Assembly (NCBI GenBank): GCA_011045955.1
Contig: DSBV01000053.1
Coordinates: 1-64,000 of the forward strand
Direction: 5' to 3'
From: Bacteroidales bacterium
Lineage (GTDB): Bacteria; Bacteroidota; Bacteroidia; Bacteroidales; Tenuifilaceae
DNA: 64,000 bases
Shown here one piece after another: positions 1 through 64,000 of this stretch. A program made the position numbers and the translations under genes. Position 1 is the stretch's first letter, and every line of letters starts with the position of its first letter. The notes below the pieces were generated by a model that saw only the letters and a program-made list of their open reading frames with translations, had not been told where the DNA came from and made no database searches.

Positions 1-185
1 GAATTGCAGCGGGAAAATATCCCGAACAACATCACAACCAGTTGTTCCCACGAAAAAAATGACTGGTAATAGCGGTCGCTGCCGCATTGCCTTACTAAAA
101 GGTCAAATTGTTCTCGCGGAAGAGTTTTTATAACCTGTTTGAAAATCGGCTGACCGACTAAATACTTTTTTGTATCTTTGTCCAT
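1..185 (-). CDS. IS4-family transposase, N-terminal part (cut by window edge)
   Basis: The reverse strand from an ATG at 185 reads through the window edge without a stop, giving 61 residues that begin MDKDTKKYLVGQPIFKQ and contain RYYQSFFSWEQL and MLFGIFSRC. This is the N-terminal signature of Bacteroidota IS4-type transposases with a DUF4372 domain (family recognised from memory, not searched). The DDE catalytic residues lie outside the window. It is not part of the lysA-lysC unit downstream. Whether the element is intact cannot be told from here, and no terminal inverted repeat could be fixed with confidence. Confidence 0.8.
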   Translation of the reverse strand, partial: MDKDTKKYLVGQPIFKQVIKTLPREQFDLLVRQCGSDRYYQSFFSWEQLVVMLFGIFSRCN

Positions 186-222
186 ATTGCAATTTTTTTA
201 GTAATAAAAAAACTTACAACAT

Positions 223-256
223 TAGGGCGAAACCTTGTGGTGGTAGCCCTATTTTT
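223..256. terminator. Hairpin in the 5' leader of the transposase
   Basis: TAGGGC (223-228) and GCCCTA (246-251) form a 6-bp stem with a 17-base loop, followed on the plus strand by TTTTT. It lies between the insertion-sequence edge and the transposase start. Several IS families carry such hairpins there to stop read-through into the transposase. The role here is inferred. Confidence 0.45.
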
Positions 257-293
257 CTGAAATTTTAATCGGTCAGTAGTGAATTTATTTATT

Positions 294-325
294 AAAGGCT
301 GCCCTTAGGGCAGCCTTTTACTTTT
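294..325. terminator. Intrinsic terminator after lysA
   Basis: A perfect 11-bp stem, AAAGGCTGCCC (294-304) with GGGCAGCCTTT (308-318), overlaps the lysA stop codon. It is flanked by A-rich DNA on the left and T-rich DNA on the right, so it can act in both directions and separate the lysine genes from the IS element. Confidence 0.8.
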
Positions 326-1451
326 TTTCTAATTCGAAATTCCGAATAAACGCACATTGTGGCCGTTCCCTTAGGTTGTAATCCGAGGCCATGGATTCCG
401 CATAGGCTCCACAGGAGTGAATAACAAGCAAATCGCCACGCTCAGTGGTGGGTAGCGAAACTGCTTCGCCAAAGCTATCGGTTGTTTCGCATATCGGTCC
501 TACCACCTCGTAGGTTTGGTTCACGGGCTGGCCTATCTTGTTAATGTTCTCAATGCAGTGGTAGGCGCCATATAGTGCAGGCCGGATAAGAGCATTCATG
601 CCCCCATCAACAACAGCAAAACTACGAGTCTTTGTGGTTTTGGTGTAGAGCACGCGGGTATAGAGTTGGCCGCATTGGCCAACCAGCGATCGACCTAGTT
701 CAAAATGGATTGTTTGATCCTTCCCGGGCTTAAGCCACAGGTTGATAGTTTTGAAATACCCTTCAAAGTCTGCTATCCTATTAATCATGGGGTTATTGTA
801 GTCAATTCCCAAGCCTCCCCCCAGGTTTAGGTAGGGGTGCGCTTTGCTTTGCAGCCTTTCCTGAATGCGATTAACTTCACGAGCTAGGTTCTTGAACACT
901 TCCATGTTCATTATCTGTGAGCCAATATGAAAGTGTAGCCCAATCAGGCTGATATTCTTGTACTTATTTGCTGAATTGAATATTAAGCTTGCTTCTTCAA
1001 CACTCATTCCAAACTTATTCTCTTTCAGTCCAGTGGTTATTGACTTGTGGGTTTTGGCGTTCACATTAGGGTTGATACGAAGAGCTACACGGGCCATTTT
1101 GTTTAACTTCTTGGCAATATGGTTAATCACATGGAATTCTTGAGTCGATTCGCAATGCATGCAGTGTATGTTCTGTTCAATGGCATACTCAATTTCCCAA
1201 TCGGTTTTGCCAACACCCGCAAATACAATGCTCTGGGGCTTAAAACCGTTTTTCAGGGCAGTTTTAATCTCGTTTCCGCTAACACAATCGGCTCCAAACC
1301 CCGCATCCGATATAACCTTTAAAAGGGTAGGGTTGGCATTGGCCTTGATTGCATAATGAACCATATACCCGTACTTTGCTGCTTGGGCATGTGCCGTATC
1401 GAGTGTTTCGTTCAGTAGCGCTAAATCGTACTGGTAGAATGGGGTTTGCAT
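318..1451 (-). CDS. lysA: Diaminopimelate decarboxylase
   Basis: Decarboxylates meso-diaminopimelate to L-lysine, the last step of lysine synthesis, in the cytosol with PLP. The 377-residue protein has the alanine-racemase-like TIM barrel first: YAIKAN supplies the PLP lysine (K36), HFHIGSQ follows, and GGGLGIDY is the phosphate-binding glycine loop. The C-terminal beta domain holds the ELGRSLVG segment and the conserved GPICETTD motif, whose cysteine reaches into the partner active site of the dimer. Length is slightly shorter than the usual ~420. The start lies 2 bases after the lysC stop, so the two form one operon making lysine from aspartate. The gene ends in a strong hairpin terminator. 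Confidence 0.93.
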   Translation of the reverse strand: MQTPFYQYDLALLNETLDTAHAQAAKYGYMVHYAIKANANPTLLKVISDAGFGADCVSGNEIKTALKNGFKPQSIVFAGVGKTDWEIEYAIEQNIHCMHCESTQEFHVINHIAKKLNKMARVALRINPNVNAKTHKSITTGLKENKFGMSVEEASLIFNSANKYKNISLIGLHFHIGSQIMNMEVFKNLAREVNRIQERLQSKAHPYLNLGGGLGIDYNNPMINRIADFEGYFKTINLWLKPGKDQTIHFELGRSLVGQCGQLYTRVLYTKTTKTRSFAVVDGGMNALIRPALYGAYHCIENINKIGQPVNQTYEVVGPICETTDSFGEAVSLPTTERGDLLVIHSCGAYAESMASDYNLRERPQCAFIRNFELEKK

Positions 1452-1453
1452 GG

Positions 1454-2815
1454 CTAAAAGATATTTGCTTCAATGCTCTGTTGGGTTGAGTTACTTACAC
1501 TTACAGCAGGGAAGAGCTGCTGTAGCAGCCTTAGGGCCTGAACTTTATAGTGCGAATCAATCAGGAACGATATGTTGTTAACGCTTCCTCCGTAAGAGAT
1601 CATCCGTATAGGAATCTCGCGCAGGCAATCGAAAACCATTGCGGTATATCCCTTGTGCGATGCAGGGAAATCACCAACTAAACAAACAATGGTTTGGTTC
1701 CGCTCCACTTCCACATGGGCAAATTGGCTTATAGCATTTACAATATTTTCAAGATTAATTGTGTTATCAATGGTAAGCGATATAGATACCTCCGATGTAG
1801 TAATCATATCGACGGGGGTTTTGTATGTGTTAAAAACCTCAAAAACTTTGTGCAAAAAACCGTAAGCTAATAGCATCCGCGACGACTTGATGTTAATTGC
1901 TGTAATGCCATCCTTTGCAGCTACTGCTTTAATTCTTTTTCGGTTTTTCACGGATGAAATTACCGTTCCCTCGTCTGCTGGGTTCAGAGTGTTTTTAAGT
2001 ACAACAGGAATATCCTTTGCCTTGCAGGGATGAACTGTCTGGGGGTGTAGAATTTTTGCCCCAAAGTAGGCAAGCTCAGCAGCCTCGTCGTACGATAATT
2101 GTCGCAATGGGCAAGTATTTGTAACATAGCGCGGGTCGTTATTGTGAACCCCATCAATATCAGTCCAAATCTGTACTTCGTTTGCGTTAAGCACATTGCC
2201 AATAATGGCAGCGGTGAAATCGCTACCTCCTCGGCCAAGATTATTCACTAATCCATTGGTATCAAGGCAAATAAAACCTTCTGTTACATATATATTGGCG
2301 AAAGGGTTAGTGTGTAGTAGCCGCTTCAGGTTTTGTTCAATGTAAAAGAAATCGGGCTCACCATCCTTGTCAATCCTCATATATTCCAGCGCTGGAATGT
2401 ACGCGGTTCTTTTCCCCTGCTCAGTTAGCTGTATGTGGAATAGCCCTGCCGATAGCTGTTCCCCTAAGGCAACTATATTTCGCGAATCGGATTGGTTGTA
2501 GCCATCAATCAATTTCGATAGAATCCGCAGAAACAGGTTGCTTATAAATTCTTCACCCCTTTTTCGGTACATTTTTGAATCAAATAGTTCTTCGGCGGTT
2601 TTTATGTGCTTGTCCTCAAGTTCTTTAGTTTTTTCAATTGCCTGAAGCATTTTACCCGACTTTACAAGCTCTGTGATTTCCACCAAACTGTTTGTAACTC
2701 CTGCCATGGCTGAAAGAACCACCACAATGGGTTCATCGCCATTAAGCAGCTTGCATACCTTTCTAAGCCTATCGGCATTACCCACCGATGTTCCGCCAAA
2801 CTTTAAAACTTTCAT
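1454..2815 (-). CDS. lysC: Aspartate kinase (monofunctional)
   Basis: Phosphorylates aspartate, the first committed step toward lysine, threonine, methionine and diaminopimelate. The 453-residue protein opens with the kinase signature KFGGTSVGNADR (residues 4-15), has GRGGSDFTA for nucleotide and substrate binding around residues 194-202, and ends in about 150 residues of ACT-type regulatory sequence (for example TTSEVSISLTID). It has no homoserine dehydrogenase domain, so it is a single-function enzyme. Feedback inhibition by an end-product amino acid is expected from the ACT region but the effector cannot be read from sequence. Expression is probably attenuated: a promoter, a 44-codon leader ORF and an intrinsic terminator all precede the start. 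It is followed at once by lysA. Confidence 0.93.
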   Translation of the reverse strand: MKVLKFGGTSVGNADRLRKVCKLLNGDEPIVVVLSAMAGVTNSLVEITELVKSGKMLQAIEKTKELEDKHIKTAEELFDSKMYRKRGEEFISNLFLRILSKLIDGYNQSDSRNIVALGEQLSAGLFHIQLTEQGKRTAYIPALEYMRIDKDGEPDFFYIEQNLKRLLHTNPFANIYVTEGFICLDTNGLVNNLGRGGSDFTAAIIGNVLNANEVQIWTDIDGVHNNDPRYVTNTCPLRQLSYDEAAELAYFGAKILHPQTVHPCKAKDIPVVLKNTLNPADEGTVISSVKNRKRIKAVAAKDGITAINIKSSRMLLAYGFLHKVFEVFNTYKTPVDMITTSEVSISLTIDNTINLENIVNAISQFAHVEVERNQTIVCLVGDFPASHKGYTAMVFDCLREIPIRMISYGGSVNNISFLIDSHYKVQALRLLQQLFPAVSVSNSTQQSIEANIF

Positions 2816-2842
2816 TTTTGTTAATTTTAGGGGTTCAATATT

Positions 2843-2871
2843 AAAAAAGGCCTACAGTGTTCTGCAGGCCT
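2843..2871 (-). terminator. Attenuator terminator in the lysC leader
   Basis: On the minus strand AGGCCTGCAG, a 4-base loop and CTGTAGGCCT are followed by six T. The RNA stem is 10 bp with one G-U pair; read on the plus strand the same position is an A-C mismatch, so the hairpin is built for the minus strand. It sits 28 bases before the lysC start and well downstream of the promoter. Leader transcripts would therefore stop here unless the hairpin is prevented. Confidence 0.8.
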
Positions 2872-2896
2872 ATCACTTAATATCAGTGTAATACTT

Positions 2897-3031
2897 CTAT
2901 GATGATTTTATCAATGTGTCAACGGCCTGCTTGTGGGTCTGTTTTTTCATGGTAATAACCATCTGTTTCATGCAAATGGTGTGCATGAAAAACTGTTTAT
3001 TACCCATGGTATAGCAAGCCGAAAATTCCAT
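2897..3031 (-). CDS. Putative lysC leader peptide, 44 residues
   Basis: A short ORF starting about 15 bases after the predicted transcription start and ending about 25 bases before the terminator stem. The peptide has 6 Met, 5 Thr and 6 Lys in 44 residues, with the cluster TICMKQMVITMKKQTHK in the middle. These are the end products of the aspartate pathway, as expected for a translational attenuator. Codons for Lys-Gln-Ala near the end contain GCAGGCC (2924-2930), which is perfectly complementary to GGCCTGC in the 5' arm of the terminator. An upstream nested hairpin (2948-2958 with 2997-3008; inner 9-bp stem 2966-2974 with 2982-2990) lies inside the ORF. Translation is inferred, not shown. 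Confidence 0.6.
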   Translation of the reverse strand: MEFSACYTMGNKQFFMHTICMKQMVITMKKQTHKQAVDTLIKSS

Positions 3032-3052
3032 TTTTACGCTATTTTGTATTTG

Positions 3053-3083
3053 CAAAAATACATTTTTTCTAATATCTAACCAA
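3053..3083 (-). promoter_or_regulatory. Promoter of the lysC-lysA operon
   Basis: On the minus strand TTG (3083-3081), a 20-base spacer and TATTTTTG (3060-3053) match the Bacteroidota housekeeping promoter (TTTG/TTG, about 19-21 bases, TAnnTTTG). Transcription should start near 3046, just ahead of the leader ORF. Confidence 0.75.
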
Positions 3084-3124
3084 CTTTTGGGAAAAAATGT
3101 TTTTAATTTTTTTTATGAAGCACC

Positions 3125-3156
3125 TTTGTGGGTACGACTGATAAATGTTACTTTTG
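3125..3156 (+). promoter_or_regulatory. Promoter of pheT
   Basis: TTTG (3125-3128), a 20-base spacer and TACTTTTG (3149-3156) match the Bacteroidota promoter consensus. It diverges from the lysC promoter and predicts a start near 3163, about 40 bases before the pheT ATG. Confidence 0.7.
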
Positions 3157-3200
3157 TTGGCTAAAATTGATTGACAACAAGTTGACTAAATCTTTTCTTT

Positions 3201-5654
3201 ATGAAAATTTCGCATAGCTGGCTTACGCAATACCTTAATGTGAGTAAAACACCTGAGGAGATTTCAAGGATACTAACATCAATTGGATTAGAGGTTGAAA
3301 GTTTAGAGGCGATGGAGACCGTTAAGGGAGGACTTGCTGGAGTTGTGGTGGGCGAGGTTTTAACATGCGAAAAGCACCCCGATGCCGATAAACTAAGTGT
3401 TACAACTGTTAATGTTGGTTCAGGTGAGCCTTTGAATATTGTTTGCGGCGCACCCAATGTGGCCAAAGGACAAAAAGTTTTGGTTGCAACTGTTGGGGCC
3501 AAGCTGTATTTTAACAATCAGGAAATAGTAATTAAAAAGGCAAAGCTTCGCGGGCAACTTTCCGAGGGTATGATTTGTGCTGAGGATGAACTGGGTTTAG
3601 GCGATAGCCACGATGGTATAATGGTTCTACCCGCCGATGCCCCTGTTGGTATGCCAGCAGCCGAGTACCTGAAAATAGAAAAGGATTACCAGTACGAAAT
3701 TGGCTTAACCCCTAACCGGATTGATGCAGCCTCACATTACGGTGTGGCCAGGGATTTGGCTGCATACCTAACATACCATGAGAGCCCAGTTAAGGCAAAT
3801 CTTCCGGATGTCTCGAACTTTAAGGTGAATAACAATAGTTTGCCCATACCGGTTGAGGTATTGAACACTGAGGCATGCCCGCGTTACTGCGGTATTACCA
3901 TTAGCGGTGTAAAGGTTGCCCCCTCGCCCGAGTGGCTGCAGAAGCGCTTACGCGCCATTGGGCTTAACCCCATTAATAATGTGGTTGATGTAACCAATTT
4001 TGTTCTGCACGAGGTTGGCCAACCACTCCATGCCTTTGATGCCGACGCCATCAAGGGCAACAAGGTAGTTGTAAGAACTATGCCTGAGGGTACACCTTTT
4101 GTTACACTCGATGGGGTTGAGCGTAAGCTGTCGGCTAACGATTTGATGATTTGCAACGAGAGCGAACCCATGTGCATTGCCGGGGTTTTTGGCGGGTTGC
4201 ACTCAGGGGTTACCGAAAAGACCACAAGGGTATTCCTTGAAAGCGCCTGCTTTAACCCTGTTTATGTCCGTAAAACCGGACGTAGGCACGATTTGCATAC
4301 CGATGCCTCGTTCCGCTTTGAGCGGGGCACTGACCCCAATATAACAATTTGGGCACTAAAGCGTGCAGCGCTTTTGATTAAAGAGGTTGCTGGCGGAACT
4401 ATATCGTCGGAGATTGTGGATGTAAACAGCACTCCTGTTAACCACTTCGAGGTGGATTTCAACATCCACAGGGCATGGAGTTTAATTGGTAAGCAAATCC
4501 CCAAGGCCGATATTGAAAAAATACTCAATGGCCTTGAAATTAAGGTGATAAAGAAAAATGGCCAGCAGTGGCTTTTAGCAGTTCCCCCCTACAGGGTAGA
4601 TGTTCGCCGCGAAGCCGATGTGGTTGAGGATATTCTCAGGATTTACGGGTATAATAACGTTGAAATAGGCTCTAAGGTTAATGGAACATTAAGCTACACC
4701 AAAAAACCCGACAGCCTTCAGATGCAGAATGTTGTATCGGACTACCTCTCGTCCAATGGTTTTGCTGAGATTATGAGTAACTCATTGACTAAGGGCGGTT
4801 ACTATGAGAGGCTTACCTCTTTCCCTGAGGCGAACTCAGTTAAAATTCTCAACCCCCTAAGCAACGAGTTGAATGTTTTACGGCAAACATTGCTTTTTGG
4901 CGGGCTTGAAAGCATTCGGCGTAACACTAATTTCCGTAACCCAAACCTTAAACTCTATGAGTTTGGGAATTGCTATGTGTTCAAACCGCTTGTAAAATCG
5001 CAGAAACCGCTTGATAAATACTCGGAGCATTTCAGTATTGGCGTTTGGCTAACCGGCGATAATATAAAGGAACACTGGATGACCAAACCTGAAAAGCAGA
5101 ATTTTTATCACATGAAGGGTTATGTTCATGCCATATTGAAACGATTCGGTTTTAATACCGATAGGATTGACGTAGCTGAAGCCCTTGAAGATATCTACGC
5201 TTACGGATTAACCTATAAGAATCAAGGACAGCATCTTGTTTCTTTTGGGATGGTAAACTCCGAAATACTCAAGCAATTCGATATTAAGGCCGATGTTTTC
5301 TTTGCCGAGATTATGTGGAAACCCTTAATGGAGATGCTTGCAGGTACTAAGATACAGTACCAGGAGTTACCAAAATTCCCAGAGGTTCGTCGCGATTTAG
5401 CTTTGCTAATCGATTCGTCGGTGAAGTATGAGCAAATCCGAAAGTTAGCCTTTGAAACCGAGCGCAAGCTCCTGAAGAGTGTCAACCTTTTCGATGTTTA
5501 TCAAGGGAAGAATATACCTGAGGGGAAAAAGTCGTATGCAATTAGTTACATTCTTCAGGACGAAAGCAAAACCCTTACCGATGAGCAAATAGATAGGACA
5601 ATGAAGCGCTTGATTGACGTTTACGTAAAGGAGTTAGGTGCGCAAATTCGTTAA
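3201..5654 (+). CDS. pheT: Phenylalanyl-tRNA synthetase beta subunit
   Basis: Large subunit of the cytosolic (alpha-beta)2 enzyme that charges tRNA-Phe. The 817 residues follow the standard bacterial order: N-terminal segment beginning [14 protein letters not shown], an OB-fold tRNA-binding domain ([17 protein letters not shown] at about 52-68), the B3/B4 editing domain, the B5 domain, a catalytic-like core, and a C-terminal anticodon-binding domain ([20 protein letters not shown] around 720). Length is normal. The partner pheS is not next to it. Its 3' end is followed within 7 bases by the macro-domain gene, so the two are probably co-transcribed from the promoter at 3125-3156. Confidence 0.95.
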
Positions 5655-5661
5655 AACAGCT

Positions 5662-6165
5662 ATGGCCAAAATTGAATTGGTGTTAGGTGATATAACCCAA
5701 ATGGATGTTGATGCCATTGTAAATGCGGCAAACGAGTCGTTATTGGGTGGCGGTGGTGTTGATGGAGCAATTCATCGCGCCGCCGGCCCGCAACTGCTCG
5801 AGGAATGCCGAACTCTTGGCGGATGTCCCACAGGTGAAGCCCGAATTACTAAGGGTTACAACCTTAAAGCCAGGCATGTTATCCATACCGTTGGGCCAAT
5901 CTGGAGGGGCGGCCAGCATAACGAAACTGTTTTGCTGCGCAATGCATACGTTAACAGCTTAATGCTTGCCCATAAGCATGGGCTAAAAAGCATTGCTTTT
6001 CCTAACATCAGTACGGGTGTTTACCATTTCCCTAAGCAATCGGCTGCCCACATTGCCATAAGGGCAGTTGAAGAGTTCACTGCCAAAAATCGTTTACCCG
6101 AAAGGGTAGTATTTGTCTGCTTTGACCATGAAAACTACAATATTTATAAGGAAATACTGGGTTAG
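5662..6165 (+). CDS. Macro-domain protein, probable ADP-ribosyl/O-acetyl-ADP-ribose deacetylase
   Basis: A 167-residue single macro domain (YmdB/MacroD-like). Visible motifs are the ribose-binding [20 protein letters not shown] and the phosphate-binding loop [10 protein letters not shown]. Members bind ADP-ribose and hydrolyse O-acetyl-ADP-ribose or mono-ADP-ribosyl esters in the cytosol; the substrate here is not determined. I chose ATG at 5662. An in-frame GTG at 5638 would add 8 residues and overlap pheT by 17 bases, and family members begin at the [11 protein letters not shown] position. It is the last gene before convergent genes on the other strand. Confidence 0.88.
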
Positions 6166-6170
6166 CAACG

Positions 6171-7553
6171 CTATAAATTGATGTCGTATTTTTCCAGCCT
6201 TCGGTCGAGTGCTTGCCGGGTAATGTTGAGTAGTTGAGCTGTTTCTGTTTTCTTATAACCCGTTCGTTCAAGCGCTTTCATAATAACAATCTTTTCAATA
6301 AGGTCGAGGTCAAAGATATCCTCACCTATTACTCCGGTAGTTGATGTAGTATCGGTAGGAGCAATTAATCCGCTGAAATTTTTCATGGTTAACCTACCGC
6401 CTTCCGATAGAATTATAGCGCGTTCAATCATGTTGCGCATCTCCCTGATATTACCTGGAAAGGTGTAGTTCATCATAGCCTTAACTATGGTGGGGTCAAC
6501 CTGTGTTATCTTTTTCCCCATTCGGGTTGATATGTGCTTTACGTAGTAATCGAATAGGATTGGAATGTCCTCCTTGCGCTCTCGGAGCAGAGGTATGTGT
6601 ATTTGGAACGAGTTCAAACGGTAGTATAGGTCGCTGCGGAACTTGCCCTCATCAATTAGCTTATGAATGTCCTGGTTGGTGGCTGCAATAATTCGCACGT
6701 CAACGGGGATGTCAATGCTTGATCCAATTCTGCGGATTTTCCGGTCTTCCAGAACTCGCAGCAACTTACTTTGCATGGCTGGTTGCATTTCAACCACTTC
6801 GTCGAGGAAGAGCGTACCGCCATTCGCTACCTCAAACCAACCGGCCTTGTCTTCGTTTGCTCCAGTAAATGCCCCTTTTTTGTGACCAAAAAACTCACTC
6901 TCGAAAAGGGTATCGGGTATTGCTGAACAGTTTACGGCGTAAAAGTACGATTTTTTTCGGGAGCTAAGGTAGTGAATCCCTCGCGCAACAAGTTCCTTGC
7001 CAGTTCCGCTCGCTCCAGTTATTAGTACTGAGGTGTTGTCGGTTTTGGCCACCTTGCCCATTAGGTCAACTACCTGCCTGATTCCAAATGAGTTGCCAAT
7101 GATTTCGGTGCCAATGCTTTCAATTAAATCCTTTGATACTAAGGAGTACGTTTGGTTAATCTCTTTTAATTGCTCGTGTAGGGCTATATAGCGTTTGGTG
7201 CGTTGAATGGCGGCTCGCATGTCGAGCAAGCGGAAGGGCTTTGGGAAGAATTCAATTGCACCTAAGCGCATGGCGTTAATAACGGCATCCATATCGCCAT
7301 GCCCGGTAATCATAATAACTTCAATGTCGGGGTATTCTTCCTTTACCGTGGTGAGAACCTGTAGGCCATCCATTTCGGGTAGGCGGAGGTCGAGGATAAC
7401 TATATCTATTTGGTTCTCGCTGAGGATGCTGAATGCTTCCGAGGGTCGCTCAGCGGTTAGCACGGAGAAGCCTTCACCATCCAGAAACTCTTTGATCTCT
7501 TTACGAAAAACCTTTTCGTCGTCGAGAACCAAAATGCTAATTTCTTTCATCAT
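6171..7553 (-). CDS. Sigma-54-dependent NtrC/AtoC-type response regulator
   Basis: A 460-residue three-domain regulator. The receiver domain carries VLDDE and the phosphoacceptor aspartate in VILDLRLPEMDG (D55). The AAA+ domain has Walker A GASGTGKE, the sigma-54 contact loop GAFTGA and Walker B GGTLFLDEV. The C-terminal Fis-type helix-turn-helix (KKTETAQLLNITRQALDRRL) binds DNA. It should activate sigma-54 promoters after phosphorylation by the histidine kinase encoded 20 bases upstream. The targets are unknown and no clear sigma-54 site was identified in this window. An alternative start is the second Met. Confidence 0.93.
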   Translation of the reverse strand: MMKEISILVLDDEKVFRKEIKEFLDGEGFSVLTAERPSEAFSILSENQIDIVILDLRLPEMDGLQVLTTVKEEYPDIEVIMITGHGDMDAVINAMRLGAIEFFPKPFRLLDMRAAIQRTKRYIALHEQLKEINQTYSLVSKDLIESIGTEIIGNSFGIRQVVDLMGKVAKTDNTSVLITGASGTGKELVARGIHYLSSRKKSYFYAVNCSAIPDTLFESEFFGHKKGAFTGANEDKAGWFEVANGGTLFLDEVVEMQPAMQSKLLRVLEDRKIRRIGSSIDIPVDVRIIAATNQDIHKLIDEGKFRSDLYYRLNSFQIHIPLLRERKEDIPILFDYYVKHISTRMGKKITQVDPTIVKAMMNYTFPGNIREMRNMIERAIILSEGGRLTMKNFSGLIAPTDTTSTTGVIGEDIFDLDLIEKIVIMKALERTGYKKTETAQLLNITRQALDRRLEKYDINL

Positions 7554-7573
7554 TCTATACAGTTTTGTAATAC

Positions 7574-9808
7574 TTACTCTCTTGGAATCGATATTTCAAA
7601 AAGGGTGTACTCATTAGGCTCGCTTTCAACGCGAATATCACCTAGTAGATCCTTGATAAACCCATAGGATATTGATAGACCTAACCCAGTACCCTTATCT
7701 TCGCTCTTAGTTGTGAAGAATGGATCGAAAATTTTCTCTACTATTTTTTGGGGAATGCCCGGTCCGTTGTCCCAAACTGTGAGGTAAACGTTTTGCTCAT
7801 CTTTGCGGGTACTGACTTTAATCTTCTTTCGGTATGTCTTGTCGTCGCTTTTCCTTTCTTTCTCATCAACAGCGTATTTTGCGTTGGAAAGGAGGTTTAG
7901 TAAAACCTGCTCAAGTTTGTACTTATCGGCCGTAATTGGGGGAATGGTCTCATCCAAGTAGGTTTCAATGGTTACTCCGTGGTTTTCAAACTGTGCCGAT
8001 ACCATGAAAAGGGCGCTTTTTACCACATCGTTTAGGTTGACCATTGTAAAGGATGCTGGCTTTTGGGTGCGGGAAAAGTAGCGGATATGATCAATTATCT
8101 TTTTGATGCGCTCAACATTCTCGAATAGTGAGTTTAGCTTCTCCTTCAGGTACTCCTCGCTACAGTTTTTGTCCTGAATGCGCATAAGTATGTTGTCGAG
8201 CCCCATGGAAATACCACCCAGTGGCTGATTGATTTCGTGAGCTATACCTGCTGCAAGCGTACCTAACGATTCGAGTTTCGATTTTTGTGAAAGGAGTTGC
8301 TGTTGCTTTTCCTGCTTTTTTATTTCCTCAATCATTCGGCGTTCAAGTTTGCGGTTAATCTCAGTTATACGCTGTTCTGTTTCCTTTTGCTTAGCAATCT
8401 CCTTTTGTTTGTTACGGAAAAGCACAACAAGTAACGCAAGTACTATTGCTACAATTCCTAGCATTGATACCAGGAAACGCATTTGATACCTCGATTTGGC
8501 TATCTGTAACTTTTGGATTTCGGAGTTTTGCTTGAGGATTTCGTTCTCTTTTTCCTTTTGCGAAATTTCATAAAGAATTTGGAGTTTCGCCAGCCGTTGT
8601 CCGGTTTCTTCGTACTGTAGCGAATCGCGCAGTTCAACCCACATCTTGTGGTAATCCAGGGCATCCTTGTAGCGTCCCTGTGCCTCGTTAATCACTGAAA
8701 GGTACCTGTATACATCTGCTTTTGACGAGGTGAGGTTATTTTTCTGTGCTATGCTAAGGGCTTGGTTTAGAAAGCGCGATGAGGTGGGATAGTCGCCAAG
8801 CTGAAAGTGGCAACGCGATATGCTTACCAATGCAGCTATTAGGGTTGGTATGTCGTTGTGTCTTGAGGTAATGCTTTGGCTTTGCGTATAGTAGTTTATG
8901 GCTTGGTTGTAGTTCCCTTTCTCATAATAGTAGTTACCTAAACCTTGTAAGCTTTGGATTATTCCAATGGTATCGGAGGCATTCAGGCTGATGGTGTACG
9001 ATAGGTTGAAATACTGGTAGGCGCTATCGTATTTTTGTGTAAGCATAAAAACCACTCCAATTTCATTAAGCGATTTGCTGTATGAAACTGTATCGGATTG
9101 TTTTATAGCAGTTTCGCTGACCTTTTTAAAGTAATGGAGGCTGGCTCCTAAGTCGCCTGAGTTTTTGCTGGCTTGGCCAAGTAAGGTGTAGGTGTCAATC
9201 AGGGCTTTGTTTTTATTGTAAACGATGGCAGTTTGGTTATTTATCAGGGTAAGGGCTTCAATACCATATTGCTTTGCCTGCTTAAAGTTCTTTTGGTTTA
9301 AGTGGAAGTTGCCGAGCTTAAGGATCAGCTCAAGGTAAACATTTTTGTTCGGAATATTTTTAAGTGTTTTTAAACCCGCTTCGAGTTGTTGTATAGCCAA
9401 GTCGAAATTTTGATTTGCCTCGTAAACCCTAGCCATTCCCAAAATCGATTTAACGGCAAATTCGTGTTTGTTGATTGATGAATAAAGGTTGGCAGCACGG
9501 TTAAAGTATCGGAGCGAGGTTTCAAACTCGCCAAGCTTGTAGTTTGCCTCGGCAAGAAGTTCTAGGGCCATCGATTCCGTAAAGGAGTCACCTTCCTTTT
9601 TAGCTGCTACAAGAGCTTGAAGTCCAATATCGAGGCAGCGATCGGGGTCGGTTTTTAATAGGGTTTTACCCTGAACAACTAGGTCGGCAGCTTTTGAGTT
9701 GCCCTTTGGCGCAATCTCTTGGGGCAAAGTATCGGCTTGGCTTAGGCCAATTTGCACTAATCCGACAAGGCTTAATGTAAGCCATACTATTCGTATTGGA
9801 TTTTTCAT
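7574..9808 (-). CDS. TPR-containing membrane sensor histidine kinase
   Basis: A 744-residue sensor. It has an N-terminal signal peptide, about 380 residues of tetratricopeptide repeats (recurring ALxxY/A-x-x-Y/F patterns such as [14 protein letters not shown]) predicted to be periplasmic, one transmembrane helix near residues 445-465, a coiled coil, then the HisKA domain ([15 protein letters not shown], the phosphorylated His near 526) and an HATPase domain (N box [28 protein letters not shown]). It is the kinase partner of the sigma-54 regulator just downstream. The signal is unknown; TPR sensors of this shape are common in Bacteroidota. Confidence 0.92.
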
Positions 9809-9839
9809 CTTACTTTGCTGTTGCTAATATAGCAATATT

Positions 9840-9847
9840 CAAAAATA
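9840..9847 (-). promoter_or_regulatory. -7 element of the kinase/regulator operon
   Basis: TATTTTTG on the minus strand, an exact TAnnTTTG match 32 bases before the kinase start. No convincing -33 element was found. Confidence 0.5.
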
Positions 9848-9881
9848 ACTACTTTTATAGCCTTGACTAATTTATGCTAGT

Positions 9882-10748
9882 ATGTTTTTAAAAGTTAAAA
9901 ACTATCTGTCGTTGGTAAAATTCAGCCACACAATTTTTGCAATGCCTTTTGCTCTTATCGGTTATTTTTTTGCTTACTATAAACGGCCGCTAAACCACGA
10001 TTGGTGGCTTTTTTTTAAGGTGATACTTTGCATGGTTTTTGCCCGCAATGCTGCAATGAGTTTTAACCGGCTAGTTGATAGGCATTTTGATAGGCTAAAC
10101 CCCCGTACAAGCGGACGCGAGATACCGCGGGGTGTTATTTCACCTGAATCGGTACTGGCTTTCACCATTATCAATGCAATTCTTTTCATCTTAACTACCT
10201 ATTTTATTAATCCACTGGTCTTATTCTTGTCGCCTATTGCTTTGGGGGTAGTGCTTTTTTACAGTTACACCAAGCGGTTTACCATGTTCAGTCACCTGGT
10301 TTTAGGACTTGGGCTATCCCTTGCACCAATTGGTGCTTACCTTTCGGTTACCGGACAATTCCGCCTTGTTCCAATTCTGTACTCATTGGTAGTCCTTTTT
10401 TGGGTGGCAGGCTTCGATATCATCTATGCGCTTCAGGATGAGGAATTCGATCGCAATTTCAAATTGCATTCAATTCCTGCTGCGCTTGGGACTCGTTGGG
10501 CACTAGCCATTGCTTTAGCTTTGCATTTTATAAGCGCATTAATTATCGTAACAATTGGATTACTTGCAGGCTTTAACTTCTACTATTGGATTGGAGCATT
10601 TCTTTTTGAAGCCCTAATGATTTACCAGCATCACCTTGTCCGTCATACCGATATTTCGAAAGTGAACATGGCTTTTGCCACCACCAATGGTTTGGCAAGT
10701 GTTGTGTTCGCCATTTTCAATATTATATCAATTCTAACTACTATTTGA
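9882..10748 (+). CDS. UbiA-type polyprenyltransferase
   Basis: Integral-membrane prenyltransferase of 288 residues with about nine hydrophobic segments. The first Asp-rich motif is NRLVDRHFD (N-x3-D-x3-D) and the second is in DIIYALQDEEFD. It is of the UbiA/MqnP group (4-hydroxybenzoate-like prenyl acceptor) rather than MenA, judged from the motif and from ISRPLVRG-like neighbours being absent. A role in quinone synthesis, possibly the futalosine menaquinone route, is an inference. One base separates its stop from the next, damaged lipoprotein gene, so they probably shared a transcript. Confidence 0.85.
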   Translation: MFLKVKNYLSLVKFSHTIFAMPFALIGYFFAYYKRPLNHDWWLFFKVILCMVFARNAAMSFNRLVDRHFDRLNPRTSGREIPRGVISPESVLAFTIINAILFILTTYFINPLVLFLSPIALGVVLFYSYTKRFTMFSHLVLGLGLSLAPIGAYLSVTGQFRLVPILYSLVVLFWVAGFDIIYALQDEEFDRNFKLHSIPAALGTRWALAIALALHFISALIIVTIGLLAGFNFYYWIGAFLFEALMIYQHHLVRHTDISKVNMAFATTNGLASVVFAIFNIISILTTI

Positions 10749-10749
10749 G

Positions 10750-11175
10750 ATGAAAGTTAGATTTTTACTTTTAGGCATTGCTTTGCTTATTTTTGGCTGT
10801 TCCGGTAACACCCAAAACGTTAACTCCAGTGGTCGGTAGGTAAAAGATGCGATTGTTGAAGTTACGCATGATCCACTGATTTTAAATGCAAGTAGTTACG
10901 AAAGTAAAGTGGTTCGCGTGAGTGGCATTGTTGAGCATGTTTGTGTTCATACTGGCAAGAGGCTAACGCTAATGGCAAATTCACCCGATATGAAGTTGCG
11001 TGTTACTGCATCGGAAACCGTTCCAGAGTTCGATATATCCATTAAAGGATCTAAGGCTTTTGTTACCGGCATTTTCAAAAGGGTAGAGAAATCAAATGAA
11101 ATTTGCGAAGCCGAAGCGGCACACCATCTGGGTGAACTTTACTTTATAGCATACCAAAATATTAAAGTTAGGTAG
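10750..11175 (+). pseudogene. Lipoprotein gene interrupted by an in-frame TAG
   Basis: The frame from ATG 10750 encodes a lipoprotein signal peptide (MKVRFLLLGIALLIFGCSG, lipobox ending at Cys17), then meets TAG at 10837-10839, then stays open for 112 codons to the stop at 11175. The second part (VKDAIVEVTHDPLILNASS... VVRVSGIVEHVCVHTGKRL) looks like a small OB-fold domain with CVHTGKR and a second Cys in EICEAEA. The reading frame, lipobox and spacing to both neighbours are preserved on either side of the stop, so one base change separates it from an intact 141-residue lipoprotein. Either a recent nonsense mutation or a base-call error. Function unknown. Confidence 0.75.
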
Positions 11176-11177
11176 AT

Positions 11178-11728
11178 ATGACTCTTTCAAAATTTTACGC
11201 GTTATTCACAGGGATTTTAGTTACTTCTTTGCAGGAATGGTTTTTCTGTACTCTGTAACTGGAATTCTACTAAACCATGGGCATCCGCTTAACCCATACT
11301 ATTACATCGATGTGAAAACAGTAAAGGTAGATATTCCTAAGGATTCGTCACTGGTGAATGGTCAGATGCTTTTAGGTGTCTTCAGCGCATTTGGTGAAAC
11401 CGAGATCAGATCGCACTATTACCCCGACTCATCAACCCTGAAGGTTTTCTTCAGGAATGGTACCGCTACGGTAAACCTGAATGAACAAACCGCACTAATT
11501 GAGAATAGTATTCGGCGACCAGTTCTATACCAGCTCAACATGATGCATCGTAACCGACCCAAGGCATGGTGGACTTGGTTCAGCGATATCTTTGCGGTAG
11601 GCTTAATAATGATCACTTTAACCGGACTGTTCCTCATAAAGGGCAAAAACGGAATTACCCGTCGTGGTGCTGTACTGGTTGCCGCAGGGCTTGTTTTACC
11701 AATCCTGGCCATGTTCATTTTCTTTTGA
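11178..11728 (+). pseudogene. PepSY-associated membrane protein with a frameshift at the start
   Basis: The body (from 11186) reads FKILRVIHRDFSYFFAGMVF and continues to 11728 with the family features: a first TM helix ending ILLNH, a central extracytoplasmic domain, WWTWFSDIFAVGL and a final TM helix. The family normally starts a few residues before the RxIHRD segment. The only nearby ATG (11178, 3 bases after the preceding gene) is in another frame and stops after 26 codons; one missing base between 11181 and 11186 would join ATG to the body. The first in-frame ATG (11237) would drop the initial helix. Relatives are membrane proteins of reductase/iron-uptake type; function here unknown. Confidence 0.65.
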
Positions 11729-11752
11729 TGGCCGCAAATTCAATGCTTCTTC

Positions 11753-11777
11753 AAGGGGGGTGTTCCCCCTTTTTTTA
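11753..11777 (+). terminator. Intrinsic terminator after the ubiA unit
   Basis: AAGGGGG (11753-11759), a 5-base loop and CCCCCTT (11765-11771) followed by a run of T. Confidence 0.8.
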
Positions 11778-11809
11778 TTGCGAAATCGTTTTCGATTTGT
11801 AGAATTTTT

Positions 11810-11817
11810 TATTTTTG
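11810..11817 (+). promoter_or_regulatory. -7 element upstream of tnaA
   Basis: TATTTTTG, an exact TAnnTTTG match, placed after the ubiA terminator. It predicts an RNA start near 11824 and a leader of nearly 200 bases before tnaA. No good -33 element was seen. Confidence 0.55.
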
Positions 11818-11836
11818 CATTAGCTGTTATCCTACA

Positions 11837-11920
11837 ATGTTGATATTTAAGGAAAACATACACCTCAAGTTTGCTGCAAAGTACGTGTTTCTGAATATTA
11901 AGAACCGCGATCGGTTTTAA
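11837..11920 (+). CDS. Possible tnaA leader ORF, 27 residues
   Basis: An ORF starting 13 bases after the predicted RNA start: MLIFKENIHLKF then AAKYVFLNIKNRDRF. It ends 100 bases before tnaA. Its middle, K-Y-V-F-L-N-I-K-N, is loosely like the K-W-F-N-I-D-N of E. coli TnaC but has no tryptophan. It could be a chance ORF. A weak hairpin (CACTT/AGGTG, near 11958-11970) follows it. Confidence 0.25.
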   Translation: MLIFKENIHLKFAAKYVFLNIKNRDRF

Positions 11921-12020
11921 TTTCACTTAAGCCATAAGAGCATATTGTCGGTTTTCACTTCAGGTGAAGATTTATACTTTTTTAAAATACATATCTGTTT
12001 AACAATCAAAATATTATAGT

Positions 12021-13397
12021 ATGGAACTACCATTTGCCGAATCGTATAAGATTAAAATGGTTGAACCCATTCGTCGTAGCACACGTCAGGAACGTGAGCA
12101 ATGGATAAAGGAAGCAAAGTACAACCTTTTTAACCTGCGTAGCGATCAGGTTTACATCGATTTGCTGACCGATTCCGGAACCGGTGCCATGAGCGACCGC
12201 CAGTGGAGTGCCATCATGCTTGGCGATGAGAGCTATGCAGGGGCATCGTCGTATTTCAACCTAAAGAATGCCATCAAAAACATACTTGGTTTCGATTATG
12301 TGATGCCAACCCATCAAGGGCGTGCTGCCGAAAACGTTTTGTTCTCGGTGTTAGTTAAGGAGGGCGACTATATTCCCGGTAACTCGCATTTCGATACCAC
12401 AAAGGGGCATATTGAATTTCGCCATGCCCATGCGATTGATTGTACCATTGATGAGGCTGCCGATACTGAGTTCATTCATCCCTTCAAGGGTAATGTCGAT
12501 TCCCAAAAACTCGACGATTTTCTCAAGAAGCATGCCGATAAGGTTCCCTTTGTGATTGTAACCATTACCAACAATACGGCAGGAGGTCAGCCGGTTTCAA
12601 TGAAAAACCTACGTGAGGTAAGGGAGGTATGCAATCGTTACGGTAAGATCTTGGTTTTTGATTCCGCACGCTTTGCCGAAAACGCATACTTTATCAAAAC
12701 CCGCGAGGAGGACTATGCCCATAAATCAATCAAGGAGATTGTAAAGGAGATGTTCTCATACGCCGATGCCATGACCATGAGCAGCAAAAAGGACGCCATT
12801 GTTAATATTGGTGGTTTCATTGCCATGCGCGACCAGGAACTTTGGCGACAGTGCTCAAAGTTTAATATCATGTTTGAGGGGTATGTTACCTACGGTGGAA
12901 TGTCGGGTCGCGATATGAATGCCCTTGCCGTAGGCCTTGACGAGGGAACCGAGTTCGATTACCTGGAAACCCGAATCAAGCAGGTTGAGTACCTTGGTAA
13001 GCGCCTCGATGAGTTTGGTATTCCATACCAAAAGCCTGCCGGCGGTCATGCCATTTTTGTTGATGCCAACAAGGTGCTGCCCAATATTCCCCGTGAGCAG
13101 TTCAGGGCGCAAACCCTTGCCATAGAGCTTTACCTTGAGGCTGGTGTCCGTGGCGTTGAGATTGGCACGTTGCTTGCCGACCGTGACCCGGAAACCCGTG
13201 AGAACCGTTACCCCAGACTCGAACTTCTGCGCCTTGCCATACCCCGCCGAACCTACACCAACAATCACATGGATGTGGTTGCCGTAGCGCTTAAAAATGT
13301 TTACGATAGGCGAAACCAAATAACCAAAGGACTTGAAATTGTTTGGGAAGCCCCAATTATGAGGCATTTTACGGTAGAACTTAAACCAGTTAAGTAA
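12021..13397 (+). CDS. tnaA: Tryptophanase (tryptophan indole-lyase)
   Basis: PLP enzyme cleaving L-tryptophan to indole, pyruvate and ammonia in the cytosol. The 458-residue sequence has the family landmarks LLTDSGTGAMSD, PTHQGRAAEN, TITNNTAGGQPVS, FDSARFAENAYFIK, the PLP lysine in MSSKKDAIVN (about residue 255) and the C-terminal MRHFTVEL. Residues such as GVRGVEIG and the close match to Bacteroides tryptophanases favour tryptophanase over tyrosine phenol-lyase, which shares the fold. No tryptophan permease (tnaB) is adjacent. It appears to be a single-gene transcript with its own promoter and a strong terminator. The long leader suggests regulated expression. Confidence 0.92.
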   Translation: MELPFAESYKIKMVEPIRRSTRQEREQWIKEAKYNLFNLRSDQVYIDLLTDSGTGAMSDRQWSAIMLGDESYAGASSYFNLKNAIKNILGFDYVMPTHQGRAAENVLFSVLVKEGDYIPGNSHFDTTKGHIEFRHAHAIDCTIDEAADTEFIHPFKGNVDSQKLDDFLKKHADKVPFVIVTITNNTAGGQPVSMKNLREVREVCNRYGKILVFDSARFAENAYFIKTREEDYAHKSIKEIVKEMFSYADAMTMSSKKDAIVNIGGFIAMRDQELWRQCSKFNIMFEGYVTYGGMSGRDMNALAVGLDEGTEFDYLETRIKQVEYLGKRLDEFGIPYQKPAGGHAIFVDANKVLPNIPREQFRAQTLAIELYLEAGVRGVEIGTLLADRDPETRENRYPRLELLRLAIPRRTYTNNHMDVVAVALKNVYDRRNQITKGLEIVWEAPIMRHFTVELKPVK

Positions 13398-13416
13398 CGC
13401 CATTATTTATTGAGGT

Positions 13417-13446
13417 AAGAGCCGGACAATCAAATCCGGCTCTTTT
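13417..13446 (+). terminator. Intrinsic terminator of tnaA
   Basis: AAGAGCCGGA (13417-13426) pairs perfectly with TCCGGCTCTT (13435-13444) across an 8-base loop, followed by TT. Confidence 0.88.
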
Positions 13447-13502
13447 GCAAGTTTATCAATGTTTTTTTCATCAACCTTAATTTATTGAATTACTAATCGT
13501 GG

Positions 13503-13563
13503 TTAAAAACAATACCAACTGCACTAAACACTTTACACTAAAAACTAAACACTAATCACTGCC
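13503..13563. repeat. Degenerate word-like microrepeat (actaaacact)
   Basis: Between tnaA and the MATE gene a short stretch repeats variants of cactaaacact about five times (actaaacac, tttacacta, aaaactaaac, actaatcact). It resembles the other degenerate intergenic arrays of this window. No coding potential. Confidence 0.5.
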
Positions 13564-13613
13564 TTTGTAGGTCTCAATTTTTTTAGCCTACTTTGCGTAG
13601 TATTTTACTAGCC

Positions 13614-14993
13614 ATGAAAGATTTTACAACCGGTAACGAGGCCAAACACATTTTCCGGTTTGCGCTGCCAATGCTAATTGGAAATATATTCCAGCAACTT
13701 TACAATGTTGTGGACAGCATTATTGTAGGGCGTTACCTTGGCGATAAGGCATTGGCTGCCGTTGGAGCATCGTTTCCTATTATCTTTATGGTTATTGCTC
13801 TCATTATTGGAATTGGCATTGGGTCGTCGGTTGTAATCTCGCAATATTTTGGTGCCAAGGATTACGATAAGGTGAAACGGGCAGCCGATACCACTTACAT
13901 TTTCCTTTTTTTTGCGGGAATAGTAATAACCATCGTTGGTTTACTGAGCGGCGAATACATTTTTAGGCTGATGCGTTTGCCCGAGGAAATATTGCCTATG
14001 GCTAAAACCTACCTCAATATCTACATGTATGGTTTGGTTTTGATGTTTGGGTTTAACTCTGTGTCGAGTATCTTACGGGGCGTTGGCGATTCCAAAACAC
14101 CCCTATACTTCCTGATAGTTTCGACGTTCCTTAACATTTCTTTCGATATCCTTTTCGTTCTTGTTTTTAAGTGGGGTATTGCTGGTGCTGCATGGGCTAC
14201 TGTAGTTGCACAGGCTTTCTCGTTTGTTATTGCAGTTATTTACCTTGAAAGGCTTAGGCATATGCTTCGAATAACACTCAACCGCTTGGTGTTCGATTGG
14301 AATATTTTTAAGCAAAGCGTAAAAATTGGACTGCCTACCGGCATTCAGCAAACGCTAGTTGCGTTGGGAGGTATGGCATTAATGGGTATAGTAAATACTT
14401 TTGGAACCGAGGTAATAGCTGGTTTCTCAGCGGCCAGCCGAATCGATTCGTTGGCTGTAATACCTATCATGAATTTTTCAGCATCGCTATCAGGGTTTGT
14501 AGGTCAAAATATTGGTGCCGGTAAAATTGACCGGGTTAAGCGTGGCCTGTGGGCTACCATTAAAATGTCAGTTTTATTCAGCATTTTCATCAGCGCAATA
14601 ATACTAGTTTGGGGCGATAAGATGATGGTGATTTTTACAACAAACTCAAGGGTTGTTGATATTGGCTACCATTACCTCATGATTGTTAGCATATTTTATG
14701 TGGCTTTTGCTGTCATGTTTTGCATTAATGGTTTGCTGCGTGGGGCAGGTGCTGCAGTAATTCCAATGTATATTACCTTACTATCACTCTGGATTGTGCG
14801 CATCCCATTGGCTTATCTGCTTAGCAAAACTTTTGGGCTGGGCGAGGCGGGCATTTGGTGGTCTATTCCAATAGGTTGGCTTATGGGTGCGGTGGCATCT
14901 GCGTTTTACTATAGACTTGGAAACTGGAAGGATAAATCCGTTGTAAAGTCCTCTACCACTGATGATGATGGCGTGGCTACCGATTTGGTCTAG
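13614..14993 (+). CDS. MATE family multidrug/Na+ efflux transporter
   Basis: A 459-residue inner-membrane exporter with about 12 transmembrane segments in two homologous halves. Signatures: FALPMLIGNIFQQLYNVVD at the start, VGRYLGDKALAAVGAS in the first half, SRIDSLAVIPIMNFSASL in the second. It is of the NorM/DinF-like group, using an ion gradient to export cationic compounds; substrate unknown. ATG at 13614 is preferred over an in-frame TTG at 13593 because the MKDFTTGNEAKHIFRF beginning matches the family. The C-terminal tail is acidic (DDDG). Confidence 0.9.
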   Translation: MKDFTTGNEAKHIFRFALPMLIGNIFQQLYNVVDSIIVGRYLGDKALAAVGASFPIIFMVIALIIGIGIGSSVVISQYFGAKDYDKVKRAADTTYIFLFFAGIVITIVGLLSGEYIFRLMRLPEEILPMAKTYLNIYMYGLVLMFGFNSVSSILRGVGDSKTPLYFLIVSTFLNISFDILFVLVFKWGIAGAAWATVVAQAFSFVIAVIYLERLRHMLRITLNRLVFDWNIFKQSVKIGLPTGIQQTLVALGGMALMGIVNTFGTEVIAGFSAASRIDSLAVIPIMNFSASLSGFVGQNIGAGKIDRVKRGLWATIKMSVLFSIFISAIILVWGDKMMVIFTTNSRVVDIGYHYLMIVSIFYVAFAVMFCINGLLRGAGAAVIPMYITLLSLWIVRIPLAYLLSKTFGLGEAGIWWSIPIGWLMGAVASAFYYRLGNWKDKSVVKSSTTDDDGVATDLV

Positions 14994-15005
14994 CTTATAC
15001 TGCTG

Positions 15006-15035
15006 TTGGTGGTAACACAAAAAGTATTACCTTTG
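15006..15035 (+). promoter_or_regulatory. Promoter of the 15062 gene
   Basis: TTG (15006-15008), a 19-base spacer and TACCTTTG (15028-15035) match the Bacteroidota promoter consensus. Predicted start near 15042. Confidence 0.65.
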
Positions 15036-15061
15036 CATACTGATAAATAAAACTTCTGATT

Positions 15062-15346
15062 ATGGCAAGCAAGAGAGAACTTAAAAAGGATATCGATTAC
15101 TTAGTTGGTGAGGTTATTAGCGATTGTTACACCTACATGTTAATAAATGGCCAAAAGAAACGCGATGACGTTATTGCTATTATCGAGTCGATACTTGAAA
15201 AGCGCAATGAGCTGATTCATCGTATTAAGCATCCTGATCAAAAGAATGACCGAAAAGCAGTTAAGGCTCACTACCGTGAAATTCAGCATGATGTACTCAA
15301 AGCCATCGACGAGCATTTTACTAAACTTAGCGAACTTACAAAGTAG
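15062..15346 (+). CDS. Conserved hypothetical protein, 94 residues
   Basis: A small, soluble, largely helical and highly charged protein (KRELKKDIDYLVGEVISDCY, then ILEKRNELIHRIKHP, QKNDRKAVKAHYREIQ). It has its own promoter and a terminator directly after the stop, so it is an independent unit. I recognise it only as the kind of small protein conserved across Bacteroidota; no enzymatic motif is visible. No signal peptide or membrane segment. Confidence 0.8.
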   Translation: MASKRELKKDIDYLVGEVISDCYTYMLINGQKKRDDVIAIIESILEKRNELIHRIKHPDQKNDRKAVKAHYREIQHDVLKAIDEHFTKLSELTK

Positions 15347-15367
15347 TTGATCATTGCATTCAAATCT

Positions 15368-15390
15368 ACCCGGCCAATGCCGGGTTTTTT
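15368..15390 (+). terminator. Intrinsic terminator
   Basis: ACCCGGC, a CAAT loop, GCCGGGT and a six-T run, 22 bases after the stop of the 94-residue protein. Confidence 0.88.
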
Positions 15391-15457
15391 AATTTTTTGG
15401 GGGAGTGGCTCAAGGTTGACTTATTGGGTAAGTGTAAACCGTATGTCAATATAATGT

Positions 15458-15465
15458 TAACTTTG
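15458..15465 (+). promoter_or_regulatory. -7 element of the 15492 gene
   Basis: TAACTTTG, an exact TAnnTTTG match 26 bases before the ATG. Confidence 0.6.
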
Positions 15466-15491
15466 TAGGTTGTATTTAAAGCAAATTAACC

Positions 15492-17456
15492 ATGTATAAA
15501 GAATTCCGGGCATACTTTTCCGATATTTCCATAAAGGGGAATATCTACTTAATATTGATTTGGCGCTTTGCCTTGCTGATGCTAATCTTTACAGCTTGCA
15601 GGGTGCTTTTCTACGTGTTTAATGCCGATTTCTTTGCCAACCTTACCGCTGCAGGCTTCTTGCGAATTCTGGCTGGAGGCCTATGGTTCGATACCAGCGC
15701 CCTGATCTATACCAATACCTTGTATATAGCTTTATTCCTTTTGCCTTTTACCTTTAGGTATAATGCCTGGTACCAAAAGGCTCAAAAGTACCTGTTTGTT
15801 ATCACAAACAGCATTGCAATTGGTGCCAACTGTGCCGATTCTATCTACTTCCGGTTTACCTTGCGCCGGACAACTGCCACGGTTTTCGACGAGTTTAGGC
15901 ATGAAACCAATTTTGGCTCACTTATTCCCCAATTTATAGCCGATTACTGGTATGTTTTTCTGATTTGGATTGCCCTGACGGCATTACTCGTTCTGCTTTA
16001 CGGGAGGGTTCGCCCACTAAAAAAGGGGAAGGGATTCCGTTACCATTTGGTTTACGGAGTTAATGGGCTTGTGCTTTTACTGGTTTTTGCAACGCTTATG
16101 GTTGGTGGTATGCGTGGTGGTTTTCGCCATAGCACCCGCCCAATTACCTTAAGCAATGCCGGGCAGTTTGTTAGCGAGCCCCTTGAGGCTGCCATTGTAC
16201 TTAATACCCCTTTTGCTATATACCGTACCCTTGGGAAAAAATCGCTGGTTAAGGTTGATTATTTCAGAACGCCCGAGGAACTTGACGCCGTTTATTCGCC
16301 TTTACATGAACCGCAGGTTACCGATTCGCTTAAGCGGTTGAATGTGGTTATTTTCATCCTCGAGAGTTTTGGGAGGGAATACATTGGCGCCTACAACAAG
16401 CACTTGAAGGAAAAGGAGGGCTACGCCGGTTTTACACCATTCCTCGATTCACTGATGGAGCATTCCTTATGGTATAGGCATTCCTATGGTAATGGTCGGA
16501 AGTCGATTGATGGAATGCCTTCGGTTTTGGCCAGCATACCTATGTTTGTGGAACCCTACTTTTTAACCAGTTACTCAACCAATAAAATAAACAGTATAGC
16601 CTCAGTACTTCGTGCTGAGGGTTACCATACGGCATTCTTTCATGGCGCCCCTAATGGATCAATGGGATTTCAGGCCTTTGCCAATGTGGCCGGTTTTGAG
16701 GAGTACTACGGCATGAGTGAGTACCCCGATCCCTCTCACTTCGATGGCATGTGGGGGGTATGGGATGAAGAGTTTTTTCAATTCTTTGCCCAAACTCTTG
16801 ATATGTTCCCCCAGCCTTTCTGCGCAGCATTATTCTCAGTATCATCGCATCATCCCTTTAAGGTGCCTTCCCGTTATGAGGTGGTGTTTCCCAAGGGAAC
16901 ATTACCCATTCACCAGTGCGTTGCCTATACCGATTACTCCTTGAAACGCTTCTTTGAAACCGTATCAAAAATGGATTGGTACCCCAATACCCTTTTTGTC
17001 ATAACGGCCGATCACAGCAATCAATCATACTACCCTAAATATCAAACCAGTGTCGGGGCATTCGCAGTGCCCGTTGTGTTTTTTCGCCCCGATAACAGCC
17101 TTGCTGGCTGCAGAGATGAGCTTGCCCAGCAAATCGATATCATGCCATCAGTTCTTGGCTATTTACACTACAACAAACCATTCATAGCCTTTGGGCGTAA
17201 TGTTTTTGATTCCAAGGAGAAACCATTCGTGGTTAACTACACCAATAATTGCTATCAACTTTATGTTGATGACTGTGTGATGATATTCGATGGTTCAAAA
17301 ACTTTGGGCCTCTATAACTTTAAGGATGATGCGATGCTAACCAAAAACCTTCAAGGCCAAATGCCCGATAGGGAAGTGGAAATGCAACGTAAACTAAAAG
17401 CTATTATACAGCAGTATAACACCCGAATGATTGACGATAACCTGGTGGTAAAATAG
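15492..17456 (+). CDS. LtaS-like sulfatase-family phosphoglycerol/phosphoethanolamine transferase
   Basis: A 654-residue inner-membrane protein with five hydrophobic segments in the first 240 residues and a periplasmic alkaline-phosphatase-fold domain after them. Motifs: VVIFILESFGREYIGAYN (metal ligand Glu), GNGRKSIDGMPSVLASIP where the catalytic Ser/Thr is expected (S in KSIDG), FFHGAPNGSMGF, and the metal-binding ITADHSNQSYYP. The family includes LtaS and MdoB, which transfer phosphoglycerol or phosphoethanolamine from lipids; the substrate in this Gram-negative lineage is unknown. A paralogue lies at 26570-28402. The gene has its own promoter and converges on the Rieske-like gene. Confidence 0.88.
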   Translation: MYKEFRAYFSDISIKGNIYLILIWRFALLMLIFTACRVLFYVFNADFFANLTAAGFLRILAGGLWFDTSALIYTNTLYIALFLLPFTFRYNAWYQKAQKYLFVITNSIAIGANCADSIYFRFTLRRTTATVFDEFRHETNFGSLIPQFIADYWYVFLIWIALTALLVLLYGRVRPLKKGKGFRYHLVYGVNGLVLLLVFATLMVGGMRGGFRHSTRPITLSNAGQFVSEPLEAAIVLNTPFAIYRTLGKKSLVKVDYFRTPEELDAVYSPLHEPQVTDSLKRLNVVIFILESFGREYIGAYNKHLKEKEGYAGFTPFLDSLMEHSLWYRHSYGNGRKSIDGMPSVLASIPMFVEPYFLTSYSTNKINSIASVLRAEGYHTAFFHGAPNGSMGFQAFANVAGFEEYYGMSEYPDPSHFDGMWGVWDEEFFQFFAQTLDMFPQPFCAALFSVSSHHPFKVPSRYEVVFPKGTLPIHQCVAYTDYSLKRFFETVSKMDWYPNTLFVITADHSNQSYYPKYQTSVGAFAVPVVFFRPDNSLAGCRDELAQQIDIMPSVLGYLHYNKPFIAFGRNVFDSKEKPFVVNYTNNCYQLYVDDCVMIFDGSKTLGLYNFKDDAMLTKNLQGQMPDREVEMQRKLKAIIQQYNTRMIDDNLVVK

Positions 17457-17459
17457 ATT

Positions 17460-17891
17460 TTAGTTGTATATCCTTACATAATCCCCACTACGGAGTACCT
17501 GGTACCTTTTCAAGGGGTAGCCATCTTTGGGATAACCATAGTTTACCAGGTAGTAAACGGTGCCGCAGTGCGGGCAGGTGGCAGTTCCCGATCCGCTTGA
17601 ATCGAGATTTACGGATGCATTAATGTCGATATGCTTGGGGCAGGTGGCATCGAAAGCTAAAATTTCACTATCGCTAAGCCTAAAAACAATTACTCCATTG
17701 TTCCTATAGCCATAGCCATCAATTTTTACAGCACCCATTACAACGTTGAGATTGATAAATTGAGGCTCTTTTAGGTTAAACTCAATGTTCACAGGAACAT
17801 CGGGAATAATGTCGTCAATGGTATCGTCGCAGGCTGTATTGACAAAAAAAAGGCTTGAAAAAAGTAAAATATAGATTATCTTTGTTTGCAT
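17460..17891 (-). CDS. Rieske-like lipoprotein with unusual ligand pattern
   Basis: A 143-residue protein with a lipoprotein signal peptide (FSSLFFVNTACDD, lipid Cys near 21) and a Rieske-type beta domain. The two ligand loops read ATCPKHID and TATCPHCGTVYY. A classical Rieske centre needs C-x-H and C-x2-H, so the pattern here (CPKH and CPHC) is not canonical. It may hold no 2Fe-2S cluster or bind another metal. Similar lipoproteins are common in Bacteroidota and usually unassigned. Its start codon overlaps the promoter of the divergent 17913 gene. Confidence 0.75.
   Translation of the reverse strand: MQTKIIYILLFSSLFFVNTACDDTIDDIIPDVPVNIEFNLKEPQFINLNVVMGAVKIDGYGYRNNGVIVFRLSDSEILAFDATCPKHIDINASVNLDSSGSGTATCPHCGTVYYLVNYGYPKDGYPLKRYQVLRSGDYVRIYN
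17877..17884 (+). promoter_or_regulatory. -7 element of the 17913 gene, inside the divergent gene
   Basis: TATCTTTG, an exact consensus match. It lies over codons 3-5 of the minus-strand Rieske-like gene (ATG at 17891) and predicts an RNA start near 17891. Confidence 0.6.
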
Positions 17892-17912
17892 ACCGAAAAC
17901 TTAATTTGTATC

Positions 17913-18293
17913 TTGGACAAAGGTATAAAAAAGATACGGTTTGCGTTTATTGTTCTTTTAATTCTGACTGGTTGTGGGAAGCAGTTAACCTCTTCGTCCG
18001 TCCCTGCTACCCCCGGCCGGAGCAAATGGCAGGTTAAGCGTGAGGGTTACCGAAGGACCTGGATTGCCTATTGGCACAACCGGAAAACCGAAAGGATAAC
18101 CCGAAGGGTTAATGCCAAACCGGTAAAGAGGGAAAAAGAGGCAGCAAAAGCCCAGAAAAAGTTGGTTGATAGGCATATCAAGAATCAGCCACCCAGTGTT
18201 CAGGAAAGGATGAAGGCATCGTTGAAAGAGGCAGAAAAAAACAGGCCTAAACGGACTTTAAGGCAGAGGTTACGGTTTTGGAAATATAAATAG
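17913..18293 (+). CDS. Small, very basic lipoprotein, function unknown
   Basis: About 127 residues from a TTG start. I chose TTG 17913 because the upstream in-frame TTG (17886) lies at or before the predicted RNA start, and because the peptide then begins with a normal lipoprotein signal (KKIRFAF, IVLLILTGC). After the lipid Cys it is rich in Arg and Lys (RRTWIAYWHNRKTERITRR, KREKEAAKAQKK), with a predicted isoelectric point far above neutral. It might bind nucleic acid, LPS or another polyanion at the envelope; that is speculation. The next gene starts 17 bases later. Confidence 0.6.
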   Translation: MDKGIKKIRFAFIVLLILTGCGKQLTSSSVPATPGRSKWQVKREGYRRTWIAYWHNRKTERITRRVNAKPVKREKEAAKAQKKLVDRHIKNQPPSVQERMKASLKEAEKNRPKRTLRQRLRFWKYK

Positions 18294-18309
18294 ATAAAAA
18301 GTTGATTTT

Positions 18310-18918
18310 ATGGATGCTGGTGATTTTATATACATTCTAATAGCAATTGGACTGGCCATACTAAATGCTGTTGCCAATAATAAAAAGAAACAGGCTGCCC
18401 AGCAAAAGCGGCAGGCACAAAACCCTGTTCCGGTTGACGAGGATTCAATAACCATGAAAACGCAGGAATTGCTTGGGCAGGAGGTGATTTTTGAATCTGA
18501 TGATAATTCAATGGATAAAGTTGATGTTGAAGAAAATGAAGAATACGTTCATCATTCCAAAACGGAACAAGAGAACAGCGTTTTTGCTAGGGAAATTGAA
18601 TACGAGAAGGAACCCATTGATAAACCGTTAGCCGAGGAGGAACTTTATCCGCTTCTTGATCAAACACCCCTCGATGTGGCTAAACCAATAGAATACACCC
18701 CAATTGATATTGCCGAATCGAAAGTTGAAGGCCCAATTGGCGATTATTCCTACCAGGAGTCGTTCAACGCAAGCATGCAGGCTGTTGATATGACCGCCCC
18801 GGAAACCGAGGAATTTGTGCACAACAAGGAGGAAGAGCTAATCGAACCATTCTTGGCCGATTTTGATGCCATGAAAGCTATTATTTACGCCGAAATTATT
18901 CGACCAAAGTATTTTTAG
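18310..18918 (+). CDS. Acidic single-pass membrane protein, function unknown
   Basis: 202 residues: an N-terminal membrane segment (FIYILIAIGLAILNAVAN), a short Lys/Gln-rich stretch (KKKQAAQQKRQAQ) and a long acidic tail (for example DDNSMDKVDVEENEEY). The positive-inside rule would place the tail in the cytoplasm. It probably forms a unit with the preceding basic lipoprotein, 17 bases upstream, giving an acidic and a basic partner. No catalytic motif seen; low-complexity proteins of this type are frequent in Bacteroidota. Confidence 0.75.
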   Translation: MDAGDFIYILIAIGLAILNAVANNKKKQAAQQKRQAQNPVPVDEDSITMKTQELLGQEVIFESDDNSMDKVDVEENEEYVHHSKTEQENSVFAREIEYEKEPIDKPLAEEELYPLLDQTPLDVAKPIEYTPIDIAESKVEGPIGDYSYQESFNASMQAVDMTAPETEEFVHNKEEELIEPFLADFDAMKAIIYAEIIRPKYF

Positions 18919-18957
18919 CTGTAACTTTTAGTGGTGTATTTGAATTAAATTTTTTTA

Positions 18958-18965
18958 TATCTTTG
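18958..18965 (+). promoter_or_regulatory. greA: -7 element of greA
   Basis: TATCTTTG, exact consensus, predicting an RNA start near 18971. That is just at the base of the hairpin described next. Confidence 0.7.
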
Positions 18966-18972
18966 CATCAAA

Positions 18973-19003
18973 GAGTTCCGATTCCCTGTCGGGATTCTTT
19001 TTT
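18973..19003 (+). terminator. Terminator hairpin inside the greA leader
   Basis: GAGTTCCGA (18973-18981) pairs with TCGGGATTC (18989-18997) in a 9-bp stem with two G-U pairs, followed by six T. It lies between the greA promoter and the greA ATG, so most transcripts could stop after about 30 bases. Confidence 0.65.
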
Positions 19004-19024
19004 ATTTCATATTTAGGAGGCAAA

Positions 19025-19498
19025 ATGAGTAAAGTAACCTATTTAACCGAGGAAGGGCTCCAGAAATTACGCAAGGAACTTGAGCACCTTAAAACTGTGG
19101 AACGGCCAGCAATTTCAAGAATGATTGCTGAGGCTCGCGATAAAGGCGATTTATCGGAAAACGCCGAGTATGATGCTGCCAAGGAGGCACAAGGTATGCT
19201 TGAGTTGCGAATTTCGAAGCTTGAAGATTTGATTGCCAATGCGCGCATTATTGATGAGTCAAAGATTGATACAACACAGGTGCAGATACTCAATAAGGTA
19301 AAGTTTAAAAACCTTAAAACCAATGCGGTGGTTGAGTACACCCTTGTGGCTGAGTTGGAGGCTAACCTTAAGGAGAATAAACTATCAATCTCTACCCCTA
19401 TAGGTAAAGCCCTCATTGGTAAAAAGGTTGGCGATGTGGTTGATGTTCAGGTGCCATCGGGTTTAATGCGGTTTGAGATTTTAGGAATATCACTCTAA
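19025..19498 (+). CDS. greA: Transcription elongation factor GreA
   Basis: Rescues backtracked RNA polymerase by stimulating cleavage of the nascent RNA. The 157-residue protein has the N-terminal coiled coil (EEGLQKLRKELEHLK) with the acidic tip GDLSENAEYDAAKE that enters the polymerase secondary channel, and a C-terminal FKBP-like globular domain ending in GDVVDVQVPSG. Length and motifs are normal. The start is preceded by TTTAGGAGG (ending 19020), a strong Shine-Dalgarno sequence that is unusual for this phylum. The leader holds a terminator-like hairpin, suggesting control of read-through. The HIT gene follows after 11 bases. Confidence 0.95.
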   Translation: MSKVTYLTEEGLQKLRKELEHLKTVERPAISRMIAEARDKGDLSENAEYDAAKEAQGMLELRISKLEDLIANARIIDESKIDTTQVQILNKVKFKNLKTNAVVEYTLVAELEANLKENKLSISTPIGKALIGKKVGDVVDVQVPSGLMRFEILGISL

Positions 19499-19509
19499 AT
19501 CATTTTGCT

Positions 19510-19902
19510 ATGGCTACAATTTTTAGCCGGATTGTAAGTGGCGAGATACCTTCGTATAAGGTAGCTGAGGATGATACATTCTACGCATTCCTCGATATCA
19601 ATCCATTGGCCAAAGGCCATACCCTAGTAATTCCTAAGGTTGAGGTTGATTATCTTTTCGATCTCGATCCCGAAACCCTTGCCGGGCTTACCCTTTTTGC
19701 CCAGCGGGTTGCTAAGGCTATCGGAAAGGTTGTGCCCTGCAAGCGAGTTGGGGTTGCAGTGCTTGGACTCGAAGTTCCTCATGCCCACATTCATCTGGTG
19801 CCCCTGAATAAGGAGTCGGATATCGATTTTCACAAGCCGAAACTTAAACTTACTCCTGAGGAGTTTGCCGAATTGGCTAAGCGTATTGCCGCTGAGTTTT
19901 AA
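19510..19902 (+). CDS. HIT family hydrolase (HINT-like)
   Basis: A 130-residue histidine-triad protein. It begins FSRIVSGEIPSYKVAEDD as in Hint/HinT proteins and carries the catalytic triad VPHAHIHLVPL (H-x-H-x-H) near residues 90-100. Family members hydrolyse nucleoside phosphoramidates or related nucleotides; the physiological substrate is uncertain. It sits 11 bases after greA and is probably its operon partner, a common arrangement in Bacteroidota. Confidence 0.92.
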   Translation: MATIFSRIVSGEIPSYKVAEDDTFYAFLDINPLAKGHTLVIPKVEVDYLFDLDPETLAGLTLFAQRVAKAIGKVVPCKRVGVAVLGLEVPHAHIHLVPLNKESDIDFHKPKLKLTPEEFAELAKRIAAEF

Positions 19903-19928
19903 TAGATATAGGTTGTAAGTGATATATG

Positions 19929-19954
19929 AAAACCAGGCTCAGGTCTGGCTTTTA
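19929..19954 (+). terminator. Weak intrinsic terminator after the HIT gene
   Basis: AACCAG and CTGG-CTT arms around an 8-base loop, followed by TTTT. The stem is short and has one mismatch. Confidence 0.45.
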
Positions 19955-19992
19955 TGTTAAAAAACTATGGTGCTTTTTAACTGCATTTAAAT

Positions 19993-20026
19993 GAAGTTCC
20001 ATGAATTTATTAGTTCATGGAACTTC
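19993..20026. repeat. 13-bp perfect hairpin between convergent genes
   Basis: GAAGTTCCATGAA (19993-20005) and TTCATGGAACTTC (20014-20026) with an 8-base loop. It lies between the ends of the HIT gene and the Mrp operon. No T-run follows on either strand, so it may be a processing or stability hairpin rather than a terminator. Confidence 0.6.
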
Positions 20027-20036
20027 GGCATAGAAA

Positions 20037-20897
20037 TTATTTTCCCATGCTTCTTTCTACAAAGTATCTTTTAAAGCTCGATGCCTGTAATAGATACTCT
20101 GTTGGAGTTACATGGCTTTGTTCTATTATTTTGTTACAGCACCAAATGGCAAATTTGTTGCTGACCTCAAAGTCAAAGGCAATATGAATTGCTTTTATGG
20201 GGAAATCAAAGTTTTCAGGGTGAATCTTCATGGCTGCCTCAATTACATTTAAGGCTCTATTGGGCAGGTTGTTTTCCACATAGAAATTTACTAATGCAAA
20301 TGTAGCTTTGTGGCTGTACTTACACAGTTCGCAAGCCTGCTCGAGGTGCTTTTCAGCTTTTTCAAATCTACCCATTTTGCTGTATATAACACCTGCTACC
20401 CTATATCCTGTTGCTGGATCAATTTTAAGTATTTCATGAGCAATTTCAAGCGCTTTGCTGTAACTTCCCCCATGGGAAGCCGGTAAACGAATAATTGTAT
20501 AAACAAGTTCTTCAGCAATTTCGACATTGGTCTTGTTTCTTAGCCAGGCAGTTTCCTGTTTGCTTGCTTTTTGGGCAAGGGATAGAAGTTCATCAATTAT
20601 GGTTTTACCGCTGAGTTTTATTTTTTGTTTGTAGGCGGCACGGGCAATGGCATGGGCACCTATGGGGTTGGTAAGCATTAAAAAAGAAATAATGATAAAT
20701 GCTTTGGCAAACACTCCAATTTGGTCAAAGAGTAATGAGATGCCGAGCAACACTAAACCTAATCCAAGGGTCGAGGCTTTGGTGATTGCGGACATTCGGG
20801 TATAAAAATCAGGAAGTTTTAAAATGCCAATGGAGGCAATTAGCATGAAAAGCGAGCCCGTTGTAATGAGTATGGTAGAAATTATGTCGATAAGCAT
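20037..20897 (-). CDS. mnhG: Mrp antiporter subunit G fused to a TPR domain
   Basis: Residues 1-115 are a MrpG/MnhG subunit: three membrane helices with the typical SIGILKLPDFYTRMSAITKASTLG and MLTNPIGAHAIARAAY. Standard MrpG ends near 110-130 residues. Here the frame continues to 286 with a soluble helical domain (residues ~130-286) that reads as tetratricopeptide-like repeats (ALEIAHEILKIDPATG, GRFEKAEKHLEQACELC, PNRALNVIEAAMKIHPEN). The MrpG C-terminus is expected to face the cytoplasm, so the domain could recruit a partner or regulate the complex. Last gene of a seven-gene Mrp operon, 2 bases after mnhF. Confidence 0.85.
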   Translation of the reverse strand: MLIDIISTILITTGSLFMLIASIGILKLPDFYTRMSAITKASTLGLGLVLLGISLLFDQIGVFAKAFIIISFLMLTNPIGAHAIARAAYKQKIKLSGKTIIDELLSLAQKASKQETAWLRNKTNVEIAEELVYTIIRLPASHGGSYSKALEIAHEILKIDPATGYRVAGVIYSKMGRFEKAEKHLEQACELCKYSHKATFALVNFYVENNLPNRALNVIEAAMKIHPENFDFPIKAIHIAFDFEVSNKFAIWCCNKIIEQSHVTPTEYLLQASSFKRYFVERSMGK

Positions 20898-20899
20898 GG

Positions 20900-21169
20900 C
20901 TAATCTTTTCGTTTAAAAATATAGTATGCAAACGAGAGTGCCCCTAAAAATGCAATTAATGACAGGACTACCGCTACGTCAAGGAAGTTCACATTTTCCC
21001 ATGTTAGTGAAAAAATTGCAATTGATGCAATTACGAGTGTTGTGAATAAATCAAAAGCAGTAACCCTATCGGGTAGCGTTGGCCCTTTCAGGAAACGTAT
21101 TATTACCAATAGCATCGATATGCCTATTAGGACAATTGATAATTTAAGTGTTAGATTTACCATTGCCAA
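20900..21169 (-). CDS. mnhF: Mrp antiporter subunit F
   Basis: An 89-residue membrane protein with three helices. The segment IRFLKGPTLPDRVTAFDLFTT is the MrpF/MnhF signature. Small essential subunit of the Mrp-type Na+/H+ antiporter in the inner membrane. It is 2 bases from both neighbours. Confidence 0.92.
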   Translation of the reverse strand: MAMVNLTLKLSIVLIGISMLLVIIRFLKGPTLPDRVTAFDLFTTLVIASIAIFSLTWENVNFLDVAVVLSLIAFLGALSFAYYIFKRKD

Positions 21170-21171
21170 AA

Positions 21172-21663
21172 CTAGTTAAAGATTCGTTGAACACGCCTTT
21201 CGAAACCATTCTTGAGTTGCGATTTTATTTTATCTACATCACCCTCGGGTATATTCATTGCGTGAATAAATAAATATGTTTTGTCTTCGGAAACTTCGAT
21301 ACTCAAAGTGCCAGGGGTAAGGGATATTAGTGACGCCAGTATGGTAATTTCAATATCGCTTTTTACATCGAGCGGCATTGAGATTATGCCGGCTTGTATG
21401 CGGGATTTTAGCGATAAGACTTCTCTAACAACAAGAAACGTGGCTATGAACATTTCTTTGGTGAAGTAAACTATAAGTTCAACCAAGTATATTGTTTGGG
21501 AAAAAACTTTCTTGCTGAAAAAATAAGAAACTAGCCAGAAGAATAAGTTCAAGGAAATGAAAATCAGGATAACCCAATGGGCTTCAATTTCAAAATCAAC
21601 ATAAAAAAGATAACCCAGGGTTAGGATTGTCGCGGTAGTTATTAGCCAGAATATTGTTTTCAT
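21172..21663 (-). CDS. mnhE: Mrp antiporter subunit E
   Basis: A 163-residue MrpE subunit: two N-terminal membrane helices, then a cytoplasmic domain with SLISLTPGTLSIEVSEDKTYLFIHAMN, the conserved core of the family. Needed for full antiporter activity in characterised Mrp systems. Sits between mnhD (29 bases upstream) and mnhF (2 bases). Confidence 0.92.
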   Translation of the reverse strand: MKTIFWLITTATILTLGYLFYVDFEIEAHWVILIFISLNLFFWLVSYFFSKKVFSQTIYLVELIVYFTKEMFIATFLVVREVLSLKSRIQAGIISMPLDVKSDIEITILASLISLTPGTLSIEVSEDKTYLFIHAMNIPEGDVDKIKSQLKNGFERRVQRIFN

Positions 21664-21692
21664 AGCGCGTTATTTTTTTGCTTTGCAAAGGC

Positions 21693-23234
21693 TTAATTGT
21701 TAACGCCAATTACACTGTTGATATAGTTTTGCCTGCCACTAATAATTGATGTTGATTCGTTGCACCAGTTAATTAAGGTTTCGGGGGCAAAACTAATGGC
21801 CAAAACCAAAATGGTAATGGCTAGAATGGAGAGCATCATTCCTGGCTGATTTTTTAATAGATTTAACAAATCTAATTTAGGTTGCTCCCCCGCAGGGTTA
21901 GGTTTCCAAAAGACCTCATTCCATATTTTTGTCATAGAGAACAGGGTTAGTAGGCTAACCATTAGCGATATAGCGGTTACCCCAATAACCAATGAGTTTC
22001 CCTCTTCAAAGCCACCACGTGCAAGTAAATATTTACCCCAGAACCCTGTTAGGGGTGGAATTCCGGTAAGTGAAAACGCCGAGATAACAAAAAGCAAAGC
22101 TAACCAGGGTGTTTGTTGAATTAACCCTCCGAGTTCTTTAAGTTTATAACTGCCTGAAATTGTGTTTACGCTACCTGCTATGAAAAACAGATTGGTTTTA
22201 ACCAGAACATTGTGAACAACAAAAAACAATGAGCCGGCAATGGCAAGTGGTGTATAAATGGCTAAACCCATTACCATGTAGCCAATTTGGGAGACAATGT
22301 GGAACGATAATATTTTTCGGAAATCTACTTGAGCTGCTGCACCCAGTACTCCAATAACCATTGTTAAGGCTGCAAGCACTAACATAACTGTTTGTAATAT
22401 TGTTCCCTGAAGTGGATAAATTAAAGTAAAAAATCGAGTTAATGCGTAAATGCCAACTTTAGTAAGAAGTGCAACTACCAAGGCAGTTAAACCTATAGGT
22501 GCAGTATGATAGGTTGCGGGCAACCAAAAAAATAGGGGAAAAATGGCAGCTTTTATACCAAAACTAATGAAGAAAAAGGTTGCAGCAATATTGGGTAGTT
22601 GCTGATTACTAACCAATGGAAGGTCTTTTGCTATGTATGCCATGTTCAAATGGCCGGTTAAACCGTATAGCAGAGCTATCCCAACCAGGAAAAAAGTAGA
22701 ACTTAATACATTTATGGCCACATACTTCAATGAGCCTTCAAACTGTTGCCTGTTGGCACCTATTGTAAATAGTACAAACGAACTAACCAGCATTACCTCA
22801 AACCAAACGTACAAGTTGAATAAATCGCCGGCTAAAAAGGTGCCCGATAATCCAAATATCAGAAAGAAAAATACAGGCAAAAAAATCGAAAGCGACGTTT
22901 TCGACTTTATGTATGATATGGCATACCAGTAAGCCATAAGTGCCATAAATGCGCTAAGGACAAGGTAGAGCGATGCCATGGTATCGGCAACTAGCATAAT
23001 TCCAAAACCATTGGGCCAATTGCCTATGCTTAGCAGTTGTATTCCTTGTGCTTTTACATCCCTAAAAAGCCATAGTGTGGCTGCAAGGTGAAACAGGGTT
23101 GATAAACCGCCTATAAACACCTGAAGTTTAGACTTACCCCACAAGGCAAGCATGGCTATTGCAGTTAGTAATGGAATGGTGAGGGTTAAAACTATGGCAA
23201 CATTCATATTCATTTCGAATTGAGTATTAATCAA
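21693..23234 (-). CDS. mnhD: Mrp antiporter subunit D
   Basis: A 513-residue NuoN/ND2-like proton-channel subunit with about 14 membrane helices. Landmarks: GDLFNLYVWFEVMLVSSFVLF (buried Glu), KAAIFPLFFWLPATYHTAP and KILSFHIVSQIGYM, which carry the lysines used for proton transfer in this family. It is homologous to complex I antiporter-like subunits; membership of the Mrp operon identifies it as MrpD. The start overlaps the end of mnhC by 8 bases. Confidence 0.94.
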   Translation of the reverse strand: MINTQFEMNMNVAIVLTLTIPLLTAIAMLALWGKSKLQVFIGGLSTLFHLAATLWLFRDVKAQGIQLLSIGNWPNGFGIMLVADTMASLYLVLSAFMALMAYWYAISYIKSKTSLSIFLPVFFFLIFGLSGTFLAGDLFNLYVWFEVMLVSSFVLFTIGANRQQFEGSLKYVAINVLSSTFFLVGIALLYGLTGHLNMAYIAKDLPLVSNQQLPNIAATFFFISFGIKAAIFPLFFWLPATYHTAPIGLTALVVALLTKVGIYALTRFFTLIYPLQGTILQTVMLVLAALTMVIGVLGAAAQVDFRKILSFHIVSQIGYMVMGLAIYTPLAIAGSLFFVVHNVLVKTNLFFIAGSVNTISGSYKLKELGGLIQQTPWLALLFVISAFSLTGIPPLTGFWGKYLLARGGFEEGNSLVIGVTAISLMVSLLTLFSMTKIWNEVFWKPNPAGEQPKLDLLNLLKNQPGMMLSILAITILVLAISFAPETLINWCNESTSIISGRQNYINSVIGVNN

Positions 23235-23580
23235 TCGTTTCCGTTGAATTCAGTTTTTCCATATCGGAAGTTCCGGTTACTTTATAAACCTTTCGGATTA
23301 GAACAATAACAAATGCTTGTATGCCAAACCCGATTACAATTGCTGTTAGTATTAACGCTTGCGGAATTGGGTCGGCAAATGGTGGTGTCAATACCTCCTT
23401 TGCTTGATTTATTATTGCTGGAACACCCCGGGTGATCCTAGCTATTAGGAAAATAAACAAGTTCGTTGCATAGCTCAGCATCATTATTCCGATAATCAGT
23501 TTTACTATACCCCTATGGAGCATTAGGTAAAGTCCTGCCGCAAAAAGCAATCCGGTTAATATGGCTAAAACAATTTCCAT
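23227..23580 (-). CDS. mnhC: Mrp antiporter subunit C
   Basis: A 117-residue NuoK-like subunit with three membrane helices (GLYLMLHRGIVKLIIGIMMLSYATNLFIF; ALILTAIVIGFGIQAFVIVL). The conserved DPIPQALILTAIVI motif is present. Overlaps mnhD by 8 bases and follows mnhB by 2, consistent with translational coupling. Confidence 0.92.
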   Translation of the reverse strand: MEIVLAILTGLLFAAGLYLMLHRGIVKLIIGIMMLSYATNLFIFLIARITRGVPAIINQAKEVLTPPFADPIPQALILTAIVIGFGIQAFVIVLIRKVYKVTGTSDMEKLNSTETID

Positions 23581-23582
23581 TT

Positions 23583-23990
23583 TTAATTTTTTGAAAGGGT
23601 AAATGTAATATTAGAAACCACCCCAATTACCAGAATGTAAACCCCTATATCGAAAAACAAGGGAGTTCCTATTTTTCCAATTAAAGGTATCGTGAAGTCA
23701 AACCAAATACCTGTCATTAAAGGCTTCCCAAGAAATATAGGGGATATTACACTAATGGCCGATACCAGCAGCCCAGATGCAATAATTCCAATGGGTTGGA
23801 TTTTGTATTTGGCAATGGTATTATTCACTCCTAGAATCATCGATCGCGTAAACAAGCCAATAGATGCAAGCAACCCACCAATAAAACCACCTCCTGCCGC
23901 ATTATGCCCCCTGAAAAGTAGAAATAGTGAGAATATAATGAAAAGTGGCATAAGTAACCTAATTGACGTTTGGAGAATTACCGTGCGCAT
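23583..23990 (-). CDS. mnhB: Mrp antiporter subunit B
   Basis: A 135-residue MrpB subunit with four membrane helices. The motif [20 protein letters not shown] is the family hallmark, followed by [25 protein letters not shown]. Lies between the large subunit A and subunit C with short spacers (12 and 2 bases). Confidence 0.93.
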
Positions 23991-24002
23991 AATGATTTTC
24001 CG

Positions 24003-26339
24003 TTATGTGTTTTTCGATGTGTATTTAAGTAATGAAAATATTCCTAACGATGCAATAGCTAGAACTACAATTTCGCCCATGGTGTCCAACCCACGGAAAT
24101 CCACAAGGATAACATTAACAACATTCCGACCTTTAGCAAGCAAGTAGCTCGATTGTGCATAAAAATCTTTAACAGGTGAAGGGGTTTGTAAGGTGTGTAT
24201 CCATAGCAGTAGTATGGTAAGTGTAGCCCCGAATAGTAAAGGTAGTAAAAGCAGTTTGGGTTTTGAAGTTCTTGACAGGGGAATGAATTTTGGAAGGTGG
24301 TTCAGGGTTAAAACAAATAGTACAATGGTAAGGGTCTCAACAAGGAACTGGGTCATTGCAACATCAGGGCCACCAAAGTAGAGGAACGTGGCTGCGGTAC
24401 CATATCCTATTAACCCTAGCGATACTATGGAGGTTATTCTTGATTGAGCGGCTATTGTATTAACCAATCCGATTGCCATTATCAGTATGAATATAATTTC
24501 GTACCACTTTAAGCGTGTCAACTCCTCAAAGCTTTGTAGGGATGGAAATTCCCCTAAGTAAAGCATTTGTGTCCAAACTAGAACGAGTAAGGTTGCAACT
24601 ATTACAAGGAAATAGTTCTTGAGGTTACCCGATTGGAAGAAAAGCGTTTGTTTTTTTGCAATCTCCAAAAGAGCAGTAATGCTTTTGGTATAGATTTTTT
24701 CCGGGCCAAACAATTCGGTCAATTTAAATTTTGATGAAATGGTTAATATGTTTTTTCGTGATTTATATAGGATATATCCCAGTAAAAGTGTTAGTAGGCT
24801 TAAGGCAAATATTAGCGTAAACCCATGCCAAATACCTAACTTCAATACTTTTTCAATGTTTAAGATTTGACTTGAGGAGTGATGTAGTATGGGTTGTGCA
24901 AGCTGTTCGGAAAATATACCCCCAACCAATCCTAATGTTGCCAAAAAAATTGGCCCTATGAGCATTGATGCGGGTGCTTCGTGAGGTTTTTTAGGCATAG
25001 TGCTTTTTTCCCCGGTAAATATCTTGTAACCAAACTCAAATGCAATAGAGGTAAATATTACTCCTGTCGAAAATGTTAAAAAGCCAATAAGTCCGCTGGC
25101 GAATGGGGCGCTAAAAGTAGCGCCGTACAGTATCTCTTTGGCTATAAAACCAAAAAAGGGTATTACTCCGGCCATTGAGAGGGAGGCCAATACTGAGGAG
25201 TAAAAAGTAAAGGGCATAAATTTCCCTAAACCAGATAGTGCCGATAAATCGCGAGTACCTGCTTCATGGTCAATGTTACCGGTAACCATAAAGAGCGTGC
25301 TTTTGTATAGCGCATGTGCTAATAGAAAGACCATGGCAGCCTGAACGGAAGTGGTGGTTCCAATTCCAAGCAACATGGTCATTATACCCAGAGCGCTAAT
25401 AGTAGTATAGGCTAACACCTTTTTCATGTCGTTATGCAAAAAGGCCGATAGTGCCCCATAAACCATGGTTATGGTTCCAATGTGGATGAGGGTTAGGCTC
25501 CAAACACCAGTATCGGCAAATAGAGGTATAAGCCGTGCTATCAAAAATACACCGGCTTTTACCATAGTTGTAGAGTGTAAAAATGCACTTACCGGAGCAG
25601 GCGCAGCCATGGCGTTGGGCAGCCAGAAATGAAAAGGGAATTGAGCCGATTTTGTAGATGCACCCACTAAAATCAGTATGGCTATCAGCGGTTTTACTTT
25701 ACTCTCAGAAAGAACATTGATATTGGTAATTATATCGTTTAATTCGTATGAACCAACCTCAATTCCAATTAGTATGAACCCGGCAAGCATGAACAACCCA
25801 CCTGATACTGTTACAAGCATTGCCATTAGGGCCGATTTTCGCGATTCCTCGTTATTGTGATAGTAGCCAATAAGAAGGTACGAGCTTAAGCTTGTCAGCT
25901 CCCAAAAAATGAATAGCACGATTAGGTTTCCCGACATCACCAGGCCGAGCATGGCAGTCATGAATAAGCTAAGGTAAAGGTAGAATAGCCGCTTGTTTTT
26001 ATCCTCCCATAAATAACCATTGGCGTAATTAAAAATGAAAAAGCCAACCCCCGAAATGAGCAATACAAAAAAAACACTCAGTCCATCGAGCCGGAACGTC
26101 AAGTTCAGATTGAGCGAACTAATCCAGCTGTATTTCTCTATTATTGATCCTTGCCGTATGACATGGTCTAGTTTTGATAAAGCTAATGCAAAGATTCCAA
26201 GAGGGAATAGGCTTAGCCAGTTACCTGTCCTGTTTGGGGATAATCGGTGAACAGGTATCGAAATAAATGTTAACAGGAGCGATATTGTTAAAATAATAAC
26301 CACAGCCAGTCGTTTTATCAAGTTTAGTAAAAATGACAA
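24003..26339 (-). CDS. mnhA: Mrp antiporter large subunit A
   Basis: A 778-residue NuoL/ND5-like protein with about 20 membrane helices, first gene of the operon. N-terminal part: [31 protein letters not shown] (buried Glu), [25 protein letters not shown]-type segment and [12 protein letters not shown]. The C-terminal third ([58 protein letters not shown]) is the MrpA-specific extension related to NuoJ/MrpB. The complex exchanges cytoplasmic Na+ for protons and supports pH and salt homeostasis. The region before the start contains the structured repeat at 26391-26533. Confidence 0.94.
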   Translation of the reverse strand: [778 protein letters not shown]

Positions 26340-26390
26340 TTACTTACTGCCGAGCAAACAACTGATGTTGTCATTTGTTTAGCTGAGATT

Positions 26391-26533
26391 GGACAATAGA
26401 AGCAAAAAAACATCTAGGTTGTTTATTTCTATTGACCTATCGAGGCAACCCCGACTTATCAAAATCTTTCATTCCGAACTTTCGGATTGATCAAATTTTA
26501 CTAGTCGACTCGTCAATTGGTTTTTCTATTGAC
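26391..26533. repeat. Structured dispersed repeat, copy A
   Basis: A ~143-base element with a diverged second copy at 62228-62373. Shared blocks in order: ATAGAA, TTTCTATTGA, TCGAGG, ACTTATCAA, CATTCCGAA, CGGA-TGA, AGTCGA-TCGTCAATTGG and ATTGAC. Copy A forms CAATAGAA (26394-26401)/TTCTATTG (26427-26434), a central hairpin around CATTCCGAA/TTCGGATTG and a last pair TCAAT/ATTGA. The ends are imperfect inverted repeats (GGACAATAGAA at the left, TTCTATTGAC at the right). It lies between the sulfatase gene end and mnhA. Confidence 0.75.
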
Positions 26534-26569
26534 AAATTAGGGTTTAATATAGAGTAATGCCTTTAAAGG

Positions 26570-28402
26570 TTATAAATTACTGAATACCTCCTGGTAAGCC
26601 TTGAAAAACGTCCATGCATCGGTTTTGGTTTGTTCAAGGTTCACTCCCTTTTCATGAAGGTATTTTTGGCCTACTAGGTCGTAAACTATAGTATCGGTCT
26701 GGTTTACGTAGCCGAAGCCTTCGTTAAAAGCAAAGTAGGCAAAGGGTGTAACCTTACTTGCAAGAATATTCTTTGATAGAGTAAATTGATCATGAGGCAA
26801 ATTAAGCTGTGCCAAAAGCGTAGCGGCCAAATCGATTTGCGAGCATGTGTTATCAATTACCATAGGTTTTTGTGTCAAAGCGCCACCAAGCCAAACCATA
26901 GGAATTCCATACTTTAATGGCTCATGGTTTGGATGGTTGCCCGGTTGCCGATGCCCATGGTCGGCAATAAGGATGATTAGGGTGTTTTTGTACCAGTCTT
27001 TAGTCCGTGCCTTCGATATGAAATCACCTAGGCAGCTGTCGGTATAGTATACAGAACTAAGGTATTGTTTTAGTTCGTTGTTCCCTTTGAATTTGCGCTC
27101 AGTTGGGATTTCAAATGGCTCATGGCTGCTAAGGGTAAAAAACATTTTAAAAAATGGGCCTTTGGCGGTATCCAAGTCGTTAAGGAGATAGTTGAATACG
27201 TGTTCATCGTGAACACCCCATTTTGAGTTTCTGTAACTTCTGGGGAAGTCATCTTGGGTGACAAGCCGTTGAAACTTTGCTTGGAAAAGGAACAATCGAA
27301 TGTTCGCAAAATCGGGGTCGCCGCCATAGTAAAACGTGTTGTTATAACCATGGTCGTGAAGAACGCCACTTATGGTTGCCAGCTTGCGCGATTTTGTAGG
27401 GTATTTGATTACCGATTGGGTAGGTTGGGCAGGGAAACCAGCTAAGACTGCAATGATGCCTTTGTCGCTCCTATCGCCGCTTGCAAAAGTCTTTTTAAAG
27501 AGTAATCCTTCGCCACATAATTTATTTAAATTGGGAGTGACTTCGGGTAATCCACCAAGTGGCTCAACTAGTTTCCCCCCAAAACTTTCTAAAAGTATGA
27601 TAATTATGTTTGGTTTTGGGTTATTCAGGACGTGTATTACGCTATCGGTATGCATGAGTTCAGTAAAACGCTGTTGGGCTATATCTTTTTCAATTTCAAC
27701 CTTGTATGTTTTATTCATGGTGCTGCTTTTGCTTATGGAATACATCATATTCCAAACAGGGTTAAGGGCTGCATGGTTACAGAAATTATTCTGGCTGAAG
27801 TAAACCTTGCCGGGGTTCATGGGGGCAATCCCAAATCCACCACGGATTGGGATTATCATGGTTGCTGCTATGAAAAGCATGATGGGGCTATGCCACCATT
27901 TAAGCGGTTTGGCTTGCTCAAACCCTTTTGCTACCCATTTCAGGCATGCAAGGTGGGTTAGGAATGTAATTACTGCAAGTAATGCAATGAAAAGTATTAG
28001 CAGTGGTGTTTTAACCGATGCCATGGCCTCTTTGGGTGTTTTAAGGTAAAGCAGGGGTGTGGCATCGATACGGAAACCCCAGTTGCGGTAAAGTTCCATG
28101 TCGCTTATAGCTACCGTGTTAATAACCAAGAGTAGCATCGCAGTTAAGGCACTAATGATTTTACTTAAAGTTCTTGGGTAAACCCAGAAAAAGAGAGCCA
28201 ACAGCAGAAATGTTAGTAAAAGGATATACCCCGCAAGCGAGGTATCCATCCAGGCACCTCGTATGAAAATATTTACAAGCTCGTTAAACTTTAACGATTC
28301 AAGGTTTTCAAATTGGTAAACGATGAAAGCTAGGCGGTAGGTGGCAAACAGTATTATCCAAAATACGAAATATCTTAAACTGAATGATAAATGTTTTTTC
28401 AT
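26570..28402 (-). CDS. LtaS-like sulfatase-family transferase (second copy)
   Basis: A 610-residue protein from the ATG at 28402; a longer frame exists upstream but would run into the divergent asparaginase gene, and MKKHLSFSLRYFVFW is a natural membrane-protein start. Five hydrophobic helices precede a periplasmic sulfatase-fold domain with IIIILLESFGGKLVEPLGG, FASGDRSDKGIIAVLAGFP (catalytic Ser/Thr region), FYYGGDPDFANIR and the metal site LIADHGHRQPGNHP. It resembles the 15492-17456 gene in layout but differs clearly in sequence. Probable lipid-head-group (phosphoglycerol or phosphoethanolamine) transferase; substrate unknown. Confidence 0.86.
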   Translation of the reverse strand: MKKHLSFSLRYFVFWIILFATYRLAFIVYQFENLESLKFNELVNIFIRGAWMDTSLAGYILLLTFLLLALFFWVYPRTLSKIISALTAMLLLVINTVAISDMELYRNWGFRIDATPLLYLKTPKEAMASVKTPLLILFIALLAVITFLTHLACLKWVAKGFEQAKPLKWWHSPIMLFIAATMIIPIRGGFGIAPMNPGKVYFSQNNFCNHAALNPVWNMMYSISKSSTMNKTYKVEIEKDIAQQRFTELMHTDSVIHVLNNPKPNIIIILLESFGGKLVEPLGGLPEVTPNLNKLCGEGLLFKKTFASGDRSDKGIIAVLAGFPAQPTQSVIKYPTKSRKLATISGVLHDHGYNNTFYYGGDPDFANIRLFLFQAKFQRLVTQDDFPRSYRNSKWGVHDEHVFNYLLNDLDTAKGPFFKMFFTLSSHEPFEIPTERKFKGNNELKQYLSSVYYTDSCLGDFISKARTKDWYKNTLIILIADHGHRQPGNHPNHEPLKYGIPMVWLGGALTQKPMVIDNTCSQIDLAATLLAQLNLPHDQFTLSKNILASKVTPFAYFAFNEGFGYVNQTDTIVYDLVGQKYLHEKGVNLEQTKTDAWTFFKAYQEVFSNL

Positions 28403-28423
28403 TTGTGTAAATGATTTAAATTG

Positions 28424-28431
28424 CAAACCTA
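28424..28431 (-). promoter_or_regulatory. -7 element of the 28402 gene
   Basis: TAGGTTTG on the minus strand, a TAnnTTTG match 22 bases before the ATG chosen for the sulfatase gene. It supports that start. Confidence 0.45.
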
Positions 28432-28460
28432 ATAAATAAGAACGTATAAATGGTACGACC

Positions 28461-29411
28461 ATGCGCAAGAAAATTTTAATCCTCTTATTGGTTGCTGGGG
28501 TCACAGTAAAAAATAGTTTTCCACAAACATGGAGCATAGCGGTTCACGGGGGGGCCGGAAACATGAAACCCGAAAACTTCACCAAAGATCAGCTGGATGA
28601 GTATGAGCGGGAGATGAATGCTGCCCTTAGCATTGGAGTCGAAATTTTGAAATCGGGGGGGACAAGCCTCGATGCCGTTGAACAGGTTGTTCGATACCTT
28701 GAGGATTGCCCATTGTTCAACGCAGGGAAAGGGGCTGTTTTCACCCATGATGGGCGCAATGAACTTGACGCAGCAATTATGGATGGTAAAACCCTTATGG
28801 CGGGTTCAGTTGCTGGTGTAACCGATGCCAAAAATCCTATTTCGCTTGCGCGCAAAGTAATGGAGGATTCTCCCCATGTGATGCTGGCAGGTAAGGGTGC
28901 TTCGGAGTTTGCAAGGGTTAAGGGGGTTGAAACTGTCGACAGCTCATACTTCTTTACCCCTCAGCGCTGGAATGACCTTCAACGTACACTGTCAAAGGAG
29001 AAGATGGGTACTGTAGGGTGCGTTGCTCTCGACGTGCATGGTAACCTGGCTGCTGCAACATCAACCGGAGGAATGACCAATAAGCGTTGGGGGCGAGTAG
29101 GCGATGTGCCAATTATTGGCGCTGGAACTTATGCCAATAACTCTACCTGTGCCGTATCGGCAACAGGCCATGGCGAATATTTTATTCGATACACTGTAGC
29201 CCACGATATCTCGGCGCTCATGGAGTACCAAAACCTTTCATTGAACGCTGCAGTGGAAAAAGTAGTTATGGGCAAATTGCTAAATGCTGGCGGCCGTGGC
29301 GGAGTAATTGCCGTTGACCGTTTAGGAAATGTATGTATGATGATGAATACCACGGGGATGTTCCGTGCTTTTGCCCGTTCCAATGGGAGCAAAGGATTTG
29401 CTATTTTTTAA
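28461..29411 (+). CDS. Secreted isoaspartyl peptidase/L-asparaginase (Ntn-hydrolase)
   Basis: A 316-residue type 2 asparaginase precursor with a signal peptide (ILILLLVAGVTVKNSFPQ). The alpha part has AVHGGAG and NAGKGAVFTHDGRNELDAAIMDG; self-cleavage would occur before T184 in MGTVGCVALD, the nucleophile. The beta part has STGGMTNKRWGRVGD and GTYANN, the substrate pocket. It hydrolyses L-asparagine and beta-aspartyl dipeptides, probably in the periplasm. It diverges from the sulfatase gene. The C-terminus (GSKGFAIF) matches the usual family end. Confidence 0.93.
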   Translation: MRKKILILLLVAGVTVKNSFPQTWSIAVHGGAGNMKPENFTKDQLDEYEREMNAALSIGVEILKSGGTSLDAVEQVVRYLEDCPLFNAGKGAVFTHDGRNELDAAIMDGKTLMAGSVAGVTDAKNPISLARKVMEDSPHVMLAGKGASEFARVKGVETVDSSYFFTPQRWNDLQRTLSKEKMGTVGCVALDVHGNLAAATSTGGMTNKRWGRVGDVPIIGAGTYANNSTCAVSATGHGEYFIRYTVAHDISALMEYQNLSLNAAVEKVVMGKLLNAGGRGGVIAVDRLGNVCMMMNTTGMFRAFARSNGSKGFAIF

Positions 29412-29527
29412 ACTTTGCGTGAGTATGTGCTATTTTTTATCCTTTTTTATATACAAATTGCTGCAATTTGATTTAAATTTGATGAACCTAACCTTAACAA
29501 TCAAGTTAAACCAAATCCGGTTAACGT

Positions 29528-30043
29528 ATGGCACTCGAAGTTCATGTAAAATCGGCTGAAAGCAAAGGACATTTCAAGATTTTTTTGCTTCACTTTGTGC
29601 TTATGCTCATCGCCATGTTTGTATTCCTTGCCTTGATTATGCTTATTGGTGGTTCATTTACTTGGCCTAATTTCTGGAAGTTCTACATCACTTTTATACC
29701 TTTAACCGTGATACTACCTGTTATTGTGGCTATAACCACATCGGTATCGTATAAAAGGGTTAATGTCCACATTTTACCTGCCTCAAAGGTAAACATCGAA
29801 AAGCTGAAAGATTTCATGTTTAGCGAGGATTACATCATTGTTGATAAGGATAAAACTTTCATTCAGTTTATTCGAAGGAAAAACCTACCCCGATTACTCA
29901 GCTTAAATTTCGACAAGCCGTCAATCACTATCCAGAACGATGATGTTGTAGTTAATGTGCTTAAGCGTTTATCGTTAGTTTTACTCCCACAGCTTACCAT
30001 TGGCAAAAGGTTTTTACTTGAGCCCGAAAGCAGTAAAGAATGA
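29528..30043 (+). CDS. Membrane protein of unknown function (YcxB-like layout)
   Basis: 171 residues: a cytoplasmic N-terminus, two membrane helices (IFLLHFVLMLIAMFVFLALIML and FYITFIPLTVILPVIVAITTS) and a ~90-residue beta-rich cytoplasmic domain (FMFSEDYIIVDKDKTFIQF, PSITIQNDDVVVNVL). The layout resembles YcxB-like proteins but no diagnostic motif was found. Its end overlaps the next gene by 4 bases (ATGA type), so they are co-translated. Confidence 0.75.
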   Translation: MALEVHVKSAESKGHFKIFLLHFVLMLIAMFVFLALIMLIGGSFTWPNFWKFYITFIPLTVILPVIVAITTSVSYKRVNVHILPASKVNIEKLKDFMFSEDYIIVDKDKTFIQFIRRKNLPRLLSLNFDKPSITIQNDDVVVNVLKRLSLVLLPQLTIGKRFLLEPESSKE

Positions 30044-31140
30044 TTAAGGCTTTTCCTTCCTTACTCATCGATATTAGTAAATGCGAGCAAAACATAGCCT
30101 TTATGGCTCAAAAGGCCACGAAGGCAAAAGTTTTATTCCGACCTCACTTTAAGACACATCAAAGTAAAGCCGTTGGTGAACTATTCCGTAAGCATGGCAT
30201 TACCCAAATAACCGTGTCGTCAGTACCCATGGCTGAGTATTTTGCCGATGCTGGCTGGAACGATATAACCATTGCTTTCCCATTGATTCCACAAATGGAT
30301 CAACGTGTAAACGCTCTCGCCAAAACCATTACCTTAAATGTAACCTTCTCGTCCCCTAAAAATTTAATGGCTTCCATCCATAGCATCGATGAACATGTTG
30401 GTGTTTTTATTGAGGTTGATGTTGGTCATAGTCGTTCCGGGGTGGCTGTTGGCAATACCCGTGAGCTTGCTCTTATGGTAAATCTTATCAGCTCAATACC
30501 GAATATGGTTTTTAAGGGCTTTCTTACTCATGCTGGACATTCCTATAGCGCAAGGGGTAGAGATGAGGTAGAGAAACTCCATACCGAAGCCTTAAGCAAA
30601 CTGGCCAAGCTCCGAAGTTTTTGGGTCGATCAGTTCCCTGACCTTACCATATCGTATGGCGACACCCCAACCTGTTCCGTATCCGATGAGTTCTGGGGTA
30701 TTAGCGAGATTCGCCCTGGTAACTTTGTGTTTTACGATGTAATGCAATCTCAAATTGGATCATGCAGCACATCGCAGGTGGCGGTGGCCCTTATCTGTCC
30801 GGTAGTTGATGTTCTTCCCGTTCAGCAGAAACTTATTATTCATGGTGGCGCTGTTCACCTATCAAAGGACAGGGTTGTGATTGACGGGGCCGATTGCTAC
30901 GGCTTTGTATGCAGGTTTGATGGCAGAAGATGGAGCAACCCGGTTCCAAATGCTATGGTAACTGCGCTAAGCCAGGAACATGGAGTAATATCCTATTCCG
31001 GTAATGCCCTCAATGGTATTAAACCCGGCGATTTACTTGCCATTTTACCAGTTCATAGCTGTTTAACGGTCGATTGCATGGGGCAAATGTTCGATTCACA
31101 AGGAAATGTTTACGATGTTTTGCCTAAAACCATTCGATGA
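30040..31140 (+). CDS. DSD1/D-threonine aldolase-like PLP enzyme
   Basis: A 366-residue fold-type III PLP enzyme. RPHFKTHQS supplies the PLP lysine (K38), VEVDVGHSRSGV and FLTHAGHSYSARG follow, and SYGDTPTCS and EIRPGNFVFYD line the cofactor. The C-terminal HSCLTVDCMGQM carries the His-x-Cys pair that binds zinc or another divalent ion in D-serine dehydratases and D-threonine aldolases. It therefore acts on a D-hydroxy amino acid; which one is not clear. Overlaps the preceding gene by 4 bases. Confidence 0.88.
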   Translation: MIKAFPSLLIDISKCEQNIAFMAQKATKAKVLFRPHFKTHQSKAVGELFRKHGITQITVSSVPMAEYFADAGWNDITIAFPLIPQMDQRVNALAKTITLNVTFSSPKNLMASIHSIDEHVGVFIEVDVGHSRSGVAVGNTRELALMVNLISSIPNMVFKGFLTHAGHSYSARGRDEVEKLHTEALSKLAKLRSFWVDQFPDLTISYGDTPTCSVSDEFWGISEIRPGNFVFYDVMQSQIGSCSTSQVAVALICPVVDVLPVQQKLIIHGGAVHLSKDRVVIDGADCYGFVCRFDGRRWSNPVPNAMVTALSQEHGVISYSGNALNGIKPGDLLAILPVHSCLTVDCMGQMFDSQGNVYDVLPKTIR

Positions 31141-31166
31141 TAAAAGTGTTCATCCATATTTAGCCT

Positions 31167-31438
31167 TTATGGGCATTTCAGCTTTTGCTACAGCTAAAAC
31201 CACAATAAGTAATGGTAATTTCGATAGGTTTTTCAAGAGTAAAATCATGCAAATCGATTACGTTCATGGAGGCAACTCCAGTACGGAGAGTTTCAAGATA
31301 TTTGGAATTAAGAACGATGGTTTATGGGGTGGAAGGGTAAAAGTATTGAACGATCCTTACAACCTTGGGTTGTACGCCAGCATTCTTTTGGGTATGCCAG
31401 GATGGCCTAAACAGGGTGCTCTATATGTATGTGGCTAA
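31167..31438 (+). pseudogene. Probable remnant of an M64-type peptidase N-terminal domain
   Basis: The open frame contains MQIDYVHGGNSSTESFK and NDGLWGGRVKVLNDPYNLGLY, which resemble the beta-sandwich N-terminal domain of IgA-peptidase-like M64 proteins (MRIDYYHTGN...EG.WAGS...L.D..N.G.Y). After GLY the similarity continues better in the +1 frame (VCQDG, LYMYVAK), suggesting a frameshift, and nothing of the zinc peptidase domain follows before the convergent gene. There is no clean start: an ATG at 31137 stops after 8 codons. I read it as a decayed fragment; a short real gene is the alternative. Confidence 0.4.
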
Positions 31439-33621
31439 GTAATCCTGATTCCCATTACTGTAACATCATCAACCTGAACATTATTACCTTTCCATTCGGA
31501 GAATACTTCAAGCAGAAATTCTTTTTGTTTTGCCATTGAATAATTGGCTATGGAGCATAAAATGTTTCTGAAATCCGCAAGTCTAAACTTTTTTCCATTG
31601 GGGCCACCGAACTGGTCGGTAAAACCATCGGTGTAAAGGTATATTGCATCATCTTTCTCCAACTGAATGCTGTGCGTGGTGAAGTTTACCTTTTCAGTTA
31701 GGTAGCCAATTGATTGCCTTTCGCCTTTTACCTGGTATAATGTGTGCGATTCGTTTTGGTTCAGAATAATATTCGAAACCGGCTGGGAATTTGATTTCCG
31801 CATGATGTTGAGGTAAATGTTTGCACCTGAATACCTTAATTCTCTGGTTTCGGGGTTGTAGTTGCAGAAAGCAATATCCATGCCATCGAAAATTTCAGAA
31901 CCTTCCCTTTGTTCGAACGATTTATGGAACAACTCATTTAGGTTTAGTAGCACTTCGCTCGGATTGGTTTCCTTGAGTTCGCTCACAATTTGGTTGAGCC
32001 CAAACATGCCAATAATGCTCATGAATGCTCCGGGCGCTCCATGTCCAGTGCAGTCGGCAATTGCAAAAAGCATTTGATTGTTAAAACGCTTAAACCAGTA
32101 AAAATCGCCACTTACAAGCTCCTTTGGCAGAAATATAAGAAAGGAGTCCACAAAAAAATCTATTGGCTGCTCCGAGGTTTGTAAAATGGCTTTTTGAATC
32201 CTGCGAGCATAATTAAGGCTATCGGTAATGTCGCGTGAGCGTTGCTCAAGCATGTTTTTCTGCTTTTCAATTTTTCCCTTTTGCTTCGCAAGCAGGAGGT
32301 TTGCCTTTTGCTTGTTCCTGTACGCCAAATACGAAACTACCACCAGCACTATTAGTATTGCAATAAATCCAATCAGAAATAGCTGGCGCAATCGCGATTT
32401 GTTCAAGTTGGCCTGGCTTAACAAAAGATTCTCTCGCTGGTGTTGAATTTCCTTCTCTTTCTGACGTAAGGCCGATATGTTTTCCAGCCTGTTGGCTTCG
32501 CTGATAATTTGATAATTAAATAGGCTGTCAGTTAAAGAAATGTATTTCATGAGGTATTGGTATCCTACAGTTTTGTTCCCCTGTAGTTCTTCCAGCTGAT
32601 AGAGTTCCTTGTATGCAAGCCGACTAATTTTGATTATGCTTAAACTCTCCGATTGCTTAAGGCATTGGAGTAAGTACTTTTTTGATTCGGTATAGTTACC
32701 GATCCTGGCGTATGCCTTACCCAAGAGTAGTAACGGGTAAAGTTGACCATACCGGTCGTTTATCTCATTTTGAGTAGTTAGGATGGACTGTAAAAGCGGG
32801 ATTGCACTGTTTGGTTTTTGCTGATTAATTAATAGTTCTGCGCCAACAGTTTGAGTTCTGGCTAACTCTTTGGGATTGTTTTTTAGGTAGGATTCTGATT
32901 TTTTTAAATGTTTATCGGCCAATAGGTTCTTTGATTGCCTTAAACTATTGTTGGCTAGGGCTCTGTATGTTATCCCTAAATAATTGCTATCCACTACCAC
33001 TTTCAGAATTGCTATGGCATTCTCAAGGTAGCTTTGGGCTGTAACAAAGTTTCCAAATTCAGTGTGAATAATGCCTTGCGATGTATATATTTTGGCTAGA
33101 TTTAGGGAGTCGTTGCGGGATTTGAAGAAATTTATGGCAGTCAGGTTGTTTTCAATGGCATTATTCAGGCGACCCAGTTCTTCTTCTACCTTTGAAATTG
33201 ATAGCAAGTACCAGCCAATTTTTGATGAATCCCTTGTGGCAACGCTGTAGCGGTAACCAGGGTATAGGTAGTCAATCGATTCGTATAGCAGCACTTTTTC
33301 GATATGGATTTGCGAAAGTAGGTAGTATGCCTTTTCCAGGTACTGTTCTCGCCCTAAGTCCAATGAGACAATTAACGCCTGGTTTGCTTCAATTAGGGCA
33401 TTGTCTAAATTCTTCTTATTAAAAAGGTATTGCGATTTTGCAATTAACGTCTCCACCAGTTTTACTCTGTCGCCTTCCCTCTCATATTGTCGGGTTAAAT
33501 TTTCAAAATACTTCAAGGAATCGATATTGTCTAATGGCTCTGGTTTGGCATTTATCCTTTGAATTTGCATGCCAACGACAGCAAAAAATATCAATGCTAT
33601 GATGGTGATTGGTTTAAACAC
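31435..33621 (-). CDS. TPR-membrane-PP2C (SpoIIE-type) serine/threonine phosphatase
   Basis: 728 residues: signal peptide (IIALIFFAVVGMQIQRINA), some 350 residues of tetratricopeptide repeats predicted to be periplasmic, one membrane helix near 410-430 (LFLIGFIAILIVLVVVSYLAY), a coiled coil, then a PPM/SpoIIE phosphatase domain with SGDFYWFKR, ADCTGHGAPGAFMSIIG and the final DDVTVMGIRI metal-binding aspartates. It would dephosphorylate anti-sigma-factor antagonists or similar targets in response to an envelope signal. Same layout as the TPR histidine kinase at 7574 but with a phosphatase output. Confidence 0.9.
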   Translation of the reverse strand: MFKPITIIALIFFAVVGMQIQRINAKPEPLDNIDSLKYFENLTRQYEREGDRVKLVETLIAKSQYLFNKKNLDNALIEANQALIVSLDLGREQYLEKAYYLLSQIHIEKVLLYESIDYLYPGYRYSVATRDSSKIGWYLLSISKVEEELGRLNNAIENNLTAINFFKSRNDSLNLAKIYTSQGIIHTEFGNFVTAQSYLENAIAILKVVVDSNYLGITYRALANNSLRQSKNLLADKHLKKSESYLKNNPKELARTQTVGAELLINQQKPNSAIPLLQSILTTQNEINDRYGQLYPLLLLGKAYARIGNYTESKKYLLQCLKQSESLSIIKISRLAYKELYQLEELQGNKTVGYQYLMKYISLTDSLFNYQIISEANRLENISALRQKEKEIQHQRENLLLSQANLNKSRLRQLFLIGFIAILIVLVVVSYLAYRNKQKANLLLAKQKGKIEKQKNMLEQRSRDITDSLNYARRIQKAILQTSEQPIDFFVDSFLIFLPKELVSGDFYWFKRFNNQMLFAIADCTGHGAPGAFMSIIGMFGLNQIVSELKETNPSEVLLNLNELFHKSFEQREGSEIFDGMDIAFCNYNPETRELRYSGANIYLNIMRKSNSQPVSNIILNQNESHTLYQVKGERQSIGYLTEKVNFTTHSIQLEKDDAIYLYTDGFTDQFGGPNGKKFRLADFRNILCSIANYSMAKQKEFLLEVFSEWKGNNVQVDDVTVMGIRIT

Positions 33622-33689
33622 TTGTTAAAACTTTAAAGTTATGGTATAAATGTACAAAATATTTTAACACCCAAAGTTTTGAAAATTGG

Positions 33690-35630
33690 CTAAAACAGTT
33701 TGCTAAGCAGGTCAAGTAATTCATTCGCCTTGATAGGTTTAGTTAAGTATCCATAAGCGCCTTGTGCAAGGGCTTTGTCGATATATTCGTTAGGGGTATA
33801 TGCCGACTGAATGATAATCGGGACGTGTGGTCTTTTCTCTTTGAACTTCTTGATAAGCTGTAGGCCATTGGTGTCGTGAAGTTGTATGTCGAGGAGTATA
33901 ACATCAATATGTTCCCTGCTAACCATTTCCAGAGCATCATCTCCTAAAGTAGCAGTAAGGCGCTTTGCGCCTGCAGCAGTAACTACATCGCTCAGGTAGT
34001 TAATGTTGGCTTCGTTATCTTCAACAATCAGTATGGTTTTGCCAGTAATTTTGTTGTAGTCGCTTTTGGGGTTAGGTCTAATATGGCTAGTGTTTTTGGT
34101 ATTTGGGAGTATAAGGGGTAGAGTAAACCTAAAACACGAGCCCTTATTGGGTTCCGATTCTACCCATATTCTGCCCCCCATCAGTTCTACCAATCGTTTT
34201 GATATCGCCAACCCTAAGCCTGCACCGCCGTATAGGCGTTGAGCCGTTTCGTCGGCCTGCCGGAACCGCTCAAATATCTTTTCCTGTAGTGACTTAGGGA
34301 TGCCTATGCCAGTATCGCTTACAAAAAACTCGATGGTGGCATTGTTTGGAATACGGTAGCCCATGGTAACGCTACCCTGCGAGGTAAACTTTATGGCATT
34401 GCTAAGCAGGTTCAGCAGAACCTGCTTAAGGCGCTCGCCATCGGCAAGTATGTGTGTTATTCCACTGTTGTTACCCATATCGCGCGCTATTAGGATATTC
34501 TGCTTTTGCCGTTTTTTCTCGTTAATGGCAAATTGATGCAGCTCATTGAACAGGCTATCAAGTTCCAGGGGCTGTCTTCGAATAGTGTATATTCCTGCTT
34601 CAATCTTTGAGAGCTCAATAATATCATCAATGAGGGTTAGGAGTAACCGTCCATTACTGGTAATGTAATCGGCGTAAACCTTTTTTTTCTCAGGGCTTAT
34701 GGTTTCGCGGGTAATTAGTTCCGAGAAACCGAGTATGGCATTCATGGGGGTGCGTATTTCATGGCTCATATTGGCCAGAAAGGCCGATTTTAGCTTGTCG
34801 GCTTCTTCGGATTTACTCTTGGCTACCTTCAACTCGTTCTCCCGTTCTTTCTGGATAATCATGTAGGTTAGTTGAGCCGAAACGAACTCAAGAACCTTCA
34901 GGTCGTTATGGTCGTAAGCATTTGGTTTTTGGTAGTTTTGAACAGCAAGAACACCAACAATATCGTTTTGGGTTTTTAGGGGAACAGCCATCCAGCATAA
35001 TGCCGGTGGCCCATAAAAGGCGAGGTTGTATTTACTCTTAAGCTTGTTCATTTGCTGTTGGTCCAGTATAACGCCTTGCCCGCGGTGAGCCACCCAAAGC
35101 GCAAAGGTGTTCCCGCTTGGATAATCGGCGTTAATGGTATGGGTGCCGCTAACATACGCTAAACTTAATCTTTGACGACTTTTGTCGAACAGGACAAGAT
35201 AGATATTTTGCGCATCGAAAAGGGTTTTTAGTTCTTCCTGCATCAACCTGTAAAAATCCTCAGGCAATGTGCTTTCCAGTCCTATTGCAGAAAGTTTTAC
35301 AAGTATTCGGTTAATCCGTTCAACTTTGCTGCTTAGGGTGATATTTTCAATCCAGACCAAAAAATTGTCCCGTTCTACAGGTTTAACATTTGCTCTGTAG
35401 GTGTACTGTTTGCCATGTGTGCTGTGTTCAAATGTGTACATGCGCTCCTTTTTCGATGTCTTAAAGGGGAGATTGGGGAATAGGCTATCAATTTTACATC
35501 CTTCCGGAATAGGTTTTTCGGTAAGCAAAAGTACCGACGGGCTATGGCTTATTACTATCCCATCCCTTTTTACTAGTAGAATGCCTATGGGCAGATCATT
35601 TATATCAATGTGGTTTTTCTTTTTAGTCAT
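33690..35630 (-). CDS. Hybrid sensor histidine kinase with PAS-like, GAF and receiver domains
   Basis: A 646-residue soluble hybrid kinase. Order: PAS-like segment (residues ~10-95), GAF domain (~120-265; ALCWMAVPLKTQNDIVGVLAVQ), HisKA with SHEIRTPMNAILGFSELI, HATPase with NLLSNAIKFT, DTGIGIP and GGAGLGLAISK, and a C-terminal receiver with ILIVEDNE and phosphoacceptor VILLDIQLHDTNG. No membrane segment, so the signal is intracellular or membrane-permeable. No separate output regulator is adjacent; phosphotransfer to a partner is expected. Divergent from the ABC transporter operon. Confidence 0.92.
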   Translation of the reverse strand: MTKKKNHIDINDLPIGILLVKRDGIVISHSPSVLLLTEKPIPEGCKIDSLFPNLPFKTSKKERMYTFEHSTHGKQYTYRANVKPVERDNFLVWIENITLSSKVERINRILVKLSAIGLESTLPEDFYRLMQEELKTLFDAQNIYLVLFDKSRQRLSLAYVSGTHTINADYPSGNTFALWVAHRGQGVILDQQQMNKLKSKYNLAFYGPPALCWMAVPLKTQNDIVGVLAVQNYQKPNAYDHNDLKVLEFVSAQLTYMIIQKERENELKVAKSKSEEADKLKSAFLANMSHEIRTPMNAILGFSELITRETISPEKKKVYADYITSNGRLLLTLIDDIIELSKIEAGIYTIRRQPLELDSLFNELHQFAINEKKRQKQNILIARDMGNNSGITHILADGERLKQVLLNLLSNAIKFTSQGSVTMGYRIPNNATIEFFVSDTGIGIPKSLQEKIFERFRQADETAQRLYGGAGLGLAISKRLVELMGGRIWVESEPNKGSCFRFTLPLILPNTKNTSHIRPNPKSDYNKITGKTILIVEDNEANINYLSDVVTAAGAKRLTATLGDDALEMVSREHIDVILLDIQLHDTNGLQLIKKFKEKRPHVPIIIQSAYTPNEYIDKALAQGAYGYLTKPIKANELLDLLSKLF

Positions 35631-35775
35631 TTTTTAAAGGTTTCCCGAACGCAGGCTTTATATTTAGCTTTTCTAATTTAAGTAATTTCCTTTAATCCTC
35701 AACAAAGTGTTAAATGTGTTTAGGGTTTGATGTGGCTCAAGGGTTTAAAATGTTGTATCCAATTAGGTTTACCTG

Positions 35776-35804
35776 TTGCAATTTATGGGTAAATGGTATA
35801 TTTG
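35776..35804 (+). promoter_or_regulatory. Promoter of the metal-chelate transporter operon
   Basis: TTG (35776-35778), an 18-base spacer and TATATTTG (35797-35804). Predicted RNA start near 35811, which makes ATG 35823 the first usable start. Confidence 0.75.
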
Positions 35805-35822
35805 CATTAAACTTTGTATTAT

Positions 35823-36944
35823 ATGCATAAGCTATTCTATGTTCTGTTATTAGCAATTATTCCCATTTCATGTAGCAAAACCGACAAGCCGAGCGGCAAA
35901 TCAAGTCAAAATAATGGCTATGCAAGACATGCAAAAGGGTTTGATATTGATTTAACCGATTCGTTGACTAAAATCTGGGTCAATAACCCTTTTGAACCCA
36001 CCGCTAAAGGCTTGGTTTACACTTTGTACCCCGATTCAATACGAAGCATTGACCCGAATAGCATTCAGATTCCTGTAAAAAGGGTTGTTTGCATGTCGTC
36101 CACTCATGTAGGTTTTATAGGCGCTTTAGGTGCCGATTCTGCTATTGTTGGAATTTCCGGAATTAACTATGTAAACAATCCTAGGCTATGGGAGCGAGTG
36201 GTTAATGGGCAAATTGCCGAAGTAGGCTATGATCAATCCTTAAACTACGAGTTAATAACCAGCCTGAAACCCGATGTTGTTTTTGTGTATGGGGTTAGTG
36301 CCGAATCGCTATTGTTTATCGATAAACTAAAAGAATTGGGTTTGAAGGTTGTAATGGTATCCGATTACATGGAAACATCACCACTTGGTAGGACTGAGTG
36401 GATTAAGTTTTTTGGAGCTTTTCTAGGAAAAAATGAGCTGGCCGATTCGATTTTTAGCACGGTTGAGGCAAACTATACCAAACTTACCCAGTCAGTAGAA
36501 CAGGTTGATGGTAAGCCAAAAGTTTTTCTTAATTTGCCATTCAGGGATATATGGTACTTCCCAGGTGTTGATAATTACCTTGTAAAACTGATTAGCGATG
36601 CCGGCGGGAGCTATGTTTTTCCTGAACTAGCAGGCTCTCGGAGCCATCCGGTGAGCACCGAGGTTGCCTATAAGGCTGGTTTAAGTTGTGATGTTTGGTT
36701 AAACCCCGGAACCGTCAACACCCTTAGCGATATTGCCAATTCCGATAATCGATTTTCCAAGTTTAAAGCATTTAAAAACGCTAGGGTTTACAACAACAAT
36801 AAAAGAATGGGACAAGGAGGTGGCAACGATTTCTGGGAATCGGGGGTGGTGCATCCCGATTTTATTCTGCGTGATTTAATAAAAATTTTCCATCCTACAT
36901 TGCTGCCAAACGATTCCCTTTACTTTTATAAGCTCTTAGAGTAA
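35823..36944 (+). CDS. ABC transporter substrate-binding lipoprotein (BtuF/FecB type)
   Basis: A 373-residue periplasmic binding protein of the iron-chelate/cobalamin class. The start at 35823 gives a lipoprotein signal (MHKLFYVLLLAIIPISC, lipid Cys17). The body has RVVCMSSTHVGFIGALGAD, LNYELITSLKPDVVFVYG and the long bridging helix typical of helical-backbone binding proteins. The following gene pair encodes the permease and ATPase. Ligand could be a siderophore, haem or a corrinoid; the sequence does not settle it. A damaged DsrE gene lies between this gene and the permease. Confidence 0.88.
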   Translation: MHKLFYVLLLAIIPISCSKTDKPSGKSSQNNGYARHAKGFDIDLTDSLTKIWVNNPFEPTAKGLVYTLYPDSIRSIDPNSIQIPVKRVVCMSSTHVGFIGALGADSAIVGISGINYVNNPRLWERVVNGQIAEVGYDQSLNYELITSLKPDVVFVYGVSAESLLFIDKLKELGLKVVMVSDYMETSPLGRTEWIKFFGAFLGKNELADSIFSTVEANYTKLTQSVEQVDGKPKVFLNLPFRDIWYFPGVDNYLVKLISDAGGSYVFPELAGSRSHPVSTEVAYKAGLSCDVWLNPGTVNTLSDIANSDNRFSKFKAFKNARVYNNNKRMGQGGGNDFWESGVVHPDFILRDLIKIFHPTLLPNDSLYFYKLLE

Positions 36945-36975
36945 TTTTATTACTGTAATCCAAAAAACATGCGTC

Positions 36976-37296
36976 ATGAAATTTGGAGTTATAATTGAAA
37001 CTAAGGAACCCGAAAAGGCATGGAATGCCTTTAGGTTTGCTGTTGCATCGCTTGGAAAAGGGCATGAGGTTAAGGTGTTTTTAATGTGGGGAGGCCGTTG
37101 AATGCCAGGGATTAACTCACATAGGTTTGATGTAGATGCTCAAATGCGCAAATTTGCTGCTGAGGGAAGAATAATTCTGGCTTGCAGAACTTGTCTTGAG
37201 TCGCGCCCGATTGATGGAACCGAACTATGCCCAATATCTACCATGGCCGATTGCGTTCAGATGGTTGAGTGGGCCGATAGGGTGATCACATTTTAG
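36976..37296 (+). pseudogene. DsrE-family gene with two compensating indels and an in-frame TGA
   Basis: The frame from ATG 36976 (MKFGVIIETKEPEKAW, then FRFAVASLGKGHEVKVFLM) reaches TGA at 37099-37101 and continues in the same frame (MPGINSHRFDV... ILACRTCLESR... ADRVITF) to 37296. DsrE-like proteins have LMGEAVE-x-PGI at this point. Reading GGGGAGGCCGTTGA one base out of phase gives exactly G-E-A-V-E; an extra T at about 37087 and a missing A near 37101 explain it. The family motif LACGTC also reads LACRTC here. Small sulfur-relay/redox proteins of this family are cytosolic. The TGA is directly followed by ATG, so a split product is conceivable. Confidence 0.75.
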
Positions 37297-37313
37297 TCAA
37301 TTCATATCAAACT

Positions 37314-38336
37314 ATGCAGGGTAGAACCCGGAATACAGTCCTCTTTGTCTCGCTGATAGTAGTTTTATTGCTATTAGCCCTACTAAGCTTGCTTTTGGGT
37401 TCGGTGGCAATACCCTTGGCCGATATAAATGCCTATTTACTGGGTGGTAGTTTTACCGATGAGGTGAATTTAGCCATACTGCAAAATTTCCGAATTCCTA
37501 AGGTGGTGTCGGCATTGCTTGCCGGGTCCGCTTTGGCGGTAAGTGGTTTGCAAATGCAAACCGTTTTCCGGAATCCGCTGGCAGGTCCATACGTTTTGGG
37601 TATCAGTTCCGGTGCTAGTTTAGGCGTTGCGCTTGTACTAATGGGGTTTTCGGCTTTTGGGCTTTCGTTTTGGGGTAGTCAGGTAGGAACGGTTGTGGCT
37701 GCACTCGTTGGTTCGCTTTTGGTTTTAATGCTTATACTGGCGGTGTCGGTTCGGGTCAGGGATATTATGACATTGTTGATTTTAGGGATGATGTTTGGCA
37801 CGGCAGTTTCAGCAGTAACAAGTCTTTTGCAGTACTTTGGTAGCGAAACCTCCTTAAAAAACTTTGTGATATGGACTATGGGGAGTCTAGGAGGTGTTGG
37901 CCGTCAGCAACTTTGGCTTTATGCTTTGCTGGTAATGTTAGGACTTGTACTTGCCTGGACGTATGTTCGTCCGTTAAATGTTCTTGGGATAGGCGATACT
38001 TATGCGCGTAGCCTTGGTTTCAATGTAAAGAAAACCCGTTTTCTGATATTCCTTTCAACAAGTTTGTTGGCCGGAACGGCTACAGCTTTCAATGGACCTA
38101 TAGCTTTTGTGGGTATTGCCGTGCCTCACCTGGTGCGTATGGTTTTTCGAACATCAAACCATGCTATTTTGGTTCCCGCGTCAGCATTGGCTGGTGCTGC
38201 GACTCTTTTGCTTTGCGATATTTTTGCGCAACTGCCAGGGTCGGCAACTGTGCTCCCCTTAAACTCAGTGGCCTCGTTAATGGGTATCCCTGTTGTTATT
38301 TATATCGTTCTTAAAAACAAACGTGTAGTTAGCTGA
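37314..38336 (+). CDS. ABC transporter permease, FecCD/BtuC family
   Basis: A 340-residue inner-membrane permease with about ten helices. Motifs: RIPKVVSALLAGSALAVSGLQMQTVFRNPLA near the start, GPYVLGISSGASLG, and GPIAFVGIAVPHLVRM near residue 265, the region contacting the ATPase. Forms the channel of the metal-chelate importer with the binding protein at 35823 and the ATPase downstream, whose start overlaps its stop by 1 base. Confidence 0.93.
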   Translation: MQGRTRNTVLFVSLIVVLLLLALLSLLLGSVAIPLADINAYLLGGSFTDEVNLAILQNFRIPKVVSALLAGSALAVSGLQMQTVFRNPLAGPYVLGISSGASLGVALVLMGFSAFGLSFWGSQVGTVVAALVGSLLVLMLILAVSVRVRDIMTLLILGMMFGTAVSAVTSLLQYFGSETSLKNFVIWTMGSLGGVGRQQLWLYALLVMLGLVLAWTYVRPLNVLGIGDTYARSLGFNVKKTRFLIFLSTSLLAGTATAFNGPIAFVGIAVPHLVRMVFRTSNHAILVPASALAGAATLLLCDIFAQLPGSATVLPLNSVASLMGIPVVIYIVLKNKRVVS

Positions 38337-39355
38337 TGAACGGTATAGTGATTGACATAAAAGGATTAGTATCCGGTTACCGAAATGGAAGTGCATCTGC
38401 ATATAGTTATCCGGCGTTTAACGCCGTGGCTTTGCATGGAGAACTTATTGCGCTAATCGGACGGAATGGGGTGGGGAAGAGTACACTCCTAAGAACCCTG
38501 GCTCAGTTACAGCCATCGCTCGATGGAAATGTTCTTATTAAAGGGGTGAACCTTCGGCAGATAGCCGGTTCAGAGTTTGCACAGCTGGTGAGTTTTATCC
38601 CCTCAGAGCCAGCACATGCTTCTCACACAACGGTTTACGAGTTTGTTAGCATGGCGCGTTATCCCTATCATGGTTGGTTCGAGGCTTTAAATGGTGATGA
38701 CCGCAAATTGGTTGACGTTGCAATATCGGCTGTCGGTATGCTTAATTTTCGGCATCGGTTTATCGATAACCTAAGCGATGGTGAGCGCCAGCGCGTTATG
38801 ATTGCTTTTGCCATTGCACAGGATACCCCAATTATCATGATGGATGAGCCTACTGCTTTTTTGGATTTGCCCAATAAGTTTGAGGTTATGCGTTTGCTAA
38901 GGGAACAAGCGCTAAAGGGTAAAACTATTATCATTTCCACTCACGACCTCCAAACCGCTTTCGGTTTAGTTGATACTATTTGGCTTATGTTGCCCGATGG
39001 CATTAGGGTTGGCGCTCCTGAGGACATTGTGCTCTCGGGAAATCTTAACCGCCTGATGGACAATACTCCGGTTTTTTTCGATTTAAAATCGGGACAATTT
39101 ATTTATAAGCAACAATCCAACCAAATTGCTTGTGTTTTGGGCGGTTCATCCAATATCAAAAAGTGGACCTCGCATGCATTAAGGCGTATGGGTTACGAGG
39201 TTGAATTATCCCCCATTGCCGATGCTAGCATCTATGTTCAAATTCAGGAACATGAGGGTAAGGTGCAATGGATACTTGGCCGCAATGACCGAAATCCTAC
39301 TTTTGATTCCATCAGGAATATATGTATCTACCTTAAAGGGAAATTGTTGCAATAG
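38336..39355 (+). CDS. ABC transporter ATPase, FecE/BtuD family, with C-terminal extension
   Basis: A 339-residue ATPase. Walker A is GRNGVGKST, the signature is LSDGERQRV, Walker B is IIMMDEPTAFLD and the switch His is in STHDLQ. The usual family length is about 255-265 residues; here some 80 further residues follow (ACVLGGSSNIKKW, ALRRMGYEVELSP, VQWILGRND). The extension has alternating hydrophobic strands and could be a small regulatory domain. Energises uptake of an iron-siderophore, haem or corrinoid together with the two preceding genes. Confidence 0.9.
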   Translation: MNGIVIDIKGLVSGYRNGSASAYSYPAFNAVALHGELIALIGRNGVGKSTLLRTLAQLQPSLDGNVLIKGVNLRQIAGSEFAQLVSFIPSEPAHASHTTVYEFVSMARYPYHGWFEALNGDDRKLVDVAISAVGMLNFRHRFIDNLSDGERQRVMIAFAIAQDTPIIMMDEPTAFLDLPNKFEVMRLLREQALKGKTIIISTHDLQTAFGLVDTIWLMLPDGIRVGAPEDIVLSGNLNRLMDNTPVFFDLKSGQFIYKQQSNQIACVLGGSSNIKKWTSHALRRMGYEVELSPIADASIYVQIQEHEGKVQWILGRNDRNPTFDSIRNICIYLKGKLLQ

Positions 39356-39894
39356 CTTTATCCCAACTGCAATGAACTAACAAATTCAACCGGGATAATA
39401 AAAATGGGGGGCGGATACATTTTTAGAGGAATTAGTCGGAATGAATCGGAAGGAGTCGGAAGGATTCGGAAGGAGTGGGATTATGACGGAGTTAGAGTAA
39501 GTTATATGAAGTTAGAGGTATTTAAAGCGTTAATCGTGAACCGTGAACCGTTAAACGAAATCGAACAATCATAAAACAACCTGCCCCCTCTAAATCTCCC
39601 CGGAAAGGGGAGACTTTGGTTCCGTAATAAAACTAACCAACGGTAAACCCCTCTCCTTTCAGGAGAGGGGCTGGGGTGAGTTAGTTTTCCACGACCCACG
39701 CCCCACGCCCCGTAGGGGCTTAACATTTGTAATCCCATGGCTACTCCCACATGTATAGCGATGCACGCCATGCGCAGGCAAAGAGCAAGGGGAAATCGTT
39801 GTATCGCAACGGAAAAGTTTTGCAAGGAGTAACAATTATCCCGCTAAGCGGAATTCCGGATTCATTGATTTAAGGAACAGTCAGTTTCTTTTAA
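39356..39894. repeat. Gene-free region made of degenerate intergenic repeats
   Basis: No credible gene in 539 bases. From left to right: a G/A-rich array of variants of gaatgagtcggaag (39428-39482); gtgaaccgtgaaccgttaaacg (about 39535-39557); the inverted pair ctccccGGAAAggggag (39595-39612) and ctctcctttcaggagag (39651-39668); and a motif gcaac-gg/tgcatcgcaa shared with 43080-43130. Related words recur at 42815-42860, 54690-54920, 60600-60790 and 62390-62580. Confidence 0.65.
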
Positions 39895-40668
39895 CTAATC
39901 TCGGATTATTTCAAAGTTGTCGGCGTCAAGGTGAACGGGAAACGATTCTCTTACGCTGTTTAGGTAATTCAGGTCGAGTGTGGAATAAATTATTTCTTCC
40001 GCATTGGGGTTAGCCTTAGCCATGATTTGACCCATGGGGTCAATGATTTGCGAGTCGCCCGTGTGGTTTATTTGGTTGCCATCGGCTCCCACACGGTTGC
40101 AGGCTGCCACGTAAGCCTGATTTTCGATGGCTCGTGCCACCAGTAGCGAGTTCCAGGCATGCCTGCGACGCTCCGGGAAATTTGCAACAAGTATCATCAA
40201 GTCGTAATCGTTAAGATTACGGAGCCATACCGGGAAACGCAGGTCGTAGCATACTGCCAGCATGATTTGCCAGCCCTCATAGTTTACTATCACGCGTTGC
40301 ATGCCAGCCGTGTAGTGCTGGTCTTCCTTTGCCATACGGAACAGATGACGCTTATCGTATGTTGCAACTTCACCATTGGGGTAGGCTAAAACCATGCGAT
40401 TGAAGTATTTACCATTGGTTTCGGCTATGTGGCTGCCTGCTATGGCAAAGCCATGCTTTTTTGCCATGTATTTAATCCACTCAACGGTTCGTCCCGGATA
40501 CCTCTCAGCAAGGGCGGCTGGGCGCATGCTAAATCCGGTAGTAAACATCTCGGGGAGTAAAACCAGACGGGTATCGGGTTCCACTGCCGAAAGCTTTTGC
40601 TCAAATTGCTCCAAATTCTTTTCGGGCAGCTCCCAGTATAGCCTACTTTGAATTACTGCTACTTTCAT
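39895..40668 (-). CDS. Omega-amidase / carbon-nitrogen hydrolase (YafV/Nit2 type)
   Basis: A 257-residue nitrilase-superfamily enzyme starting at MKVAVIQ. The catalytic triad is visible: Glu40 in LLPEMF, Lys106 in YDKRHLF and Cys140 in AVCYDLRFP. GFSMRP and NLLVARAIENQ-like SLLVARAIENQ fit the omega-amidase (2-oxoglutaramate/2-oxosuccinamate amidase) subgroup. The start overlaps the end of the upstream aminotransferase gene by 26 bases. A transaminase plus omega-amidase pair is known from glutamine- or asparagine-dependent transamination and methionine salvage, so the two may work in sequence. Confidence 0.88.
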   Translation of the reverse strand: MKVAVIQSRLYWELPEKNLEQFEQKLSAVEPDTRLVLLPEMFTTGFSMRPAALAERYPGRTVEWIKYMAKKHGFAIAGSHIAETNGKYFNRMVLAYPNGEVATYDKRHLFRMAKEDQHYTAGMQRVIVNYEGWQIMLAVCYDLRFPVWLRNLNDYDLMILVANFPERRRHAWNSLLVARAIENQAYVAACNRVGADGNQINHTGDSQIIDPMGQIMAKANPNAEEIIYSTLDLNYLNSVRESFPVHLDADNFEIIRD

Positions 40669-41503
40669 TTTTGTTTTTCCAGTTATGAATGCACTGTTCA
40701 ACAAGGCCTTCGTATTGTGCCGATAATTCCCTGACTATGTCAGGGATTGAACTAAAATAACGATTATCAATCCGTTTAACCGGTAAAACACCCGGCGATG
40801 TACCTGTAATAAAGCAACCTGTGGCGTTTACCAGCTCATCGATATGCAAACATCTAAAATCGATATTGATATTCAATTTACTGCAAATCTCAATAACTTT
40901 TTGTCGTGTGATTCCACCAAGCACCTTGCTGTCGGGGGCAGTAACTAGAGCATTGTTCTTAATAAAGAAGACGTTCGATCGGCTACCCTCGGTGATAAAG
41001 CCATCGTGGTCAACCAGAAGTACCTCGTAGCATTGGTGTTTTGCTAGGATTTCGTTGGCAATGGCTCTAATTTTCTTGTTCTCGAACTTTACAGTAGGGT
41101 TATGCCTTTCGGCATGTAGTGTCTCAAGGTAAACGCCATTATTCGCCTCATCTGCCGTTGGGTAACGCGAGGGTATAAAGTAAATCAAAAGCGTATAGCC
41201 ATTATTCTCGGTGCTGGAGTAATACATCAACCTGAAGTTTTTTTGGTCAACGGGGTTTGCCTTTAGTAGTTCGTAAATTCCGAACTTAATTTCATTGAGG
41301 TTGACGTTGTAGTTCATCATCTTAGCCGAATGGCTAAATCGATTTAGGTGGTCGTCCAGAAATATTGGAGCGGAGTTTTTTACTCGGATAACCTCGTAAA
41401 TAATATTCTCGCCTTCGGTTAGTTTAGCCGAAAAATTCTCGATGGGTAAAATTTTACCGTTGTAAAAGAAATAGTTCTGTTCAGTATCGGGTGGGAAATT
41501 CAT
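40643..41503 (-). CDS. Class IV PLP aminotransferase (IlvE/PabC-like)
   Basis: A 286-residue fold-type IV enzyme. Features: YEVIRVKNSAPIFLDDHLNRF, then the PLP Lys expected in the KFENKKIRAIAN region, LLVDHDGFITEGSRSNVFFI and the phosphate loop VLGGITRQKV. It may be a branched-chain or D-amino-acid aminotransferase or aminodeoxychorismate lyase; the sequence does not decide. The start at 41503 is chosen because a TATTTTTG box at 41528-41521 puts the RNA start near 41515, downstream of the longer frame that begins at 41554. Partner of the omega-amidase downstream. Confidence 0.85.
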   Translation of the reverse strand: MNFPPDTEQNYFFYNGKILPIENFSAKLTEGENIIYEVIRVKNSAPIFLDDHLNRFSHSAKMMNYNVNLNEIKFGIYELLKANPVDQKNFRLMYYSSTENNGYTLLIYFIPSRYPTADEANNGVYLETLHAERHNPTVKFENKKIRAIANEILAKHQCYEVLLVDHDGFITEGSRSNVFFIKNNALVTAPDSKVLGGITRQKVIEICSKLNINIDFRCLHIDELVNATGCFITGTSPGVLPVKRIDNRYFSSIPDIVRELSAQYEGLVEQCIHNWKNKNESSSNSK

Positions 41504-41520
41504 GCCATAAATGTTTCCAG

Positions 41521-41544
41521 CAAAAATAGCACATGCTATTTTTG
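41521..41544. promoter_or_regulatory. Promoter of the aminotransferase gene inside a palindrome
   Basis: Arms CAAAAATAGCA (41521-41531) and TGCTATTTTTG (41534-41544) are perfect inverted repeats around a 2-base centre. Each arm contains a TATTTTTG -7 box, one on each strand. The minus-strand box fits the aminotransferase start; no gene is placed to use the plus-strand one. A dimeric regulator could bind here. Confidence 0.55.
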
Positions 41545-41587
41545 TTTTTGGCATTTTCTGAAATAAATACGACTAAGAAAAAAAAAA

Positions 41588-42736
41588 TTACATCTGATTT
41601 TCGGTGTAATGGCTTATGATATTTTTGAGTAATGGGAGATAGAAATCGTTAAAGAACTTGATTTTATGGGAGTTAAGGTGTAGCAACTTATTGAAGGTTT
41701 TTCCGCCTTTCAACTTTGATGTAGCCATGCTAACATTGTTCTCGGCAAAATCGCCTGCAAAGTAGTAGCAGAACTTATCGGAATGCCCTTTCACCACGGC
41801 GGGGAACTGGTTTTTAAGACCGTACGATTTTAATTTTTCTTCGCCTTCAGGGGTGGTTTCCAACTTAAAGCTGGCATATACCTCCGAGCCATTACCTTCG
41901 ATAATAATATCGAACCACCCGTAAAATTCGGTGTCTTTTGGATTGTTTGACCATTGCAGTATTGCAGTTTCGGGAACAATTTTAACCTTAGGGTCTTGCA
42001 GATGAGTTTCTTCTTCAAGCACATCTATCAACCCGTCGTTACTAATAAGGATTATGCCTGATCCTTTACTAGGCCATGGTCTATGGTGTTGTTTCTCATA
42101 AAGTTTAATCATCCATTCGGCAGGCCCCTTGCCGTAATTAATTACGCCAAGATTTGAGCAATATTTACCTGCCCAACCAGTCCAGGTTACATTGAAAAGT
42201 TCTTCGGTTTTGGTTCGGATAAGTGCATTGGTGGGGGAACTAAACATGTTGTACTCCCCGATAATAAGTTTATCGAGTTCCTTCATCCGCTTTAGGAGCA
42301 AGTAGTCGTTCTGGTTGAGACCTCCGTAAACCTTTGATGAGTTAGGGGTTTTAGTTTTGGTTTTATACCACTCGTAGGAGTACACCCCGTAGCAATCGGC
42401 ATAGTAGGCGGCATCGTAAACGGCCGCGTAAGCATCTACCTCGTTCAGTCGAATCGACTTTATGTCGAATAACTGTTGATTTAAATCGATGGGGAAAAAG
42501 CCCCAGTAGTCTGTCTTATGGTTGTACGATTTGCCATCGGGCCCAACAATCCGGAAGTGGTTGAGCAGCCAAACCAGCGATTTGTGCTCAATCCTATCGG
42601 CTTGGGTTACTGTTTTGTCGAGTATGTATAAGTTGAGAGTTTTTGGCTTTTGGAAATACCATGCCAAATGAAGTCCAATAATGATAAGCAGAATAAATGC
42701 GATTACCGATAACAGGTAAAAGGCAATCTTTTTCAT
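41588..42736 (-). CDS. Membrane-anchored protein of unknown function
   Basis: 382 residues: one N-terminal membrane helix (KIAFYLLSVIAFILLIIIGLHLAWYF) and a long extracytoplasmic domain. Visible blocks include VTQADRIEHKSLVWLLNHFRI, YDAAYYADCYGVYSYEW, FNVTWTGWAGKYCSNL and the end KIKFFNDFYLPLLKNI. The wording LIIGEYNMFSSPT and DRIEHKSLVWLLN is typical of a conserved but uncharacterised family seen in Bacteroidota and Firmicutes; I do not recognise a catalytic motif. It stands alone, with a noncoding region upstream. Confidence 0.8.
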   Translation of the reverse strand: MKKIAFYLLSVIAFILLIIIGLHLAWYFQKPKTLNLYILDKTVTQADRIEHKSLVWLLNHFRIVGPDGKSYNHKTDYWGFFPIDLNQQLFDIKSIRLNEVDAYAAVYDAAYYADCYGVYSYEWYKTKTKTPNSSKVYGGLNQNDYLLLKRMKELDKLIIGEYNMFSSPTNALIRTKTEELFNVTWTGWAGKYCSNLGVINYGKGPAEWMIKLYEKQHHRPWPSKGSGIILISNDGLIDVLEEETHLQDPKVKIVPETAILQWSNNPKDTEFYGWFDIIIEGNGSEVYASFKLETTPEGEEKLKSYGLKNQFPAVVKGHSDKFCYYFAGDFAENNVSMATSKLKGGKTFNKLLHLNSHKIKFFNDFYLPLLKNIISHYTENQM

Positions 42737-43345
42737 TTTCCTTTGGTTTCTGATACTTTATTTACACGGGCAAATTACAAAAATTTGAATAAGATTACAA
42801 GTGAAGGGGAAAAATTTGTGAACCGTGAGCCGTTAAACGTTAAACGAAGTCGAACATCTATCTCCGCCTCCTGTCATCCTGAGCGCAGCGAAGGATCTCA
42901 TGAATGGTGTGCAGTGTTCAGTTTGCAGAGGCTTTTGTTTTTTGATATAATCCAAATGTTGGCGCGCGTCTTCAGACGCGTGCGTTAATCGCCCTGTAAG
43001 GGCAAATCGGATTAGCCCAGGGTTTTAACCCTGGGTGTTGAGGTATTCAAACATTATGCGTTGCACGCTATAGCATTCCAAAGAGCAATGCCGAACCGTT
43101 GCATCGCAAAAGGGAAGCATTCCAAAGAACTATTTCGGGAAACCCAATCAAAAGAGATTGAAGGGTAGAAGGTACGAAGCAATGCTTCGACGGTGCTCAG
43201 CATGCCATGAAGGCCGAATTCTGTTTTACCAACAACCCTTCGTTGGTTCGCGTCTCCTGACGCATGTGTTCTTCAAATCTCCCCTTTTGGTAAATGAGAT
43301 GTTTCACTAACGCTCAACATGACAATATTCTATCGAACAATATCA
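42737..43345. repeat. Gene-free region with hairpin cluster and dispersed repeats
   Basis: About 600 bases without a gene. 42815-42855 holds gtgaaccgtgagccgttaaacg words. 42870-42905 is the tcctgtcatcctgagcgcagcgaaggatctc type repeat also seen at 54695 and 54840. 42964-43036 is a run of three hairpins: CGCGTCT/AGACGCG, GCCCT/AGGGC and CCCAGGGTT/AACCCTGGG. 43080-43200 shares gcaatgcttcgacggtgctcagcat words with 54775-54795. The hairpin run looks REP-like. Confidence 0.6.
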
Positions 43346-43352
43346 ACTGTCA

Positions 43353-43368
43353 ATTGATAATTATCAAT
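43353..43368. promoter_or_regulatory. FNR/CRP-type palindrome (TTGAT-N4-ATCAA)
   Basis: ATTGATAATTATCAAT, a perfect 16-bp palindrome containing the textbook FNR pattern. It is followed by a half-similar attgattatca. The only frame downstream is the doubtful ORF at 43389. Confidence 0.5.
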
Positions 43369-43388
43369 ATATTGATTATCAGGGTTTT

Positions 43389-43571
43389 ATGCAATACGGG
43401 GCTAGCAAATCTAAGTGCCCTGAATTAGCAAATTCATCGAGGCTAATAAAAAATGGTGATCTGGAAACATTTTTTGAGGCAATCCATCAATTGATTATTT
43501 TATTTGAAGGATTTGAACTAAAATATTTTTACTACAAGCACCTTGGCTATGTTTCCCGATCTATTAATTAA
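43389..43571 (+). CDS. Doubtful small ORF, 60 residues
   Basis: An open frame 21 bases after the FNR-like palindrome, with KCPELANSSRLIKNGDLETFF and QLIILFEGFELKYFYY. It overlaps the end of the convergent cupin gene by 54 bases. No relative recognised. It is listed only because a regulator-type palindrome precedes it; it may be chance or a gene remnant. Confidence 0.2.
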   Translation: MQYGASKSKCPELANSSRLIKNGDLETFFEAIHQLIILFEGFELKYFYYKHLGYVSRSIN

Positions 43572-43826
43572 TGCCCTATTTTTCTCATAATCGACATGAA
43601 CTGTACTGTTTGGTGTGAGCAATACCGACTCCTGCTCAACATTCAGTTCAAGTTCACCCTCAAGTTGATAGAACACAACGTCGAAGGGGTTTGAATGTGA
43701 GGGAATCATCTGGCCAGGTGTTAGCGTTAGATGAACCATTTCCACTTTCGAACTTGTAAACATAATACGACCATCAAGGTCGAACGGCACGCGGGGTGCG
43801 TTGGCAAAACTTGTCAGGTTTATCAT
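43518..43826 (-). CDS. Small cupin-domain protein
   Basis: A 102-residue single cupin: VEMVHLTLTPGQMIPSHSNPFDVVFYQLEGELEL carries the first cupin motif (PSHSNPFD, two of the usual metal ligands in degenerate form) and LTPNSTVHVD the second. It is the last gene of the nrf-ccs operon, 11 bases after ccsA, and resembles the cupin at 51370 (both have a P-F-D-V-V/A-V core). Two cupins flank the nitrite/nitrosative island. Function unknown; metal or small-ligand sensing is possible. Confidence 0.8.
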   Translation of the reverse strand: MINLTSFANAPRVPFDLDGRIMFTSSKVEMVHLTLTPGQMIPSHSNPFDVVFYQLEGELELNVEQESVLLTPNSTVHVDYEKNRALINRSGNIAKVLVVKIF

Positions 43827-43837
43827 AAGTCAATATT

Positions 43838-44623
43838 TTAATAACCATAAACGTGAATGCTTTGATTTGCAGACGGTAGGTAGTTTATCCCTAACCAGGT
43901 AATAAAAAGGACAATTAGGGAAAGAATCATCAACCTGGCTAAAAGTTTCTTTCGGGATGGGAAATATAAATGAACATGTATTACCAATAGGTAGAAAAAC
44001 CAAGTTATTAATGCCCATATCTCTTTGGGATCCCAAGCCCAGTAATTTCCCCATGCAATTTTAGCCCAGAAGGCTCCTAAAAGCATCCCAAAAGTTAAGA
44101 GTACAAAGCCTAAGTAGGTTAAGTTCATGGATTGTTTAAATTCAGTGTCAATAGAACCTTTAGTGTAAACACTCCACGCCACAGCGAGGCTGGCAGAAGC
44201 CAGCAATGCATAAGCAAGCATGTAGGATACAACATGGGGAATAAACCAAGGACTCTGCAAAGCAGGCATTAAAAATTTTCCATGATATTCAGGGTGAACT
44301 ATATCAACAATTAAAAAAACGGATGCCATTAGCAGCCCGATTATAAGCATATTCTTGCTACGATATAATTTAAAAACGCAGAGACTTACTACTGCTAAAA
44401 GAAATGAATACCAAATTCGGGTCTCAGCCATGGTACGCATGGGAGGTCGTTTAATATCAAGCCAGTAAAAAACAATGAATAAGCCCAAAATGGTTGTTGA
44501 TAATAGTGCTGAATACCAACTAAAGGTGTAACTTTTACCTGAATCTTTAAAACCGAAGAACAAAGAAAGCGCCTAAAGGGCTATCACTGCAAGGGCAGTA
44601 GGGACAAAAAAACTCCAAGCCAT
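43838..44623 (-). pseudogene. ccsA: Cytochrome c assembly protein CcsA/CcmC type, TAG at codon 17
   Basis: From ATG 44623 the frame gives MAWSFFVPTALAVIAL, then TAG (44575-44573), then continues intact to 43838. The body has the CcsA/CcmF haem-handling motif WGNYWAWDPKEIWALITWFFY with flanking histidines (YPEYHG-like HPEYHGK and LLVIHVHLYF) and eight membrane helices. It pairs with Ccs1 to deliver haem to apocytochromes such as NrfA and NrfH. The stop falls in the first helix. A TTG restart at 44563 could give a protein lacking ~20 residues. Either a recent nonsense change or a base error; the operon makes little sense without CcsA. Confidence 0.8.
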
Positions 44624-44626
44624 TTT

Positions 44627-45847
44627 TTATATTTTTACTGAATAAATGATAGCCATACCAATTCCACCCATAAGAATCATAGCAAACCCTATATAAACCA
44701 AAGTCATCCATGGGTCATAAACAACTTTAAATGAGCTGTATGTGGAGTCAGTACCGGCTATGTTGTCGTATGAATACTGGTAAACCCACCAACCGTCAAT
44801 ACGAATGGGCTTATTTACTTCTACAGTTCCCTGTATTACGGAACTTGATGCTTTAGAGTAAATCTTAACATTCGATCCAAAATATTTAGGTTCGGCAGGA
44901 AGCAATCTAAGCAATCTTCCATCGGGTAGATAAATCGATTTTTCAGGGGTGATTCTTGTTTGGTTTGAAATCCAACCCTGGGCTATACTATTCCCGCTCA
45001 AATCTAAAACATCAACCTTAGCTGCCGGGCCAGCATATGGAACTCCACGAGCATCAATATACGATGAGTCCATTGGGTATGCTTTGGGCAGGTATGAAAT
45101 AATACGGACTAAAAGATTATCAATTTTTATTTCTGGGCTCCTGGTCAAGTCGTAGTCGTGATTTGCTGAAAAAGATTTTTCACCAAATAATGCCAAGCGA
45201 GGTTGGTAAAATTCTGCCACGAATTTTTGTAACTCAATAGCTATGGGTAATTCAATATGGTTGCCTGATGAAGAAGTTCCATACCAAACCACCTCGTTGG
45301 GGTTAACCTGGACTGTTGCCTCTATTTTATCTGAATGTCCAAATAACCCGGCCGAAAAGCACAGCCAAAGTCCAAGATGATTTAGCGAAAAAACAATGTT
45401 TTTTATGGTAAAAGGGAAAATACGATTTAGTGTGGCTACACCCAGTGTGAAAAGTAAGAAGAATGACGGAATGAGAAAAATCCATGAGCTCAATAAATTA
45501 AAAAAAGCACCTGGTACTCCTGAACCTTGTGGGAATTGAGGAATTACCCCCATAGGAATTAAAACAAGAAGGAACAACACAATGGAAGGTATTGCCGCAT
45601 AAACCGAAGCGAACCAACGGTAAATCTTCGATTTTCGAAAAACGTATTTGATTATAAAAAGAAAAACGGCAAAACTTATCAGTAATATAGCATTTTTAGG
45701 GAAGGTTGGTTTGGGGATTTGGGCTATTGGCATAAAGAACTCAAGCAATATTGCCAAAAGAAGCAAGCCCAAAGCGATGGCAAAACCTTCTAAAACACCC
45801 CATGGTTGAACCCACAGGGGTTTATTAATTGTTGATTTAGTCATCAC
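44627..45847 (-). CDS. Cytochrome c biogenesis protein Ccs1/ResB
   Basis: A 406-residue ResB-like protein: three or four N-terminal membrane helices (WGVLEGFAIALGLLLLAILLEFFM, LLISFAVFLFIIKYVF), a large extracytoplasmic domain, and a final helix (MTLVYIGFAMILMGGIGMAIIYS). The NHLGLWLCFSAGLFG helix carries a candidate haem ligand His. With CcsA it forms the system II haem lyase. It lies between nrfA (6 bases) and ccsA (3 bases), so its client is NrfHA. Confidence 0.85.
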   Translation of the reverse strand: MMTKSTINKPLWVQPWGVLEGFAIALGLLLLAILLEFFMPIAQIPKPTFPKNAILLISFAVFLFIIKYVFRKSKIYRWFASVYAAIPSIVLFLLVLIPMGVIPQFPQGSGVPGAFFNLLSSWIFLIPSFFLLFTLGVATLNRIFPFTIKNIVFSLNHLGLWLCFSAGLFGHSDKIEATVQVNPNEVVWYGTSSSGNHIELPIAIELQKFVAEFYQPRLALFGEKSFSANHDYDLTRSPEIKIDNLLVRIISYLPKAYPMDSSYIDARGVPYAGPAAKVDVLDLSGNSIAQGWISNQTRITPEKSIYLPDGRLLRLLPAEPKYFGSNVKIYSKASSSVIQGTVEVNKPIRIDGWWVYQYSYDNIAGTDSTYSSFKVVYDPWMTLVYIGFAMILMGGIGMAIIYSVKI

Positions 45848-45853
45848 AAAAAT

Positions 45854-47365
45854 TTACATAATACGTTCAGGCATGGGCATTTTTTGTTCACGTTCTTTTG
45901 CTTCTTTAAGCCACTGGGGTAAACGTTCTTTTTTCCACGCCTCTTTTTCTTGTTTCAGTTTTTTAAAATCGATACCCACATAGGCTTGAGCTTTTTCTTT
46001 TGATGAAATATCGGGCATGGGAACGGGCTCGTTGTATCCTAACGATGCTAAAACTCTGGAGAGTAGCAGGCGTGCTTCAGAGGCTTTCTCTATTCCATCG
46101 GCAATTATTCGCATGCTCTCAAGGGGTGCATGAAACGATGCTCCATGGCTTGCAGCCACGAAATCCCAGCGCCATTGAGCTTGCCTGATTAATTTAAGTA
46201 TGGGCTCCATCATTTTCTCATTGGCACCTTTGTCCCAGGCGTATTTTGCCTCTATATGAGCTTTTACAAGGAGATCCTCTAAAGCAATTTTCTGGTGATG
46301 TACCTTATCCTGTCTCTCATACACATTTTTGATTAAAGTTTCTTTGCTTTGTTTATGACAAACCATACACGATGCCTCCATGTTGTTTAGGGGGCTTTGA
46401 ACCTTATGGTCGGTAATTTTTTGGCTACCCTCGGTTACGTATGGCATGTGGCAATCGGCACATGATACTCCCCGCTGGTAGTGAATGGAATGTTGGAAAA
46501 GTTCAAAATCGGGGTGCTGAGCCTTTATGATTGGAGTTTTGCTTAAGGGGTGAATCCAGTCAGCAAATGCGTATTCGTCGTAGTACTTCTCAATGTCTTC
46601 AACGTTAAGTCCTTTATCCCAAGGGAAAGTTAAATATTTACCATCGCCTTTAAAGTAGTACTCCGAATGGCACTGGGCGCACACCATAGTGCGCATTTTA
46701 TTTAACGGCAACGACTCAACATTCTTACCCATGCGCTCATAAGCCTCTTTTAATGGAATTTGGAACAGGCGTAGAGTCATATCGCTAGGATTGTGGCAAT
46801 TTGCACAACCAATAGGATTTACTATTTCCGAGAGCATGGCCGACCACTTTGTTTTATAGAAATCGGCTGGCGACATTTGAGTTATGACCCTTGCAACATC
46901 GGGGCCCTTGCAGGCCCAGCAAGTTGAATTTTGAGGGCCTTCATTTTCGTTGGCTGGGGTACCAGTACGCAACGTATTGTGAACATCAACTATAGAGTAT
47001 ACATGACCTCTTGCCTGATTATAATCTTTTGAAAAGGAATAGCCGGCAAAGAGGATAACAAGTCTTGGGTCTTCGTTAAGTAAATCGCGAAAAGCGCTTC
47101 CGCCATACTTTGAGCGAAAAAGGGTATCGGACATCTGGGAGTAGGTTTGGTATTCGCGTGGGAATGCTAACCCCCAGGCTTCATTGCGGGGCTCAAATTC
47201 ATCAATCTTATACCTTGGAATATTCATTAGGTTTGCTTCGGTTCGCCGCTGAACAATGCTGGCAGCCAGTAAGCCAAGAACAAAAACAATAATCGTTGTT
47301 CCCAGAAATAGTGCCCATCCAATCCATGGATTTTTGGCAATTTTTTCACTTAACGGAGTTTTCAT
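45854..47365 (-). CDS. nrfA: Ammonia-forming cytochrome c nitrite reductase, catalytic subunit
   Basis: Pentahaem enzyme reducing nitrite to ammonium with six electrons; also reduces NO and hydroxylamine. All five haem sites are visible: the active-site CWACK (149-153) and CANCH (187-191), CAQCH (229-233), CADCH (302-306) and CMVCH (333-337). HPDFELFQHSIH after residue 283 supplies distal haem and active-site histidines. 503 residues is normal. An uncleaved N-terminal helix anchors it at the periplasmic side. Receives electrons from NrfH, encoded 19 bases upstream. Confidence 0.96.
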   Translation of the reverse strand: MKTPLSEKIAKNPWIGWALFLGTTIIVFVLGLLAASIVQRRTEANLMNIPRYKIDEFEPRNEAWGLAFPREYQTYSQMSDTLFRSKYGGSAFRDLLNEDPRLVILFAGYSFSKDYNQARGHVYSIVDVHNTLRTGTPANENEGPQNSTCWACKGPDVARVITQMSPADFYKTKWSAMLSEIVNPIGCANCHNPSDMTLRLFQIPLKEAYERMGKNVESLPLNKMRTMVCAQCHSEYYFKGDGKYLTFPWDKGLNVEDIEKYYDEYAFADWIHPLSKTPIIKAQHPDFELFQHSIHYQRGVSCADCHMPYVTEGSQKITDHKVQSPLNNMEASCMVCHKQSKETLIKNVYERQDKVHHQKIALEDLLVKAHIEAKYAWDKGANEKMMEPILKLIRQAQWRWDFVAASHGASFHAPLESMRIIADGIEKASEARLLLSRVLASLGYNEPVPMPDISSKEKAQAYVGIDFKKLKQEKEAWKKERLPQWLKEAKEREQKMPMPERIM

Positions 47366-47384
47366 GTTGGTATAGGTTTAATAT

Positions 47385-47972
47385 CTATTTAATCAGTTTC
47401 TTTAACCAGTTAGGGGTGTCAGTTTTAGGCACTGGGGCAGTACCAAATGGTGTTGCGGAAAGACTTTTTACAGTGCCATGGGGTACCTCGCGGTGACAAT
47501 CCCAGCAACGTTTCCCATTACCGGCAAGTATTGCATCTAAATCGACATTGGCTTTAACCATGGCAGTAAGATCCCCATGGCAGCGTATGCAGTTTTCCTG
47601 AACCACTTTTTGCCCAGGTTTATGCATGTAAATGGTTTGGGGGTAAGTGTTAAGAGTAAAGATGGTGGCATGCCGTAATCCATCATTTGCCTTAAAGTAG
47701 TACTTTCGGAAAATATTGTCGTGTGGTACATGACAATCGTTGCAGGTGGCATGTTCCCTATGCGAGGAGTGATGCCAGGTTACATATTGAGGTCGCATAA
47801 TATGACAATTCACACAGGTTGCAGGCTCGTCGGACAAATACGACCATGCCCTGGATGTGTAAAAAACAAACAATCCTGTACCAGTAAAAATACCCGCCAA
47901 TACAATAACTGGCACTCGCCAGTTTGGCGGGGGTTGAAAAAGTTTTAGTGTCTGCTTAACCCATTTGAACAT
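47385..47972 (-). CDS. nrfH: NrfH tetrahaem quinol dehydrogenase subunit
   Basis: A 195-residue NapC/NirT-family cytochrome passing electrons from menaquinol to NrfA. One N-terminal helix (VPVIVLAGIFTGTGLFVFYTS) and four haem sites: CVNCH (53-57), CNDCH (77-81), CIRCH (128-132) and CWDCH (156-160). I chose the start at 47972 because MFKWVKQTLKLF is the usual beginning; an in-frame ATG 15 codons upstream overlaps the preceding gene by 4 bases and is the alternative. Forms the membrane complex with NrfA. Confidence 0.92.
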   Translation of the reverse strand: MFKWVKQTLKLFQPPPNWRVPVIVLAGIFTGTGLFVFYTSRAWSYLSDEPATCVNCHIMRPQYVTWHHSSHREHATCNDCHVPHDNIFRKYYFKANDGLRHATIFTLNTYPQTIYMHKPGQKVVQENCIRCHGDLTAMVKANVDLDAILAGNGKRCWDCHREVPHGTVKSLSATPFGTAPVPKTDTPNWLKKLIK

Positions 47973-48013
47973 ATCGATGTTTTTTTCAAATTTAGGTAAT
48001 ATGAAGCTTAGAA

Positions 48014-49519
48014 TCAATTCAAATATTTACGTTTATACCACATCATAAAGCCCGATAATACTACTACCACAAGGGAAATGCCTGCTAATGGAACCACCAA
48101 GGTGTAAATGTCGCCAAGCATAAAGCTGAAAATTCGACCGGTGTGGATTTCTTGAGCCAGATTCCACAGCGGAAATTTGAAAGCATTTGCAACGGTTGAT
48201 GGCATTGGAATAGCCGGTTCTGAATGATGCAAAGCAACCATCCCTTTATCGTAATCGAACATGTATTCTAACCCTGTAATTTGAGCGTACCCCGATACCA
48301 AATTTTTGCCTAATGGTTTTCGAAGGCCGTTTTCTTTTCTATGCAGGTTGCCAGTTATGTAGTTGAACGTTTCACCAGTGTCGGGGTTCCAACGAAATAA
48401 ACCGCTAAAACTACCAACCAAAAAATATCCATCACTCAGGGGCTTAAGTACATTTACACCCATTACGCTAACAGGGGGCTGTGTGGAAAACTTTACCATA
48501 GGTTTTGAAAAATCGTTGCAATGGTAAAAGCCATCGGATGTTGCCAGGATAAACCTGTTTCGGTATTTGTCAAACACCAAATCTCTTAACTTATCGTGCC
48601 AGTAGTAACTATTTAAGACCGATTTATTGTTTAAAGTGATATTGCCATTGGCAATTAAAAGCAAAAAAGGTGGTCGCAAAAATGCACCTGTTAATCCCGA
48701 TACTATTAGCAGTAAACTTGCTATGGATCCAATTTTTAGATGCCATTGATACGAGAACCGGGTGGTGCGTTTTAGTTTATGGAACCTGAATCGCTCATGG
48801 TACCTTTTGATAATTTTTGGGGATAAAAAGTAGATAATACCTGTAATGCTTAAGAATATTATGACCAAAGCAACCAAATCGGCTAATAATCGTCCGGGAA
48901 TTCCAAAAATCTCGCCGCTATGAATATTCCAGAAAAGCCGGAAGGTTGAAATTTCTTTTTTGGCACCTAGAGGGGCTTTCAAATCGATTGGCGTAAACTG
49001 CAGGGTTTGTGCCGATGTGTAATATATTGTATTACGTGTTGTAATGTATATAATTGATTCGACTACCTCAATTGAGGTGCAGAATTCATCGCCTTGGGGT
49101 AGGTGTAACTTTACCCAACGATTCGCCCCTTTGCCAAGCCAGTACAAACCGAAACGGGTTGCAGCAAGTATCCCGTTTGGGGTTACCTCTAGGTCAAAAA
49201 TCTTTCTGTAATCGCTCCCTTCTGGGATACCATCCATCAAGGGTTGCCAGTTCTCAAGACTGCTGTTGGTAAGCCAAATTCCACCTCCCCCATAAAGGAT
49301 GATAGAATCAGAGTTAATGGTTCTTGCTCCTTTTACCGGTCCCAGGTTCCAGTTTTTTAACTGGTAGCTCTTAGGTAAATACTTGCGATTGATATCAATA
49401 TGGGCAATGGTTTTCCGGTGATTCATCAAAACTCCCGAAATGGCAAAAAGCAAAAAGAACAATGTAAAAACTAAAGCGGGCCATTTGTGGTACTTCCGCA
49501 GAGTACTATAAAAACTCAT
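48014..49519 (-). CDS. PepSY-domain membrane protein in the nrf operon
   Basis: 501 residues with about four membrane helices: an N-terminal one (WPALVFTLFFLLFAISGVLMNH), two central ones and a C-terminal one (LVVPLAGISLVVVVLSGFMMWYKRKY). The first and the third carry the FxxxGxxxxH-type motif of PepSY-associated membrane proteins, some of which are haem-binding reductases. A large extracytoplasmic region reads like beta-propeller repeats (GILAATRFGLYWLG, RFILATSDGFYHCN, YFLVGSFSGLFRWN). Its position directly before nrfH suggests a role in electron supply or assembly, but that is inference. Confidence 0.75.
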   Translation of the reverse strand: MSFYSTLRKYHKWPALVFTLFFLLFAISGVLMNHRKTIAHIDINRKYLPKSYQLKNWNLGPVKGARTINSDSIILYGGGGIWLTNSSLENWQPLMDGIPEGSDYRKIFDLEVTPNGILAATRFGLYWLGKGANRWVKLHLPQGDEFCTSIEVVESIIYITTRNTIYYTSAQTLQFTPIDLKAPLGAKKEISTFRLFWNIHSGEIFGIPGRLLADLVALVIIFLSITGIIYFLSPKIIKRYHERFRFHKLKRTTRFSYQWHLKIGSIASLLLIVSGLTGAFLRPPFLLLIANGNITLNNKSVLNSYYWHDKLRDLVFDKYRNRFILATSDGFYHCNDFSKPMVKFSTQPPVSVMGVNVLKPLSDGYFLVGSFSGLFRWNPDTGETFNYITGNLHRKENGLRKPLGKNLVSGYAQITGLEYMFDYDKGMVALHHSEPAIPMPSTVANAFKFPLWNLAQEIHTGRIFSFMLGDIYTLVVPLAGISLVVVVLSGFMMWYKRKYLN

Positions 49520-49552
49520 TAAAGCAAAAGGCTTTTTCTTTCAGAAAACTGT

Positions 49553-50074
49553 TTACGGTTTGTAGAAGTAGATGTTAAAGTGTTCATCGTCAATCTTTTC
49601 TACCCAATGTTTTATTCCCAAACTCGAAGCCTTATCAATTAGAGGTGCAGTAATAAATGGGGCAACTACTTTGTAGATTTTATCGGAACTCAGGTCGTTT
49701 AAATCGGCCATAACTTGGTTAACTGGTTGTTCGCCAGCCTGTAACATCACCCTTACATCAATTTCTGAGGCTACTTTGTTTGAATCGAACCATTGGGGTT
49801 TTTGAGTGGTGAACTCCATTTCATCGGCACCCTCCAGCAAATCTTGGCCAACGGTTTTCCTTAGGACATTAATAAGTTCCTCAACCTTAACATTTCCTAT
49901 TGCTGCAACTTGCTGGAGTGTTGCAACACGTGCAACCGTTTTCCTCAGAACTGGGTTTTTTAGCTTTTCAAAAGCTGGCACATACCCAATAAGCACCTCC
50001 TCGAGTTGCGGGTATGCTTCAATTAGTTGCAAAACCTTGGTTTTAGGCGTTATGATGAGTTTGCTTTTGTCCAT
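49553..50074 (-). CDS. DUF1858 + DUF2249 domain protein
   Basis: A 173-residue protein: an N-terminal DUF1858 helical domain (ITPKTKVLQLIEAYPQLEEVLI) and a C-terminal DUF2249 domain (IDVRVMLQAGEQPVNQVMADL, GIKHWVEKIDDEHFNIYFYK). Such proteins occur beside hemerythrin-like and Ric/ScdA-like proteins in nitric-oxide-responsive clusters of anaerobes. The gene starts 3 bases after the DUF438 gene stop, so the two are co-expressed. Confidence 0.85.
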   Translation of the reverse strand: MDKSKLIITPKTKVLQLIEAYPQLEEVLIGYVPAFEKLKNPVLRKTVARVATLQQVAAIGNVKVEELINVLRKTVGQDLLEGADEMEFTTQKPQWFDSNKVASEIDVRVMLQAGEQPVNQVMADLNDLSSDKIYKVVAPFITAPLIDKASSLGIKHWVEKIDDEHFNIYFYKP

Positions 50075-50076
50075 GG

Positions 50077-51309
50077 CTATTTGGAATATGATAAAATACG
50101 TTGTTCACCTTCAAGCTTGCGATACACGGAAACATTGTGCGAAACCTCCAAAACGCCAAGGTATTCGCCTTTCTCGTTTCGTAATGCAAAGTACTCGATA
50201 TGTATTAGGTTGCCACCAATATTAATCCAGAAGGGGGCTCTTGAAGCCTTGCCGCTTTTAAAGTCCTCAACAATTTTATCAACAATGTGTGCGCTGGCAG
50301 GGGGATGGCAAAGCCTTACATCGCGGTTAAGGATGGCCCTGTTACGCTGGAATATTCTTTCGGGGCTTTGTGAGAAATACTTAACTTTATCGTTTTTGTC
50401 AACAAATGTAATATCAACTGGCAATGTGTTAAGGATTGCCATGAGTTCTTCCACTGAGAAACTACCCGTTGGGAGTTGAATGTTTTCGCCCATTTTGTTT
50501 AACTCCTGAAGCTCACTGCTTTCAACCCACGATGGTTTCCATTTTGTAGGAGGGTCGTATAGGCAAAAGCCTATTTCAAGCTGTTGCTTATGAATCTCGT
50601 ACCAGTCAACTTCAGTAAGTTTATCCAAGGCCATGGGGAAAAGGATTTCTTCCTCCTTGGTAGTCATTTCCATAACACCTTTAATGGCAGGGCGAAGAAC
50701 AATTTCGCTTGAGGCAATTAGTTCGTCGCGTGATATCCCTTCGGTTTGCAGGAGTTCAATTGAACCTTTAATAAGTTCTCGTATTTCATCATGTTTCCCC
50801 CACATAACTTTTGGAGGCCCGGTAATGCCCTGCTTTTCAAGAAATGGGAAAAGTAGGTATTCCTTTCGCTGATAGTGCTTATCTACATCAAATAGAGCGT
50901 TAAACTGTCCCCTAAGTTTGAGCACCAATTTTGGTATATCACCTGCCTCGTTTGACTCAAGTTCCCTAAGCGATTGGTTAATGGATTGGCAAAGCTGGTT
51001 GAGTTCTTTATTTTCCTTAATGAACACATCAACAGGGTGACCATCAGGTATTTTCTTAACCGTTGTAAGATCGATATTCCCCTTCAGTACTGCTGAGTGT
51101 ACATCGCAAAGTTTCAGGACTTCCTGTTCTGGTAACCCTTCGCTAATCAATTCCTGCTCAACCTCTACTACCTCGCCATAGGGGATATTAGTAAGGCTTT
51201 GTATCAATTCCTGACGCACTTCCTGTTCTGAGTCGCCTTTATGTAACCGGAGAATGAGTTCTTTGAGTTTTTTCTTCCTGTTTTCGGAGTTATTAATTAG
51301 TTCGCTCAT
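50077..51309 (-). CDS. DUF438/hemerythrin-like/PAS protein, probable NO or O2 sensor
   Basis: 410 residues. N-terminal DUF438 (residues ~10-75, with LPEQEVLKLCDVHS), a hemerythrin-like HHE domain (~90-225, His/Glu ligands in HYQRKEYLLFPFLE, WGKHDEIRELI and KEEEILFPMAL) and a C-terminal PAS domain (~285-400; LPVDITFVDKNDKVKYFS, EYLGVLEVSHNVSVYR). The di-iron site could react with NO or oxygen; no DNA-binding or enzymatic output domain is present. First gene of the transcript leading to nrfHA, with a -7 box and an FNR-type palindrome upstream. Confidence 0.88.
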   Translation of the reverse strand: MSELINNSENRKKKLKELILRLHKGDSEQEVRQELIQSLTNIPYGEVVEVEQELISEGLPEQEVLKLCDVHSAVLKGNIDLTTVKKIPDGHPVDVFIKENKELNQLCQSINQSLRELESNEAGDIPKLVLKLRGQFNALFDVDKHYQRKEYLLFPFLEKQGITGPPKVMWGKHDEIRELIKGSIELLQTEGISRDELIASSEIVLRPAIKGVMEMTTKEEEILFPMALDKLTEVDWYEIHKQQLEIGFCLYDPPTKWKPSWVESSELQELNKMGENIQLPTGSFSVEELMAILNTLPVDITFVDKNDKVKYFSQSPERIFQRNRAILNRDVRLCHPPASAHIVDKIVEDFKSGKASRAPFWINIGGNLIHIEYFALRNEKGEYLGVLEVSHNVSVYRKLEGEQRILSYSK

Positions 51310-51319
51310 GTTTTTTTTT

Positions 51320-51327
51320 CAAAGTTA
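51320..51327 (-). promoter_or_regulatory. -7 element of the DUF438-nrf operon
   Basis: TAACTTTG on the minus strand, exact consensus, 11 bases before the DUF438 start. Predicted RNA start near 51314. Confidence 0.6.
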
Positions 51328-51355
51328 GAAATAGAATAAGCGCAAAACAAGAGAA

Positions 51356-51369
51356 TTGATAAATATCAA
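51356..51369. promoter_or_regulatory. FNR/CRP-type palindrome upstream of the DUF438-nrf operon
   Basis: TTGATAAATATCAA, exactly TTGAT-N4-ATCAA. Its centre is about 48 bases upstream of the predicted RNA start, near the usual activator position of CRP/FNR proteins. Confidence 0.6.
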
Positions 51370-51732
51370 CTATTCCTTAATCATGGTTAAAACCATTTTA
51401 AACTTTTCCTCAGCCTGAAGCGCATGAGGTATGTTTGCAGGCATAATTATTGTTTCGCCTGCAACTAGTTGGTGTGGTGTTCCACCAATTATTATTGTGG
51501 CTTTTCCTTCAATAACTTGAACAACGGCATCGAAAGGTGCTGTGTGCTCGCTTAGACCCTCACCTTTATAGAATGCAAATAGCGAGATGTTTCCCGTTGG
51601 CCGCTTTAGCACGTTTTTGCTTACTATACCACCATTGCTGTATTCAACCTCATTTATAAAGTTGAATTTTTGTCCCTTGGGAAATTCATTCATTAAGTTC
51701 ATAGCTGTTTGGATTAGAGTTAATTTGTGCAT
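51370..51732 (-). CDS. Cupin-domain protein
   Basis: A 120-residue cupin. Motif 1 is in GEGLSEHTAPFDAVVQVIEGKATI (one His, then Phe-Asp) and motif 2 in GETIIMPANIPHAL. I chose the ATG at 51732, which lies after the hcp terminator; the longer frame from 51786 would overlap hcp and include the terminator hairpin. A later ATG (51702 or 51693) is possible. Small cupins next to hcp are common in anaerobes; function unknown. Confidence 0.8.
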   Translation of the reverse strand: MHKLTLIQTAMNLMNEFPKGQKFNFINEVEYSNGGIVSKNVLKRPTGNISLFAFYKGEGLSEHTAPFDAVVQVIEGKATIIIGGTPHQLVAGETIIMPANIPHALQAEEKFKMVLTMIKE

Positions 51733-51743
51733 AATTGAAAAAT

Positions 51744-51771
51744 AACCCAGCCGTAATACATACGGCTGGGA
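51744..51771 (-). terminator. Intrinsic terminator after hcp
   Basis: CCCAGCCGTA (51747-51756) pairs perfectly with TACGGCTGGG (51762-51771) over a 5-base loop. On the minus strand it is followed by TTATTTTTC. It separates hcp from the cupin. Confidence 0.8.
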
Positions 51772-51778
51772 AAGAGGG

Positions 51779-53425
51779 TTAGCCAACCATTAGCTTAATG
51801 TCTTCATCTACATTAGTTATTCCACCAATTCCAAAGTTCTCAACCAAAACCTTTGCCACATTGGGTGAGAGGAATGCAGGAAGTGTTGGGCCAATGTGAA
51901 TGTTCTTTACTCCCAGGTAGAGTAGTGCCAGTAGAACAATCACTGCCTTTTGCTCGTACCAGGCTATGTTGTAGGCAATGGGGAGTTCATTAATATCACT
52001 AAGCTGGAATATCTCTTTTAGCTTAAGGGCGATAACTGCCAATGAGTATGAATCGTTGCATTGGCCGGCATCAAGTACTCGTGGAATTCCATCTATATCG
52101 CCCAAAGGCAGTTTGTTGTAGCGATATTTTGCGCAACCTGCAGTGAGGATAATAGTATCCTTTGGTAGTTTTTCGGCAAACTCGGTGTAGTAGTTGCGAA
52201 CCTTCATGCGGCCATCGCATCCGGCCATTACGATAAACTTACGAATAGCTCCCGATTTTACAGCATCAACTACCTTGTCGGCCAGGGCAAACACCTGTTC
52301 GTGAGCAAATCCGCCGATAATTTCGCCCTTCTCTATCTCAACAGGAGGTTTGCAACGCTTTGCGTGCTCAATGATTGCGCTGAAATCCTTTGGTTTTCCA
52401 TTCTCCCTATCGGGGATGTGTTTTGCGCCTTCAAGGCCAGTTGCACCGGTTGTGTAAATCCTATCCTTATAGCTGGCGTTGGCAAGTGGTGGAACAATAC
52501 AGTTAGTGGTAAACAGGATTGGGCCATTGAACGACTCAAAATCCTCGCGTTGGTGCCACCAGCTGCTTCCGTAGTTTCCCACAAAGTGTTTGTATTTCTT
52601 AAAAGCAGGATAGTAGTTGGCGGGTAGCATCTCGCTATGGGTGTAAACATCAACCCCAGTACCCTCGGTTTGGGCTAATAACTCTTCCATGTCCTTTAGG
52701 TCGTGACCGCTGATTAGGATTCCCGGATTGTTGCGAACGCCAAGGTTTACCTTGGTGATTTCAGGGTTACCGTAGCTGGTGGTATTGGCCTTATCGAGCA
52801 GCGCCATGGTTTGCACACCATACTTTCCGGTTTCAAGGGTGAGCGCAACCAACTCATCGGCATTCAAATTCTTTGTAATATCGGCCATGGCCTTTTGCAT
52901 GAATGCGTATACAGTGGTGTCCTCAAAGCCAAGGTTGTAGGCATGCTCGGCATAGGCTGCCATCCCTTTAATGCCGTAGGTAATCAGCTCCTTAAGTGAA
53001 CGGATATCTTCGTTGGCTTCGTTCAGAATACCCACAGTGGCAGCTTTAGCATCAAACTCTTCGGGCTTACCTTCCCAAGTGCATCCCTCAAAGGTGGAGT
53101 CAACCTTTACCCCTTTCTTTTGGGCTTCATCGCGCAGCATGTTACGAATCTCTATGGCCTTTTCAACACGCTTTGAAATGGCTGCCTTATCAAAATTGGC
53201 ATTGGTAATGGTGGAGAATAAGCTATCGAAGACAAACTTGTTAACAATAGGGCTTTCGTATCCCTTTTGCTCGCGGAGCGCTGAACTGTAAACGCAAATC
53301 CCCTTGGTTACAAAGAGCAAGAGATCCATCATGTTAGAAAGATCGTCGTTTTTACCGCAAACTCCCTTGATTGTGCAGCCAACCCCTTTGGCTGCTTCCT
53401 GGCATTGATAACAAAACATACTCAT
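51779..53425 (-). CDS. hcp: Hydroxylamine reductase / hybrid cluster protein
   Basis: A 548-residue Hcp. The N-terminal cubane cluster site is [13 protein letters not shown] followed by TIKGVCG (C-x2-C-x8-C-x5-C). Hybrid-cluster ligands are in [52 protein letters not shown] and the C-terminal domain. The protein reduces NO to N2O and hydroxylamine to ammonium and acts in nitrosative defence in anaerobes. It is placed behind the 4Fe-4S protein gene (70 bases) and ends in a terminator. Cytoplasmic. Confidence 0.96.
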
Positions 53426-53495
53426 AGTTTGATTGTTTTTAGTAAATAGTTAAATGTAGCTAGTGAATTATTGTTTTTTGTTGATTATTTGCTGA

Positions 53496-54407
53496 TTAAA
53501 CCCAATTAGACTCTAATATTTCACCCTGAATTCCAACGGTTATCACCTTAATAGGAACCTTGCGTTTTGCCTGTTCCATGGCCATTTGGGCTAATTGTAA
53601 AAGCCCGCCGCAGCAGGGGACCTCCATTTTCATCACAGTGATGGTGTCAACCTGAGCATCGTCAATTAGAGCAGTAATCTTCTCTACATACGATTCCTTG
53701 TTTGAGTCGAGCTTAGGGCAGGCAATGGCAAGGGTTTTCCCTTTAAGGTGTTGGCTATGGAAGTTGCCAAGGCTAAACGCCACGCAGTTGGCGGCAAGTA
53801 AAAGGTTCGATCCCCTGAAATGTGCTGAGTGTGAATTGATAAGGTGAAGCTGAACCGGCCAATGCGTTAGCTCCGACTTCCCCGAAACCATGCTCTCGGA
53901 ACTGGCACTAACATTTGCAAAACTTTGGGCTGCAGAACCAGCGCAGCCTCCACCATGATGGTGCATGGGTTGGGGCTTTGTCTTAGGCCCATTGGTACCG
54001 CATCCACAGGTATCCTTTGTGTGGTTATGCACAGCCTGCAGCACCTCATCGACACTGAACGAGAGTTTGTCACGATTGGCAAGCAGCCACTCAACGCCTT
54101 GGTGTAAATACTCCTTTTCGTTGTAATCTTTGAGGTGTTTTAAGTGAGCAATTACGGTATTTTTACCATTAGCAACCATTTTGCTTATGGTATGCACTTC
54201 ATCGTAGGGGGCAGCTTCACGATGTTCATTGGTAATCGCACCCTCGGGACATTCGCCTATGCAGGCACCCAATCCATCGCACATCAGCTCGCTGATTAGA
54301 ACAGCCTTGCCATCGATGAGCTGGAGAGCACCCTCGTGGCAACCGCTGACACATAGTCCGCATCCGTTGCGCTTATCCCTGTCAATTGTAATAATATCAC
54401 GCTTCGT
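53496..54407 (-). CDS. 4Fe-4S protein upstream of hcp, with lost start codon and lost cluster Cys
   Basis: The open frame contains two 4Fe-4S sites, a GCGTNG/HHHGGGC metal-rich stretch and a C-terminal domain with EVPCCGGLLQLAQMA. In relatives the protein begins about M-K-R-D-I-I-T-I-D with cluster motif C-N-G-C-G-L-C. Here the Met position is ACG (54407-54405) and the first Cys is Arg (CGC, 54371-54369), leaving RNGCGLCVSGC. Both are single T-to-C changes. The first ATG (54284) would remove the first cluster entirely. Co-oriented with hcp and probably its electron donor or partner. I annotate from the ACG codon as the ancestral start. Confidence 0.7.
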   Translation of the reverse strand, partial: TKRDIITIDRDKRNGCGLCVSGCHEGALQLIDGKAVLISELMCDGLGACIGECPEGAITNEHREAAPYDEVHTISKMVANGKNTVIAHLKHLKDYNEKEYLHQGVEWLLANRDKLSFSVDEVLQAVHNHTKDTCGCGTNGPKTKPQPMHHHGGGCAGSAAQSFANVSASSESMVSGKSELTHWPVQLHLINSHSAHFRGSNLLLAANCVAFSLGNFHSQHLKGKTLAIACPKLDSNKESYVEKITALIDDAQVDTITVMKMEVPCCGGLLQLAQMAMEQAKRKVPIKVITVGIQGEILESNWV

Positions 54408-54458
54408 GTCTATTTGTTTTTAATTGTTATCAAATTGGGTTGATTCGTTTTTCTGTGA

Positions 54459-54466
54459 CAAAAGTA
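54459..54466 (-). promoter_or_regulatory. -7 element of the 4Fe-4S/hcp operon
   Basis: TACTTTTG on the minus strand, exact consensus. Predicted RNA start near 54452. Confidence 0.65.
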
Positions 54467-54487
54467 GGCCAACCCCACTCCGCGAAT

Positions 54488-54503
54488 TGTAACATATGTT
54501 ACA
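54488..54503. promoter_or_regulatory. Palindromic operator of the hcp operon
   Basis: TGTAACATATGTTACA, a perfect 16-bp palindrome centred about 43 bases upstream of the predicted RNA start, the classical activator position for CRP/FNR-family regulators. The half site differs from the TTGAT type, so another family member (for example an NO-responsive one) may bind. Confidence 0.65.
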
Positions 54504-54532
54504 CGCGGTGCGGTTTTTTGGAGTTTTGAGGG

Positions 54533-54546
54533 TTGATATATATCAA
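54533..54546. promoter_or_regulatory. FNR/CRP-type palindrome, distal site of the hcp operon
   Basis: TTGATATATATCAA, exactly TTGAT-N4-ATCAA, about 87 bases upstream of the predicted RNA start and 44 bases from the TGTAAC palindrome. Confidence 0.55.
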
Positions 54547-54589
54547 TACTGATTGTTGTGAAAGGATTTTGGTACTTGCAAATTTGGGT

Positions 54590-55154
54590 AGTTTCTAGTG
54601 TAGAGTCTAGGGGTACTTGAAGTTTAATAGTTGAGGGGGTGAAGGAGGTGCTGGCCATACGTATTCTCAAGTAGTGTGTTGGGTATCTTTGCGCCTCCTG
54701 TCGTTCCAAGTCCCGATATATCGGGATAGACTGTGTTGAGGAATCTCATTAAAAACGGATAGAAGGTAAGAAGAGATGCTTCGACGTTGTTCAGCATGAC
54801 ATGAGGGCTAAATACTGTTTTTTTACTATCAACCAACAGCGCCTCCTGTCATTCCGAGCATCTGCAAGGAATCTCAATTGAATAGGATTGAAGGGGAAAA
54901 GCGATGCTTCGGCTGAGCCCAGAATGATATGAGATGACGGGGCACAAGCCATCCATCAATCGTCAGCTATCAACTCAATTACCATCACAGAGTTACACAG
55001 AGTTTAACACAGAGTTTCACAGTGAAAATCCATTTAATCTGTGTCATCTGTGTTCCATTACCAAGCACCAAACCCTGGTCTACCAATAACCATCAACCAA
55101 CAACTAGCCTTATCCCCTTATTTCCCCTGCGAGCACTTACCCCTTACTGAGTTG
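54590..55154. repeat. Gene-free region with dispersed repeats
   Basis: About 560 bases without a gene. Two copies of the cgcctcctgtc(a/g)ttcc...ggaatctca repeat (54691-54760 and 54840-54880), each followed by a aaggg/gaagagatgcttcg segment; a 16-bp palindrome TCCCGATATATCGGGA (54711-54726) inside the first; and a microarray of cacagagtttaacacagag words (54986-55060). Frames here are short and without relatives. Confidence 0.6.
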
Positions 55155-56567
55155 CTATTTCAACTCTTCCTCTAAAATTTTTTCGAGCGTTTCAACACTT
55201 ATTCGCTTGGCCAGAATCTTTTTGTTCTTGTCCAGAACATAAATTACAGGTGTGGCATAAATATCGTAAAGGTTGCGGAAGTTTGAACTAAACGTGGGAT
55301 CCCAAACGTTAATCCAGTTCATTTGGTTTTTATTAATATACTCCATCCATTTTGGCTGATCGCCTTGGGTATAAACCGCAAAAACTTCGATTCCGTTACC
55401 TTTATACTTTTCGTAAGTTTTTTTGAGTTCAGGTGTTACCTTTTTGCAATGGCTGCAATCCGGATCCCAGAAGTAAACAACTGTAACCCTGGCTTTAATA
55501 TCACTTAACCGGTAATATTTGCCGTTAGGGTTTGGGAGCCAAAGGTCAGGGGCAACATTGCCAATAATATTGGGTTTAATAGCTTTTACCCGCTCGGCAA
55601 TTTTGTCGAGTAGTTTTTGATCGGCCCACCAGGCTTGACCGCCCAGGTAGTACTTTTCGGCAACGGCAACAAACACTCCATCCATCCCCATTCGGTCGGA
55701 GGTTTGGAACTTGTTGGTGAGGGTCGAAAGCACATACTGGAACATCTCCCTGTTGGCTTTTGCCTTTTCAATAAGATCGATGGCTGCTGGAATAATGCTA
55801 TCGGGCATGGGCAAAATAACTCTATCGAAGTAAACGTTTATTTTGCTCTCCAGTATAGGTGTTCGCAGTAAGCGGGCATCGGAAAAATCGATATTGTCAA
55901 AGTAGTGATAGCGGTTAAAGTTATAGTTGTGAGCCCAAACCAGTGAATCGTATTTTGGAGCATCTTTGGGAAAGTTGCTTTTGGGGATTTCTACATTCCT
56001 CATAGCATTAATAACGGCTGCAAGCAGTGTCCCCTTATACTTGGTCTCTACCTCATCCCAGTAGGCCATCACCTTGCTATTTAGATCATTCATTTTTTCA
56101 CGAATTGCATTGGCCTTGACGGTATCGGATAACGATTCCTTTAACTGTTCTGAAAGTTCCTTGCTTTGTTTCTGCATATCAATCATGAAACGCTGGTACT
56201 GAATGAATCCTTCGTTCTCAGGTGAGTTACTAAATTTTAGGTTATCGAGCAGGTTGTCTTTACTGGTGCTAACAGTAAATCTTTGATTCTTGTCAATAAG
56301 AACCTCGAAGTAGTTCTTTTCGGGTAGAATTACCAGGTAAATACCACCGGGCAAAAGGGTGTCGCCTTCAAAAACAGCAATTCCTTTGGCGTTAACTGTT
56401 GTGGTATCCTTAACATACTTCTTTTCGCCAAAGTGATAGCCCAAAAGTAAATCGCCTTGGGATAATCCATCAATTTTAACCTCAATCCTATAGCCATTCT
56501 TCTGTGCAAAAGCATTAGCAAGCATCAAAAAAAACATCGAGATTGCAAGCAGATATATCTTCTTCAT
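55155..56567 (-). CDS. TlpA-like thiol-disulfide protein with DUF4369 domain
   Basis: A 470-residue periplasmic protein with a signal peptide (IYLLAISMFFLMLANAFAQ). Residues ~25-120 form a DUF4369 beta domain, a helical middle domain follows (DUF5106-like), and residues ~325-470 are a TlpA/AhpC-type thioredoxin domain with WDPDCSHCKKVTPEL (CSHC active site) and ATPVIYVLD (cis-Pro). Such proteins are abundant in Bacteroidota and handle disulfides or haem-protein maturation in the envelope; the client is unknown. Confidence 0.9.
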   Translation of the reverse strand: MKKIYLLAISMFFLMLANAFAQKNGYRIEVKIDGLSQGDLLLGYHFGEKKYVKDTTTVNAKGIAVFEGDTLLPGGIYLVILPEKNYFEVLIDKNQRFTVSTSKDNLLDNLKFSNSPENEGFIQYQRFMIDMQKQSKELSEQLKESLSDTVKANAIREKMNDLNSKVMAYWDEVETKYKGTLLAAVINAMRNVEIPKSNFPKDAPKYDSLVWAHNYNFNRYHYFDNIDFSDARLLRTPILESKINVYFDRVILPMPDSIIPAAIDLIEKAKANREMFQYVLSTLTNKFQTSDRMGMDGVFVAVAEKYYLGGQAWWADQKLLDKIAERVKAIKPNIIGNVAPDLWLPNPNGKYYRLSDIKARVTVVYFWDPDCSHCKKVTPELKKTYEKYKGNGIEVFAVYTQGDQPKWMEYINKNQMNWINVWDPTFSSNFRNLYDIYATPVIYVLDKNKKILAKRISVETLEKILEEELK

Positions 56568-56597
56568 AGTCCTTTAAATTTTCATGAAAACAATAAA

Positions 56598-56605
56598 CAA
56601 AGTTA
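56598..56605 (-). promoter_or_regulatory. -7 element of the 56567 gene
   Basis: TAACTTTG on the minus strand, exact consensus, 30 bases before the ATG. Confidence 0.55.
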
Positions 56606-56696
56606 GCATTTTTGAATTGAGTCGATATTGACACTACTGAATTTCAACAAAAATAAGCCTTGTTTTGTTAGAGTATCAAATTAGATACCAAATTTG

Positions 56697-58709
56697 ATGG
56701 ATAATTGGAAAGATACCCGCCCAAACCGATTGGTACGCGAGGTTAGCCCTTACCTTCTGCAACATGCCTACAACTCTGTGGACTGGTTCCCATGGGGCGA
56801 GGAGGCTTTTGAAAAAGCAAAAAACGAAAATAAGCTTTTGCTGATAAGCATTGGTTACAGCAGCTGCCACTGGTGCCATGTAATGGAGCACGAATCGTTT
56901 TCGGACCTAAAGGTGGCAAAAGTTATGAACGACCGTTATGTTTGTATTAAGGTTGACCGTGAGGAACGCCCCGATGTTGATCAGATTTACATGAATGCTG
57001 TGCAAATCATTACCCGCCGAGGCGGATGGCCACTAAATTGCTTTGCCTTACCCGATGGCCGCCCGGTTTACGGTGGCACCTACTTCTCAAAGGAGAATTG
57101 GCTTAGCATTCTGGAGAGCCTCGATGAAACATGGAAAAATGAACCTCAGCGCATTTACGAGGTTGCCGATGAGCTGGCCGAGGGGATTGCTAACACTGAG
57201 ATTATTAGGGTTAAGGCAGATGTCAGTAACGTTAACCTGAATGCCGTTTTAGTAGAAAACCTCAACTCCTGCTTCAACCAACTCGACTTTAAGCTGGGAG
57301 GCACCCTGGGTGCACCCAAGTTCCCCATGCCTGGTTTACTGAAATACCTGCTGATAACCGGGCAACACTCCCAGCGAAAGGACTTACTCGCCTTTATCGA
57401 TACTACCCTTGAGCGAATGGCCAACGGCGGCATATACGACCACGTTGGCGGTGGATTTTTCCGCTACTCGGTCGATGCAAAGTGGTTTGTCCCCCACTTT
57501 GAAAAGATGCTCTACGATAATGCCCAGCTAATTGAGGTTTACGCCCTGGCCTATAGGCTCAACCCAAATCCTTTGTATAGGAGAGTGGTTGAGGAGACTA
57601 TAACCTTTGTTGAGCGTCAACTTCTATCGTCAACTGGTGGTTTTTTCAGCGCACTCGATGCCGATACGGCTGGTCTTGAGGGTGGTTATTACACCTGGGG
57701 GAAAAGCGAAGTTGAGCCTATTTTAGGTTACGACTTAGAACTTTTCTGTGTAGCTTACGGTATTACCCCTACTGGCAACTGGGAGAACACCAATATACTA
57801 TACCGCTCCCTTACCAACACTCAGCTCTCAAGCCTATTTGGCCTGCCAGAAGGCGAGGTTGATTACAGACTCAAAGTTAGCCTATCAAAACTCAAGAACC
57901 ATAGGGATTTTCGAGTACCTCCCCTTGTTGATGATAAAATTATCACATCGTGGAATGGTTTGATGGTTTCGGCCCTTACCACTGCATTCATAACCTTTGG
58001 TAACGATAAATACCTTCAACTTGCCCTTTCAACCGCTAACTATTTGGTAGATAATCACGTTAATGACGACTGGACTCTTAGCCGAATTGCATGTAAAGGG
58101 AAGGTTTATGGTATAGCATTGCTCGACGATTACGCTTACACTATCAATGCTTTTCTAAACCTCTTTCAAATCACTAAGAATACACTATGGAAAAATTATT
58201 CTTTTGATCTTGCACAGAAATCAAAGGATGTATTCTTCGACATCAACTCTGAAATGTTCTTCTACACTCCGGCCAGCACAGAACTAATTACCCGTAAAAT
58301 GGAGCTGATGGACGGTGTTATGCCATCGGCTTCGGCTGTAATGGTAAGTAACCTCATTGCACTCGCAGAGCACGATACTAGCAGTGAGTATGGCGCAATT
58401 GCCTTGCAGATGATTGCTAACGTGGGTAACCATATCAGGCAGGGTAATGTTTTTGTTCATACTTGGGCATTACAGCTATTGAGGAACATTCTGCCAGTTG
58501 CTGAAATTAAGGTAAATGGCGATGATATGAATGCTACCGAGATGTTGATAGTTTCAAAATTGATTTACCCTAAGCTAAAATTCGAGCAGTCAACGGAAAT
58601 ACCAAACAAGTACCTGCTCTGCATAGGAAATACCTGCCAGTCGCCTACCGATAATTTCGAAGATATTGTAAAGTGGACTAACGCTATTAGCTATGAGTAC
58701 TATGTTTAG
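56697..58709 (+). CDS. YyaL/SSP411-type protein (DUF255 thioredoxin-like + (alpha/alpha)6 barrel)
   Basis: About 670 residues. The N-terminal DUF255 domain is thioredoxin-like, with [20 protein letters not shown] (CHWC) and [14 protein letters not shown]. The rest is a six-hairpin glycosidase-like toroid with [45 protein letters not shown] and [14 protein letters not shown]. Family members are cytoplasmic and conserved up to humans (SPATA20) but their reaction is not established. I start at ATG 56697, one codon after an in-frame TTG. Divergent from the TlpA-like gene. Confidence 0.9.
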
Positions 58710-58820
58710 TTGGAACGCATAAAGCGCCTTGGTTGCTTTGTTTTAGAATTAAATCTCCTGTATCAATCGTTCTTTTTTAGTTTCAAAGATTTGTCCTAAT
58801 TTTATTGAAAATTTCATCGA

Positions 58821-60560
58821 ATGGCGTACTCGTTTGATTCCTATAGGGTAGAAATTCTTCAGAGGCCTTTTGTTCGCTCCGACGGTTTTACCTCAAAGCA
58901 AAGTGCAAAAATTGAACTGTTCAATAGCAAGGGTGTTCCAATAACAACATTATGTTTGGGAGCCCCCGATATGGCCGAAGTTTACGAGCGTATAGGAAGG
59001 ATGGAACCCATTAACCTTGATTACTGCTACATTCAGGGGTTCTCTACGCTTGCCTGCAAGCGATACTTGCAAATTGACAAATCGCAACCTTTACCTATTG
59101 CTCAGTTTGCAGCCTGCCATAGTTTCTTCGATTCGCCAGTGAGTATCGATTTGTCGTTATCGCATACCGATAATGAATTTGTTATTGATGAATCGTACGT
59201 GGTAACCGAACTTTTCGATTTTCACCTGTCGCAGTTTTTTGGTTCGTTCCGTTTAACCAATTGTTTTTTAAAAGCGGCCAAGAGTAATTTTACCCAGGCC
59301 CAGTTTAAAGGGGATCAGGTTTCGTTCAAGAACAGTATATTCGATGAAGGGGTTAAGGATTTTCAGGACACCTCATTTGGTGGAGGTGAGGCCATTTTTA
59401 CTAATGTTGATTTTGGCGATGGCGATGTATCGTTCATTAATGCTAAGTTCAATAACTCCGATGTCGATTTTAGGGTGTGCCGGTTCGGCAAAGGCAAGGT
59501 CGATTTTCACTATGCCCGATTTGGCGGGGGTGGGGTATCGTTTGAACGAGTTGACTTTGGCAGCGGACGAGTCGATTTTCGTGCTGCCGAGTTTCATGCT
59601 GGCCGAACATCGTTTAACCGTGCCTCATTCCATGAGGGTGAACTGAACTTTGAGGGCGCTGAAACGCCTAATGGGAAGCTTACTTTTAAGCGTACTGCTT
59701 TTGGTAATGTTACCCTAATATTTGATTTATACCAGGGGGCAAATTCCGAAATCATTTTTGAGCGTTCTTTATTTAGTCAAAAAATGAGTTTTTTCGAGGC
59801 GCAACTTGGTAAGCTAATTTTTTCCGATTGTCAGTTTAATTCTACAGTTAACCTGCATGTAAAGCAGAGCGGCGAAATTAGTGTGGCTGGCTGTACCATT
59901 CGCGATATAGTTGAATTTTATACCCATGGCTATCCGCCCAGTATCAGCAGCTTAAACCTTGCAGGTGTTCGATTGCTTGGCCAGATCTATATTGATTGGG
60001 ATGCCAATGGGGTTCGTAACCTGATTTACTCTCAGGGTTGCTCTACCGTTGACGAGAAGGCTGAACAGTTTCGAATTCTCAAGGAAAACTTTAACGCCTT
60101 GGGCAAGTACGACGAGGAAGATGCTGCCTACGTTGAATTTAAACGATGCCATATGAAAGCATTGCTCTTGAACTCAAATAAGCAGGGCAGGATGGGACAT
60201 ATAATCAATAGGGTTATCTATGGGGTAAAGAAACTGCTTTTCGATTATATGGGGCTTTTTGCCACCTCGCCGCAACGCGTAATTCTAAGCATATTGGTGG
60301 TTTACGTCGTATACAGCCTTCTCTACATTGCTATAATGGGGTTGGGTTGGGGGCATATTACTGCAACATCGGCCAGTGGCGACCAGCTAGGGGTGGTTGC
60401 CCGAGGTTTATACTTTAGCGTGGTTACCTTTTTCACCATTGGCTATGGCGATTTTGCACCATCAGGAATAGCAAGGTTTGTTGCGGGTACCGAGGGCTTC
60501 ATGGGGGTATTTCTGATGGCTTACTTTACAGTGGCCTTTGTGAGGAAGATACTCCGCTAA
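58821..60560 (+). CDS. Beta-solenoid (12-residue repeat) fused to a K+ channel pore
   Basis: 579 residues. Residues ~150-310 are at least ten 12-residue repeats of the type x-F-x-x-A-x-F-G-x-G-x-V (for example DFRVCRFGKGKV, DFHYARFGGGGV, SFERVDFGSGRV, SFNRASFHEGEL), related in shape to pentapeptide-repeat solenoids. A helical linker (EKAEQFRILKENFNALGKYDEEDAAY) leads to a two-helix pore module: helix ~487-510, selectivity filter TIGYGD (539-544) and a second helix to the C-terminus. The solenoid should lie in the cytoplasm and could gate or anchor the channel. Stands alone. Confidence 0.85.
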   Translation: MAYSFDSYRVEILQRPFVRSDGFTSKQSAKIELFNSKGVPITTLCLGAPDMAEVYERIGRMEPINLDYCYIQGFSTLACKRYLQIDKSQPLPIAQFAACHSFFDSPVSIDLSLSHTDNEFVIDESYVVTELFDFHLSQFFGSFRLTNCFLKAAKSNFTQAQFKGDQVSFKNSIFDEGVKDFQDTSFGGGEAIFTNVDFGDGDVSFINAKFNNSDVDFRVCRFGKGKVDFHYARFGGGGVSFERVDFGSGRVDFRAAEFHAGRTSFNRASFHEGELNFEGAETPNGKLTFKRTAFGNVTLIFDLYQGANSEIIFERSLFSQKMSFFEAQLGKLIFSDCQFNSTVNLHVKQSGEISVAGCTIRDIVEFYTHGYPPSISSLNLAGVRLLGQIYIDWDANGVRNLIYSQGCSTVDEKAEQFRILKENFNALGKYDEEDAAYVEFKRCHMKALLLNSNKQGRMGHIINRVIYGVKKLLFDYMGLFATSPQRVILSILVVYVVYSLLYIAIMGLGWGHITATSASGDQLGVVARGLYFSVVTFFTIGYGDFAPSGIARFVAGTEGFMGVFLMAYFTVAFVRKILR

Positions 60561-60574
60561 GGCTGTAGTGTATA

Positions 60575-60800
60575 GTGTACAGTGTTCAGCATGCAGTGGT
60601 GGGTAATGGGTGATTTTTGACGGTTGACGGTTGATGCTTGTAAGTATATGAGTGTCTATTTCGACTTATTCCGAGTATTCAGAGTATTCCGACTCATTCC
60701 CACTTAAAGTCATGCTTTTAACTTTTAACGTTTCACGGCTCACGTTTACCCTTAAGCCTTGAACCTTAAACCTTAAACCTTTATCCTTTATTCTTTATCC
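60575..60800. repeat. Degenerate word-like repeats between genes
   Basis: No gene. Runs of related short words: cagtgttcagcatgcagtgg, tgacggttgacggttga, attccgagtattcagagtattccgactcattcc, then ttaaccttt/cgtttcacggctcacgttt and cttgaaccttaaaccttaaacctttatcc. The same word families, some inverted, occur at 39428-39560 and 62470-62575. Confidence 0.6.
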
Positions 60801-60809
60801 TTGTATTGG

Positions 60810-61490
60810 CTACTCATCCTTTAACAGGTTTGGGCGTAAGCGTTTGGTTCGCTCAATGGCCTGCTCCATCTGCCACTTCTCTATCTCCTTGAAATTGCCT
60901 GAAAGTAAAATTTCGGGTACTTCCCACCCATTGAAATCTGCAGGCCGGGTGTAAGCCGGCGGAGCAAGTAGTCCGTCTTGGAACGAGTCGGTTAGCGCCG
61001 ATGTTTCATCGGAAAGCACACCTGGAACAAGGCGTACAACGCTATCAACTATAATGGCAGCGGCCAGCTCTCCACCCGATAGCACATAGTCGCCAATGGA
61101 TATTTCGCGGGTAATCAGGTGTTCGCGAACGCGGTGGTCAACCCCTTTATAATGGCCGCATAGTATAAGGATGTTTTCCTTGGTGCTTAGGGTGTTTGCA
61201 AGCCTTTGGGTGTAAGGCTCGCCATCGGGCGAGGTGTAAATTATCTCATCGTAATTTCTCTTGCTCTTTAGTTTTTCAATGGCTTTGTATATGGGCTCAA
61301 TCTTAAGCACCATACCGGCATCGGGACCAAAAGCATAATCGTCAACCGTGCGATGCTTGTCGGTGGTATAGTCGCGCAAATGGTGCAGGTTGATGCTTAC
61401 CAAGCCTTTCTTTTGCGCTCGTTTTATAATGGAATGGTTAAGCGGACTTTCTATTAGCTCAGGAAGAACGGTGATAATATCAATTCTCAT
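60810..61490 (-). CDS. trmD: tRNA (guanine37-N1)-methyltransferase
   Basis: Methylates G37 next to the anticodon of tRNAs reading CNN/GGG-type codons and prevents frameshifts. The 226-residue protein has the SPOUT trefoil-knot core: [31 protein letters not shown], and [30 protein letters not shown], which binds S-adenosylmethionine. The start at 61490 ([12 protein letters not shown]) is supported by a -7 box placing the RNA start near 61503, which excludes the longer frame from 61511. Leader of only about 13 bases. Confidence 0.95.
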
Positions 61491-61508
61491 ACACATGGCT
61501 TTATTCTG

Positions 61509-61516
61509 CAAAAGTA
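61509..61516 (-). promoter_or_regulatory. trmD: -7 element of trmD
   Basis: TACTTTTG on the minus strand, exact consensus, 18 bases before the trmD ATG. Confidence 0.6.
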
Positions 61517-61761
61517 CTAAAAAGTTAGTGACTGGAATTGGATTCTTAGTGCACTGGTTTCAGTAAGCATTGTCCACATTACTTTAAACCCTTAGGCAGA
61601 TCTCAAGTTAACGCTATGCAAGATTTTTCGATACGCTCATACGACATATTGGCATTAATTTTTGGGGTTTGAGTGACACAATGACACATTTTTCTTTGTG
61701 GCACGCTATTCGTTAATTGTTAAATGTGAATGTGAATATCAATTTTAAAAATGATAATACT

Positions 61762-62202
61762 ATGACACTGGTTCGTTTCTACAACCCACTTGCCTCAAGG
61801 AGGTCGGGGGTCGATATCGAAAGGATTTTCGATAATTTTGTGAGTTCAGCTAATGAAATGGCCCATGCCCAGCTCAGCTATCCTGCCGTAAATATCTATG
61901 AGGAGCCAGAGCGCTTCCGCTTGGAGGTTGCTGCCCCTGGCTAAAAAAAGGACGATTTTAAGGTAAGCATCGATAACGATATGCTTATGATAAGTGCTGA
62001 GAAACCGAATAATCCAGTTGAGGGCGAGGCATATACTCGATGCGAATTCCTTACTGGTTCATTTGAACGATCCTTTGTAGTTGGAAAAGTTATTGATACC
62101 AATAAGATTGATGCCCGGTATGAGAATGGCATTCTCACGGTTTCCCTTTCCAAACGCGACGAGGATAAGCCACAAAAACCACGAAGCATTAAAATTGACT
62201 GA
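61762..62202 (+). pseudogene. Hsp20 small heat-shock protein with in-frame TAA
   Basis: From ATG 61762 the frame reads MTLVRFYNPLASRRSG, IERIFDNFV, PAVNIYEEPERFRLEVAAPG, then TAA (61942-61944), then KKDDFKVSIDNDMLMISAEK and the alpha-crystallin end YENGILTVSLSKRDEDKPQ to 62202. Family members have APGL-K-K-D-D-F here, so TTA (Leu) to TAA is the single change needed. The alpha-crystallin domain is cut in half; the second part has no good start until Met 61981. The full protein would be 146 residues, a cytosolic ATP-independent chaperone. The structured repeat copy B follows 26 bases later. Confidence 0.82.
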
Positions 62203-62227
62203 CATACTCATGTTGTAAACCAAGATA

Positions 62228-62373
62228 GTCAGTAGAAACACAAAAATATACAAGTATCTTGTTTCTATTGATTTGTCGAGGTAATACACAACTTATCAAG
62301 AACTATTCATTCCGAATTTACGGAATGAATAGTTCTTGTTAGTCGATTCGTCAATTGGTTTCTTCAATTGACC
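62228..62373. repeat. Structured dispersed repeat, copy B
   Basis: Second copy of the element at 26391-26533. It has an 11-bp hairpin CAGTAGAAACA (62230-62240)/TGTTTCTATTG (62260-62270) with one G-U, a perfect 17-bp central inverted repeat AAGAACTATTCATTCCG (62298-62314)/CGGAATGAATAGTTCTT (62321-62337), and an 8-bp hairpin GTCAATTG/CAATTGAC (62350-62372 region). No T-run follows the central stem, so it is not a simple terminator. Confidence 0.8.
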
Positions 62374-62389
62374 GATTTGAGTTTATACT

Positions 62390-62590
62390 TTCCTCACTTT
62401 ATCTCCTTTCAATGAGATTTCTCGCTATCGCTCGAAATGACAAAGAGCGTAGGTCGTGTGACTAGTTAATCGTTTTTCGATTTCGTTTAACGGCTCACGG
62501 TTTCCGCTTGCCGTTTTAACTTCATCTAACTTCCATCACATTCCGCCTCATTCCGTCTCATTCCGATTCATCCCTCAAAAAAATATTTCT
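62390..62590. repeat. Degenerate word-like repeats
   Basis: tttctcgctatcgctcgaaatgac (62410-62440) is the remnant of the cctgtcattccgagc...ggaatctc family. 62470-62515 has tttcgtttaacggctcacggtttc, the inverse of the gtgaaccgttaaacg words at 39535 and 42820. 62524-62570 repeats cattccgcctcattccgtctcattccgattc. No gene. Confidence 0.6.
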
Positions 62591-62644
62591 GCCTCTCCAT
62601 TCTTATTGGTTTGGTTGAAATGGTATTTGGAGTAAATATTATTC

Positions 62645-62676
62645 AGCCCGAATTCCTTTATATTCGGGCTTTTTTG
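62645..62676 (+). terminator. Intrinsic terminator
   Basis: AGCCCGAAT (62645-62653) pairs with ATTCGGGCT (62662-62670) across an 8-base loop, followed by TTTTT. It lies upstream of the DUF349 gene with no coding gene directly before it; it may end a transcript running from hsp20 and the repeat. Confidence 0.8.
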
Positions 62677-62800
62677 TTTTGCAAGTCTATTATTCTTTAT
62701 TCTTTTACGTTAATTTGTTTGCGTTACGCCCGATTATATGTAATTTCGTTGGCAAAAATTTTTAAATACTGCTGATTTTTAAACGGTTAAGTTTTGAACT

Positions 62801-64000
62801 ATGAATGCTAATGAGTTGAACGATCCTAAGGATCAAAACCTCGAGAATTCCGAGGGTACGATTGTATCTTCCAGTGCCAGCAACCAGGATGTAGCTGATA
62901 ACGCGGACGAGTTGGTTGATGTTGAAGCTGACAAACCAGTATCAATTGCCGATGAGGCTTACGATGAGGAGCCCAATGAGGAGTTGAAACCCATCGAAAT
63001 GGACGATGAGCACATCGATTTTGATGATGAGGATGATGATGGAGAGGAGAATGCTGAGATTGACAAGGATGACGATGAGCCACATGTGGACTACTCTGGC
63101 CTTTCAAAGGATGAACTGGTTCAAACCCTGAAGGATTTAATCAACAACCGGCCAGTGCAAAAAATCCGTCAGAAAGTTGAGGGTTTAAAAAGTATATTCT
63201 ACCGTAAGCATAAGGCTGAGGTTGAAAAACTAAAGAAAGAATTTGTTGAAGCCGGTGGCGATCTTGAGCAATTCTCATTGCCAGAGGATAATGCTGAAAT
63301 GCAGTTCAAAGAACTGCTTAAACAGTATCGTTCCAAACGCGCTCAATATAACAATCAGCTCGAGGAGCAAAAACGGCATAACCTTGAGCAAAAACTACAA
63401 ATTATTGAGAAAATAAAGGAGTTGGTAAACAGCACCGATTCCGTAGGTAAAATCTACTCGGAATTTCGTGAATTGCAAAAACAATTCCTTGAAATTGGTC
63501 CGGTTCCACAGGCCAGCCTTAACGACTTGTGGAATAACTACCATCATCATGTTCAGGCTTTCTACGATTTTGTTAAGATTAGTAAAGAACTTCGTGACCT
63601 CGATTTCAAGAAAAACCTTGAAGCCAAAATTAAACTTTGTGAGCAGGCCGAAGAGCTTTTACTTGAACCTTCAGTGATTGTTGCTTTCAAGAAATTACAA
63701 AAACTCCATGAGCAGTGGCGCGAGGTAGGTCCTGTTCCGCGTGAAAACCAAAACGAGATTTGGGAACGCTTTAAGGAGGCAACTACCAAAATCAACAAAA
63801 AACATCAGGAACACTTTGAAAATATAAAGGAGCAGCAGAAAAAGAACCTTGAGGCCAAAACCGAGCTTTGCGAAAAGGCTGAAGAACTTGCTGCACAGAA
63901 TCCAAAATCGATTAAGGAGTGGAATAAACTCTCCAAGGAACTTATTGAGCTCCAGAAAATTTGGAAAACTATAGGCTTTGCTACCAAAAAGGACAATAAT
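62801..64000 (+). CDS. DUF349 domain protein, N-terminal part (runs off the window)
   Basis: From ATG 62801 the frame is open to the window end, giving 400 residues without a stop. Residues 1-100 are strikingly acidic (for example DDEDDDGEENAEIDKDDDE) and probably disordered. From ~150 on, helical DUF349 repeats follow, each about 70 residues, with the recurrent signature W/F-K-x-x-G-P-V-P (QFLEIGPVPQAS, QWREVGPVPREN, IWKTIGFATKK). The fold is long coiled-coil helices. Function is unknown; such proteins are conserved in Bacteroidota. No clear promoter box was found. Confidence 0.9.
   Translation, partial: MNANELNDPKDQNLENSEGTIVSSSASNQDVADNADELVDVEADKPVSIADEAYDEEPNEELKPIEMDDEHIDFDDEDDDGEENAEIDKDDDEPHVDYSGLSKDELVQTLKDLINNRPVQKIRQKVEGLKSIFYRKHKAEVEKLKKEFVEAGGDLEQFSLPEDNAEMQFKELLKQYRSKRAQYNNQLEEQKRHNLEQKLQIIEKIKELVNSTDSVGKIYSEFRELQKQFLEIGPVPQASLNDLWNNYHHHVQAFYDFVKISKELRDLDFKKNLEAKIKLCEQAEELLLEPSVIVAFKKLQKLHEQWREVGPVPRENQNEIWERFKEATTKINKKHQEHFENIKEQQKKNLEAKTELCEKAEELAAQNPKSIKEWNKLSKELIELQKIWKTIGFATKKDNN

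Follow-up and report, generated by a model that had tools for sequence, protein, structure and literature searches.

The window, by which we mean the whole 64,000-nucleotide stretch of Bacteroidales DNA analyzed here, carries an aspartate kinase gene, lysC, on its minus strand and, as the next gene, lysA for diaminopimelate decarboxylase. The lysC product matches TIGR00657 with 321.9 bits, above the cut-off of 208.7, and its best E-value belongs to PRK09084 (lysine-sensitive aspartokinase 3), where its 387.7 bits stay below the cut-off of 455. The lysA product scores 384.6 bits against TIGR01048, above cut-off. On the other side of the leader, pheT starts at 3201 and diverges from lysC, and the leader occupies the minus strand between these two genes. 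Its features and those of the genes that follow it are listed here from the promoter downward.

3053..3060, minus: promoter -7 box TATTTTTG, with TTG 20 nt upstream at 3081-3083
3014..3021, minus: region 1, CGGCUUGC, predicted by folding to pair with region 2 (anti-antiterminator)
2897..3031, minus: leader ORF of 44 codons, MEFSACYTMGNKQFFMHTICMKQMVITMKKQTHKQAVDTLIKSS, ATG to TAG, with 6 Met, 5 Thr and 6 Lys
2966..2990, minus: in-ORF hairpin TTTCATGCA-7-TGCATGAAA at codons 14-22, a candidate pause hairpin
2942..2947, minus: Lys29-Lys30 (AAA AAA), the last control codons before region 2
2924..2930, minus: region 2, GCAGGCC, 5' strand of the antiterminator, inside the ORF
2864..2870, minus: region 3, GGCCUGC, common to the antiterminator and the 5' arm of the terminator
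2848-2871, minus: 10-bp stem of the intrinsic terminator, with a 4-nt loop, one G-U pair and a U-run to 2843
1454..2815, minus: lysC, aspartate kinase, 453 aa, ATG at 2815
318..1451, minus: lysA, diaminopimelate decarboxylase

Far from this locus, at 42990-43035 of the window (minus strand), there is a match to the Acido-Lenti-1 RNA that barely clears its gathering score (37.8 versus 37).

The same arrangement was found in relatives. In 16 of 27 genomes of the family LysC was matched from residue 1 with at least 55% identity, and upstream of lysC all 16 show a Met/Lys-rich ORF and then a GGCCUGC terminator, its U-run stopping 23-34 nt ahead of the gene. A sample of 247 genomes of the order contained LysC at an E-value of 1e-100 or better in 92 genomes (93 places); three of these places were already included, and the same leader stands at two of the 90 further ones, L034 and L035, both of one second family. 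The 18 leaders on which the counts below are based are the 16 of the family together with these two, L032 having been dropped as a copy of L004, and they are unevenly spread, with seven coming from one genus. In all 17 readable loci lysA adjoins lysC, and the 18th (L009) breaks off inside lysC. The sequence-only reading had proposed conservation in the lysC upstream regions of relatives as its check, and the outcome speaks for it: the ORF and both of the pairings described below are kept in the 18 leaders.

A covariance model of the leader's 3' part (R1) matched each of the 16 genomes of the family strongly once, directly before lysC and at 68.9-109.6 bits; in the other 11 no score exceeded 39.7 bits. 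Since R1 was built from these same leaders, its matches measure uniqueness and not discovery. One of the 11 genomes (G022) has only a C-terminal piece of lysC, then lysA, at a contig edge, where the leader is not visible; its weak R1 match is a gene-end terminator and was rejected as a leader. The search was extended with stricter filters to the order (393 genomes), the class (395) and the phylum (395), with class and phylum matches kept at an E-value of 1e-4 or better only, and strong matches (at least 78.9 bits) came solely from the two known families. Weaker matches did not exceed 50.2 bits. Seven of them were examined: L130, L169 and L170 were discarded as gene ends before a terminator, no leader was seen in the inspected sequence of L131, L132 and L135, and L133 is taken up below among the histidine leaders.

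The 44-codon ORF, including its 6 Met, 5 Thr and 6 Lys codons, is present in the sequence just as it had first been read, and a Met/Lys-rich ORF of 37-46 codons stands in the same place between promoter and lysC in all 18 leaders. The peptide as such is not conserved, since all four sense codons that differ between L001 and L003 change the amino acid; that the ORF is translated is suggested by its open frame and its codon bias. The N-terminus MEFSAC is alike among leaders of the window's genus, and the window's leader peptide has no Pfam or NCBIfam match. Ahead of the ORF lies TATTTTTG, which we take to be a -7 box of the Bacteroidota type. A box of the TAnnnTTG type begins 26-30 nt ahead of the leader ATG in 16 of 18 leaders, the exceptions being L006, whose TATATTTG was missed by the automatic scan, and L010, which deviates. 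Of the consensus promoter originally claimed, the -7 box is thus present and kept, but the TTG at a spacing of 20 occurs in only three of 18 leaders, the window's included.

Region 2 and the 3' arm of the terminator compete for region 3, which gives two mutually exclusive pairings. The terminator hairpin with its U-run ahead of lysC, already noted in the first reading, is confirmed, and over the 18 leaders 98.9% of its cells are paired versus 23-59% in slid controls, with a U-run in all 18; two pairs are changed on both sides, and 5 of 500 column shuffles reach as high a value. The complementarity of GCAGGCC at 2924-2930 to the 5' arm of the terminator was another claim of that reading that withstood comparison across relatives. 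For this antiterminator 97.6% of cells are paired versus 16-42% in slid controls. Its covariation is weak, with a single compensatory change (L035), and its pairing percentage is reached by 31 of 500 column shuffles; the antiterminator is less striking under shuffling because the pairing hardly varies. L035 has coordinated substitutions in region 2, region 3 and the 3' arm, by which one position goes from G-C to A-U in both pairings. Mismatches in the antiterminator are confined to one each in the middle of the stem in L006 and L011 and one at the end in L035. When the window's leader is shuffled, a 7-nt complement of the terminator arm appears downstream of the last Lys codon in 7 of 500 cases, and a complementary run of at least 7 nt is found in 16 of 18 leaders, that of the window among them; in L006 the run is 4 (482 of 500 shuffles have one as long) and in L011 it is 5 (49 of 500). 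Leaders differ in how region 2 would be translated, with Q-A in some and C-R, R-R or S-R in the rest, and its persistence in two reading frames indicates that it is kept as RNA. The leader of the window folds with z = -5.49, and none of 200 shuffles is as stable. The sequence-only reading had also taken the terminator's G-U pair, which becomes an A.C mismatch on the opposite strand, as a sign of selection for this orientation. This argument falls away: the position is G-C in 16 of 18 leaders, A-U in L035 and G-U in the window alone, and is therefore a private change of the window's species.

Inside the ORF, a further hairpin at 2966-2990 has 86.4% of its cells paired versus 29-48% in slid controls, a value that none of 500 shuffles attains. 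Both partners have changed in 23 of its cells, a number that none of 500 shuffles equals, and these changes fall on five of its pairs, a count reached by 56 of 500 shuffles. In the alignment used, the hairpin is not clear in L014, L016 and L017. RNAalifold on its own recovers this hairpin and the terminator, and the consensus is just these two simple hairpins. By analogy with trp-type attenuators, the in-ORF hairpin may serve as a pause hairpin. It had been proposed as the alternative partner of GCAGGCC, a role that does not hold up; the partner in the window's genus is CGGCUUGC. This region 1 is kept only there, in seven of 18 leaders, and the 1:2 pairing was rejected as a family-wide element with 58.3% of cells paired over the 18 leaders.

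What the leader peptide would read can be judged from its codons. In the stretch that closes with the last Lys ahead of region 2, the 18 leaders, weighted by lineage, have 15.7% Met and 17.1% Lys. The corresponding values are 2.3% and 6.6% for 35 long ORFs taken from the window, and 4.9% and 7.8% for the leader codons beyond the last Lys. When 10 of the 18 leaders are compared with their shuffles, Met reaches z = 12.5 and Lys z = 6.4, with none of 500 shuffles as high for either, and among all 20 amino acids tested on these same 10 leaders only Met and Lys exceed the shuffles. Threonine, at 8.2% versus 6.6% in the shuffled sequences, is not enriched in the 10 leaders (55 of 500 as high), and neither is isoleucine (178 of 500 as high). 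Threonine and isoleucine were thus ruled out by codon counts as sensed amino acids, and of the trio originally named, Met, Thr and Lys, the first and last are borne out and Thr is dropped.

The strongest competitor to a reading of both amino acids is that the attenuator reads lysine alone and that the Met codons serve the CATG-rich hairpin or some other purpose. Some Met codons do lie within the in-ORF hairpin, which could account for a share of the Met excess. Lysine is what lysA makes, directly after lysC, and Lys is the last control codon in 18 of 18 leaders, Lys having been the residue sought there. The lysC leaders of other lineages of the order, L058 (MKGLKNIVKIKQVKRIKPVYKRM) and L080 (MKKMKKYNKQKKDKTICRALLF), are Lys-rich with few internal Met. 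In addition, the window's own genome has a SAM riboswitch ahead of its presumed methionine operon (L167 1184-1287, 75.1 bits), which implies that Met is sensed elsewhere. In this genome hom (PF00742) is flanked by metY-, metX- and metH-like genes, called by eye. Set against lysine alone is that the Met bias is the strongest of all (z = 12.5 versus 6.4 for Lys) and that L014 and L016, in which the in-ORF hairpin is not clear, still have the runs MAMAMLMKK and MDMSMLKGK. On balance we regard lysine alone as possible but unlikely, and we continue with a leader that reads Met and Lys.

The geometry of the leader fits a ribosome that stalls on these codons. A ribosome footprint reaches about 12 nt past the first base of the A-site codon. 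In all 18 leaders a Lys codon ends 11-14 nt ahead of region 2, a spacing measured for Lys codons specifically that leaves room for other residues at the same place, and with the assumed footprint a ribosome stalled at the last Lys or earlier leaves region 2 free. When the transcript is cut after region 3 and a ribosome is placed on the last Lys codon, the 2:3 pairing has a probability of 0.85-1.00. It also forms in 16 of 18 leaders (0.78-1.00) without a ribosome, so the model by itself does not predict termination in the absence of translation. Once the full terminator has been made, equilibrium folding with a stalled ribosome gives the terminator a probability of 0.99-1.00 in 17 of 18 leaders and 0.59 in L003. 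Antitermination must accordingly depend on timing, as equilibrium favors the terminator despite the stalled ribosome, and the switch as a whole must depend on timing and on a ribosome between regions 2 and 3.

For the terminating state, the modeled route appears less clear than for the antiterminating one. The stop codon lies 4-19 nt past region 2 in 12 leaders and 24-30 nt past it in six, and a ribosome at the stop, with the footprint assumed, would cover region 2 wholly in one leader, partly (1-4 of 7 nt) in eight and not at all in nine. Five of the nine are the far-stop leaders of the window's genus, in which region 1, GGCUUGC or GGCUUGU, pairs with region 2 with a probability of 0.99-1.00. 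Among the remaining uncovered leaders, L010 has a weaker partner (0.86) and L014, L016 and L017 have partial upstream pairing (0.40-0.81).

A mechanism can be proposed from these states. RNA polymerase would transcribe the leader and probably pause at the in-ORF hairpin, where the first ribosome could catch up. With Met or Lys in short supply, the ribosome would stall on one of the Met/Lys codons, of which Lys30 is the last. Its front would stop immediately before region 2, and regions 2 and 3 would pair once region 3 had been made; the terminator would then come too late to form, and lysC-lysA would be transcribed. With ample Met and Lys, the ribosome would move on to the stop codon, where it would either cover region 2 or sit between it and region 3; in the window's genus, region 2 would be bound by region 1 behind the ribosome. 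Region 3 would be left free for the terminator, and transcription would end about 205 nt after its start, a length that assumes the start site from the -7 box.

Two further explanations dispense with attenuation as the function of the ORF. The ORF could encode a small protein, be followed by a terminator of its own and have no part in the control of lysC; an ORF followed by a terminator would look like this, and MEFSAC at the N-terminus is alike within the genus. Yet R1 is strong only before lysC, once per genome, across the 27 family genomes, the RNA motif is kept across a change of reading frame in the C-terminal part, the peptide matches nothing in Pfam or NCBIfam, and the RNA pairs with its own terminator, all of which make a free-standing gene highly improbable in our judgment. 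Marginally less probable still is a metabolite-binding riboswitch for lysine or SAM with an incidental ORF. The leader is structured, and in Shewanella lysC is reported to be under a lysine riboswitch (PMC2659441), which shares with the present leader the probable control of lysC through the 5' region. The lysine riboswitch (RF00168) binds lysine directly, however, and the lysC leader is not a match to it: in the window's leader no RF00168 match was found at or below the gathering score. No other Rfam family matches at gathering score, the low-scoring matches include neither the lysine nor the SAM riboswitch, and the consensus structure consists of two simple hairpins. A riboswitch would also leave the Met/Lys codon bias and the narrow distance from codon to region 2 unexplained. 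The Rfam matches below cut-off (MicC and others) were taken as chance. A chance origin of hairpin and complementarity in an intergenic stretch is suggested by terminator-like sites being no more frequent over the first 8 kb than in shuffles (9 versus 9.2) and by the nonsignificant complementary run, taken alone, in L006 and L011, but it is refuted by conservation, as ORF, region 2, region 3 and terminator occur in 18 of 18 leaders, and we give it practically no weight.

Taken together, the evidence makes it very probable, in our view, that this leader controls the lysC-lysA operon by ribosome-mediated transcription attenuation in response to the supply of methionyl- and lysyl-tRNA. Comparison supports this reading, since the ORF with its Met/Lys bias, the two exclusive pairings, the in-ORF hairpin and the spacing of the codons are all conserved. 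The sequence-only reading had spoken of translational attenuation; a leader-peptide attenuator with an antiterminator/terminator switch stands, but the term "translational" does not, for the switch is an intrinsic terminator, and the process is transcription attenuation by a translating ribosome. On a wider claim we are evenly divided. It holds that this is a two-input attenuator, placing the common first step of the aspartate pathway under the supply of either methionyl- or lysyl-tRNA; that, in a phylum with very little work on attenuation, it may be the first of the leader-peptide type to respond to methionine and the first to precede lysC; and that it stands beside Lys-rich lysC leaders which arose, with another sequence, elsewhere in the order. 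The pair Met and Lys would act on the shared first enzyme of the pathway. The leaders argue by comparison for classical leader-peptide attenuation as a working device in Bacteroidales. Because leader-peptide attenuation needs a ribosome close behind RNA polymerase, they also offer a direct handle on transcription-translation coupling in the phylum. The reading predicts a short leader peptide and a terminated RNA, which could be sought by RNA-seq and ribosome profiling.

Other leaders in the same genome and order bear on how widely such devices are used. As a positive control from the window's own genome, the hisG (PF01634) leader MITTGYTTLHHHHHSHRMRMADEHWV at about 2110-2300 of L168 (minus strand) has five His codons in a row and 11 nt complementary to its own terminator region, and leader-peptide attenuation is thus probably used more than once in this genome. 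L168 also carries a cobalamin riboswitch (2626-2811, plus strand, 116 bits). In another genome of the order (G222), L133 has at 1328-1634 on the minus strand tandem leader peptides, MNLQVLHTAHHQHYIAGMGKLYIIL and MNQKHHHIHHHHSSENQTRQKIL, each with its own terminator, which by sequence is a predicted double his attenuator before frames read by eye as hisG and hisD. In L029 (G023) a Thr-rich leader, MFASSFSITTTTTTTTTPVRE, read by eye, lies upstream of an 850-aa frame of bifunctional size with a kinase match, and no clear U-run terminator was seen after it. Among the 90 further lysC places in the order, part of which were judged by scan alone, a terminator near lysC was found at 10. Two of these are the present leader, four have a different Lys-bearing leader (L051, L058, L080 and L096) and four look incidental. 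The complementary stretch is strong in L058 and L080 (-14.9 and -15.5 kcal/mol) as compared with L051 and L096 (-7.6 and -9.7), and the Lys-rich leaders L058 and L080, from other families, look like separate inventions of a Lys attenuator.

As an idea, leader-peptide attenuation in the phylum is not new. Work by Lopatovskaya from 2010 reportedly deals with attenuation in many bacteria and may list cases from Bacteroidota. For Flavobacterium psychrophilum, of the same phylum, "strong clues" for leader-peptide attenuation before amino-acid operons have been described, with hisG and pheA among the conserved 5' elements named and lysC, Met and Lys unnamed in section 19 of that paper (PMC9723704). 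In B. thetaiotaomicron, sORFs reminiscent of attenuator leaders have been reported (PMC7366714). Among the open-access papers listed, titles and abstract openings name no leader-peptide attenuator for lysC, Met or Lys. The class of attenuator is known, and its lysC member and the pairing of Met with Lys appear to be undescribed.

Of the classical systems, the trp, his and leu attenuators of E. coli follow a four-region logic in which a ribosome stalled on control codons frees region 2. Regions 1-4 are all present in the window's genus, whereas lysC leaders outside it are without region 1 as defined here; the amino acids and operons are different, and the covarying in-ORF hairpin is separate from the 1:2 pairing. 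The thrABC attenuator of E. coli also combines a leader peptide containing several control amino acids with a terminator/antiterminator switch before an aspartate kinase gene, there for a bifunctional kinase-dehydrogenase and with Thr and Ile as the amino acids read. The window's leader is no family match to Thr_leader (RF00506), scoring 15.0 bits against a cut-off of 55. The lysC leader has Met and Lys in place of Thr and Ile and precedes a monofunctional kinase accompanied by lysA.
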